Below are positions 1 through 36,997 of a stretch of 36,997 bases of DNA, in pieces (the stretch's first letter is position 1; every line of letters starts with the position of its first letter). The notes beneath the pieces were generated by a model. That model saw nothing but the letters and a program-made list of their open reading frames with translations, had not been told where the DNA came from and ran no database searches. The translations under genes and the position numbers were made by a program. The stretch spans positions 1 to 36,997 of the forward strand of contig JADMII010000020.1 of assembly GCA_015478665.1 (NCBI GenBank), read 5' to 3'. Source of the stretch: Dehalococcoidia bacterium (GTDB lineage: Bacteria; Chloroflexota; Dehalococcoidia; DSTF01; JACRBR01).

Positions 1-1
1 A

Positions 2-47
2 GAGGACAAAATCACAGAACAGTTAGTGAGGACAGAATCTCGGAACA
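2..47. repeat. Two 20-bp direct repeats, probable IS end
   Basis: Positions 2-21 and 28-47 carry near-identical 20-mers (17 of 20 identical), both beginning GAGGACA and ending GAACA, with a 26-bp period. Read on the minus strand, each begins TGTTC, so the outer unit would end with a terminal CA at 47. Paired roughly 20-bp transposase-binding repeats with TG/CA ends are typical of IS21-family ends. This suggests an element lying to the left of the window whose right terminus is here. No transposase is visible, so the family is inferred. Confidence 0.45.
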
Positions 48-109
48 CCAACACCCATCTCCTGACGCCCTATACACCCGCTCGCAACGGATGTAGGATT
101 GCCATGCGC

Positions 110-136
110 TTGTCATGGTGCGCGTGAAACTGTCAT
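110..136 (+). promoter_or_regulatory. PhoB-like direct repeat upstream of first regulator
   Basis: TTGTCAT at 110-116 and CTGTCAT at 130-136 form a direct repeat of period 20. CTGTCAT is the classical PhoB half-site, although PhoB boxes have an 11-bp period and this is near twice that. The pair lies 50-75 bp before the preferred GTG start of an OmpR/PhoB-type regulator, so autoregulation is possible. This is short-motif evidence only. Confidence 0.25.
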
Positions 137-185
137 TGACCGGCTCACAGCACCGCTCTACTCTCAGCGCCATTCGGGAGTTGCT

Positions 186-923
186 GTGGGAGTGCAGTGG
201 AGGACTTCGTTCATCATCGCGATCGAGCAGGACGGGCTCGAGCGCTTCCTTCGTCGCGAGCTGTCCACGGCCAACTTCAAGGTGAGATCCTTTTCTTCGT
301 ACGCTCAGGCCGGGGTCGCCCTCAGCAAGATCGTACCCGACGTTATCGTGGGGTTCGCCGAGGAGCGAAACGTGCCGAGTTGCTCGCGATTTCTGCGAAG
401 CCTCCGCGAGTTGTGTGCGTCGCCGGTCGTGCTCATCGGGTCTGCCGGGGCCGACTCGATCATCGCCGAACTCGTGCGCTCGGGGGCTGACGACTATCTG
501 GAATCGCCGGTCGGTCCACGCGATCTGATGGCAAGACTACGAGTCGCCGCTACTCGGCACGATTCGGCTAATGTGCTGGCCCAGGATCGCATCGTGGTCG
601 GCAGGTTGGTCGTGGATTTCGACCGCAAGCGGGGTCTCCTCGGCGAGTCGTACGTCCACGTGACGCCGATCCAGTTCAGGCTGCTCATTGCCTTGGCCGA
701 ACGTCCGGGGAAGATAATTCCACATGACGAGCTGATCGGGCGTGTGTGGGGCAGCTCTTACGTTGGGAGTGTAGACATGCTCCGAACAACTGTAAAGCGG
801 CTCCGCGAACGCCTGAACAAGGTCGACGCGCACGGCGATGAGGCGATTGGCGTGTCACCGGGTTTTGGCTACTACCTGGAGGATCAGCTTCTGGCCATCG
901 CGAATGGGGTTCGAGTTGTCTAG
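186..923 (+). CDS. OmpR/PhoB-type regulator with a degenerate receiver domain
   Basis: The N-terminal half has a receiver fold and the C-terminal half a winged-helix Trans_reg_C domain (roughly residues 135-235) containing the recognisable VTPIQFRLLIALAERPG, RVWG and GFGYYLED stretches. The frame opens at ATG 99, but GTG 186 is preferred. It is preceded by GGGAG at 176-180 and matches where receiver domains begin. The usual phosphoacceptor Asp is Phe57 (in DVIVGFAEE), the conserved Lys of the K-P motif is Ser (YLESP), and the acidic pocket reads IEQD instead of VDDD. The protein therefore probably works without phosphorylation. It overlaps the next gene by 20 bp. GC content is lower than in most of the window. 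Confidence 0.85.
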   Translation: MGVQWRTSFIIAIEQDGLERFLRRELSTANFKVRSFSSYAQAGVALSKIVPDVIVGFAEERNVPSCSRFLRSLRELCASPVVLIGSAGADSIIAELVRSGADDYLESPVGPRDLMARLRVAATRHDSANVLAQDRIVVGRLVVDFDRKRGLLGESYVHVTPIQFRLLIALAERPGKIIPHDELIGRVWGSSYVGSVDMLRTTVKRLRERLNKVDAHGDEAIGVSPGFGYYLEDQLLAIANGVRVV

Positions 924-1434
924 TTTACCGACGTTGGAGCGCTACCGGACGGACATCCGTACAGCCGCGACAGCGAGCGAGCCTCCAACTGCAACGATGA
1001 TTCTCGATGCGGCCGAGGACTGCTTCCGGCGGCGCCGTCATTATCGAACGTCGATACAAGACATCTGTCGTGAAGCTGCTATCACGAAGGCGACTTTCTA
1101 CAAACGTTTCGCCACGAAGGACGAATGTATCAATGCATACTTCGACAGGCAGCGGCAGGTAAATGTCGGACTAATGACACTAGTGCTAGGCCGAGCGGGG
1201 GCCGACGCCGATCCTGTCGAGGAAGTGCTCGATGCCGTCGTCATCTTGCTCAAGAACGATGGGGCGTTCGAGCGCGGACGCCAGAATATCGAATGGTGGG
1301 CAGAAGCGACGCGGAGCGCCGAAGTCTACCAAGGATTCATGAGCACGTTTGCCGCGTGGACGGAGCTGCTGAACGTCGCGATTCAGCGTTCAGTAGGTAT
1401 GTCTCTCCGGAAGTGGCCCTCGCATGATTCTTGA
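904..1434 (+). CDS. TetR/AcrR-family transcriptional regulator
   Basis: From ATG 904 (MGFELSSLP) the product is 176 residues. The N-terminal helix-turn-helix is clear: ILDAAEDCFRRR, then TSIQDICREAAITKATFYKRF, then a KDECINAYFDR helix, as in TetR proteins. The C-terminal ligand/dimer half is short and divergent. The frame is open back to 838, but 904 is preferred because it gives a normal TetR N-terminus and a modest overlap with the upstream regulator. Its last 11 bp overlap the ABC ATPase gene (ATG 1424), which implies translational coupling. TetR genes beside DrrAB-like exporters usually repress them, so control of the following transporter is the simplest inference. Confidence 0.85.
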   Translation: MGFELSSLPTLERYRTDIRTAATASEPPTATMILDAAEDCFRRRRHYRTSIQDICREAAITKATFYKRFATKDECINAYFDRQRQVNVGLMTLVLGRAGADADPVEEVLDAVVILLKNDGAFERGRQNIEWWAEATRSAEVYQGFMSTFAAWTELLNVAIQRSVGMSLRKWPSHDS

Positions 1435-2356
1435 GCTCGACTCTGTATCCAAACGCTACGGCAAAGTCGAAGCCATGAAGGAATTCTCACTGTCCGTCAG
1501 CGAGGGCGAGCGCTTCGCCATCCTAGGTCCCAACGGCGCCGGCAAGACCACGTCCATTTCGATGATCGCCACGCTCCTGCGGCCAGACAGCGGCTCGATC
1601 CGGGTGAGTGGCCACGATGTCCAGAAGGAGCGAAAGAGAGTGCGTGGGCTGATCGGCCTCGGGCCTCAAGACGTAGGGCTGTATCCATCCTTCAGCGCGA
1701 TTGAAAACCTCAAGTATTTCGGGCATCTGCACGGCCTCCGTGGCGCCGAGCTTGAACGTCGCATTGGGGAAGTCCTGGAAATCGCAGGCTTGGTCGACGA
1801 GGCGAAGAAGCGCGTTCTCCAATACTCAGGCAGGATGCGCCGGCGATTGAACCTCGCGGTCGGCCTCCTGCACCGCCCAGCCTTGCTGCTACTCGATGAG
1901 CCAACGGCAGGCGTCGATCCGCAGTCGCGGAACCGCATCATCGAGGACCTGCGGGCGATCAACCAGAGCACAGGGATGACCATCGTCTACACAACCCATT
2001 ACATGGAGGAGGTCGAGACGCTCTGTGATCGTGTGGCGATCATCGACCACGGGGAGTTGGTGGTGTGCGATAGGGTGGCAAACCTCTTGCGGTCGCTGGG
2101 GACGGCGGTGATCCTCGCGCGCGTCACCGCCGGGTCGGAGCGTCTGGTGGACGCGATCCGAGGCCAGATCGGCGCCCGCCAGCTAAGCGCTAGCGACGGA
2201 CTGCTGCAGCTCGGCGTCGACAACGCACGCGACGCCCTCCCGGAGTTGCTGCGCCTCGCCGACTGTGTCGGGGCCACGGTCGAAGACATCCAGGTCAGGA
2301 AGCCATCGCTGGAACAGGTGTTCCTCTCGTTGACCGGCCGCGGACTCCGCGACTAA
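1424..2356 (+). CDS. DrrA-like ABC transporter ATP-binding protein, altered signature motif
   Basis: This 310-residue protein has Walker A GPNGAGKT (35-42), Q-loop Gln82 (GPQDVGLYP), Walker B LLLLDEPTAGVDP (154-166), the H-loop His192 (TTHYMEE), and the C-terminal DrrA-type region ending in SLEQVFLSLTGRG. The ABC signature, normally LSGGM followed by KRR, reads YSGRMRRR here (134-141). The Ser is kept, but the Leu and one Gly are replaced by Tyr and Arg. In the family the ATPase pairs with one ABC-2 permease to export lipids, drugs or polyketides. The permease follows after 12 bp. The altered signature might lower ATPase activity; this is inference. Confidence 0.9.
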   Translation: MILELDSVSKRYGKVEAMKEFSLSVSEGERFAILGPNGAGKTTSISMIATLLRPDSGSIRVSGHDVQKERKRVRGLIGLGPQDVGLYPSFSAIENLKYFGHLHGLRGAELERRIGEVLEIAGLVDEAKKRVLQYSGRMRRRLNLAVGLLHRPALLLLDEPTAGVDPQSRNRIIEDLRAINQSTGMTIVYTTHYMEEVETLCDRVAIIDHGELVVCDRVANLLRSLGTAVILARVTAGSERLVDAIRGQIGARQLSASDGLLQLGVDNARDALPELLRLADCVGATVEDIQVRKPSLEQVFLSLTGRGLRD

Positions 2357-2368
2357 GGCGCGGACAAG

Positions 2369-3487
2369 ATGTTGAACCTCTGGAATGTGACGCAAAAGGA
2401 TCTGCGTCTCCTGTACCGGGACCCGCTCGCGCTCGTCCTGCTGATCATCATGCCGCTCGCCCTTATCGTCTTATTGAGCACCGCGTTCTCGAACGTACTT
2501 ACCGGCAGCACCCGCATACGGATCGCGGTAGTGGACCTCGACCAGAGCCAGACCTCCGGGGCGGTCATCAACGGCATGATTGCCTCCGACAGTCTCGTGA
2601 TCGACCGCGTTCCGGCGAAAGGTTCGGCCTTCAGCCGGGCGCAGGCGGCGGCGCTCCTCGGCGGCGGGGAGCGGCTGGCTGTCCTCGTGATTCCCGCCGG
2701 GTTTGGCGAAGCACTCGCAGGCGGGAGCCATCCGGCCCTCACCTACTACGCCGACCCTGCCCAAGCGCGCAATGGTCACCTGGTCGCGCAGGCGATTCAG
2801 GCTGCCTTCCAAGCGGCTGGCGCGAACAACGCGCCGGCGGTCTCAGCCGTCAACGTGGACGAACAGCCGCTCGTACGTGGCGCGAGCCTGCCCTCCGTGT
2901 TCGAACAGACTGTACCCGGATTCACCTTCATGTTCGTATTCTGGCTCGCCGGGCTGATCGCGTTCAGCGTGTTCGCCGAAAGGCGGGTCTACGGCACGTG
3001 GCATCGCAACTACATCAGCCCGGTGTCGCCTGTCACGATCGTCTCTGGCAAGCTCATCGCCGCCTACGTGATCGGGTGCGCGCAAGTCCTAGCCTTGTTT
3101 GTGCTGGGTTGGCTGGTATACGGCATGCAGCTCGGGGACGCACCCGCGATCGCGCTGGTCATCGGGTGTTTCCTGCTGGTGCCGCTGGCGTTTGGCTTGT
3201 GCGTGGCGGCGTTCATCCAGAACCAGCAGGTCTTGGGGCAGTTCATGAACCTCACCGTCGTGCTGTTGGGCGCGCTCGGCGGGAGCATGGTCCCCATCTT
3301 CCTGCTCCCGGGATGGATGAGGGCCATCGCCAGGTTCACGCCGACCTACTGGGTCATGACGGCCGCGCAGGACCTGATGTTCCGCGGCGCGAACCTCCGG
3401 GATGTCACGACGAATCTTGTGGTGCTCGTGGCCTTCGCCTTCGCCTTGTTCGTGGTAGGCGCCGCGAAGTTTCGTACCGCGACGTGA
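2369..3487 (+). CDS. ABC-2 type permease (DrrB-like exporter subunit)
   Basis: A 372-residue membrane protein with ABC-2 permease layout. It has a cytoplasmic N-terminus, one membrane segment near residues 20-39, a soluble extracytoplasmic domain of about 140 residues, and then about five hydrophobic segments from near residue 183 to the end. The motif RVYGTWHRNYISPVSP matches the coupling-helix region of this family, and the segment near FTPTYWVMTAAQDLMFRGA matches its conserved C-terminal loop. It follows the ATPase gene by 12 bp and precedes the acyl carrier protein gene by 14 bp. The substrate is unknown; the ACP neighbour hints at an acylated or lipid-like cargo. Confidence 0.88.
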   Translation: MLNLWNVTQKDLRLLYRDPLALVLLIIMPLALIVLLSTAFSNVLTGSTRIRIAVVDLDQSQTSGAVINGMIASDSLVIDRVPAKGSAFSRAQAAALLGGGERLAVLVIPAGFGEALAGGSHPALTYYADPAQARNGHLVAQAIQAAFQAAGANNAPAVSAVNVDEQPLVRGASLPSVFEQTVPGFTFMFVFWLAGLIAFSVFAERRVYGTWHRNYISPVSPVTIVSGKLIAAYVIGCAQVLALFVLGWLVYGMQLGDAPAIALVIGCFLLVPLAFGLCVAAFIQNQQVLGQFMNLTVVLLGALGGSMVPIFLLPGWMRAIARFTPTYWVMTAAQDLMFRGANLRDVTTNLVVLVAFAFALFVVGAAKFRTAT

Positions 3488-3501
3488 GGGGGAGTAATCC
3501 G

Positions 3502-3798
3502 ATGACGGTAGAACTCGATGTGCTGCGCGACAACGTCATCGCCGCCATTGCGGGGGTGAAAGGAATCGACGGACATGGGATCGATGAGGCTACCCAACTG
3601 TTCTCGCTCGATGGATCGGCGCCGAGCCTGGAGTTCGACTCTTTCGACGCGCTCGAGTTGTCGCTCCGGCTTGAGGAGCAATTCAATGTCATGCTGGGCG
3701 ATGATGCCGACTTCGCACAATTCGCCACGGTAGCGTCTGTGATCGACTGCGTAACCGCGCTGCTATCGACGCGCGACATCTGTATGTCACGTGATTGA
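3502..3798 (+). CDS. Acyl carrier protein (phosphopantetheine-binding domain)
   Basis: The 98-residue product begins MTVELDVLRD from ATG 3502, with a GAGGGGGAG Shine-Dalgarno just upstream. The motif FDSFDALELSLRLEEQF places the 4'-phosphopantetheine attachment at Ser47, as in the D-S-L/F motif of acyl and peptidyl carrier proteins. Length and acidity fit a free-standing carrier. No ketosynthase, ligase, adenylation domain or phosphopantetheinyl transferase lies nearby, so its loading partner is unknown. It is the last gene of the regulator-exporter operon and follows the permease by 14 bp. It is not the housekeeping acpP context (fabD/fabG/fabF). A larger frame that opens at 2998 is an artefact of the permease sequence. 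Confidence 0.85.
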   Translation: MTVELDVLRDNVIAAIAGVKGIDGHGIDEATQLFSLDGSAPSLEFDSFDALELSLRLEEQFNVMLGDDADFAQFATVASVIDCVTALLSTRDICMSRD

Positions 3799-3857
3799 TG
3801 CGCACGTCGTATAGCTGACATCGCTTTTCCGCCTCCCCTCCGCGAATATAGAACCAG

Positions 3858-3877
3858 CAGCGGACGAACGCCCGCTG
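3858..3877 (+). terminator. Possible hairpin after the ACP gene
   Basis: CAGCGG at 3858-3863 and CCGCTG at 3872-3877 form a 6-bp stem with an 8-nt loop, 60 bp after the ACP stop. There is no U-tract, so termination is uncertain. Confidence 0.25.
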
Positions 3878-3898
3878 GCGATTGCGAGGGAGGTTCAC

Positions 3899-3988
3899 AT
3901 GAAGGAGCATCTGTCCACGCACGCACGACATGCCGAGCGGGGGCGGCGTGCCACGCGGAATTGCGCCGCGACGGCAACGACGTGCTGA
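3899..3988 (+). other. Small ORF at the island boundary, 29 codons
   Basis: ATG 3899 has a strong GAGGGAGG Shine-Dalgarno 6 bp upstream and an AT-rich ATATAGA patch about 50 bp before it. The frame MKEHLSTHARHAERG runs for 29 codons to TGA 3986. It reads out of frame across the start of the neighbouring regulator remnant. It may be the 5' end of a disrupted gene rather than a working peptide gene. Confidence 0.25.
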
Positions 3989-4188
3989 TCGAACAGCAGA
4001 GTTGCCCGTTTCCCGCGGTGGCCGTCCGCAACAGCGCGGTCTGCGCGCTCGAAGTGGAGTTCGTGCGGCGGCTCGTCGGCGCCGATGCGCGCCTGACGAC
4101 GAGCCTGCTGCGGGGCGATGAAGCATGCACGTACCGGGTGCGGGGCGCCGGGCACGGTGGTGCGCCGGCCGACCCTCAAACCCCATAA
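3940..4188 (+). pseudogene. 3' remnant of a SufR/ArsR-like iron-sulfur regulator
   Basis: Read in the frame ending at TAA 4186-4188, about 80 codons give HAELRRDGNDVLIEQ, then SCPFPAVA, VCALEVEFVRRLVGA and LLRGDEACTYRV. This matches the C-terminal effector region of SufR-like ArsR/DeoR-type regulators, whose pattern CPF...VC..E...LL.G....C hosts a metal or Fe-S site; three of the cysteines are present. There is no winged-helix N-terminus in any frame upstream. The homology starts abruptly near 3940-3950, directly after the low-GC operon. The gene has therefore lost its 5' part, most simply through insertion of the operon region or a deletion. Confidence 0.6.
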
Positions 4189-4500
4189 CGATACGACCGA
4201 GCGACAGAGTCTGTCGACGTGCCGCCGCGATGACGCACCCCGTGCCGTGCGTGGTATGGCGACGACAGCATTGACGGTGGGAAGATTTTGCTTCCCGGCA
4301 GGCGATCTGCTGCGGCTCGTCGTGCGCGGGCGGTGAGGCGCGCGTATAATGGCGCGAACCGCGGTCGAGGGACGAGCGCCGCGCGATCTTCATCTCCCAT
4401 GCCTCGCATCGTCGTCGCGTGCGCTGCCGCAGCCGCGTGCGCCCACGGCAGCGCGCACGGCGGGCGAGCGATGAGGGCGCCGGCAGGTCCAGGGAGGGGT
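4189..4500 (+). promoter_or_regulatory. Leader region with two inverted repeats and a TATAAT box
   Basis: No gene is seen in this stretch. CGACAGAGTCTGTCG at 4202-4216 is a perfect palindrome. GGGAAG (4279-4284) and CTTCCC (4291-4296) form a 6-bp hairpin with a 6-nt loop. TATAAT at 4345-4350 is a consensus -10 without a clear -35. Transcription from it would give a leader of about 145 nt before ATG 4501. The palindrome could be an operator, either for the downstream gene or left from the truncated regulator. Confidence 0.4.
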
Positions 4501-6585
4501 ATGGCCGTTCGGACCTGGGTGGGTCGATTCAGCGTCGTCGACGGGCGCGTGCAGGAGGAAGGGCCGTGGCTCGGCTCGCTGATCCGGCAGCGCCCCGACG
4601 ACGACCCGGATGAGCTCTATATCCTCGTCGAACCCGCCATCGCGGGCCGCGAAGAGTATGCGTCGCAGCTCGTCGACGTCATCGCACGCCTGTACAAGCG
4701 CGACCCGCTCTCGCTCACGGGCGCCCTCGTCCGGGCGATGAAGGCGGCGCACGAGCATCTGCGCGACTGGAACCAGAAGAGCCTGAAGGAGCATCGGGTG
4801 GGCGCTGGCGCGAGCTGCCTGACGCTGCGCGGAACCGAAGCCTACCTGGCGCAGGCAGGTCCGAGCCTGGCCTACGTCCGCGCCGCCGATGGCGAGTTCC
4901 GCCGCATCGCGGCGCCCGGCGACGCCTTCGCTGACGCGCTGGGCATCGCCGACCCGTTCGAGCCCCAGCTGACGCGGCTGCCGCTGGCGCCCGGCGACCT
5001 GGTCATGCTGGCGTCGACGTCCCTCGATGCGATCGCCCCGGCCGACCACATCGAGCGCATCCTCGCGCGCGGCGCGGACGACGCGCTGCCGGAGATGTAT
5101 CTCCTCTGCCGGGACCGGCCGCAGTTCTCGTTGGTGCTGCTCTCGTGCTTCGAGCCGGAACTGGAGGCGCCGCCGGAGTTCCTGACGCGCGCGGGCGAAG
5201 CGGCAGCGGCCGTCGACGCTGCTGAGGGCGGCGCGGCGGCACGGACTTCCGTCGCTGCGGAGCCGGTCGGCGTCGCCCCGGAGCCGGCGCGCGCGGCGCT
5301 GGCGGTCGGCAGCTTCGACCTGCCGCGACGGCCGGTCCCGGAGCAGGTACGGGAGATCACCGCATCGACGGCGCCGGCGCCAGCGGCCGGCGTGCGGCTG
5401 CGTGGGACGAACGCGACGCGCCGCTACAAGCGGAGCACGGGCGGCATCGTCCCGCAGTTCCGCGTGCCGAGGCTGGCGCTGTTCGGCGCGCTCGCCCTGG
5501 TCGTCCTCGGCGTCGTCGCGTGGCTGACGATCCCCGGGCGTGTGCAGCAGGACCGCGAGCAGCGCTTCGCGACGCTGGTGAGCGATGCGCGGGCGGCAAA
5601 CGCGCGCGCGCAGGCGACCGGCGACCCGGGGGCGAAGCGGCAGCTCCTGACGACGGCGCAGACCGATCTCGTCGACGCCGCGAAGATCCACCCGGCGAAT
5701 GGCGAGGTGACGGCGCTGAAGTCCGACGTCGGCGCGGCGATCAACGTGCTCGACGCGGTGTACGAGATCAAGGGCTGGACGACGATCGCGGACCTCTCGC
5801 AGCAGGTCGCGAGCTCGCTGTCGGTCACGACCGCGGTCGTCGGCGGCGGGAACGCGTACTTCCTCGACGTCAACGGTCGTCGCGTGCTTCGGCTGCCCCT
5901 GGACGGCAGCGCGCCGGCGGAGACGATTTTGCAGGATGGCGGGCTCGCCGGCTTCGCGACGGCGTCACGGCCGGTGCAGATCGCGTGGTCGGAGCAGGCG
6001 AAGTCGCTGATCATCATTGACGAGAAGCGGCAAGCCTTCGCCTACGTGCCGGGAGACGGCAAGCGGATCCTGCCGCTGACCGTGCGCAACAGCGCCGCCT
6101 GGGGCGGCGTCGACGCCATCGCCGTGTCCGGGGGGAACCTCTACCTGCTCGACGTCAAGAGCAACCAGGTCTGGCGCTACCTTCCGGGCGCGGGCGGCTT
6201 CGACAGCGAGCGCACCGGGCTGCTCGACCAGGCAGACCTCTCGAAGACGTACGAGCTGGCGGTCGGGCAGGACGTCTACCTGCTCGATGCGAACGCGGGC
6301 ATCCGGCGATTCGTCGGCAAGGCGGAGACGCCCTTCACGCTCGCGGGCATCGACATGCCGCTCGTCTCGCCGGCGGCGCTCTCGGTGCTGCCGGGATCGA
6401 ACCGGCTGGTGGTGGCGGACCGCGGCAACAAGCGGGTGGTGGTCGCTTCGGCGGAACGGGCGTTCCTGCGGCAGATCGTCAGCCCGGCCTTCACGGATCT
6501 CCGTTCGGTGTCCGTCGACGAAGGCAAGAACATCATCTACGTACTCAACGGCGACACGCTGATGAAGGCTCCCTTCCCACCGTAA
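4501..6585 (+). CDS. Membrane protein: degenerate PP2C domain plus extracytoplasmic beta-propeller
   Basis: ATG 4501 is chosen because GGGAGGGG sits just upstream; the frame is open further back to 4288. The 694-residue product starts MAVRTWVGRFSVVDG. Residues about 1-225 resemble a PPM/PP2C phosphatase core (GAGASCLTLRGTEAYLAQAG, LAPGDLVMLAS), but the metal-binding DGxGG motif is absent and the usual GDS turn is GPS. A proline/alanine-rich linker leads to one membrane segment near residues 323-345 (LALFGALALVVLGVVAWL). A helical stretch and about six propeller-like repeats follow (NAYFLDVNGRRVLRL, NLYLLDVKSNQVWRY, NRLVVADRGNKRVV). It is probably a sensor or scaffold rather than an active phosphatase. 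Function unknown. Confidence 0.8.
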   Translation: MAVRTWVGRFSVVDGRVQEEGPWLGSLIRQRPDDDPDELYILVEPAIAGREEYASQLVDVIARLYKRDPLSLTGALVRAMKAAHEHLRDWNQKSLKEHRVGAGASCLTLRGTEAYLAQAGPSLAYVRAADGEFRRIAAPGDAFADALGIADPFEPQLTRLPLAPGDLVMLASTSLDAIAPADHIERILARGADDALPEMYLLCRDRPQFSLVLLSCFEPELEAPPEFLTRAGEAAAAVDAAEGGAAARTSVAAEPVGVAPEPARAALAVGSFDLPRRPVPEQVREITASTAPAPAAGVRLRGTNATRRYKRSTGGIVPQFRVPRLALFGALALVVLGVVAWLTIPGRVQQDREQRFATLVSDARAANARAQATGDPGAKRQLLTTAQTDLVDAAKIHPANGEVTALKSDVGAAINVLDAVYEIKGWTTIADLSQQVASSLSVTTAVVGGGNAYFLDVNGRRVLRLPLDGSAPAETILQDGGLAGFATASRPVQIAWSEQAKSLIIIDEKRQAFAYVPGDGKRILPLTVRNSAAWGGVDAIAVSGGNLYLLDVKSNQVWRYLPGAGGFDSERTGLLDQADLSKTYELAVGQDVYLLDANAGIRRFVGKAETPFTLAGIDMPLVSPAALSVLPGSNRLVVADRGNKRVVVASAERAFLRQIVSPAFTDLRSVSVDEGKNIIYVLNGDTLMKAPFPP

Positions 6586-6692
6586 CGGTCCGTCCTTCGG
6601 GGCCGACTCGCGAAGCTGCCGCTGGGTCTCCCCCCACGCGTCGAAGTCACGACGTGTCGCCGCTCCGCAGCCGGCAGCGCTCCCCCGCGCGG

Positions 6693-6743
6693 TTGACAAG
6701 CCGTCGTACCATTGCGTACGATGGCTCCCAGAACAGGCGTTTC
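6693..6743 (+). promoter_or_regulatory. lexA promoter and LexA operator
   Basis: TTGACA at 6693-6698 and TACGAT at 6717-6722 form a promoter with an 18-bp spacer. AGAACAGGCGTTTC at 6730-6743 matches 13 of 14 positions of the Gram-positive LexA box CGAACRNRYGTTYC and sits at the expected transcription start. A second weaker CGAAC-AGAC-GGTTG follows from 6743. A separate perfect inverted repeat, TCGTAC (6704-6709) and GTACGA (6716-6721), lies between -35 and -10. The layout fits autorepression by LexA. Confidence 0.65.
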
Positions 6744-6802
6744 GAACAGACGGTTGGCGGCAGGTTGACTCGCCGGCCGGCGCAGGGAAGGGAGCAGGCC
6801 GA

Positions 6803-7444
6803 ATGAAGGAGTTGTCCGCCAAGCAGCAGGACATCCTGACGTTCATGCGGGAGTTCATCAACGAGCACGACTACCCGCCAAGCATCCGCGACATCCAGGT
6901 CGGCTGCGCGATCAGCTCGACCTCCGTCGTCGACTACAACCTGAAGGCGCTCGAACGGCTCGGCTTCATCCGGCGCGACCGCGAGGTGTCGCGCGCGATC
7001 GAGCTGCTCGACCGCGGCTCGCGGCGGCCGCGGACGGTCGCCGTGCCGATCATCGGCACGATCGCCGCCGGCCAGCCGATCCCGGTGCCGGAGGAAGACG
7101 CCTGGCAGAGCGTCGACTACGACAACGTCTTCGAGGCAACGGAGGAGTTGACGCGCGGCAAGCCCAATGTCTTCGCGCTGAAGGTGCGCGGCACCTCGAT
7201 GATCGATGCCCTGGTGAACGACGGCGACCTCGTGATCCTGGAGCAGACGTCGGCCTGCGATGACGGCGACATGGTGGCGGCGTGGCTCAAGCGCGAGAAC
7301 GAGGCGACGCTGAAGAAGTTCTACCGCGAGGGCGACCGCGTCCGGCTGCAGCCGGCGAACAGCACGATGAAGCCGATCTTCACGGCGGCGGACAACGTCG
7401 AGATCCAGGGGAAGGTGCTGGCGACCATCGGCCGCAGGGACTAG
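6803..7444 (+). CDS. lexA: LexA, SOS-response repressor
   Basis: A 213-residue protein of normal LexA length. The N-terminal winged helix (MKELSAKQQDILTFMREF, YPPSIRDIQ, DYNLKALERLGFIRR) binds the SOS box. The C-terminal S24 peptidase domain carries the self-cleavage site Ala89-Gly90 (IAAGQPI), nucleophile Ser132 (RGTSMIDALVNDGD) and general base Lys171 (ATLKKFYR). RecA filaments trigger autocleavage and derepression of DNA-repair genes. In the recognition helix region, VGCAISSTSVVDYN replaces the common GLSSPSSVHHHL type, so its DNA specificity could differ somewhat. The upstream region holds a near-consensus Gram-positive LexA box. ATG 6803 follows GGGAAGGGAG. No other SOS gene is in the window. 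Confidence 0.97.
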   Translation: MKELSAKQQDILTFMREFINEHDYPPSIRDIQVGCAISSTSVVDYNLKALERLGFIRRDREVSRAIELLDRGSRRPRTVAVPIIGTIAAGQPIPVPEEDAWQSVDYDNVFEATEELTRGKPNVFALKVRGTSMIDALVNDGDLVILEQTSACDDGDMVAAWLKRENEATLKKFYREGDRVRLQPANSTMKPIFTAADNVEIQGKVLATIGRRD

Positions 7445-7605
7445 CGCCGCCGGCGTCGCGCCGGCGAGCGGCGAGCCGGCAGGCGGCGACCCACCGTCGA
7501 GCCCGGGCCGCCAGGCGCAGCAGCAGCGGACAGGGTCGCCGATCCCGGAGGCGACGTCCCGGCCGCATCCCGGGCGGCGAAGGCGGTCGCCCGAGAAGCG
7601 CACGA

Positions 7606-7611
7606 TATACT
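7606..7611 (+). promoter_or_regulatory. Candidate -10 of the OppD-like gene
   Basis: TATACT lies 44 bp before ATG 7656, in an otherwise GC-rich 211-bp spacer with no gene. No clear -35 is seen. Confidence 0.4.
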
Positions 7612-7655
7612 ACACGCGCCACAGCTGAGCCGGCACCGCGCACCGATCACCCGCT

Positions 7656-8654
7656 ATGGATCATATCCTCGAAGTCCAGAACCTGCGCGTCTCCTACCAC
7701 GAAGGCGACCGCACCATACGGGCTGTCGACGGCGTCTCGTTCGCCCTCGCGCCGGGGCGCACGCTCGCGCTCGTCGGCGAGAGCGGCTGCGGCAAGACGT
7801 CGCTGGCGCTCGCCATCCTCGACCTGGTGCCGTCGCCGGGGCGGGTGGAGGCGGGCGCCGTCTACTTCGAGGGCAACGACGTGCGGGCGATGAATCGCGA
7901 AGCGGTGCGCCGACTGCGCGGGGCGGCGATCTCGATGGTCTTCCAGGACCCGGCGAGCGGGCTCAACCCGGTGCTGAGCGTGGGCTCGCAGCTCGAGGAG
8001 ATCATCCGCGCGCACACGAGCGTCTCGAAGCCCGAAGCGCGACGGATGACGCTGGCGGCGCTGCGCCGCCAACGGCTGCCGGATCCGGAGCGGATCGCCG
8101 ATGCGTACCCGTTTCACCTCTCCGGCGGCATGTGCCAGCGGGTGATGATCGCCATCGCGACGGTCCTGCGGCCGAAGGTGATCATCGCGGACGAGCCGAC
8201 GTCGGCGCTCGACGTCACACAGCAGGCCGTCATCCTGCGCGACCTTGACGGGCTGAGGGAGCACCTGGGCATCGCCATCCTGCTGATCACGCACGACCTG
8301 GGCGTCGTCGCCGGCATGGCGGACGAGGTGGCGATCATGTACAGCGGCCGCATCGTCGAGCAGGCGTCCGCGCTCGACATCTTCGAGCGGCCGCGGCACC
8401 CGTACAGCGCCGGACTGATGGCCGCTCGTCCGCGCGTCGACCGCCCGAACGAGCGGCTGCAGCCGATCCGCGGGTCGGCACCGGAGCTCGTGGGCGAGGC
8501 GCCGGAGTGCGCGTTCCTTCCGCGCTGCGCGAAGGCGATCAGCAGCTGCCGCAGCGAGCCGTGGCCGCCGCTCGCGGAGGTGGCGCGGTCGCACTACGCC
8601 GCCTGCTTCAACCCGATGTTTCAGCCGGACGACGAGCCAGCCCGGCGCGCGTAG
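7656..8654 (+). CDS. Oligopeptide/dipeptide ABC transporter ATP-binding protein (OppD/DppD type)
   Basis: A 332-residue ATPase with Walker A GESGCGKTS (41-49), Q-loop FQDP (96-99) followed by ASGLNPVLSVGSQ, signature LSGGM (155-159), Walker B VIIADEPTSALD (175-186) and H-loop His213 (ITHDLGVVAG). The C-terminal oligo_HPY region (FERPRHPYSAGLM) and the cysteine cluster CAFLPRCAKAISSC, typical of OppD/DppD, are present. In the family it energises uptake of peptides or similar solutes with a second ATPase, two permeases and a binding protein. None of these partners is in the window, so it is an orphan here. Its 3' end overlaps the convergent holA 3' end by 34 bp. Confidence 0.93.
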   Translation: MDHILEVQNLRVSYHEGDRTIRAVDGVSFALAPGRTLALVGESGCGKTSLALAILDLVPSPGRVEAGAVYFEGNDVRAMNREAVRRLRGAAISMVFQDPASGLNPVLSVGSQLEEIIRAHTSVSKPEARRMTLAALRRQRLPDPERIADAYPFHLSGGMCQRVMIAIATVLRPKVIIADEPTSALDVTQQAVILRDLDGLREHLGIAILLITHDLGVVAGMADEVAIMYSGRIVEQASALDIFERPRHPYSAGLMAARPRVDRPNERLQPIRGSAPELVGEAPECAFLPRCAKAISSCRSEPWPPLAEVARSHYAACFNPMFQPDDEPARRA

Positions 8655-9685
8655 GCGCCGGGTTCGGCGGCGCCGCCGTTGCCCGCGAGCGCGCACAGCT
8701 CGTGCACGGCGAGCTGCAGCGATGCCTCGTCGTCGCGGAGGCCGCGCTTGACGCCGAGGTCCGCGGCGAGCAGCACGTCGTACGCGGCACGGATCCGGGG
8801 CCAACCGGAGCGCGCGGCGGCGGCGCTGACAGCGCGCAGCCGGCCCTCGCTCTTCGACACCTCGGGCAGCATCTCCGCCCGGGTGGCGCCGCGCGCGCGC
8901 ATGTCCTTGATCACCGCAATCTGGCGGTACTCGCGGACGATCATGAAGAGCAGCAGCTGAGGCGCCTGGCCGTCGTCGAGCAGCGCGTCCATCGACATCA
9001 GCGCTCTGCGTTCGTTCCCGGCGACGATGGCGTCGGTGAGGTCCCACAGCCGCGCCTCCTGCGCGGAGCTGACGATGCGGGCAACCATCGCCTCGTCGAC
9101 GGTGGCGCCGGCGGCGAATGCGGCAAGCTTGTCGAGCTCGTTTTCGATCGCCCACAGGTCGTCGCCGATGAGGCCGGCGAGCTCCTGCGCGGCGCGCGGA
9201 GTGAGGCGGACGTCGCGCGCATCGGCGGCGCCCTCGACCCACGACTGGAGCTCGGCGGGCGCGAGGCCGTCGAACTGCGCGGTGCGGGCGATGCGCCTGA
9301 AGATGGGCAAGGCGGCGTTCGCGCCGAGCGCGCCCTCGACGAAGACGACGGTCGTGGTCGGCGGCACGACCGCCGGGTCGGCAAGCTGATCTGCGAGCGC
9401 CTGCCACGGCGCGATCGGGTCGTCACCGGCGGCCTTCCTGGGCCGTCGGCCGCGGCGGGCGCCGCCGATCGCCGCCAGGAGCCCTTCGACGATCACGAGG
9501 CGCGAGTTCGCGAGGAACGGCACGGCCTGCGCGTGCGCGAGGAGCTCGGCCGGGGTGATCGACGAGCCGTCGAGCACGCTGGTGTTCGTGGCGATCATGT
9601 CGTCCTCGCCGGCCAGCGCGGTGCGGATGTCGCGCAGCGCGCGCAGCACGAGGTAGCGGTGCTTGCCGTGGAGGAGGTGGATCAC
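8621..9685 (-). CDS. holA: DNA polymerase III delta subunit (clamp-loader)
   Basis: From GTG 9685 the product is 354 residues and begins VIHLLHGKHRYLVLRALRDI, the normal HolA N-terminus. Domain features are the first AAA+-like region (LLAHAQAVPFLANSRLVIVEG), the LAPAELQSWVEG-like segment, and the C-terminal collar domain (ELDKLAAFA, RIVSSAQEARLWDLTDAIVAGN, LLLFMIVREYRQIAVIKDM). It loads the beta sliding clamp. The frame is open to ATG 9835, but those 50 extra residues are Pro/Ala-rich and unlike HolA. GTG 9685 lies exactly 6 bp after TACACT and has no Shine-Dalgarno, so translation is probably leaderless. It converges on the OppD-like gene with a 34-bp overlap. Confidence 0.9.
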   Translation of the reverse strand: MIHLLHGKHRYLVLRALRDIRTALAGEDDMIATNTSVLDGSSITPAELLAHAQAVPFLANSRLVIVEGLLAAIGGARRGRRPRKAAGDDPIAPWQALADQLADPAVVPPTTTVVFVEGALGANAALPIFRRIARTAQFDGLAPAELQSWVEGAADARDVRLTPRAAQELAGLIGDDLWAIENELDKLAAFAAGATVDEAMVARIVSSAQEARLWDLTDAIVAGNERRALMSMDALLDDGQAPQLLLFMIVREYRQIAVIKDMRARGATRAEMLPEVSKSEGRLRAVSAAAARSGWPRIRAAYDVLLAADLGVKRGLRDDEASLQLAVHELCALAGNGGAAEPGAYARRAGSSSG

Positions 9686-9691
9686 GCGGAC

Positions 9692-9697
9692 AGTGTA
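9692..9697 (-). promoter_or_regulatory. Leaderless -10 box of holA
   Basis: TACACT on the minus strand, exactly 6 bp before GTG 9685. The predicted transcription start falls on the start codon. Confidence 0.55.
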
Positions 9698-10047
9698 GAG
9701 GAGCGGCGGCGCCAGGACGATGCCGGCCGGCCGGAGGGCGTTCGGGGCCTCCGCCGGCGCGGCGGCTTCCGAAGCGACCGGCGGCGGGCCACATGCCCGC
9801 TCCAGAGTGACCGGATCACTGCCATCTTCAGCCATACATCACCGCCTCCGGGCTCTCACATCTCACGGCCTGTCATCACAGCCCGATCCAGCTTCCGCCC
9901 GCCAGGATCCAGCGTCCTCCCGCGGATCGCCGCGCCCTCCAGGCGCGATCGTCACCTGGCACCTCGCCTCGCACATCTTCCCCGCCACGATCACGGACCA
10001 TCGATGTGCCGAATCGTCCTCGCTTGCCGCGCGGCGTGCCCCGCACC
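9698..10047. other. Intergenic region between divergent holA and lipoprotein genes
   Basis: No gene is supported in these 350 bp. The plus strand is pyrimidine-rich. GATCCAGC occurs twice, near 9887 and 9907. Frames here lack start context and homology. The region is bounded by the two divergent TACACT boxes. Confidence 0.5.
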
Positions 10048-10053
10048 TACACT
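10048..10053 (+). promoter_or_regulatory. Leaderless -10 box of the lipoprotein gene
   Basis: TACACT, exactly 6 bp before ATG 10060, with no Shine-Dalgarno between. Confidence 0.55.
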
Positions 10054-10059
10054 TCGGCG

Positions 10060-10689
10060 ATGGATCGGCGCCTCCCCGTTGCCGCGCTCGCGCTCTGCCT
10101 GCTTGCGACGCTCGTCCTTGCCGGCTGCGGCGGCGGCGGCAAGGCGGCGAATGCCACCTCCACCGCCAGCTCGACGACCCCCTTCGCCTCGACCGCCTCA
10201 CCTGCCGCGCCGACCGCCGACGCGGGACGCATCCGCGCCGTCGATCTGGCGCAGGCGGCGCCCGTGCAGACGCTGGTCGCCGGCACGGGCGGGGCGTTCG
10301 TCGCGTCGCAGGTGATCTACGGCGACCTGACGGGCGACGGCATCGACGAGGCGGTCGTGCCGCTCGCGTCGGGCGGCACGATGGGGAACATCGCGTACGT
10401 CGTGCTGACGCCGTCGGGCTCGGGCGTGTCGGCGCTGCCGCTGCCGAAGGGCGACGCATCGAGCGGCGGCGTGGCGGTGAGCGTCGTCGGTGGCAAGCTC
10501 GTCGATACGCGGCCGCAATACGGCCCGAATGACCCCAACTGCTGTCCGAGCATGCTGCGGAAGACGACGTACGGCTGGGACGGCGGCAAGTTCGTCGTCG
10601 CGTCGACCGAGACGGTGACGAACCCGGACGCCGGTGCGAAGGGGACGCCAGCCGCTGCTTCGACCGGCACATCGCCGGCACCGCCCTAG
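10060..10689 (+). CDS. Secreted lipoprotein of unknown function
   Basis: ATG 10060 gives 209 residues beginning MDRRLPVAALALCLLATLVL, followed by the lipobox LAGC, so Cys24 is the likely lipidated residue. A Gly run and a Thr/Ser/Ala-rich spacer follow (about residues 25-55). The folded part contains YGDLTGDGIDEAVVPLASGGT, an FG-GAP/VCBS-like or EF-hand-like D-x-T-x-D-G calcium-binding motif, and then NDPNCCPSMLRKTTYGWDGGKFV, a pattern common in small uncharacterised extracytoplasmic proteins. The tail is again Ala/Thr/Pro-rich. The frame is open to 10006, but the extra residues would precede the signal peptide. The TACACT-N6-ATG arrangement suggests a leaderless mRNA. Specific function is not recognised. 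Confidence 0.8.
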   Translation: MDRRLPVAALALCLLATLVLAGCGGGGKAANATSTASSTTPFASTASPAAPTADAGRIRAVDLAQAAPVQTLVAGTGGAFVASQVIYGDLTGDGIDEAVVPLASGGTMGNIAYVVLTPSGSGVSALPLPKGDASSGGVAVSVVGGKLVDTRPQYGPNDPNCCPSMLRKTTYGWDGGKFVVASTETVTNPDAGAKGTPAAASTGTSPAPP

Positions 10690-10692
10690 AAT
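10687..10692 (+). promoter_or_regulatory. Candidate -10 overlapping the lipoprotein stop codon
   Basis: TAGAAT begins on the TAG stop of the lipoprotein gene and lies 11 bp before the TTG start at 10704. It would give a leader of only about 5 nt. Confidence 0.35.
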
Positions 10693-10703
10693 CACGAGGC
10701 GTC

Positions 10704-11198
10704 TTGTCGACACCGATCGGCCATACACTCATCGGCCTCGCGCTCGCGCGGCGGCTCGGCGTGCGAGCGCCGTTCGGGCTCGCCGCCGCCGTCGTCGCCG
10801 CGAGCCTCCCGGACGCCGATGTCATCGCCAGCGTGGCGCTGACCGGCGACCCGTGGAAGCTGCACCGCAAGGGGACGCACACGCTGGGCTTCGCGACGGT
10901 CGCCGGCATGCTGGCGGGCGGCGCCGGCATGATCTCGGCCGGCAGCGCCGAAGGCGACCGCGACGTCGTCGCCGATGCGATGACGGGCGCCCTCCTCGTC
11001 GCCTCGCATGTGGCGCTGGACCACATGTGGTTCCCGTACCTGCCGATGAAGAAGGGCGGCAAGGCGCGCGTCGTCGCGGGTATCAGCGCTGTCAACTGGC
11101 TGCTCGACGCCGTCGTGTACGGCGCCATCGCCTGGCGAATCTGGCCGCGCGGCGGCGACGAGCCGGGGCGGGAACGGGCGCCGACGATCGTCGAGTGA
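10704..11198 (+). CDS. YdjM-like membrane-bound metal-dependent hydrolase family protein
   Basis: The TTG 10704 start gives 164 residues beginning MSTPIGHTLIGLALARRLGV. The family signature is visible: an N-terminal H-x-L-x-G segment (His7), the SLPDADVI motif near residues 33-40, and the later HRKGTHTLGFA and ASHVALDHMW histidine/aspartate motifs. Hydrophobic segments run between them. Members are small inner-membrane proteins with conserved His/Asp residues presumed to bind metal. In E. coli, YdjM is LexA-regulated, but no LexA box is seen here. It starts 14 bp after the lipoprotein stop, so the two may also be cotranscribed. Confidence 0.8.
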   Translation: MSTPIGHTLIGLALARRLGVRAPFGLAAAVVAASLPDADVIASVALTGDPWKLHRKGTHTLGFATVAGMLAGGAGMISAGSAEGDRDVVADAMTGALLVASHVALDHMWFPYLPMKKGGKARVVAGISAVNWLLDAVVYGAIAWRIWPRGGDEPGRERAPTIVE

Positions 11199-11546
11199 TA
11201 CACCATGCGCCGGACTGTTCGTTGACGGCGAAGGAATCGCCCTCGCGTCCTCGCCGCACCTCCAGCCAGCGGCGGTGAGGAGCAGCGGCGGCGGCAGCGC
11301 CGACGGGTAGCAATCTCAATTGCAACACCCGGTACGTGTGGACCGTGGCTTCGGGCGAAGCAGGCGGTTGCAGGGCCGAGCTGCGCAGGGCCAAGCTGCG
11401 CCGGGGCCCTGCCGCCCCTCGCTGCGCCGGCGCCTCGCCGCCGTCTCCGGTGGGCGCCGGCGCAGAACGTGGGCTGGGCCACCCGGGTCGCAGCCGCGCG
11501 TCGTGGTAGGCTGGCCGCGGTAGTCGCCGCCGGGAGAGGAGGGTAC
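11199..11546. other. Intergenic region with palindrome, tandem repeat and hairpin
   Basis: No gene is supported. GCAAT (11310-11314) and ATTGC (11319-11323) form a small AT-rich palindrome. A 15-bp unit occurs twice in tandem at 11370-11384 and 11385-11399, differing at one base. Its GCAGGGCC can pair with GGCCCTGC at 11405-11412. TGG-TAGGCT (box at 11507-11512) is an extended -10-like site 34 bp before ATG 11547. Confidence 0.45.
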
Positions 11547-12482
11547 ATGCAGGGAGCGGGGACCGGGGAGGTTGGCCTCTTCATTGACCTGGAGAACATT
11601 CGCTACAGCTGTCTGAACGTCTATCAGATCGAACCAAACGTCTCAGGTTTTATCGAGAAGGCAAGGAAGCACGGGCGCGTGTCCGTCGCGATGGCGTATG
11701 CCGACTTCAGCGAACATCCGCAGTGGGTGCGTCGTGGGCTCGACGTCGCCGGCATCGCGGCGCGCGATATCCCGCTGCGGCGCTTCGTGCGGGAGGGGCA
11801 GGAGCGGCTGAAGTCGTCGGCTGACCTCCATATGCTGATGGACATCATGGAGACGGCGCTCGACCGGCCGCAGGTGAGCACGTACGTGATCATGACGGGA
11901 GATTCGGACTATATCCGCGTCATCACATGGATCAAGAACCGCTTCGACAAGCGGGTGATCGTCGCCGGCGTACCGGGCACGATCAGCGCCGACCTCGTCA
12001 TGGCGGCGGGCGAGGCGGACCACCTGGAAGCATCGATCGGCACGACGAGCGACGAGCTGATGCCGACCGTCGAGGCGATCGCGCTGATGGTGAAGGCGTC
12101 GCTGCCGCCGACGGGATTCTGGACGGTGAAGCTGATTGACCAGTGGTCACGCGACACGCGCAACGGCGTGCCGGGGAGCGACCCGGACAAGTCGAACGCG
12201 ATCTCCTACATGCTCCGCAACGGGCTGCTGCGACGCTACAAGACGGTGACGGAGATCCGTGAGGTGACGATCAGCGAGCTCGACGAGACGCACGAGCTCG
12301 TGCGGCGGTTCATCGGCACGGCCGGACTCGAGTTCGAGCCGCTGCCGCTGCGCTGCCGCGCCTGCTGCGCGCGGAACGCCGCTGAGGCCAGTGCCTGCGC
12401 CGGCTGTGGCGCTGCCATCGTCCGGGCGGCCGACGCGCCGGCGCATCCCGTCGTGGTGGCGCAGGAGACGCCGGAACCATAA
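11547..12482 (+). CDS. NYN/PIN-domain protein with winged helix and C-terminal zinc ribbon (LabA-like)
   Basis: ATG 11547 follows GAGAGGAGGG and yields 311 residues. Residues 8-165 form an NYN (LabA/DUF88) nuclease-like domain with the expected acidic residues: Asp14 (FIDLEN), Asp93 and Asp99 (SSADLHMLMD), Asp119 and Asp121 (TGDSDY). Residues about 170-250 look like a winged-helix/OST-HTH-like module (FWTVKLIDQW, NAISYMLRNGLLRR). The C-terminus has a zinc ribbon, C-x2-C at 270/273 and C-x2-C at 284/287. NYN proteins are predicted RNases, and several act in RNA processing. The frame opens at 11469, but those residues lack support. Confidence 0.85.
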   Translation: MQGAGTGEVGLFIDLENIRYSCLNVYQIEPNVSGFIEKARKHGRVSVAMAYADFSEHPQWVRRGLDVAGIAARDIPLRRFVREGQERLKSSADLHMLMDIMETALDRPQVSTYVIMTGDSDYIRVITWIKNRFDKRVIVAGVPGTISADLVMAAGEADHLEASIGTTSDELMPTVEAIALMVKASLPPTGFWTVKLIDQWSRDTRNGVPGSDPDKSNAISYMLRNGLLRRYKTVTEIREVTISELDETHELVRRFIGTAGLEFEPLPLRCRACCARNAAEASACAGCGAAIVRAADAPAHPVVVAQETPEP

Positions 12483-12510
12483 GAGACGATCGCGGACGGG
12501 GACTACCTAC

Positions 12511-12536
12511 AGGGCCGCGCTTTCACGCGTGGCCCT
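12511..12536. terminator. Bidirectional hairpin between convergent genes
   Basis: AGGGCCGCG and CGCGTGGCCCT pair over about 9 bp with one bulged T and a 6-nt loop. The hairpin lies between the ends of the NYN gene (plus) and the HD phosphohydrolase gene (minus). There is no strong U-tract. Confidence 0.45.
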
Positions 12537-12570
12537 CATCGTTCTCCGGACCCCCAAACGCTCCCCCGGG

Positions 12571-14760
12571 TCACTGTTCGAATTTACGCTTGCGGCGGCT
12601 CTCGGGCGGCGGCAGCGTCTCGGCGCGGATGGCGCCGATCGGCAGGCGCAGCATGCGCCGTCGCGTCTCCATCGGCGTCGGCTCCGGGTAGGCGACGCGC
12701 GGGTGGTAGACGGCGCGCATCGTGCCCTTGAACGAGCTGGCGATGGTGCGCAGGTCACGCAGCGTCAGGTCGCTGTCGTCGAGCTGCCCCTCGGACAGCC
12801 GCTCGGCGAGCACCTCGTCGACGAGGCGGTCGATGCGGTCGGGGGAGCGGTCGGCGCTGCTGCGGATCATCGCCTCGGTCGAGTCGGCGAGCATCACGAT
12901 CGCCGTCTCGCGCGATTGCGGTCGGGGGCCGGGGTACTGGAACTGGGCGGGATCGACGGCCGGGTCGTCCTCGGCGGCTGTGCGATAGAAATAGGTGACC
13001 AGGCGCGTGCCGTGGTGCTCCGGGATGAAGGCCTGCACGCGCGCCGGCAGCCGGGCCTTGCGGGCGAGGTCGAGGCCGTTGGCGACGTGCTGGCGGATGA
13101 CGATGCTGCTCTCCTCGGGCGACATCTCGTCGTGCGGGCTGATGCCGGCGAGCTGGTTTTCGATGTACATCCCGGGCTGCATGACTTTGCCGATGTCGTG
13201 GTAGTAGCAGCCGACGCGCGTGAGTAGCGGGTCGGCGCCGATGAGGTCGGCGGCGCGCTCGGCGAGGTTGCCGACGATGATGCTGTGGTGGAAGGTGCCG
13301 GGAGCCTCGTCCTGCAGCCGGCGCAGGAGCGGCGCGTTGAGCTGTGACAGTTCCATCAGCTGCACCCGCGTCGTGACGCCGAAGAGCACGCCGACGGTGA
13401 CGAAGGTGCCCGCCGCCAGCACGCCGGAGCTGATGCCGCCGATGCCCGTCGCCAGCGCCATCCAGCCGAGGTCCGCGGCCTGGCGGTCGGCGTCGATGAA
13501 CCACGTCGTGACGAGCGCCAGGTACGAGACGACGCTGACGGCGATGCCGGCGGTGAGGTAGCGGCTCAGCCGATCCGCGCGATGGACGAGGTAGATGCCG
13601 GCGATCGGCCCGAAGGCGTAGACCAGCAGCAGGCGGACGGTGTCCGTCGAGCTGATCGCCGCCACCAGCGAAACGTCCGGGAGGAAGATGCTGATGAAGG
13701 CGATGAGGGCGCCGACGACGGCGGCCACGAAGACGGCCACCTCCGTTTCGAGCAGCGCGGCGATCAGGATCGGCGCCGCGGCGACGGGGAGCATGAAGGC
13801 GAGGAAGTGGCGCTGCTCATCGGGCAGCACGAGCGGCAGGTAGAACTTGGCGGCGAGCAGTGGCGCCGCCGTCACCAGCGCCAGAGCGATCATGTGCCGT
13901 TCGGAGGTGATCCCGCCCGGCTGCATGACGTACACGAAGCCGGCGACGGCGCCCGCCGCGATCACCGAGAGCAGCAGGACAGCCGCGACGTTGCGCCAGT
14001 CCACGCGGCGGGACAGCAGCCCGACCTGCTGCAGCTTCTCGATCGCCACGCCATCGACGCGGGAGCCGGCGTCGAGGATGACGTCGTTCTTCTGGATGTT
14101 GATCTGCTCTGCGGGGACGGCGGCGCGCGCCGCCGCCTGCGCCTGCGCCGTCTTGTCGTTGTCGACGACAAGCGTGGAGACGATCAGCGGGCGCACGAGC
14201 TCGGCCGCGAGCAGCGCCTCGTCGGCGTTGAAGTTGGGGCCGATCAGCGAGTCGACGCCGTCCTTCGACTGGCGGACGGCGTTGTCGTCGAGCGAGACGC
14301 TGAGCTCCTGGGCGAGGACGCGCCCGCCCTCGGCGACGACGGCGCTCCAGCGAGCGTCGGCGAGCGCGAGCGCCGTATCGATGCTGCGCGTCGAGAGCTG
14401 GAGCTACTGCAGCTGCGCGCGCTTGCGGGCCGGATCGGTGGCTTCCGCCCGGATCTGCGTCACCTGCGCGGCGAGACGGTCATACGCCTGCACCTGCGTC
14501 GTGCGCGGGCCCGGATTGAAGACGAGCGCGGGTGGCACGGCGTTCGCCGCCTCGTCGCGCCGCTGGTTCGTGAGGATGGTGCTGTCGAACGTCACGGTGC
14601 GGGGCGAGCGCAGGGTGCGCGCGGCGACGTCGCCGACGTGGATGTTCAGCTGGCGGGGAAAGATCGGGAAGAGGGCGATGCCGATGAGCGCGGCGAGGAC
14701 ACCGCCGAAGACGACGGCGGTGAGCAGGCTGACGGGCCGCGCCTTGCCTCGCTGGATCAT
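12571..14760 (-). pseudogene. 7TM HD-domain phosphohydrolase (PgpH-like) interrupted by in-frame TAG
   Basis: On the minus strand ATG 14760 opens MIQRGKARPVSLLTAVVF. Reading stops after 118 residues at TAG 14406-14404, then continues in the same frame without another stop to 12571. The full frame would be 729 codons, a normal length for PgpH-like proteins. The parts are an N-terminal membrane anchor, an extracytoplasmic 7TMR-HDED domain spanning the stop, several membrane segments (about codons 275-470) and a cytoplasmic HD domain (GCYYHDIGKVMQPGMYIENQ, ARVQAFIPEHHGT). Relatives hydrolyse cyclic di-AMP. The TAG could be a C-to-T change from CAG (context QLQ*LQL), an assembly error or a real recent inactivation. 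Coding character downstream is intact. TATCAT precedes the start by 9 bp. Confidence 0.85.
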
Positions 14761-14769
14761 GCCGCGAAC

Positions 14770-14775
14770 ATGATA
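14770..14775 (-). promoter_or_regulatory. Near-leaderless -10 box of the HD phosphohydrolase gene
   Basis: TATCAT on the minus strand, 9 bp before ATG 14760. Confidence 0.45.
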
Positions 14776-14846
14776 GCGCGCGGCTTCGGGCGGCCGGCGC
14801 TGCGCGGTTGCGGCCGGGCGTGGCCATGGCGCCGAAGCGGGGACGC

Positions 14847-16223
14847 CTACAGGCCGGAGACGGTCATCCGCTCGACGCGCACGGTCGGGGCGGCGCTGCC
14901 TGCCATCCAGAGCAGGTCGTCGCCGACGGCGTCGACGTCGCGCAGCATCTGCTTCAGGTTGCCGCTGACGTTGATCTCGGTGACCGGGTAGGTCAGCTCG
15001 CCGTGTTCGATCCAGACGCCGGCGGCGCCGAGCGAGAGATCGCCGGTGACGCTGTTGACGCTGTGTCCCATCAGGTCCGTCAGATAGAGGCCGTCCGGCA
15101 CGCCGCCGATGATCTCCTTCGCCGGCGTCGCGCCGGGCTGCCAGACGAGGTTGCCGTAGCCGATGCCGATGCTGTCGCCCGTGCGCGCGGCGCTGCCGGT
15201 GGTGCGGCGGCCCGTGCGGCGCCCGTAGTAGCTGTCGAAGAGGAAGGCGCCGAAGCGGCCGCCGTCGATGACGGCGTGTCGGCGCGTCGTCACGCCCTCG
15301 CCGTCGAACGGGCGGCTTGCGAGGCGCCCCGGCAGCGTGGCGTCGTCGATGATCGTGCAGAGCGGCGAGCCCACCTGCTCGCCCTCGAGGCCGAAGAGGA
15401 ACGTCGCGCGCTTGAACATCGCCTCGCCGCTGGCGGCGGCGGCCACCATCCGCGCGAGCCGGGCGGCCATCAGCGGGTCCCAGACGACGGGCGCCTCTCG
15501 CGTCCTCACCTTTACCGCGCCGAGCTTCCGGACGGCGCGCGCCGCGGCCCGCCGGCCGACCTCCTCCGGCGATTCCAGCCGGTGCAGGCGGCGCTCGGCG
15601 CTGAACCAGGAGTCGTTGCGCTTCTTGCCGTCGGCGTCATCGGCGATCACGGAGACGGCGAAGCTCGCCGCCGTGTAGGGGAACGTGCCGGCGAAGCCGA
15701 GGCTGTTGGCGAGCACGAGCTGCCCGCGCTCCGCGGCGAACTCGGCACCCTCCGAGTTCGTCACGCGCGCGTCGAAGTCGAACGCCGCGCGCTCGGCTCG
15801 CAGCACGACGTCCTTCATCTCGTCGACCGTGAGCGATTCGATCGACTCGTCGAACAGCCCCAGGCCGGCGCCGTAGTCGCTCGCCAGATCCTCCTTCGCG
15901 GGCAGGCCGGCGAACTCGTCGGGTTCGCTGATCTTCGCCAGCTCGACGGCGCTCTGGACCAGCGCATCGAGCGCGCGGGGCGTGAAGTCCGACGTGTTGC
16001 AGACGGCGGTGCGCTTCTCGCGAATGACGCGGATCGAGACGCTGCGGGAGCCGGCCTCGATCAGCCGCTCGACCTCGCCACGGCGTACGCTCACGCTGGA
16101 CTCGATGCCGCTGAGGAGGTAGGCATCGGCTTCGTCCGCGCCGAGCTGCCGCGCGCGGGCGACGACGTCGGTGGCGAGGACGACGAGGTCTTCGTCGGTG
16201 AACGGCTGGCGCTCCTCGCTCAT
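14847..16223 (-). CDS. pmbA: TldE/PmbA, peptidase-pair regulatory subunit
   Basis: ATG 16223 gives 458 residues beginning MSEERQPFTDEDLVV, normal for TldE/PmbA. The family core is clear: SSVSVRRGEVERL, SVSIRVIREKRTAVCNTSD, LFGLEGEQVGSPLCTIIDD, RPFDGEGVTTRR and the C-terminal GAAGVWIEHGELTYPVTEINVSGNLKQML. The HExxxH metal motif of TldD is absent, as expected for TldE. TldD-TldE complexes form a metalloprotease that trims unfolded or modified peptides. Here tldD is encoded upstream on the same strand, separated by a small ORF and a PAP2 gene. The start overlaps the PAP2 stop by 4 bp (ATGA), so the two are translationally coupled. Confidence 0.95.
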   Translation of the reverse strand: MSEERQPFTDEDLVVLATDVVARARQLGADEADAYLLSGIESSVSVRRGEVERLIEAGSRSVSIRVIREKRTAVCNTSDFTPRALDALVQSAVELAKISEPDEFAGLPAKEDLASDYGAGLGLFDESIESLTVDEMKDVVLRAERAAFDFDARVTNSEGAEFAAERGQLVLANSLGFAGTFPYTAASFAVSVIADDADGKKRNDSWFSAERRLHRLESPEEVGRRAAARAVRKLGAVKVRTREAPVVWDPLMAARLARMVAAAASGEAMFKRATFLFGLEGEQVGSPLCTIIDDATLPGRLASRPFDGEGVTTRRHAVIDGGRFGAFLFDSYYGRRTGRRTTGSAARTGDSIGIGYGNLVWQPGATPAKEIIGGVPDGLYLTDLMGHSVNSVTGDLSLGAAGVWIEHGELTYPVTEINVSGNLKQMLRDVDAVGDDLLWMAGSAAPTVRVERMTVSGL

Positions 16224-16834
16224 CGCAGGAACTCCGGCACGAGCCGCACGACGATCAGGTCGTCGAGCCAGGAGAACACGGGGCGTGCGAGCGTCACGAC
16301 GAGCGCCGCGACGATGCCGATCGCCGCGCCGCCGCCGACATCGGCGGGGTAGTGGATGCCGACGAAGACGCGCGAGAACGCGGTCAGCACGGCGAGCACC
16401 AACAGCACGGCGCCGAGCCGCGGCCGGTAGATGCCGGCGCCGGCGGCCATCGCGAAGGCGGCGGTCGCGTGCTCCGACGGGAACGACGTATCGCAGGCGT
16501 GGGCGACGAGCTGGACGACGTCGGCCCGGCTTGGCGCGCCGAGCGGGCAGAACGGCCGCGGGTGGGTATAGAGTCGCTGGATCAGCAGGGCGACGAGCAG
16601 CGCCAGGCCGGCCGAGGCGAGGCCGCTGTAGACGGCGATGCGCCGGTTGTCGCCGGCGCCGAATCGCGCGAACCACGAGGCGAGCAGCAGCACGACGATC
16701 GCGTAGATCGCGTACTTCGCGGCCAGCTTCATCGCATCGTCGAGGGGCGTGAAGCGCCCGGCCAGGTCGTCGTTGACGAGGTCGAAGAGGGCGCCGTTGA
16801 GGCTCAAGAGACCGATGATCACCGGCGCCCGCAC
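16220..16834 (-). CDS. PAP2-family membrane phosphatase (BcrC-like)
   Basis: GTG 16834, preceded by AGAGAGGA on the minus strand, gives 204 residues. The three lipid-phosphatase motifs are present: an R/K-x6-R-P-like stretch RLYTHPRPF, PSEH in TSFPSEHATAAFA, and S-R-x5-H in SRVFVGIHYPADV. About five to six membrane segments surround them. The arrangement resembles undecaprenyl-pyrophosphate phosphatases of the BcrC type, which recycle the cell-wall lipid carrier, but other lipid substrates are possible. It lies between tldD and pmbA and overlaps pmbA by 4 bp. That placement is unusual for a cell-wall gene and may only reflect cotranscription. Confidence 0.9.
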   Translation of the reverse strand: MRAPVIIGLLSLNGALFDLVNDDLAGRFTPLDDAMKLAAKYAIYAIVVLLLASWFARFGAGDNRRIAVYSGLASAGLALLVALLIQRLYTHPRPFCPLGAPSRADVVQLVAHACDTSFPSEHATAAFAMAAGAGIYRPRLGAVLLVLAVLTAFSRVFVGIHYPADVGGGAAIGIVAALVVTLARPVFSWLDDLIVVRLVPEFLR

Positions 16835-16895
16835 CTCGTTTCCTCTCTACATGTCCTGTCTACACGGCCAGGGCGTCATCATCCGCTGCGACGAC

Positions 16896-16997
16896 TCACC
16901 GGCGCCGGCCCTCGTCCGCGGAGACACTGCCGCGGCGCTGCGAGATGGCGAAGGCGGCGATCCCGAGGACGACGACCAGCACGAGCAGCTTCTTCAT
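16896..16997 (-). CDS. 33-residue single-pass membrane peptide
   Basis: On the minus strand ATG 16997 has AAAGGAA upstream and encodes MKKLLVLVVVLGIAAFAISQ, followed by a short charged tail, ending at TGA 16896. One hydrophobic helix with an N-terminal Lys pair and an Arg-rich tail is the shape of DLW-39-like small actinobacterial proteins, although the DLW ending is missing. It sits between tldD (91 bp upstream) and the PAP2 gene (61 bp downstream), same strand. The start context and composition favour a real gene; the function is unknown. A link to TldD/TldE processing is possible but unsupported. Confidence 0.55.
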   Translation of the reverse strand: MKKLLVLVVVLGIAAFAISQRRGSVSADEGRRR

Positions 16998-17087
16998 CGT
17001 GATTCCTTTCGCGAACCCGTTCCGGCCTGCATCGTACGCCGCCGGATGGCGAGCCTCAATGCCGGGCATGCATCCGGGGCCCGTCGG

Positions 17088-18530
17088 TCAGCCGATCGCC
17101 GTGCCGCCGACGGTCATGCCGCTGATCAGCGTCGTCGGCACCCCCACGCCGACGGGCACCGATTGCCCGTCCTTGCCGCAGGTCCAGCGGCCGTCGCTGA
17201 GCTTGAAGTCGCTGCCGACCGCCGTCACCTTCCGGAGCACGTCGGGGCCGTTGCCGATGAGGTTCACGTTGCGGATGGGCGCCGACACGCGCCCGCCCTC
17301 GATCATGTAGCCCTCGGTGACGCTGAAGACGAAGTCGCCATTGCTGATGTTCACCTGCCCGCCGTTGAAGGCGACGCAGTAGATGCCGCGGTCGACGGAG
17401 CGGATGATGTCTTCGGGCGCCGACTCGCCGGCGAGCATGTAGGTGTTGGTCATCCGCGGCATCGGATAATGCTTGAAGGACTGGCGGCGGCCGTTGCCCG
17501 TCGGGGCGACGGCGAAGTGCCTGGTGCTGAGCGTATCCTGGATGTAGCCGCGCAGCACGCCGTCTTCGATCAGCACGTTGTAGCCCGGCAGGTTGCCCTC
17601 GTCGTCGATGTTGATCGAGCCGCGGCTGTCGCGGACCGTGCCGTCGTCGACGACGGTGCAGAGCTCGGAGGCGACGACGTTGCCAACCTGGTCCGTGTAG
17701 TTGCTCGTCTTCTTGCGGTTGAAGTCCGCTTCGAGCCCGTGGCCGATCGCCTCGTGCAGCAGGATGCCGCTGTCGCCCGCCGCCAGCACGACCGGGAAGG
17801 CGCCCGCAGGCGCATCGATCGCCGACTGCAGGACGACGGACTGGCGCGCCGCCTCCTCCGCGAGCGCCTCCGGTGTGTGCGAATCGAAGTAGGCCATGCC
17901 CATGCGGCCGCCGCCGCCCCAGCGCGCCGTCTGGCGGTTGCCCTCGCGCTCCGAGAGGCAGGAGACATTGAAGCGGACGAGTGGCTGCACGTCGCCGGCG
18001 ATGCGGCCGTCGCTGGTGACGATCATGACGTGCTTGAGCTCGTCGATGAAGTTCACGTCGACGCGCGCGATGCAGGGGTCGAAGCGGCGCGCGGCGGCAT
18101 CGGCGCGGCGGATCAGCTCGACCTTCTCGGCCGCCGGCACGCCGACCGTGCTCGCCGCCGGCTCGTAGTGGCTGGCGGACTCATAGTGCAGGACGTCGAC
18201 GGGCGGGACGCTGTCGCCGCGCGAGGCGATGCGCGCGGCGGTGTCCGCCGCCCGCCGCATGGCGCCGCGCGAGAGGTCTTCGGTGAAGGCGTAGCCGATC
18301 GCTTCGCCCTGCAGGACGCGGATGCCGACGCCCTGGGTGATGCTGCGGCTCGCTGACTTCACGGCCTGCTGCTCGAAGGTGATGTTGGAGCCTTCGCGGT
18401 GCTCGAAGAAGAGCTCGGCGCGGTCGCCGCCGCGGCTCATCGCCACGCCCAGCAGCGCAGCCGCGGCCGCCTGGTCGATGCCGTAGCGCTCGCGAAAGTA
18501 CGCTTCCGACTGCTGCCCGACGTCGGCCAT
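17088..18530 (-). CDS. tldD: TldD metalloprotease subunit
   Basis: ATG 18530 follows GGAGG with 4-bp spacing and encodes 480 residues, MADVGQQSEAYFRERYGI onward, a normal TldD length. The catalytic HExxxH motif is HEAIGH (259-264) in LLHEAIGHGLEADF. The third zinc-site cysteine is expected in the C-terminal WTCGKDGQSVPVG segment. Other hallmarks are SSYTDQVG-like NYTDQVGNVVAS, RMTNTYMLAG and TEGYMIEGG. TldD forms a heteromeric protease with TldE/PmbA that degrades unfolded peptides and, in some bacteria, removes leader peptides from RiPPs. A TATCAT box at 18569-18564 lies 33 bp before the start. It is the first gene of the tldD-small ORF-PAP2-pmbA run. Confidence 0.95.
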   Translation of the reverse strand: MADVGQQSEAYFRERYGIDQAAAAALLGVAMSRGGDRAELFFEHREGSNITFEQQAVKSASRSITQGVGIRVLQGEAIGYAFTEDLSRGAMRRAADTAARIASRGDSVPPVDVLHYESASHYEPAASTVGVPAAEKVELIRRADAAARRFDPCIARVDVNFIDELKHVMIVTSDGRIAGDVQPLVRFNVSCLSEREGNRQTARWGGGGRMGMAYFDSHTPEALAEEAARQSVVLQSAIDAPAGAFPVVLAAGDSGILLHEAIGHGLEADFNRKKTSNYTDQVGNVVASELCTVVDDGTVRDSRGSINIDDEGNLPGYNVLIEDGVLRGYIQDTLSTRHFAVAPTGNGRRQSFKHYPMPRMTNTYMLAGESAPEDIIRSVDRGIYCVAFNGGQVNISNGDFVFSVTEGYMIEGGRVSAPIRNVNLIGNGPDVLRKVTAVGSDFKLSDGRWTCGKDGQSVPVGVGVPTTLISGMTVGGTAIG

Positions 18531-18563
18531 GCCACCTCCATCGATCCGTGCCGCTGCGATCGC

Positions 18564-18569
18564 ATGATA
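18564..18569 (-). promoter_or_regulatory. Candidate -10 of tldD
   Basis: TATCAT on the minus strand, 33 bp before ATG 18530. The leader contains GGAGG, so this is a conventional led promoter. Confidence 0.45.
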
Positions 18570-18760
18570 GCGGACGCTCTGCCCGCGCGATTGAGGCGCG
18601 GCGCGGATGAAGGACGGGCAGGAGGTCTTCGTGCCGGTGCGCAATCGGCCCCGTCCTCGGCGACGCGACGCGCCCTCGGGCTGATGCCGATCGCCGCCCG
18701 GAGCGCGGTGGCTGAAGGCTCGGGCGGTCCACCGCGTTCGCGGCAGACGGACGGGCGGGA

Positions 18761-18766
18761 TACGAT
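18761..18766 (+). promoter_or_regulatory. Candidate -10 of the SDR operon
   Basis: TACGAT, 31 bp before ATG 18798. A GGAGGAG Shine-Dalgarno lies in the leader. Confidence 0.4.
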
Positions 18767-18797
18767 CCGTGCCGTGGCGACGACGAGCGGAGGAGCG

Positions 18798-19565
18798 ATG
18801 GACGCATCGACGATCTTCGACCTGAGCGGGAAGGTGGCGCTGGTCACGGGCGGCAGCCGCGGCCTCGGGCGGGAGATGGTGCGGGCCTTCGCGCGCGCCG
18901 GCGCGGACGTCGTCATCGCCAGCCGCAAGCTCGACGCCTGCGAGGCGCTCGCGGCCGAGGTGCGGGCCGAGACCGGGCGCCAGGCCCTGGCGGTCGCCTG
19001 CCATGTCGGCGAGTGGGAGCAGGTCGAGCGGCTGGCAGAGGCGGCGTACGGGCGCTTCGGGCAGATCGATGTGCTGGTGAACAACGCCGGCATGTCGCCG
19101 ACGTACGACGGCGTCGAGAGCGTGACGGAGGCGCTCTGGGACAAGGTGCTCGACGTCAACCTCAAGGGGCCGTTTCGGCTGACGTCGCTCGTCGGAGCGC
19201 GGATGGCGGCGGGAGACGGCGGCTCGATCGTCTTCATCTCGAGCACCGCGTCGCAGACGCCGGGCGCCGACGTGATCCCGTACGGCGCGGCGAAGGCCGG
19301 CATCAACAACATGACGGCCGGCTTTGCGCGGGCGTTCGCACCGAAGGTGCGGGTGAACTGCATTATCCCGGGCCCGTTCCTCACGGACATCTCGAAGGCG
19401 TGGGACATGGAGGCGTTCGAGCGCGCGGCCGCACGCGGCATCCTGTTGCGCCGCGGTGGCGCGCCGGCGGAGATCGTCGGCGCGGCGCTCTACTTCGCGT
19501 CGGACGCATCGAGCTTCACGACGGGTGCGCATCTCGTCGTCTCGGGCGGTCAGGCTGGTGGCTAG
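18798..19565 (+). CDS. Short-chain dehydrogenase/reductase
   Basis: ATG 18798, after CGGAGGAGCG, gives 255 residues. Classical SDR motifs are the nucleotide-binding TGGSRGLG (17-24), NNAG (95-98), catalytic Ser149 in FISST, and Tyr162-x3-Lys166 (PYGAAKAG), with PGP-F-T near residue 188. It is an NAD(P)-dependent oxidoreductase acting on a hydroxy/keto group. The kinase-like gene follows after 1 bp, and an acyl-CoA dehydrogenase lies beyond that. An SDR, APH-like kinase and acyl-CoA dehydrogenase together are the same parts as LvaD, LvaA and LvaC of levulinate catabolism, so a hydroxyacyl/ketoacyl-CoA substrate is plausible. Confidence 0.92.
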   Translation: MDASTIFDLSGKVALVTGGSRGLGREMVRAFARAGADVVIASRKLDACEALAAEVRAETGRQALAVACHVGEWEQVERLAEAAYGRFGQIDVLVNNAGMSPTYDGVESVTEALWDKVLDVNLKGPFRLTSLVGARMAAGDGGSIVFISSTASQTPGADVIPYGAAKAGINNMTAGFARAFAPKVRVNCIIPGPFLTDISKAWDMEAFERAAARGILLRRGGAPAEIVGAALYFASDASSFTTGAHLVVSGGQAGG

Positions 19566-19566
19566 G

Positions 19567-20625
19567 ATGGCGGCCGAGACCGGTATCGATGCGAGGGTCG
19601 TGGACTTCGACGTGCTGGGCGCCTGGATGACGGGGCAGGGCCTGCCCGGGGGCGCCTTCGAGGGCGTCGAATTGCTCGCCGGCGGCACGCAGAACGTGCT
19701 GGTGCGCTTCACGCGCGGCGGGCGCGAGTACGTGCTCCGGCGGGGGCCGGAGCACCTCCGCCCGAAGAGCAACGAGGTGATGCGACGCGAGGCGCGCGTG
19801 CTGACCGCGCTCGACGGGACGGACGTGCCGCATCCTCGCTTCATCGCCGGCTGCCTGGACGAGGCGGTGATGCACGGCGCGGTGTTCTACCTGATGGAAG
19901 CCGTCGACGGCTTCAACCCGGGCAGAGCGCTGCCGCCGCTGCACGCAGCGGACGCGGGCGTGCGACGAGAGATGGGGCTGCGGATCGCCGATGGCGCGGC
20001 GGCGCTCGGGCGTGTGGACCACCTCGCCGTCGGGCTCGCGGCCTTCGGGCAGCCGCAGGGCTTCATCGAGCGGCAGGTGCCGCGCTGGCTCGGCGAGCTG
20101 GAGTCGTACCGCCGCTTCGAGGGCTACCCGGGGCCGGCGATCCCGGGCGTCGACCGCGTCGCCGCCTGGCTCGACGACAATCGGCCGTCGCGCTGGACGC
20201 CGGGGATCATGCACGGGGACTACCACTTCGCCAATGTGCTGTACGCGCACGACGGGCCGCGCCTCGCGGCGATCGTCGACTGGGAGATGTGCACGATCGG
20301 CGACCCGCTGTTGGACCTCGGCTGGCTGCTGGCGACGTGGCCGGACGGCTCCGGTGCCGGCCCGGGCGTCGGCTCGCCGCTCGCCGCGGCCGGTGGATTG
20401 CCGTCGACAGCGGAGGTCGTCGCGCGATACGGCGAGGGTTCGGCGCGCGATCTGTCGGGCGCCGGCTGGTACGGCGTGCTCGCATGCTTCAAGCTTGGGA
20501 TCGTGCTGGAGGGCACGCACGCGCGGGCGAGCGCGGGTCTGGCGCCGAAGGCGACGGGCGACCTCCTGCACGCCACGACGCTGGCGCTGTTCGAGCGCGC
20601 GCGGGCCATGATCGCGGGCGCGTAG
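19567..20625 (+). CDS. APH-family phosphotransferase (ACAD10/11-kinase or LvaA type)
   Basis: ATG 19567 lies 1 bp after the SDR stop and yields 352 residues. The aminoglycoside-phosphotransferase fold is shown by the substrate/nucleotide loop LAGGTQNVLVRF, Lys/Arg-rich YVLRRGPEH, Brenner motif HGDYHFANVL (216-225) and the metal-binding IVDWEMCTIGDPLLDLGW (Asp238). The DWE-CTIGDP-DLGW form is that of the kinase domain fused to acyl-CoA dehydrogenases ACAD10/11 and of LvaA, which phosphorylates a 4-hydroxyacyl-CoA before elimination. Aminoglycoside resistance is not indicated. Here kinase and dehydrogenase are separate adjacent genes. Confidence 0.88.
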   Translation: MAAETGIDARVVDFDVLGAWMTGQGLPGGAFEGVELLAGGTQNVLVRFTRGGREYVLRRGPEHLRPKSNEVMRREARVLTALDGTDVPHPRFIAGCLDEAVMHGAVFYLMEAVDGFNPGRALPPLHAADAGVRREMGLRIADGAAALGRVDHLAVGLAAFGQPQGFIERQVPRWLGELESYRRFEGYPGPAIPGVDRVAAWLDDNRPSRWTPGIMHGDYHFANVLYAHDGPRLAAIVDWEMCTIGDPLLDLGWLLATWPDGSGAGPGVGSPLAAAGGLPSTAEVVARYGEGSARDLSGAGWYGVLACFKLGIVLEGTHARASAGLAPKATGDLLHATTLALFERARAMIAGA

Positions 20626-20801
20626 GCCTCAGCCGACCGGCGGCGGCCGCAGGCGTCGACGCAGTGACGCGGGATGCGGCGGCGTGCCCGACAGGGACGC
20701 TTGCCGTATCGCTGGAGACGCGCAGAATGCATCCTGCGACGGCGCGCGACCATCGTGGGCGATGACGTCAGGGCGAGGCAGACGATGAGCGGAGGCAGAG
20801 G

Positions 20802-22028
20802 ATGATCGACTTCGAGATCCCGGCGGACGCGAAAGAGGTGCGCGAGCGCGTGCGGAAGTTCGTGCAGGACGAGTGCATCCCGGCGGAACAGCAGCTCGAG
20901 AGCCGGCCGTACAAGGAGGTGCTCGGCGAGCTGCGGACGAAGGCGCGGGCGCAGGGGCTGTGGTGTCCGTTCATCCCGCCGGAGTACGGCGGCATGGGCC
21001 TCGGGCCGCTGGCGAATGCACTGGTGCAGATGGAGCTCGGCGAGAGCTACCTGGGCGCGCTGGCGCTAAACACGCAGGGCCCCGACGACGCGACGATGCT
21101 GACGCTGCTCGTGCACGGCACGGACTTCCAGAAGGAGAAGTTCCTCAAGCCGCTGCTCAACGGCGAGAAGCGGGTCTGCTACTCGATGACGGAGAAGGCG
21201 GCCGGCGCCGACGCGACCGGCATGCAGACGCGCGCCGTCCGCGACGGCGACAACTGGCTGATCAACGGCGAGAAGTGGTTCAGCAGCGCCGCGTCGGTCG
21301 CGGACATCGCGCTGATCATGGCGAAGACGGACCCCGACGCGCCGCGCCATCAGCAGTTCAGCACCTTCCTCGTCGAGCTGCCGAACCCCGGCTACCAGAT
21401 CCAGCGCAACATCCGCACGATGGCGGGCGAGAGCCGGCTGGGCGAGATGCTCGGCGGCGGCCACGCCGAGATCCTCATCAAGGACCTCGTCGTGCCGAAC
21501 GAGAACGTCCTCGGCGGCGAGGGTCAGGGCTTCAACATGGGGCAGCACCGCCTCGCCTACGGCCGGCTGCGCCACGGCATGCACAACGTGGCGATGGCGC
21601 AGCGGGCGCTGGACATGGCGGCGAAGCGGGTGCTGGAGCGCTCGACCTTCGGCAAGCCATTGTCGGAGCGCCAGGGCGTGCAGTGGATGCTGGCAGACTG
21701 CGCGAGCGAGCTGTACATGGCGCGGCTGATGCTGCTGCACATCGCCTACAAGGCGGAGAAGGGGCTGGACCTGCGGCAGGAGAACTCGATCGCCAAGGTC
21801 TTCCTGGCGCACATGGTGCACAAGGTCGTCGATACGGCGATCCAACTGCACGGCGCGCTCGGCTACAGCGAGGACACGCCGCTGGCGCGCTGGTACACGA
21901 GCATCCGCTCGCAACGGCTGGTCGATGGACCGGACGAGGTGCACCGCTGGACAGTCGGCCGCAACGTGTTGAAGGCGTACAAGGAGCACGGCACGACGGC
22001 GCTGGCGGCCGGCGGCGATCTGTTGTGA
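20802..22028 (+). CDS. Acyl-CoA dehydrogenase (ACAD10/11 or LvaC-like)
   Basis: A 408-residue flavoprotein, MIDFEIPADAKEVRERVRKF onward, started at ATG 20802 after GGAGGCAGAGG. Family features are CPFIPPEYGGMGL, YSMTEKAAGADATGMQT, INGEKWFSSAA, GQGFNMGQHRLAYGRLRHG, RSTFGKPLSERQ and the C-terminal QLHGALGYSEDTPLARWYTS. The FxK-Y-S-M-T-E-K-A-AGAD pattern and the DGPDEVH ending match ACAD10/11-type enzymes rather than short-chain butyryl-CoA dehydrogenases. With the kinase gene upstream it probably acts on a phosphorylated hydroxyacyl-CoA intermediate. Two minute frames (20762-20788 and 20785-20805) end in ATGA overlaps just before the start, perhaps by chance. The spacer from 20626 has no other gene. 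Confidence 0.9.
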   Translation: MIDFEIPADAKEVRERVRKFVQDECIPAEQQLESRPYKEVLGELRTKARAQGLWCPFIPPEYGGMGLGPLANALVQMELGESYLGALALNTQGPDDATMLTLLVHGTDFQKEKFLKPLLNGEKRVCYSMTEKAAGADATGMQTRAVRDGDNWLINGEKWFSSAASVADIALIMAKTDPDAPRHQQFSTFLVELPNPGYQIQRNIRTMAGESRLGEMLGGGHAEILIKDLVVPNENVLGGEGQGFNMGQHRLAYGRLRHGMHNVAMAQRALDMAAKRVLERSTFGKPLSERQGVQWMLADCASELYMARLMLLHIAYKAEKGLDLRQENSIAKVFLAHMVHKVVDTAIQLHGALGYSEDTPLARWYTSIRSQRLVDGPDEVHRWTVGRNVLKAYKEHGTTALAAGGDLL

Positions 22029-22090
22029 AGCTCTTCGCGCGAAGCTCACACGCCCGCCGTGTGCCTGGCTCCCGCGCCGACCGCAGGCAG

Positions 22091-22131
22091 CTCTCCCCCG
22101 GCCGCTCTCCACACCGTGGAGAGGGGAGCGG
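22091..22131 (-). repeat. Hairpin repeat copy 1
   Basis: CTCTCCAC (22105-22112) and GTGGAGAG (22116-22123) form a perfect 8-bp stem with a 3-nt loop. Read on the minus strand, the copy ends in CGGCCGGGGGAG, the shared 3' core of the family found at 27943, 28109 and 29306. It lies in the gene-free spacer between the acyl-CoA dehydrogenase and mesaconyl-CoA hydratase genes. Confidence 0.55.
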
Positions 22132-22277
22132 TCTCGTCCAGAGGTGACGCCGCTGCAGCCGCCAGACGCACCAACGGGCGACGCCGCTGCGCCGGATGTG
22201 CGCATCGTCTTCACGGTGCGGCGGCCGCTCGCCGGAACGGCGGCGACCCGAATCCGATACGAACAGGCGGGGAGGCA

Positions 22278-23351
22278 ATGAAGCTCGGCGGTCATTTCTT
22301 CGAGGACCTTGGTCCGGGGCAGCGGCTGATCAATCCTGTGCCGCGAACGGTCACGGAGGGCGATGTCGCCTTGTACATCGCGCTCACCGGCGACCGGAAC
22401 CCGAAGAACTGCTCCGCCGAGTTCGCCCGCAGCCTCGGCTTCGCGCGCGCGCCGGTCCACGACCTGCTCGTCTTTCACATCGTTTTCGGGCGCACGGTGG
22501 GCGAGATCTCGCTGAACTCGCCGGGCAACCTGGGCTACGCCGACCTGCGCTTCCTGCGCCCGGTCTTCCCCGGCGACACGCTGCGCGCGGAGACGGAGAC
22601 GCTCGGCTGGCGGGAGACGTCGAAGGGTGACACCGGCGTCGTCTGGGTGCGGACGACCGGCTTCAACCAGCGCGACGAGCGCGTGCTGCAGTTCTACCGC
22701 TGGGTGATGGTGAACAAGCGCGAGCCGGCGACGCCGACCGGCGCCGTCGACGCGCCGGCGATGCCGAAGGAGGCGGAGCGCGCCCATCTGCACGCGCTGC
22801 CGTATCCGCCGTTCGCGCGCTTCGACGCATCGGCGACGGGCGGCGCGCGCTTCTGGGAGGATTACGCCGCCGGCGAGCGGCTGTTGCATCCGCAGGGGAT
22901 GACGATCGAGGAGGCGGAGCACCAGCTGGCGACGCGACTGTACCAGAACACGGCGCGGGTGCACTTCAACCAGCATCAGCAGCAGGCGTCGCGGCACGGG
23001 CGCCGCATCATCTACGGCGGCCACGTCATCTCGGTCGCCCAGGCGCTGTCGTTCGACGGGCTGGAGAACGTCATCGGCATGGCGGCATGGAACAGCGGCT
23101 CGCACACCAACCCGACCTTCGCCGGCGACACGCTCTTCGCCTGGACGGACGTGCTCGAGGCGATCGACATCCGACGCGACGACCTGGGGGCGCTGCGGCT
23201 GCGGCTGGTCGCCGTCAAGAACGTCGACCCGTCGCAGCAGGAGGTGGCGCTGATGGCGACGGACGAGAGCGGCCGCGAGCGGTACGCGCCGGCGGTCGTG
23301 CTGGACCTCGAGTACGTGGGGCTGATGCCGCGGCGCGCCGTCGCCGGCTGA
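22278..23351 (+). CDS. mch: Mesaconyl-CoA hydratase (beta-methylmalyl-CoA dehydratase)
   Basis: ATG 22278 follows GGGGAGG and encodes 357 residues with a double hot-dog (MaoC-like) layout. The first domain begins MKLGGHFFEDLGPGQRL and contains RTVTEGDVALYIALTGDRNP, characteristic of Mch; the second begins FWEDYAAGERLLHPQGMTIE and includes YGGHVISVAQALSFDGLEN. The enzyme interconverts mesaconyl-C1-CoA and beta-methylmalyl-CoA in the ethylmalonyl-CoA and 3-hydroxypropionate pathways. The neighbours support this: a methylsuccinyl-CoA dehydrogenase gene (making its substrate) and a beta-methylmalyl-CoA lyase gene (using its product) follow on the same strand. Confidence 0.88.
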   Translation: MKLGGHFFEDLGPGQRLINPVPRTVTEGDVALYIALTGDRNPKNCSAEFARSLGFARAPVHDLLVFHIVFGRTVGEISLNSPGNLGYADLRFLRPVFPGDTLRAETETLGWRETSKGDTGVVWVRTTGFNQRDERVLQFYRWVMVNKREPATPTGAVDAPAMPKEAERAHLHALPYPPFARFDASATGGARFWEDYAAGERLLHPQGMTIEEAEHQLATRLYQNTARVHFNQHQQQASRHGRRIIYGGHVISVAQALSFDGLENVIGMAAWNSGSHTNPTFAGDTLFAWTDVLEAIDIRRDDLGALRLRLVAVKNVDPSQQEVALMATDESGRERYAPAVVLDLEYVGLMPRRAVAG

Positions 23352-23552
23352 ACCGCAGATGGCGGTGTGCGCCAGGATCACCCTCCGCCGGCCGCGCCCC
23401 GCTTTGGTGGAGAGCGGGCGCGTCGAAGCGATGTCGAGGCAGATGTCGGCAGATGGCGCAGTAGCGGTGGTACACGCGGCGTCACGCCGATCGCTTGGCG
23501 GCGATGGCGCGAGCAACGACCATCGGCGAGTGCGCATAGGCCGGCGGTTGCG

Positions 23553-23558
23553 TAGAAT
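23553..23558 (+). promoter_or_regulatory. Leaderless -10 box before the mcd leader ORF
   Basis: TAGAAT, exactly 6 bp before GTG 23565, which opens a 14-codon frame coupled to mcd. Confidence 0.5.
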
Positions 23559-23564
23559 GCTGCC

Positions 23565-23609
23565 GTGAATCTGAAGACGCCTCACTTCGCGGCGGGGCGC
23601 GCCCGATGA
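23565..23609 (+). CDS. 14-codon leader ORF coupled to mcd
   Basis: GTG 23565 starts MNLKTPHFAAGRAR and stops at TGA 23607-23609, which overlaps the mcd start as ATGA. The GTG is placed at the leaderless distance (N6) from TAGAAT. The mcd ATG has no evident Shine-Dalgarno of its own, so ribosomes finishing this short frame could restart at mcd. The peptide itself need not have a role. This rests on position and spacing only. Confidence 0.45.
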   Translation: MNLKTPHFAAGRAR

Positions 23610-25282
23610 CATCCGACGCGACGACGACGACAACGACGACGCTCGCCGGCGCCCGCGCGCTCGCCGACCGCGCCGACGCGCTCGCCCGCGCCGCCATCGA
23701 GCGGGCGGCAGTGCTGACGCGCGGCGGCGCCGACATCGACGAGCACCAGGTGCTGTGCCAACGGCTGGCGATGATCGCGACGGAAGCGCGCGCGGCGTCG
23801 GCGCTGGCGGCGCACGCGGAGGCGCTCGCCGCTTCAGGTCGGGCAGACCCGCTCAGCGAAGACGAAGCGCTGGCGTGCGCGGCCGAGGTCGTCCAGAAGA
23901 TCGCGTCGGTCGCGCAGGCGCACCCGGACGACTTCGGCGGCGGCGGCGCGCTCGACGAATCGGTGCGGGCGCTCGTCCGCAGCGGTCTCGACGACGGACG
24001 GCTGCGGCGCATCGGCGAGCGGGTGATCGCCGGTGGCGGCGTTAACAACGTCGAGCTGGATGACGACGACGCGGCGTCCACGCGCGCGTTCACGCGCCAG
24101 TTCGCACGGCTGGAGGTGTTGAAGGAAGAGGACGGCATCGCTCTCGCGGACCGCATCCACCGCGACGACCTGCTCGTCCCGGAGTCGCTGATCCGGCAGT
24201 TCGCCGAGCTCGGCTTCTTCGGCAGCTCCGTTCCGGAGAGCTACGGCGGCACGGAGATGGGCTACCTGACGATGATCGTGCTGACCGAAGAGCTGTCGGC
24301 GGCGTCGCTGATCGCCGGCAGCCTGCTCACGCGGTCGGAGATCCTGACGCGGGCGCTGCTCGAAGGCGGCACGGAGCGGCAGAAGCGGACGTGGTTGCCG
24401 CGCCTCGCGTCGGGCGAGGTGCTCGTCGCCATTTCCGTCACGGAGCCGGACGTAGGCTCGGACGTCGCATCGGTACAGTGCCGGGCGGCGCTGGGCGAGC
24501 GCGACGGCCGGCGGGGCTGGCTGATCAACGGCGCCAAGGCCTGGTGCACCTTCGCCGGCCGCGCGGACGTGCTGGCGCTGCTGGCCCGCACAGACGCCGA
24601 CGCGTCGAAGGGGTACGCCGGGCTGTCGCTGTTCATCGTCCCGAAGGAGACCTTCGACGGGCACAAGTTCGCGTATCGCCAGCCAGAGGGCGGGCTGCTG
24701 ACCGGCGAGGCGATCGCCACGCCGGGCTACCGCGGCATGCACTCGTTCGTCCTCAACTTCGATGACTACTTCGTGCCGGCGGAGAACCTCGTCGGCGAGG
24801 AGCAGGGCATCGGCCGCGGCTTCTACCTGACGCTCGGCGGCTTCGCGATCGGCCGGCTGCAGACGGGCGGCCGGGCGCTGGGCGTCGCGCAGGCGGCGCT
24901 CGAGAAGGCGTGCGCCTACGTCACGCAGCGGACGCAGTTCGGGCGGCCAATCGCCGGGTACCAGCTGACGCAGTACAAGATCGGCGTGATGGCGACGCGC
25001 ATCGCCGCGGCGCGCCAGCTGACGTACAGCGTCGCGCGCACGACGGCGCCTGGCGCGCGGGCGCCGCTGGGGCCAGCGATGGCGAAGCTGTTCGCATCGG
25101 ACATCGCGGTGTACGCGACGCAGGATGCGCAGCTGCTCCACGGCGGCTGGGGCTACGCGGAGGAGGACCGCATCGCGCGCTTCGTGGCGGACGCGCAAGT
25201 GCTGCCGATCTTCGAAGGCGTCAAGGCGACGCTGGAGCTGAAGGTGATCGCCCGCGCGCTCGTGGCGCCGGAGCGCGGTTGA
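23606..25282 (+). CDS. mcd: Methylsuccinyl-CoA dehydrogenase
   Basis: This 558-residue acyl-CoA dehydrogenase is about 160 residues longer at the N-terminus than ordinary family members, the length and layout of (2S)-methylsuccinyl-CoA dehydrogenase. The extension (about 10-160) is helical, with ALADRADALARAAIERAAV and DIDEHQVLCQRLAMIATEA. The flavoprotein core carries FFGSSVPESYGGTEMGYL, SVTEPDVGSDVASVQ, INGAKAWCTFAGRADVLALL, GYRGMHSFVLNFDDYFVP, GRLQTGGRALGVAQAAL and the HGGWGYAEEDRIARFVADAQ end. It oxidises methylsuccinyl-CoA to mesaconyl-C1-CoA. It lies between mch and the lyase gene, which catalyse the next two steps. Confidence 0.85.
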   Translation: MTSDATTTTTTTLAGARALADRADALARAAIERAAVLTRGGADIDEHQVLCQRLAMIATEARAASALAAHAEALAASGRADPLSEDEALACAAEVVQKIASVAQAHPDDFGGGGALDESVRALVRSGLDDGRLRRIGERVIAGGGVNNVELDDDDAASTRAFTRQFARLEVLKEEDGIALADRIHRDDLLVPESLIRQFAELGFFGSSVPESYGGTEMGYLTMIVLTEELSAASLIAGSLLTRSEILTRALLEGGTERQKRTWLPRLASGEVLVAISVTEPDVGSDVASVQCRAALGERDGRRGWLINGAKAWCTFAGRADVLALLARTDADASKGYAGLSLFIVPKETFDGHKFAYRQPEGGLLTGEAIATPGYRGMHSFVLNFDDYFVPAENLVGEEQGIGRGFYLTLGGFAIGRLQTGGRALGVAQAALEKACAYVTQRTQFGRPIAGYQLTQYKIGVMATRIAAARQLTYSVARTTAPGARAPLGPAMAKLFASDIAVYATQDAQLLHGGWGYAEEDRIARFVADAQVLPIFEGVKATLELKVIARALVAPERG

Positions 25283-25380
25283 GCCGTCGCGAGGCCCTTC
25301 TGCTGCTTGTGGGGTACTGGTTGTCGTCGTCCGTACGCGCGACGGTCTAACTCGATCGCCGAAGTCAGGGAGAGCCACCG

Positions 25381-26409
25381 ATGTACGTCCTGCAGAAGAA
25401 GAACCTCCTCGTCATCCCGCGCACGGAGCTGACGTATCCGGCGCACACGCTGAAGATGCACGAGAAGGCAGCCGCGGCGCCGACCGACCATGTGATGCCG
25501 GACTTCGAGGATGCCTGCCCGTACGAGTTCAAGGGCGACGCGAGCCGCCGGGTGATGGTCGAGGCCCTGAACACGATCGACTTCGGCAACAAGGTCATCG
25601 CCATCCGCCCCAACAACATCCGCTCGAAGTTCTTCCTCGGCGACCTGCACGCGATCATGCTCGGCGCGCCGGACAGGTTTCACGGCATCATCCTGCCGAA
25701 GACGAACGAGCCGGAGGACATCGTGCACCTGGCACGCCTGCTCGACGCGCTCGAGGAGCAGGGCGGCTGGACGACGCACGTGCAGATCGAGGCGCTGATC
25801 GAGATGCCGCTCGCCGTCGTGAACGCCTACAAGATCGCGACGGCGTCGCCACGAATGGCGGGGCTGATCTTCGGCATCGCCGACTTCAGCGCCAGCATGG
25901 GCGTGCGGGAGATGATCGACGACCAGAACCGGAACTTCCACTACGCGAAGCAGGCCACCGCCGTCGCCGCGAAGGCGGCGGGCCTGCACGCCATCGACAA
26001 CGCCTACCTGCGGCTGATCCGGCCGGACACGCCGGCGGAGGAAGCAGGGAAGATCAGGGCCGGCCTGCGAGAGAAGAGCGCCGGCTCGCGCGACCTGGGG
26101 ATGGACGGCACGTGGGTGATCCACCCGCAGCAGGCGGAGATCGCCAACGACGTCTTCACGCCGGACGACGCGCAGATCGCCGCGACGAAGCGCTCGCTGG
26201 AGGTGTACCACCGGCTCGGCGGCGGGTCGATCGCCGATCCGGAGACCGGCGAGTTCTACGATGAGGCGACGACGAAGGCGATGCTTATGGACCTGGCGAA
26301 GGCGGTACAGGCGGGCAAGCTCGAGGCGTCGTGGCTGGCGGAGATGGCGGAGAAGTCGAAGGCCGTCAGCGGCTACGACATCCTCGAAGTGATGGGGCGG
26401 GTGGCGTAG
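25381..26409 (+). CDS. mcl1: Beta-methylmalyl-CoA / malyl-CoA lyase (HpcH/HpaI family)
   Basis: ATG 25381, after GGGAGAG, gives 342 residues with the CitE-like TIM barrel. Features are DHVMPDFEDACPYEFKGDAS (acidic metal/CoA region), VIAIRPNN with Arg, ILPKTNEPEDIVHL, VQIEALIEMPLAVVNAY (the catalytic Glu region), FGIADFSASMGVR, and GTWVIHPQQAEIANDVFTP. Length and motifs fit Chloroflexus-type MCL, which cleaves beta-methylmalyl-CoA to glyoxylate and propionyl-CoA and also handles malyl-CoA. It completes the mcd-mch-mcl set. The 98-bp spacer before it contains no gene. Confidence 0.9.
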   Translation: MYVLQKKNLLVIPRTELTYPAHTLKMHEKAAAAPTDHVMPDFEDACPYEFKGDASRRVMVEALNTIDFGNKVIAIRPNNIRSKFFLGDLHAIMLGAPDRFHGIILPKTNEPEDIVHLARLLDALEEQGGWTTHVQIEALIEMPLAVVNAYKIATASPRMAGLIFGIADFSASMGVREMIDDQNRNFHYAKQATAVAAKAAGLHAIDNAYLRLIRPDTPAEEAGKIRAGLREKSAGSRDLGMDGTWVIHPQQAEIANDVFTPDDAQIAATKRSLEVYHRLGGGSIADPETGEFYDEATTKAMLMDLAKAVQAGKLEASWLAEMAEKSKAVSGYDILEVMGRVA

Positions 26410-26426
26410 CGTACGCATCGGCGTCA

Positions 26427-26438
26427 GGCGCCGGCGCC
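26427..26438. terminator. GC palindrome between convergent genes
   Basis: GGCGCCGGCGCC is a 12-bp palindrome 17 bp after the lyase stop, facing the convergent Nudix gene. There is no U-tract, so a terminator role is tentative. Confidence 0.25.
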
Positions 26439-26518
26439 CGCAGGTACAGACGTCGCCGCGGCGGAGCGCCGGACGGTGGCCGTCGGGCTTCGCGGCGTGT
26501 GCGGCGGCGAATCCGCGA

Positions 26519-26986
26519 TCAGTCGTCGGCTTCGAAGCGGTGCATGAGCGGCGTCAGGATCTCCGTCGGCCAGGCGCGCAGGTAGAGCTCGTCGGGCGGG
26601 ACGCGGAGGCCGGCGATTTCCTCCCGCCGGAACCAGCCGTAGCCGTGGAAGTGGGAGAGGCCGTCCCGGGCCGGCGGCGACGGCTGCTGCGGCCACGGGT
26701 CGGGCTCGGCGAGGAAGAGGAAGCCGACGCCGTCCATCCGGTCGCCGCGCCAGAATTCGCTGATCGAAAGCAGACGCACGAGCCGCACCCGCAGTCCTGT
26801 CTCTTCGAGCGTCTCGCGGAGCGCGCACTGCTCGATGGTCTCGCCGGCCTCGATGCCGCCGCCCGGCGTCGACCAGTAGCGCTCGCCGAGCCGCTCGGCG
26901 TCCAGGAGCAGCATGCGGCCGTCGGGCGCCAGGACATAGCTGCCCGCGCCGAGCTGGAACAGAGGTGCGCCGGGTCGTTCGCGCAT
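26519..26986 (-). CDS. Nudix hydrolase
   Basis: ATG 26986 gives 155 residues beginning MRERPGAPLFQLGAGSYVL. The Nudix box is complete: GGGIEAGETIEQCALRE followed by TLEETGLRV, with the REx2EE acidic cluster that binds metal. The upstream LLLDAERLGERYWSTPGG stretch is typical. Members hydrolyse nucleoside diphosphates linked to another moiety; the substrate cannot be told from sequence. A longer frame to 27091 runs into the divergent promoter region and is not preferred. TACACT lies 7 bp before the start on the minus strand, so the mRNA is probably leaderless. Divergent from the PIG-L deacetylase gene. Confidence 0.9.
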   Translation of the reverse strand: MRERPGAPLFQLGAGSYVLAPDGRMLLLDAERLGERYWSTPGGGIEAGETIEQCALRETLEETGLRVRLVRLLSISEFWRGDRMDGVGFLFLAEPDPWPQQPSPPARDGLSHFHGYGWFRREEIAGLRVPPDELYLRAWPTEILTPLMHRFEADD

Positions 26987-26993
26987 GGGACGG

Positions 26994-26999
26994 AGTGTA
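26994..26999 (-). promoter_or_regulatory. Leaderless -10 box of the Nudix gene
   Basis: TACACT on the minus strand, 7 bp before ATG 26986. The divergent PIG-L box is only 25 bp away. Confidence 0.5.
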
Positions 27000-27024
27000 C
27001 CTGTCCCGAGCGATGCCGCGCCGT

Positions 27025-27030
27025 TACCCT
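27025..27030 (+). promoter_or_regulatory. Leaderless -10 box of the PIG-L gene
   Basis: TACCCT, exactly 6 bp before ATG 27037. It is divergent from the Nudix box. Confidence 0.45.
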
Positions 27031-27036
27031 GCCCGC

Positions 27037-27798
27037 ATGAGCTCGAGCCTGGAGACGCTGTACTCGCACAAGGATCTGCCGATGACTGCACCGGAAACGG
27101 AGAACAAGGTGGCGCTGATCGTGGCGGCGCACCCCGACGACGCGGACTTCGGCGCCGCCGGCACGACCTACCTCTGGTCGCGCGAGGGGTGGAGCGTGTA
27201 CTACCTCGTCTGCACGGATGGCAGCAAGGGCACGTCGGACCCGGGCATGGAGCCGGCGGAGCTGATCCGCATCCGCCGCGACGAGCAGCGCGAGGCGGCC
27301 CGCCGCGCCGGCGCGAGTGATGTCTTCTTCCTCGACCACGTCGACGGCGAGCTCGTGTACACGCGCGAGCTCCTGGGCGATGTCGTCCGGCACATCCGGA
27401 TGCTGAAGCCGCACGCCGTCTTCACGCACGAGCCGGCGGCGTTCATCGTCCGCAACAGCTTCGTCAACCACTCGGACCATCGCTGCACCGGCCAGGTGAC
27501 GATCGATGCGATCTACCCGGCGGCACGGGACAGGCTGAACTTCCCGGAGCAGATCGCCGGCGGGCTGGAGACGCACAACGTCAGAGAGATCTACATCTGG
27601 GGCGCCGAGGAGACGAACTTCGAGACGGACATCTCGGACGCGGTTGAGGCGAAGATCCACGCGCTGAACGCGCACGTCAGCCAGGGGTTGGGCGCGGAAG
27701 ACCCGAACAGCGACTTCCTGAAGTTCGTGCGCGACCGCTGGCGCGGCGAGGACGGCCGGTACACCGAGCGCTTCCGGCGCGTGGTGCTGTTCCGGTAG
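27037..27798 (+). CDS. PIG-L family LmbE-like deacetylase
   Basis: ATG 27037 gives 253 residues starting MSSSLETLYSHKDLPM. The zinc-binding AHPDDADFGAAGT motif (near residues 28-40) and the later NHSDHRCTGQVTIDAIYP motif define the PIG-L/LmbE family, which removes N-acetyl groups from sugars such as GlcNAc-inositol or bacillithiol precursors, or acts on small-molecule conjugates. DGSKGTSDPGM and RIRRDEQREAARRAG follow the usual family spacing. Alternative starts are 27013 and 27082. 27037 is preferred because it lies 6 bp after TACCCT and has no Shine-Dalgarno. The substrate is not determinable. Confidence 0.9.
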   Translation: MSSSLETLYSHKDLPMTAPETENKVALIVAAHPDDADFGAAGTTYLWSREGWSVYYLVCTDGSKGTSDPGMEPAELIRIRRDEQREAARRAGASDVFFLDHVDGELVYTRELLGDVVRHIRMLKPHAVFTHEPAAFIVRNSFVNHSDHRCTGQVTIDAIYPAARDRLNFPEQIAGGLETHNVREIYIWGAEETNFETDISDAVEAKIHALNAHVSQGLGAEDPNSDFLKFVRDRWRGEDGRYTERFRRVVLFR

Positions 27799-27942
27799 GG
27801 GCGGTCGCGTCTTCCGGAGCCGCAGCGACGCAGGTCAGCGACCTGCTGCTTGTTCGAGGCCACGCCGCGGTCTTCCCGCGCGGGGCGCCGGCGAGCGCAT
27901 CAGCCGGATTTGATAGCCACCGCCGCCCTGCGCGCATCTCCG

Positions 27943-27978
27943 CTCTCCACCGCCGTGCGAGGGGCCGGGGGAGGGGTC
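27943..27978 (+). repeat. Hairpin repeat copy 2
   Basis: CTCTCCACCGCCGTGCGAGG followed by GGCCGGGGGAGGGG. It shares the core with copies at 22091 (opposite strand), 28109 and 29306. Confidence 0.5.
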
Positions 27979-27991
27979 TTCGCGCGCGGGA

Positions 27992-28064
27992 GGGCGACGG
28001 CGCCGCGCGTGGTGCACTCCCGTGCGAGCGGGCGACGGCGCCGCGCGTGGTGCACTCCCGTGCG
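27992..28064. repeat. 35-bp tandem duplication, period 38
   Basis: The 35-bp unit starting GGGCGACGGCGCCGCGCGTG occurs identically at 27992-28026 and 28030-28064. Perfect identity suggests a recent slippage or duplication event. Confidence 0.8.
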
Positions 28065-28108
28065 TGCCGCCATCGCTGGCCGCAACTCCCGCCATCCGGC
28101 GAGCACAT

Positions 28109-28143
28109 CTCTCCTCTGCACCGCAGTGGGAGGAGCCGGCGGA
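28109..28143 (+). repeat. Hairpin repeat copy 3
   Basis: CTCTCCTCTGCACCGCAGTG followed by GGAGGAGCCGGCGG. This is a more diverged copy of the same family. Confidence 0.45.
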
Positions 28144-28179
28144 TTCCATCCGTGGATCACGCCCACCCGTCCCCGGCGC

Positions 28180-28185
28180 TAGAAT
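28180..28185 (+). promoter_or_regulatory. Leaderless -10 box of hemB
   Basis: TAGAAT, exactly 6 bp before ATG 28192, with no Shine-Dalgarno. Confidence 0.5.
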
Positions 28186-28191
28186 GAAGCC

Positions 28192-29187
28192 ATGCTTGAC
28201 CTCCTCACCCACGGCGACTTCGCCCGCCACCGCCGCCTCCGCCGCACCGAAGGCCTGCGCCGACTCGTCGCCGAGACGTGGCTCTCCGCTTCCGACTTCG
28301 TCTACCCGCTCTTCGTCACCCACGGCCAGGGCATCCGCGACGAAATCCCCTCGATGCCCGGCCAGTACCGCATCTCCCTCGACCAAGTCGGCCGCGAGGC
28401 CGACGACCTCCAGACGCTCGGCATCCCGGCCGTCCTGCTCTTCGGCCTGCCCGCTGTCAAGGACGAAGAAGGGAGCGAGGCCTGGAACGATGGCGGCATC
28501 GTCCAGGACGCCGTCCGCGCGTTCAAGGACGTCGCCCCCGACCTCGTCGTCATCACCGACGTCTGCCTCTGCGAATACACCAGCCACGGCCACTGCGGCG
28601 TCGTCGCCGGTGGTGACGTCGACAACGACCGTTCGCTCGAGCTCATCGCCCGCACGGCGCTGTCGCACGCCCGTGCCGGCGCCGATATCGTCGCCCCGTC
28701 CGACATGATGGACGGCCGCGTCGCCGCCATCCGCGAGACGCTCGACGACGCCAACTACATCGCCACGCCGATCATGGCGTACAGCGCGAAGTACGCCTCC
28801 GCGTTCTACGGCCCCTTCCGCGAGGCCGCCGACAGCGCGCCGCAGTTCGGCGACCGCCGCGGCTACCAGATGGACCCGCCGAACGCCCGCGAGGCGATCC
28901 GCGAGATCGCCGACGACATCGACGAGGGCGCCGACATCGTCATGGTCAAGCCCGCACTGTCCTATCTCGACGTCCTGTCGCAGGCGCGCCGTGAGTTCGA
29001 CCTGCCGCTCGCCGCCTACAACGTCAGCGGCGAGTACGCGATGGTCAAAGCCGCCGCCGCCGCCGGCTGGATCGACGGACAGCGCGTCGCGATGGAGATC
29101 CTCACCTCGATCAAGCGTGCCGGCGCCGACATCATCATCACCTATCACGCCAAGGACGCCGCGCGCGCCCTCCGCGACCGCCGGTAG
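28192..29187 (+). CDS. hemB: Delta-aminolevulinic acid dehydratase (porphobilinogen synthase)
   Basis: A 331-residue TIM-barrel enzyme of normal length. The zinc-binding cysteine segment is [16 protein letters not shown], the substrate lysines are in [16 protein letters not shown] and [10 protein letters not shown], and the [16 protein letters not shown] and [16 protein letters not shown] stretches are canonical. It condenses two 5-aminolevulinate molecules into porphobilinogen for heme and corrinoid synthesis. No other tetrapyrrole gene is in the window. The start ATG 28192 lies 6 bp after TAGAAT, a leaderless arrangement. C-ending codons are notably frequent compared with the G-ending style of the acyl-CoA genes. 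Confidence 0.97.
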
Positions 29188-29305
29188 TCATTCGTCCGGC
29201 GGAGAATCGCCCGCAGGCACGGACCATTGGGGATCGACGGAATCTCGGCCCCATCCTGAGACGCTCGTCGGCCAGGCGATCGCATCAGGCCCCGGCGCGC
29301 ACACT

Positions 29306-29340
29306 CCCCTCTCCGCCGCAATGGGGAGGGGACGCGGGAG
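29306..29340 (+). repeat. Hairpin repeat copy 4
   Basis: CCCCTCTCC and GGGGAGGGG (29306-29331) form a 9-bp stem with one U-G pair, followed by ACGCGGGAG. It lies between convergent hemB and the yqeK-like gene and could act as a terminator for both. Confidence 0.5.
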
Positions 29341-29350
29341 TGTCAGCCCT

Positions 29351-29959
29351 CTACTCGCCAGCCTCCCGCGCCTCGTTCGCCACGCCGCGCTCGCCCGCCA
29401 CCAGCTCGTTCCGCGCCGCCACCGTGCGCGGATGCAGCGGCCACCGCTCGTCGAGCGCCACCAGCACGTGATAGTCGAGGTACGCCCGCATCGCCGCATC
29501 GAGGTCGCGATCCGCCAGCTCGCGCACCCGCGCGACCGGCGGCCGCCGCTCGATCTTGTGCGGCTCGATCTTGTCCGCCACGAACAGCAGCTTCTGCAGC
29601 CGCGTCATCCGCGGCGCCGCCGTCGTGTGCGCCGCCACCGCGCCGAGCACGTCCGCGTCGACGACGCCGTACTGCTCCCGCAGGATCGGCACGGCCAGCG
29701 GACCGTGCAGCAGCACGGGTTCGATCCGGTCGACAGGGTCGACCGCGTGCCCCTGCTCGGCGGCGATCGTCAGCAGCCGCTCGTCGCTATGCGCGCGCAG
29801 CAGGTCGTGCCCGAGCGCCGCGATCCGTGCTGCCTCCGGGTCGATGTCATGTACCAGCGCCAGCCGCGTCGCCTCCTCGACGACACGCAGCACGTGCGCC
29901 GCAAGCCGGCCGGGAAGCTTCGCGAGCCCGGCCCGCAGGCGCTCTTCGGCGTCGTTCAC
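29351..29959 (-). CDS. YqeK-like HD-domain nucleotide hydrolase
   Basis: GTG 29959 gives 202 residues beginning MNDAEERLRAGLAKLPG. HD-domain motifs follow the YqeK pattern: AAHVLRVVEEATRLA, IAALGHDLLRA (His-Asp), PVLLHGPLAVPIL, VAAHTTAAPRMTRLQKLLFVADKIEPHK. YqeK enzymes hydrolyse diadenosine tetraphosphate symmetrically. The usual yqeK neighbours nadD and rsfS are absent here. The start overlaps the stop of the PPOX gene upstream as GTGA (4 bp), so coupling is likely. A longer frame to 30322 is a shadow of that PPOX gene and was not used. Confidence 0.8.
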   Translation of the reverse strand: MNDAEERLRAGLAKLPGRLAAHVLRVVEEATRLALVHDIDPEAARIAALGHDLLRAHSDERLLTIAAEQGHAVDPVDRIEPVLLHGPLAVPILREQYGVVDADVLGAVAAHTTAAPRMTRLQKLLFVADKIEPHKIERRPPVARVRELADRDLDAAMRAYLDYHVLVALDERWPLHPRTVAARNELVAGERGVANEAREAGE

Positions 29960-30423
29960 CGCAGGCTCTTCGGGAAGCGCGTCTGAAAGTCGAGCACCCG
30001 CCACGACCGCACCCGCACGCGGATACGGCGCTGCGTCCTCACGCGCCCGCGCATCGGCGCCAGGTAGCCTTCCGCCGCGGCACCCAGATACCGCTTCACG
30101 ATCGCTGGATACTCCGCTGCCATGCCGTCCGTGTGCTCGACGGTCGCGTCGCCGTCGACCAGCAGCACGTGGTACGGCGGCGTGCTCGAGTCGATCGTGA
30201 TCGCGACGGCTCCGTTCGCCTCGAGCGCCCGCACCTTGTCGGCCTTCGGCCCCGTCACCATCACGATCTCGCCATCGATGTGCGCGAACCAGATCGGCAC
30301 CACGTGCGGCCGCCCGTTGCACCCGATGTAGGCGAGCCGCGCGAGATTCGGCCCCGCCAGCAGCCCCGCCACCACCGCATCATCGAGCGGGAGCGCCTGC
30401 TGTCGTTCCGACGCCTCCTGCAT
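29956..30423 (-). CDS. PPOX-class (pyridoxamine 5'-phosphate oxidase fold) flavin/F420 protein
   Basis: ATG 30423, with GAGAGGG upstream on the minus strand, gives 155 residues from MQEASERQQALPLDD. The split-barrel core is visible in LARLAYIGCNGRPHVVPIWF, IVMVTGPKADKVRALEANGA, VAITIDSSTPPYHVLLVDGD and the EYPAIVKRYLG helix. Members bind FMN, F420 or heme; the cofactor cannot be decided here. It is translationally coupled to the yqeK-like gene (GTGA). A second PPOX-class gene lies 60 bp upstream with its own promoter box, and the two are only distantly similar. An alternative start at 30453 is possible. Confidence 0.82.
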   Translation of the reverse strand: MQEASERQQALPLDDAVVAGLLAGPNLARLAYIGCNGRPHVVPIWFAHIDGEIVMVTGPKADKVRALEANGAVAITIDSSTPPYHVLLVDGDATVEHTDGMAAEYPAIVKRYLGAAAEGYLAPMRGRVRTQRRIRVRVRSWRVLDFQTRFPKSLR

Positions 30424-30483
30424 CTTGTTTTCCCTCTCGCCAGCGTGCCCCATCGGGGACCGCGCGGGCAGAGCCAACGCCGC

Positions 30484-30891
30484 TCACCCGAGCTTCCACG
30501 ATACGAGCTTGCGCGGCCTGATGCGAATCAGCACGCGCGGCTCGCCCCGGCGCTCCTCCAGGTACGCGCGCGCGTCGTCGACGTACCGCTCGATGATCCG
30601 CAGGGCACCCTCGTACGCATCGTCGTCCCTCGCCATCGTCTCCGCCCGCCCGTAGCCCGCGACCGACGTCTCGCGCGGCGGCGCATCGACGAGCACCGTC
30701 ACCCGCGCGTCGCGCTCCATGTTCCGGTACTTCACCCGGTCGCGGTTGGTCGAGATCCAGAACGCTTCGCCGTCCCAGCGGTACCAGACCGTCGTCATCT
30801 GCGGCCAGCCGTCGCGCCGGAGCGTGGCGATGACGAGCGTGTGCCGCTCAGCGAGGAAGGCATCGATCTCCGCGCCTGTCAACTCCGGCAT
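30484..30891 (-). CDS. PPOX-class F420-dependent-type oxidoreductase
   Basis: ATG 30891 gives 135 residues beginning MPELTGAEIDAFLAERHTLV. The pattern IATLRRDGWPQMTTVWYRWD, FWISTNRDRVKYRNMERDARV and VTVLVDAPP is that of the TIGR03618-like F420-dependent PPOX family, followed by AYEGALRIIERYV and a C-terminal RIRPRKLVSW. These enzymes reduce small substrates with F420H2 or flavin; no substrate is indicated. The start lies exactly 6 bp after TACACT with no Shine-Dalgarno. The frame is open to 31026, but that part overlaps the divergent gene leader. Confidence 0.88.
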   Translation of the reverse strand: MPELTGAEIDAFLAERHTLVIATLRRDGWPQMTTVWYRWDGEAFWISTNRDRVKYRNMERDARVTVLVDAPPRETSVAGYGRAETMARDDDAYEGALRIIERYVDDARAYLEERRGEPRVLIRIRPRKLVSWKLG

Positions 30892-30897
30892 GCGAGG

Positions 30898-30903
30898 AGT
30901 GTA
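30898..30903 (-). promoter_or_regulatory. Leaderless -10 box of the PPOX gene
   Basis: TACACT on the minus strand, exactly 6 bp before ATG 30891. Confidence 0.5.
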
Positions 30904-31049
30904 GCCAACCGCCGCCGCCGCTGACGCCATGCGCGTGGCGCGCAACCGCGCCACCGGCGATACTCCGGGCGACAACCGCACGGTTGCAACCGCACCCGGT
31001 CGCGCCGGCTGCCGGCATCCTCGCATGCACCAAGAGGTGGGAAACGAAC

Positions 31050-32495
31050 ATGCGCCACAAACTTCGGCTCGAAGGCGTCGTCACGCCGGACGACATGCGC
31101 AGGCAGTACGTCTACCTGCCCTTCCAGCTGCCGCCCGGCGCCCGCCGCCTCGCCGTGAATTATCACTACGACAACCAGGTGACGGGCGCCCAGGAGACCA
31201 CCGCCGGCAACAACATCGACGTCGGCATCTTCGACGTGCGCGGCGCCGACTTCCTCACCGGCGGCTTCCGCGGCTGGAGCGGCGGCGCCCGCAGCAGCTT
31301 CTTCGTCGAGCCCCGCGCCGCCACGCCCGGCTACATTCGCGGCCCCCTGCAGCCCGGCGAATGGACGCTGATCTTCGGCTGCTCGAAGATTGAAGACCCC
31401 GCCGTGCACTATCGCGTTCACATCGACGTCGACCTCGACGTGCTCTCCGCGCCCGCCGACGACCGGGCCGAGGTGCCCACGCCCGGCGCGCCGAACGAGC
31501 GCTCGCTGCCCGGAGCCGCGGACGGCCGTGGCCGCTGGTATCGCGGCGACCTGCACGCCCACAGCGAGCACAGCGACGGCGCCAACACCGTCGACGAGAT
31601 CGTCGACTACACCCGCCGCGTCGGCCTCGACTACTTCGCGCTCACGGACCACAACACCGTGAGCCATTGGGACGACCTGGCCCGCCTCAACACCGGCGAT
31701 GCGCCACTCCTCATCGCCGGCGAAGAGATCACCATGTACGGCGGCCACGCCAACGTCTGGGGACTCGACGGCTGGATCGACTTCCGCGGCAGCGACAGCG
31801 ACAAGGTGCGGCGCCTCGTCGACGAGGCTCACCGCCGCGGGTCGATGTTCTCGATCAACCATCCGGACTCCCCCATCCCCTGGAAGCATCCCTCCATCCG
31901 CAGCTACCAGGCTGTCGAGGTCTGGAACGCACCCTGGCGCTGGTTCAACGAGCCGGCGCTCCTCCGTTGGGTCGCGCACCTCGATGCAGGCGAGCGCATG
32001 GTCGCCGTCGGCGGCAGCGACTCGCACTGCGTGCCGCCCGCGAAGATGACGCAGCCCAATGGCCCCGGCGAACCCTGCTCCTGGGTCTACGTCGCGGGTC
32101 CGCTCGGCGAGCGCGCCGTGCTCGATGCCGTCGCCGCCGGCCACGTCTTCGTCTCCGAAGACCCCACCGGCCCGTTCATCGAGCTGCGCGCGGACGCCGA
32201 CGGTGACGGCATCTTCGAGACGCTGCCCGGCGACCGCATCGACGCGCCCGCCGGCCGCAGCGTGCGCTTCCACATCACCTACCGCGGCCCCGACGGCAAG
32301 CACATCCGCCTCTTTGGCCGCGACGGCCTGGTGCGCGAGGTCACGCCCGAAACGGAGGAGCACGACAGCGAGTTCGAGCTGCGCCTCGAAGGCGACGGCT
32401 ACCTGCGCGCCGAGGTGCGCGGCTTCCGCGGCCGCCCGGAGCGCGGGGAAGTCGTCCACGCCCTCACCAACCCGATCTACTGGGGCGCCTGGTAG
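31050..32495 (+). CDS. CehA/McbA-type PHP-domain metallohydrolase
   Basis: ATG 31050, after AAGAGGTGGG, gives 481 residues. Residues about 1-150 form a beta-rich N-terminal domain (YVYLPFQLPPGARRLAVNYH, PGEWTLIFGC). The PHP catalytic domain starts at WYRGDLHAHSEHSDG (metal-binding D-x-H-x-H), with YFALTDHNTVSHWDD, GEEITMYGGHANVWGL, FSINHPDSP and GGSDSHC giving the remaining His/Asp ligands. A C-terminal beta-domain (about 375-481) carries DADGDGIFE, a calcium-binding-like loop. CehA/McbA proteins are esterases or phosphoesterases, known from carbaryl hydrolysis, but natural substrates vary. No signal peptide is seen. The gene stands alone, divergent from the PPOX gene. Confidence 0.85.
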   Translation: MRHKLRLEGVVTPDDMRRQYVYLPFQLPPGARRLAVNYHYDNQVTGAQETTAGNNIDVGIFDVRGADFLTGGFRGWSGGARSSFFVEPRAATPGYIRGPLQPGEWTLIFGCSKIEDPAVHYRVHIDVDLDVLSAPADDRAEVPTPGAPNERSLPGAADGRGRWYRGDLHAHSEHSDGANTVDEIVDYTRRVGLDYFALTDHNTVSHWDDLARLNTGDAPLLIAGEEITMYGGHANVWGLDGWIDFRGSDSDKVRRLVDEAHRRGSMFSINHPDSPIPWKHPSIRSYQAVEVWNAPWRWFNEPALLRWVAHLDAGERMVAVGGSDSHCVPPAKMTQPNGPGEPCSWVYVAGPLGERAVLDAVAAGHVFVSEDPTGPFIELRADADGDGIFETLPGDRIDAPAGRSVRFHITYRGPDGKHIRLFGRDGLVREVTPETEEHDSEFELRLEGDGYLRAEVRGFRGRPERGEVVHALTNPIYWGAW

Positions 32496-32559
32496 CGCGC
32501 CCGCACCGGCGGACGGAAACCGGAGCCCGGACGGACTTTACATGGCCGGGGGGCGATGT

Positions 32560-32565
32560 TAGCAT
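32560..32565 (+). promoter_or_regulatory. Leaderless -10 box of rnhB
   Basis: TAGCAT, 7 bp before ATG 32573, preceded by TGT as in extended -10 elements. Confidence 0.45.
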
Positions 32566-32572
32566 CGCGCCG

Positions 32573-33265
32573 ATGGGCATCTTTCTCGCCGTGCCCACGC
32601 TGAACGCCGAGATCACCGCCTGGCGCCAGGGCCGCCGCCACGTCGCCGGCGTCGACGAGGCCGGCCGCGGGCCGCTCGCCGGGCCGGTCGTCGCGGCGGC
32701 GGTCATCCTCGAACCCGGGGCGCCGCGGGCATGGTGGTCGGAGCTGCGCGACAGCAAGATGCTCGTCGAGGCGGAGCGCGAGCGGCTGGCGGCGCTGATT
32801 CGCAGCGAATGCGCCTTCGGCGTCGGCGTCGTCTCCCATACGCTCATCGATTCGCTGGGGCTGATCGCCGCCACCAAGCGGGCGATGCGCGAGGCACTCG
32901 CGGCGCTGCCCCTGCGCCCCGACCTGCTGCTGATCGATGCGGAGTCGCTGCCCGAGTACCGGCACCGCTCGGTCATCCACGGCGACGCGCTCTGCTGCTC
33001 GATCGCCGCCGGCTCGATCGTGGCGAAGGTGGCGCGCGACCAGATCATGGCGGCGTACCACGAGACGTTCCCGGCCTACGGCTTCGACCATAATCGCGGC
33101 TACTCGACGCCCGAGCATCTGCAGGCGCTGGACGAGACGGGCCCGTGCGCGATCCACCGGCGCCGCTTCGCGCCGGTGCGCGCCGCGCTCGAGGGCCGGT
33201 CGGCGGTCGCTGCGGCGGCGGCGCTGATCGCCCGCGAGCGGTCGCCGGTGACGGCGAGCGAGTAA
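32573..33265 (+). CDS. rnhB: Ribonuclease HII
   Basis: A 230-residue protein with the RNase HII core. The catalytic DEAGRGPLAGPV motif (VAGVDEAGRGPLAGPVVAAA), DSKML, LLIDAESLP (second Asp), AAGSIVAKVARDQIM and the GYSTPEHLQAL end are all present. The four acidic residues expected for metal binding can be seen. It removes RNA primers and single misinserted ribonucleotides from DNA. The N-terminus MGIFLAVPTLNAEITAWRQG precedes the core normally. It lies upstream of a YflT-like gene and ffh, which fits the common rnhB position near the ffh-rpsP region in Gram-positive-type genomes. Confidence 0.96.
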   Translation: MGIFLAVPTLNAEITAWRQGRRHVAGVDEAGRGPLAGPVVAAAVILEPGAPRAWWSELRDSKMLVEAERERLAALIRSECAFGVGVVSHTLIDSLGLIAATKRAMREALAALPLRPDLLLIDAESLPEYRHRSVIHGDALCCSIAAGSIVAKVARDQIMAAYHETFPAYGFDHNRGYSTPEHLQALDETGPCAIHRRRFAPVRAALEGRSAVAAAAALIARERSPVTASE

Positions 33266-33375
33266 CGGCAGCCAGCACCAGGCATGGAAGCCCGGCAACG
33301 ACCGGGCGGCGAACGGCGCCCAGCCGACATCGGCACGAGGCCCCCCACCCATGGCGCCGGCGGCCGGCGACTGCC

Positions 33376-33381
33376 TACCAT
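33376..33381 (+). promoter_or_regulatory. Leaderless -10 box of the YflT-like gene
   Basis: TACCAT, 7 bp before ATG 33389. Confidence 0.4.
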
Positions 33382-33388
33382 GATTCTG

Positions 33389-33928
33389 ATGGACGCGATG
33401 CTTCCAGCGACCGTGGATGTGTCGGCAACCTATGGCAGCGCGGCCGCGGCGCGCCGGGCGATCGAAGCGCTGCAATACGCGGGCATCGATCCGTCGCAGA
33501 TCCGGCTCCTCGGCGCAGCCGTCGACGCGGCGCGGGCGGCCGACGCGCGCCCGAACGCCAGCGGACGAGACCTGCCGATGGTCTGGCGGGTATTCTGGCG
33601 CGGCCTGCTCTGGAGCGTCATCGGGACGCCGGCGGGCGCGCTGGTCGGGCTGGCGCTGGGGCTTGCGGGGTTCGTGGCGATCAACCTCTGGATCACGATC
33701 GCGCTGTGGGCGCTCTTCGGGCACCTGCTGGGCGGGATCTGGGGTGCGTACGCCGCCCTGAGCATCGGCGACGCCTGGGAGATGACCTTCCAGGACGCCG
33801 AGGCGGCGCCGGTCATCGTCTCGGTGCGCATCGAAGGCAGCAGCGGGCAGCTCGGCCGCGTCGAGCAGCTGTTGCGCGATGGCGGGCCTTCCGCCGTCGC
33901 CGTACGACCGGCGGGGGCGGCTCAGTAA
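33389..33928 (+). CDS. YflT/general-stress-17M-like membrane protein
   Basis: ATG 33389 gives 179 residues from MDAMLPATVDVSATYGS. The N-terminal part, AAARRAIEALQYAGIDPSQI, resembles the ferredoxin-like general stress protein 17M/YflT domain. The middle has two hydrophobic Gly-rich segments (WSVIGTPAGALVGLALGLAG and WALFGHLLGGIWGAYAAL) suitable as membrane helices. The C-terminal part, VIVSVRIEGSSGQLGRVEQL, resembles the final strand and helix of such domains. ATG 33380 is an alternative, but 33389 lies at the leaderless distance from TACCAT. Function is unknown; family members are often stress-induced. Confidence 0.65.
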   Translation: MDAMLPATVDVSATYGSAAAARRAIEALQYAGIDPSQIRLLGAAVDAARAADARPNASGRDLPMVWRVFWRGLLWSVIGTPAGALVGLALGLAGFVAINLWITIALWALFGHLLGGIWGAYAALSIGDAWEMTFQDAEAAPVIVSVRIEGSSGQLGRVEQLLRDGGPSAVAVRPAGAAQ

Positions 33929-34041
33929 GCGGCGCTCCCGGCGGCGCGACGGGGATGGACTCAGGCGGACGCCCGGCACGGCCCGCGGACGCGGCGCAGC
34001 CTGGCGTCGCAGCGCTTGCCCTCCTTGCGGCGTCGATCCGT

Positions 34042-34047
34042 TACAAT
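34042..34047 (+). promoter_or_regulatory. Near-leaderless -10 box of the ffh operon
   Basis: TACAAT, 9 bp before ATG 34057. Confidence 0.45.
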
Positions 34048-34056
34048 GCGAGACCG

Positions 34057-35388
34057 ATGCTCGAAGCTCTCTCCGACAAGCTCACAGGCGTCTTCCAGAA
34101 GCTCGGCTCGCGCGGGACGATCACCGAGAAGGACCTCGATGAAGCGCTGCGCGAGGTGCGTATCGCGCTGCTCGAAGCGGACGTCAACTTCAAGGTCGTG
34201 CGCCAGTTCATCGCCACGGTGCGCGAGCGCGCGCTCGGCGCCGAGGTGCTGAAGAGCCTCACCGGCCCCCAGCAGGTGATCGCGATCGTCAACGAGGAGC
34301 TGGTGAAGATCCTCGGCGGCAGCCAGTCGACGCTGCAGCTGGCTTCGAAGCCGCCGACCGTGATCATGCTCATCGGCCTCAAGGGCAGCGGCAAGACGAC
34401 GACGGCGGCGAAGCTGGCGCTGCACCTGCGCAAGCAGGGGTCGAAGCCGATTCTCGTCGCCGCGGATCCGTACCGGATGGCGGCGGGCGAGCAACTGCGA
34501 TCGCTGGGCAGGCAGCTGGGCATGCCGGTGTTCGAAGGCGGCGACGGCCAGAGCCTGCCGCAGATCTGCGCGGCATCGCTGGCGGAGGCGAAGCGCCAGG
34601 CGGCGACGGTCGTGATCGTCGACACGGCGGGGCGCTCGACGGTCGACGGCGAGTTGATGACCGAGGTGACGGAGATGCGCGCCGCGCTCGAGCCGGACGA
34701 AGTGATCCTCGTGCTCGACGCGATGACGGGCCAGGACGCGGTGAACGTCGCGCAGGAGTTTCACGAGCAGCTGAACGTCACCGGCATCGTCGTGACGAAG
34801 ATGGACGGCGATGCGCGCGGCGGCGCCGTGCTCTCGATCCGCGCCGTCAGCGGGCTGCCGGTGAAGTTCATCGGCACGGGCGAGAAGTCCGACGCGCTCG
34901 AGCCATTCTACCCGGACCGCTTCGCCTCGCGCATCCTCGGCATGGGCGACATGCTGGGTCTCATCGAGCGGGCGAAGGAAGCGATCTCGGACGACGACGT
35001 GCAGGCGCTCGAGAAGCGCATGAAGTCGAAGAGCCTCGACCTCGAGGACTTCCTGGCGCAGTTCCAGCGGATCAAGAAGATGGGTCCGATGAACCAGATC
35101 GTGGACATGATTCCGGGGCTCGGCAACGTCAAACGGCAGCTGAAGACGAGTGAGATGGACGACACGTTCTGGAACCGGGCGGAAGCCGTCGTGTATTCTA
35201 TGACGCCGGAGGAGCGCAAGCATCCGGAGATCATCAACGGCAGCCGACGCAAGCGGATCGCCACCGGGAGCGGCACGACGCCGCAAGAAGTGAACCGGCT
35301 GTTGAACCAGTGGAAGGAGGCGAAGAAGATCATGCAGAACTTCGCCAACAACCGCTCGGGGTTCCTGAACATGTTTGGAGGGAGATAA
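34057..35388 (+). CDS. ffh: Signal recognition particle protein Ffh
   Basis: ATG 34057 gives 443 residues, normal for Ffh. The N domain starts MLEALSDKLTGVFQKLGSRG and includes ALLEADVNFKVVRQF. The G domain shows GLKGSGKTTTAAKLA (P-loop), the DTAGRS motif, TKMDGDARGG and FIGTGEKSDALEPF. The methionine-rich M domain (about 325-443) includes FLAQFQRIKKMGPMNQIVDM and the RKRIATGSG helix that binds 4.5S RNA. It targets nascent membrane proteins to FtsY and the translocon. The frame extends upstream to 33145, but that is antisense or read-through sequence. It heads the ffh-rpsP-khpA-rimM run, and the rpsP start lies 6 bp after its stop. Confidence 0.97.
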   Translation: MLEALSDKLTGVFQKLGSRGTITEKDLDEALREVRIALLEADVNFKVVRQFIATVRERALGAEVLKSLTGPQQVIAIVNEELVKILGGSQSTLQLASKPPTVIMLIGLKGSGKTTTAAKLALHLRKQGSKPILVAADPYRMAAGEQLRSLGRQLGMPVFEGGDGQSLPQICAASLAEAKRQAATVVIVDTAGRSTVDGELMTEVTEMRAALEPDEVILVLDAMTGQDAVNVAQEFHEQLNVTGIVVTKMDGDARGGAVLSIRAVSGLPVKFIGTGEKSDALEPFYPDRFASRILGMGDMLGLIERAKEAISDDDVQALEKRMKSKSLDLEDFLAQFQRIKKMGPMNQIVDMIPGLGNVKRQLKTSEMDDTFWNRAEAVVYSMTPEERKHPEIINGSRRKRIATGSGTTPQEVNRLLNQWKEAKKIMQNFANNRSGFLNMFGGR

Positions 35389-35394
35389 GCACCA

Positions 35395-35700
35395 GTGCTG
35401 AGGATACGCCTGCGCCGCGTCGGCAAGAAGAAGCAGCCCAACTACCGCGTCGTCATCGCCGACTCGCGCGCACCGCGCGACGGCGCCTTCATCGAGACCA
35501 TCGGCACCTACAACCCGCTGACGGCGCCGGCGACGGTGCAGATCGACGAGGCGAAGGCCCGCCACTGGCTGAGCAAGGGCGCGGTGCCGTCGGAGCGCGT
35601 CGTCAAGCTGCTGGCGATGCAGGGCATCGGCGAGATGCCGGTCTACGCCGCGAAGGCGAAGAAGGCAGAGGCGGCGCCGGAAGCGTCGGCGCCGGCATAG
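35395..35700 (+). CDS. rpsP: 30S ribosomal protein S16
   Basis: GTG 35395 gives 101 residues beginning [20 protein letters not shown], followed by [20 protein letters not shown], the unmistakable S16 N-terminus. It assembles early into the 30S subunit. The C-terminal 15-20 residues are an Ala/Glu/Lys-rich tail. The Shine-Dalgarno GGAGGGAG lies inside the end of ffh, so the genes are cotranscribed. Confidence 0.97.
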
Positions 35701-35707
35701 GCGGGCG

Positions 35708-35938
35708 ATGAAGGAGATCATCGAGTTCATCGCGAAGGCGCTCGTGGACCATCCGGACGACGTGCGGGTGACGGAAGAGGAGGAGCGCGGGCGCGTCGTC
35801 GTCCGGCTCGAGGTCAACGACGAGGACTACGGCAAGGTGATCGGCAAGGGCGGGCGCATCGCCCAGGCGATGCGGGCGATGCTGAAGATCTCGGCCGTGC
35901 GGCACGAGGAGTACGCCTCGCTCGAAATCGGGGACTGA
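35708..35938 (+). CDS. khpA: KhpA, small KH-domain RNA-binding protein
   Basis: 76 residues, MKEIIEFIAKALVDHPDDVR onward, with a single KH domain. The GxxG loop is GKGG in YGKVIGKGGRIAQAMRAML, and the C-terminal strand is YASLEIGD. Proteins of this family (YlqC/KhpA) bind RNA with KhpB/EloR and are always found between rpsP and rimM in this gene order. It starts 7 bp after the rpsP stop. Confidence 0.95.
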   Translation: MKEIIEFIAKALVDHPDDVRVTEEEERGRVVVRLEVNDEDYGKVIGKGGRIAQAMRAMLKISAVRHEEYASLEIGD

Positions 35939-35952
35939 GGGGCGGCCGGACG

Positions 35953-36000
35953 ACAACAGACAACAGCCAGCAGATACCAGACAACAGACAGCAGACAACC
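35953..36000. repeat. Heptanucleotide repeat array, ACAACAG type
   Basis: Six complete 7-bp units and a partial one: ACAACAG, ACAACAG, CCAGCAG, ATACCAG, ACAACAG, ACAGCAG, ACAACC. The strand is nearly free of T. It lies in the spacer between khpA and the rimM frame. Related heptads occur at 36024-36037, 36112-36132 and 36943-36997. Confidence 0.8.
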
Positions 36001-36012
36001 GAGCGCCCGCCG

Positions 36013-36759
36013 GTGGCCGCTCGCCGACATCCAACATCGCGCCGGACGCCCACCGCCGCCCGGCCAGCGACCACCGATACCGCGCCCGACGACCGGCGTG
36101 CCGCGACCGACCCAACATCCAACATCCAACATCCCAGATCGCGCCGCGCGTCCGCCGCCGCGCCGGCGACGACCGGGCGCCGGACGCCTGCCGCCGCCCG
36201 GCCCGCGACCAGCCGTCGTCCGCCCGACGCTGCGCGGGCCGCGACCAGCCGCCGCTCGGGCGAGCCGCGCCCGGGGTACGTCGCCGTCGGGAGGGTGCTG
36301 GCGCCGTTTGGGCTGAAGGGCGAGCTGAAGGTGCAGCCGCTGACGGACAATCCGGCGCGCTTCGCCGCGAAATCGCGCCTGTGGGCCGACGAGCAGCCGG
36401 TGACGGTGGCCTCGGCGCGCGCGGCGGCGGGCCACCTGTACGTGCGCCTCAAGGGGTTCGGCGACCGCGCGAGCGTCGAGAAGTTCCGCGCGGCGCTGCT
36501 GCAGGTGCCCGAAGCGGCGCTGCCGCCGCTCCCCGATGGCCAGTACTATCGTTTTCAGCTGATCGGCCTGACCGTCGTCGACCGCGCCGGCGCGCTGCTC
36601 GGCACGCTCGATGAGGTGATCGAGACCGGCGCCAACGACGTCTACCGCGTCCGCGCGGCCGATGGCGCCGAGCTCCTGCTGCCGGCGCTCGGCGACGTGA
36701 TCGTACGCGTCGACCTGGACGCCCGGCGGATGGTCGCCGACCCGCCGGACTGGCGCTGA
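36013..36759 (+). CDS. rimM: Ribosome maturation factor RimM with repeat-derived N-terminal extension
   Basis: RimM homology begins near residue 88 (GYVAVGRVLAPFGLKGELKV) and continues through FAAKSRLWADEQPV, VRLKGFGDRASVEKFRAALL, the PRC-barrel entry YYRFQLIGLTVVD, GANDVYRVRAADGAELLLPA and a normal C-terminus. RimM helps 16S processing and binds S19 in the 30S head. The only in-frame ATG/GTG/TTG that includes the whole domain is GTG 36013, which adds about 87 residues of Arg/Ala/Pro/Thr/Ser low-complexity sequence. That part is encoded by heptad repeats and a duplicated 35-bp block (36039-36073 and 36177-36211, nearly identical). Either the extension is real or translation starts at a non-standard codon near 36260. 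Confidence 0.88.
   Translation: MAARRHPTSRRTPTAARPATTDTAPDDRRAATDPTSNIQHPRSRRASAAAPATTGRRTPAAARPATSRRPPDAARAATSRRSGEPRPGYVAVGRVLAPFGLKGELKVQPLTDNPARFAAKSRLWADEQPVTVASARAAAGHLYVRLKGFGDRASVEKFRAALLQVPEAALPPLPDGQYYRFQLIGLTVVDRAGALLGTLDEVIETGANDVYRVRAADGAELLLPALGDVIVRVDLDARRMVADPPDWR
36112..36132. repeat. Heptanucleotide repeat, CCAACAT x3, inside the rimM frame
   Basis: Three exact CCAACAT units. Three units equal 21 bp, so the reading frame is kept. A related pair, CCGACAT-CCAACAT, lies at 36024-36037. Confidence 0.8.
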
Positions 36760-36942
36760 CGCAGACGCGGGAACTGCTGCCTCCGGTGGGCAGCCTTCGT
36801 CCGGCTGCCGGCGGCAGTCCGCCGTCGCCGGCGACTTTCCTTCCGCTGGCGGGACGGCGCGCGGTCTCCCGCCAGCGTTCCAACCCAGGGCAGCGCAGAG
36901 ATTGACCTCCCGCCCGTGTCCTGCGGTTCCCGACTGCCTCCT

Positions 36943-36997
36943 CCGACCGCCGACCGCCGACCGCCGACCGCCGACCGCCGACCGCCGACCGCCGACC
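36943..36997. repeat. Heptanucleotide repeat array CCGACCG, running off the window
   Basis: Seven complete CCGACCG units plus six bases of an eighth, perfectly regular and cut by the window end. The 183 bp between the rimM stop and the array hold no supported gene. In this operon order trmD would be expected next, beyond the edge. Confidence 0.9.

What the first reader, a model, noticed from the sequence alone, without database searches (positions are those of the whole stretch)
22278..26409. mch-mcd-mcl: consecutive steps of the ethylmalonyl-CoA pathway in a Chloroflexota-like genome
Methylsuccinyl-CoA to mesaconyl-CoA to beta-methylmalyl-CoA to glyoxylate plus propionyl-CoA are encoded side by side. 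Chloroflexus uses mch and mcl in the 3-hydroxypropionate bicycle but has no need for a long-form methylsuccinyl-CoA dehydrogenase. The mcd here points to the ethylmalonyl-CoA route, or a hybrid, for acetyl-CoA assimilation.
Basis: partly seen in the sequence, partly recalled or inferred. Interest (0 to 1): 0.6.

Follow-up and report, generated by a model that had tools for sequence, protein, structure and literature searches.

The report
Chloroflexota acetate pathway with unusual mutase

Summary

The genome has crotonyl-CoA carboxylase/reductase (561 bits), an epimerase, and no isocitrate lyase or malate synthase. It has no canonical ethylmalonyl-CoA mutase (Ecm/MeaA). In 216 genomes of the class, this Mcd occurs in 34, all Ccr-positive (67 have Ccr). 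A second mutase of the genome ('Mut3', split type, HTN replaced by ALS at P. shermanii positions 364-366) forms its own clade. It sits beside ccr or inside whole pathway operons in many genomes. It is found in all 11 Ccr-positive families, and never together with canonical Ecm, which occurs in 7 Ccr-positive genomes that all lack Mut3.

Best reading: a Dehalococcoidia ethylmalonyl-CoA pathway using a non-orthologous Ecm, and probably a succinate/malate-CoA-ligase-like enzyme to release malate. No paper in the library I searched reports it. All functions are inferred from sequence, context and distribution; nothing has been assayed.

The parts
22278..23351 (+). mch: two-domain mesaconyl-C1-CoA hydratase (beta-methylmalyl-CoA dehydratase), 357 aa
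   Evidence: PF19315, PF01575; 4e3e 364 bits, 8hgn 333 bits; directly beside mcd in relatives
23606..25282 (+). mcd: long-form (2S)-methylsuccinyl-CoA dehydrogenase, 558 aa; PdMCD R252, R376, R421 and E535 conserved; methyl pocket A285->I, F287->V, close to 8ciw (I, I)
   Evidence: restricted to Ccr-positive genomes
25381..26409 (+). mcl: malyl-CoA/beta-methylmalyl-CoA lyase, 342 aa; metal-ligand Glu and Asp of the lyases conserved (my reading of the alignment: E141, D168)
   Evidence: (PF03328); followed by sucC-sucD-like genes in relatives
20802..22028 (+). neighbouring acyl-CoA dehydrogenase, 408 aa, not Mcd (lacks the three arginines); membership in the pathway not shown
19555..20625 (+). 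neighbouring APH-type phosphotransferase (PF01636), 356 aa; with the acyl-CoA dehydrogenase resembles an ACAD10/11-type 4-hydroxyacyl-CoA module (resemblance from memory)
18822..19565 (+). neighbouring short-chain dehydrogenase/reductase

Best explanation
The cluster encodes the steps from (2S)-methylsuccinyl-CoA to glyoxylate and propionyl-CoA of an ethylmalonyl-CoA (EMC) pathway that lets this Dehalococcoidia-related Chloroflexota bacterium assimilate acetyl-CoA without isocitrate lyase. Inferred route: acetyl-CoA is condensed, reduced and dehydrated to crotonyl-CoA; Ccr makes ethylmalonyl-CoA; an epimerase and a non-orthologous mutase (Mut3 = P0003, G000 C59:146944-148623, using the shared B12 small subunit and MeaB) make (2S)-methylsuccinyl-CoA. 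Mcd oxidises this to mesaconyl-CoA (electrons to ETF), Mch hydrates it to beta-methylmalyl-CoA, and Mcl cleaves it to glyoxylate and propionyl-CoA. Propionyl-CoA goes to succinyl-CoA through Mut2 (P0002), whose gene sits by mch-mcd-mcl in relatives. Glyoxylate is joined to acetyl-CoA by Mcl; malate is probably released from malyl-CoA by a SucCD-like ligase, since malate synthase is absent. Shown: gene presence, order, residues, co-occurrence. Inferred: every catalytic activity, the Mut3 role above all, and the ligase role and direction.
For: Own genome: Ccr 561 bits against a cut-off of 379, epimerase 134 against 115, two mutase large subunits, B12 subunit beside MeaB, SucC-like ligase 74% identical to the mcl-linked one with SucD beside it, no ICL, no malate synthase. 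Mcd in 34/216 class genomes, all with Ccr; Fisher p 3e-21 by genome, 4e-5 by family. Mut3: 53 of 60 carriers have Ccr, p 2e-29; all 11 Ccr families have it and 56 of 60 Ccr-negative families lack it, p 5e-10. Mut3 lies near ccr in G022, G110, G132, G165, G104, G030, G069, G094, G047 and, in another family outside the class, in G348, G250, G320, G257. Whole operon thiolase-phaB-mut3-MaoC-ACAD-sucD-sucC-mcl-phaJ-ccr in G047 (L108). Canonical Ecm is present in 7 Ccr+ genomes, all Mut3-negative, and in none of 53 Mut3-positive ones (p 4e-6; about 0.006 by genus, my arithmetic). Mut3 and Ecm are each single clades at 100/100.
Against: No enzyme was assayed. The genome lacks a canonical Ecm. Mcd differs from the characterised alphaproteobacterial Mcd at the methyl pocket (A285->I, F287->V, E380->S); replacing the equivalent alanine with isoleucine inactivated the R. 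sphaeroides enzyme (PMC5798300), though 8ciw, deposited as a (2S)-methylsuccinyl-CoA dehydrogenase, has a similar I-A-I pattern. In G000 ccr, mut3 and mch-mcd-mcl are on three different contigs. Seven Mut3-positive genomes lack a clear Ccr, and seven Ccr-positive genomes have neither mutase type. Genomes are related, so the p-values overstate independence. Mut3 residues 364-366 may touch the cofactor rather than the substrate, so they do not prove specificity.
Confidence: 0.82

Rival explanations
1. Catabolic module: mcd-mch-mcl degrade methylsuccinyl-CoA or mesaconyl-CoA that comes from exogenous C5 dicarboxylates or from methylated aromatics, as in proteobacterial clusters, and Ccr is unrelated.
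For: The nearest plasmid homologues of this Mcd (45-50% identity) sit beside CoA-transferase, MaoC or CitE genes without ccr in the stretches seen: Paraburkholderia D15, IncP plasmid pAKD34, Sphingobium TomTYG74 with mch and citE. A pseudomonadal itaconate cluster with a methylsuccinyl-C4-CoA dehydrogenase is known (PMC12290011).
Against: All 34 class genomes with this Mcd have Ccr, which a catabolic role would not need. No CoA-transferase gene was seen in the window cluster; Mut2 and SucCD lie beside it in relatives.
Confidence: 0.08
2. 3-hydroxypropionate bicycle or a hybrid: mch and mcl serve the second cycle as in Chloroflexus, and mcd is an add-on.
For: Same phylum as Chloroflexus; Mch is closest to 4e3e, which from memory is the Chloroflexus protein.
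Against: Ccr and Mcd have no role in the bicycle; no mct-like CoA-transferase gene was seen in the window cluster; Mcl scores better against 5ugr and 4l9y than against 4l7z (that the last is the Chloroflexus lyase is from memory). Malonyl-CoA reductase, propionyl-CoA synthase and mct were not searched genome-wide.
Confidence: 0.05
3. The pathway is an EMC pathway, but the Ecm step is done by Mut2, by a gene in an assembly gap, or by one promiscuous mutase; Mut3 is an ordinary second methylmalonyl-CoA mutase.
For: Both mutases keep the Y89-, R207- and H244-type positions of methylmalonyl-CoA mutase (roles from memory); only one small B12 subunit was found.
Against: Mut3, not Mut2, tracks Ccr and sits in ccr operons; Mut3 and canonical Ecm exclude each other. 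The genome is 98.9% complete and canonical Ecm is missing from all 53 Ccr-positive genomes that have Mut3.
Confidence: 0.12

Closest known systems
Ethylmalonyl-CoA pathway of Rhodobacter sphaeroides, Paracoccus and Methylobacterium
   Same: Ccr, epimerase, methylsuccinyl-CoA dehydrogenase, mesaconyl-CoA hydratase and malyl/methylmalyl-CoA lyase present; no isocitrate lyase found
   Different: No Ecm of the MeaA clade in the window genome; a split MCM-type mutase clade (Mut3) is the candidate; malate synthase absent and a SucCD-like ligase is linked to mcl in relatives, where Rhodobacter has a malyl-CoA thioesterase; Mcd is of the 8ciw subtype
(2S)-methylsuccinyl-CoA dehydrogenase 8ciw (397 bits) and PdMCD 6es9 (263 bits)
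   Same: Length about 550 aa, three carboxylate-binding arginines, catalytic Glu
   Different: A285/F287/E380 of PdMCD replaced by I/V/S; a similar pattern is found in 8ciw and the proteobacterial plasmid homologues
Ethylmalonyl-CoA mutase (Ecm/MeaA; Ruegeria, Paracoccus, Methylobacterium, Streptomyces)
   Same: Superfamily; predicted reaction; both alter the HTN segment (positions 364-366) of methylmalonyl-CoA mutase
   Different: Mut3 is about 41% identical, lies outside the Ecm clade, keeps H328, lacks a fused B12 domain, and has ALS where Ecm has QLP
Pseudomonadal itaconate/methylsuccinate cluster (PMC12290011)
   Same: Dehydrogenation of a methylsuccinyl-CoA, hydration, C-C cleavage by a CitE-type lyase
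   Different: Uses the C4 thioester and a CoA-transferase; no CoA-transferase gene was seen in the window cluster

Membership tests
Ethylmalonyl-CoA pathway | Crotonyl-CoA carboxylase/reductase in the genome | tested here: met
   C26:152939-154129, 561 bits, cut-off 378.55
Ethylmalonyl-CoA pathway | Canonical ethylmalonyl-CoA mutase (MeaA clade) | tested here: not met
   Only P0002 and P0003 found, both outside the Ecm clade at 100/100
Ethylmalonyl-CoA pathway | Some mutase able to make methylsuccinyl-CoA | tested here: inconclusive
   Mut3 predicted by operon position, co-occurrence and exclusion of Ecm; activity not testable here
Ethylmalonyl-CoA pathway | mcd, mch and mcl present | tested here: met
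Ethylmalonyl-CoA pathway | Methylmalonyl/ethylmalonyl-CoA epimerase | tested here: met
   C65:83554-83931, 133.6 bits over cut-off 114.95
Ethylmalonyl-CoA pathway | No isocitrate lyase (replacement of the glyoxylate shunt) | tested here: met
   PF00463: no match; the control search finds it in 8 of 14 genomes
(2S)-methylsuccinyl-CoA dehydrogenase | Arg252, Arg376, Arg421 and catalytic Glu535 (PdMCD numbering) | tested here: met
(2S)-methylsuccinyl-CoA dehydrogenase | Long N-terminal extension (about 170 residues) | tested here: met
   558 aa; core begins near residue 160; extension aligned to 8ciw only from residue 114
(2S)-methylsuccinyl-CoA dehydrogenase | Ala285/Phe287 methyl pocket of the alphaproteobacterial enzymes | tested here: not met
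   Ile/Val here; also not met by 8ciw (Ile/Ile), deposited as the same enzyme
Ecm/MeaA family (for Mut3) | Falls in the Ecm clade, with fused B12 domain | tested here: not met
   560 aa without B12 domain; separate B12 subunit
3-hydroxypropionate bicycle | Malonyl-CoA reductase, propionyl-CoA synthase, mesaconyl-CoA C1-C4 transferase | not tested
Itaconate/methylsuccinate utilisation cluster | CoA-transferase gene beside the dehydrogenase | tested here: not met
   None among the window genes around mcd; relatives were not scanned with a CoA-transferase query; present in proteobacterial plasmids

The most novel reading that the evidence does not exclude
Mut3 is a second ethylmalonyl-CoA mutase family that arose from split methylmalonyl-CoA-type mutases independently of Ecm/MeaA. 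It is marked by ALSC in place of HTN[S/A] and is used by most EMC-pathway Dehalococcoidia and by at least one other Chloroflexota lineage, with canonical Ecm in its place in some genera.
Probability: 0.75. Interest if true: 0.66.

Novelty: new variant of a known kind. Interest (0 to 1): 0.56.

Why it matters
It would place an acetate-assimilation pathway in a class best known for organohalide-respiring anaerobes and extend the EMC pathway to many uncultured Chloroflexota. It would explain why annotation by the known Ecm misses the pathway there. It would also give a new, independently evolved ethylmalonyl-CoA mutase, an enzyme used in synthetic CO2-fixation cycles such as CETCH. The prediction is sharp: one two-subunit enzyme, one assay.

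Tried and rejected
NCBIfam names for the three genes were of no use: all fell below their cut-offs. Mut2 as Ecm was rejected because it carries the HTN motif, is not linked to ccr in most genomes, and sits by mch-mcd-mcl in relatives; one exception, G051, has a Mut2-type gene near ccr but also a canonical Ecm elsewhere. A first automatic gene call picked antisense ORFs in this GC-rich DNA and was replaced by tblastn with reference proteins. Regular expressions for the mutase motif failed and were replaced by alignment columns. Isobutyryl-CoA mutase for Mut3 was rejected because it keeps the Y89 and R207 positions, which IcmF changes. Literature searches for Chloroflexota or Dehalococcoidia with ethylmalonyl-CoA, crotonyl-CoA carboxylase or methylsuccinyl-CoA listed no paper whose title or abstract describes this pathway in these groups; most of those papers were not read in full, and the library lacks most subscription journals. 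The HOPAC paper, which I hoped would describe 8ciw, is not held. Bicycle markers were not searched because the genome searches had run out.

Full report
What is in the window. Three + strand genes lie at the reported coordinates: 22278-23351 (357 aa), 23606-25282 (558 aa) and 25381-26409 (342 aa), all with coding-type third-position GC. Their best solved relatives are mesaconyl-CoA hydratase-type MaoC proteins (4e3e, 8hgn), two methylsuccinyl-CoA dehydrogenases (8ciw, 6es9) and malyl/methylmalyl-CoA lyases (5ugr, 4l9y). Residue by residue, Mcd keeps the three arginines that bind the free carboxylate and the catalytic glutamate of Paracoccus Mcd (R252, R376, R421, E535). The methyl pocket differs (A285 to I, F287 to V), close to the pattern of 8ciw (numbering and roles from PMC5798300). 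Upstream on the same strand lie a short-chain dehydrogenase, an APH-type kinase and another acyl-CoA dehydrogenase that lacks the arginines.

The rest of the genome. The window is contig 60 of a 2.67 Mb, 98.9% complete genome. Ccr is present at 561 bits, far over its cut-off, on another contig. An epimerase is over its cut-off. Isocitrate lyase and malate synthase are not detected, while the same searches find them in control genomes. There are exactly two mutase large subunits, P0002 (Mut2) and P0003 (Mut3). One small B12 subunit lies directly before a MeaB GTPase gene. A succinate-CoA-ligase-like pair, its SucC 74% identical to the one that follows mcl in relatives, is present on contig 33.

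The missing Ecm. Reference ethylmalonyl-CoA mutases from Ruegeria, Paracoccus, Methylobacterium and Streptomyces, with a Leptospira relative, form one clade at 100/100, and neither Mut2 nor Mut3 is in it.

Co-occurrence. In an even sample of 216 genomes of the class, Mcd at 54% identity or more occurs in 34, and all 34 have Ccr, which occurs in 67. Record titles of relatives (Dehalococcoidia bacterium) suggest the class is Dehalococcoidia. This ties the window's Mcd to crotonyl-CoA carboxylation rather than to catabolism of methylsuccinate. Proteobacterial plasmid homologues, in contrast, lie in clusters without ccr in the stretches seen, several beside CoA-transferase genes.

Mut3 as the Ecm. 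Four lines agree. (1) Position: Mut3 lies in or near ccr clusters in nine class genomes of five families, and within a few kb of ccr in four genomes of another family outside the class. In G047, G030, G069 and G094 it lies in clusters that, together with ccr and mcl, hold thiolase, acetoacetyl-CoA reductase, an acyl-CoA dehydrogenase and a MaoC hydratase; three of the four also hold a second MaoC protein, and G047 and G069 the ligase pair (family names). (2) Distribution: all 11 Ccr-positive families have Mut3 and 56 of 60 Ccr-negative families lack it. (3) Exclusion: canonical Ecm is found in 7 of the 67 Ccr-positive genomes, and all 7 lack Mut3; none of the 53 Mut3-positive ones has it (p 4e-6). 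The seven belong to three genera in two families, so by genus the probability is about 0.006 (my arithmetic). (4) Sequence: Mut3 is one clade at 100/100 in which the HTN segment of methylmalonyl-CoA mutase (364-366, P. shermanii PDB numbering inferred) reads ALS in every member seen; Ecm reads QLP there. From memory, this segment contacts the cobalamin ribose in methylmalonyl-CoA mutase, so I do not use it as proof of substrate. Mut3 keeps the Y89- and R207-type positions that recognise a free carboxylate (roles from memory).

Mut2 is the likely methylmalonyl-CoA mutase for propionyl-CoA: it has the HTN motif and lies beside mch-mcd-mcl in G014, G154 and G121.

How glyoxylate becomes malate. 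Rhodobacter uses a malyl-CoA thioesterase paralogue (PMC8307300). Here malate synthase is absent and a SucC-SucD pair, distinct from the genome's other SucC-like gene (33% identity), follows mcl in many relatives. It scores below the cut-offs for both succinate- and malate-CoA ligase. I infer that it takes malyl-CoA to malate with ATP formation; a succinate-CoA ligase serving the succinyl-CoA end of the same pathway is equally consistent.

Limits. No activity is shown. The class genomes are related and mostly draft assemblies. Seven Ccr-positive genomes have neither mutase type (81-93% complete). Of seven Mut3-positive genomes without a clear Ccr, two (G072, G005) still show the rest of the operon and one (G019) has a Ccr-like reductase at 35% identity directly before mut3. 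Markers of the 3-hydroxypropionate bicycle were not searched. No paper listed by my searches describes the pathway in Dehalococcoidia or other Chloroflexota in its title or abstract, but most subscription journals are not in the library.

Verdict.

Noticed in passing
window 18822-22028: Short-chain dehydrogenase, APH-type kinase and acyl-CoA dehydrogenase directly upstream of mch resemble the ACAD10/11-type 4-hydroxyacyl-CoA degradation module (from memory).
   Followed up: no
L105, L106, L108, L109 (G030, G069, G047, G094): Ccr-positive genomes without long Mcd carry a short acyl-CoA dehydrogenase and a single-domain MaoC (closest NCBIfam model RipB/Ich) in EMC-type clusters: an alternative module for the same two steps. 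The dehydrogenase keeps R421 and E535 but has K at R376 and no R252.
   Followed up: partly
L229, L230, L228 (G072, G005, G019): EMC-type operons with Mut3 but no recognisable Ccr in the stretch seen; in G019 a Ccr-like reductase (35% identity) precedes mut3. How ethylmalonyl-CoA is made there is unexplained.
   Followed up: partly
L226, L227 and hits (G051, G093, G210 and others): A few Dehalococcoidia genera carry a canonical Ecm (58-64% identical to Ruegeria MeaA) in place of Mut3, which looks like gene displacement.
   Followed up: yes
L026 (IncP plasmid pAKD34), L024 (Paraburkholderia D15), L027 (Sphingobium TomTYG74): 8ciw-type Mcd genes on plasmids lie by CoA-transferase, MaoC/mch or CitE genes, some near aromatic-degradation genes: likely a methylsuccinyl-CoA catabolic module, including on a conjugative plasmid.
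   Followed up: no
L020 (G000 C59, about 48-50 kb): Only one small B12-binding mutase subunit, directly before meaB, was found for two mutase large subunits, so both probably share it.
   Followed up: no
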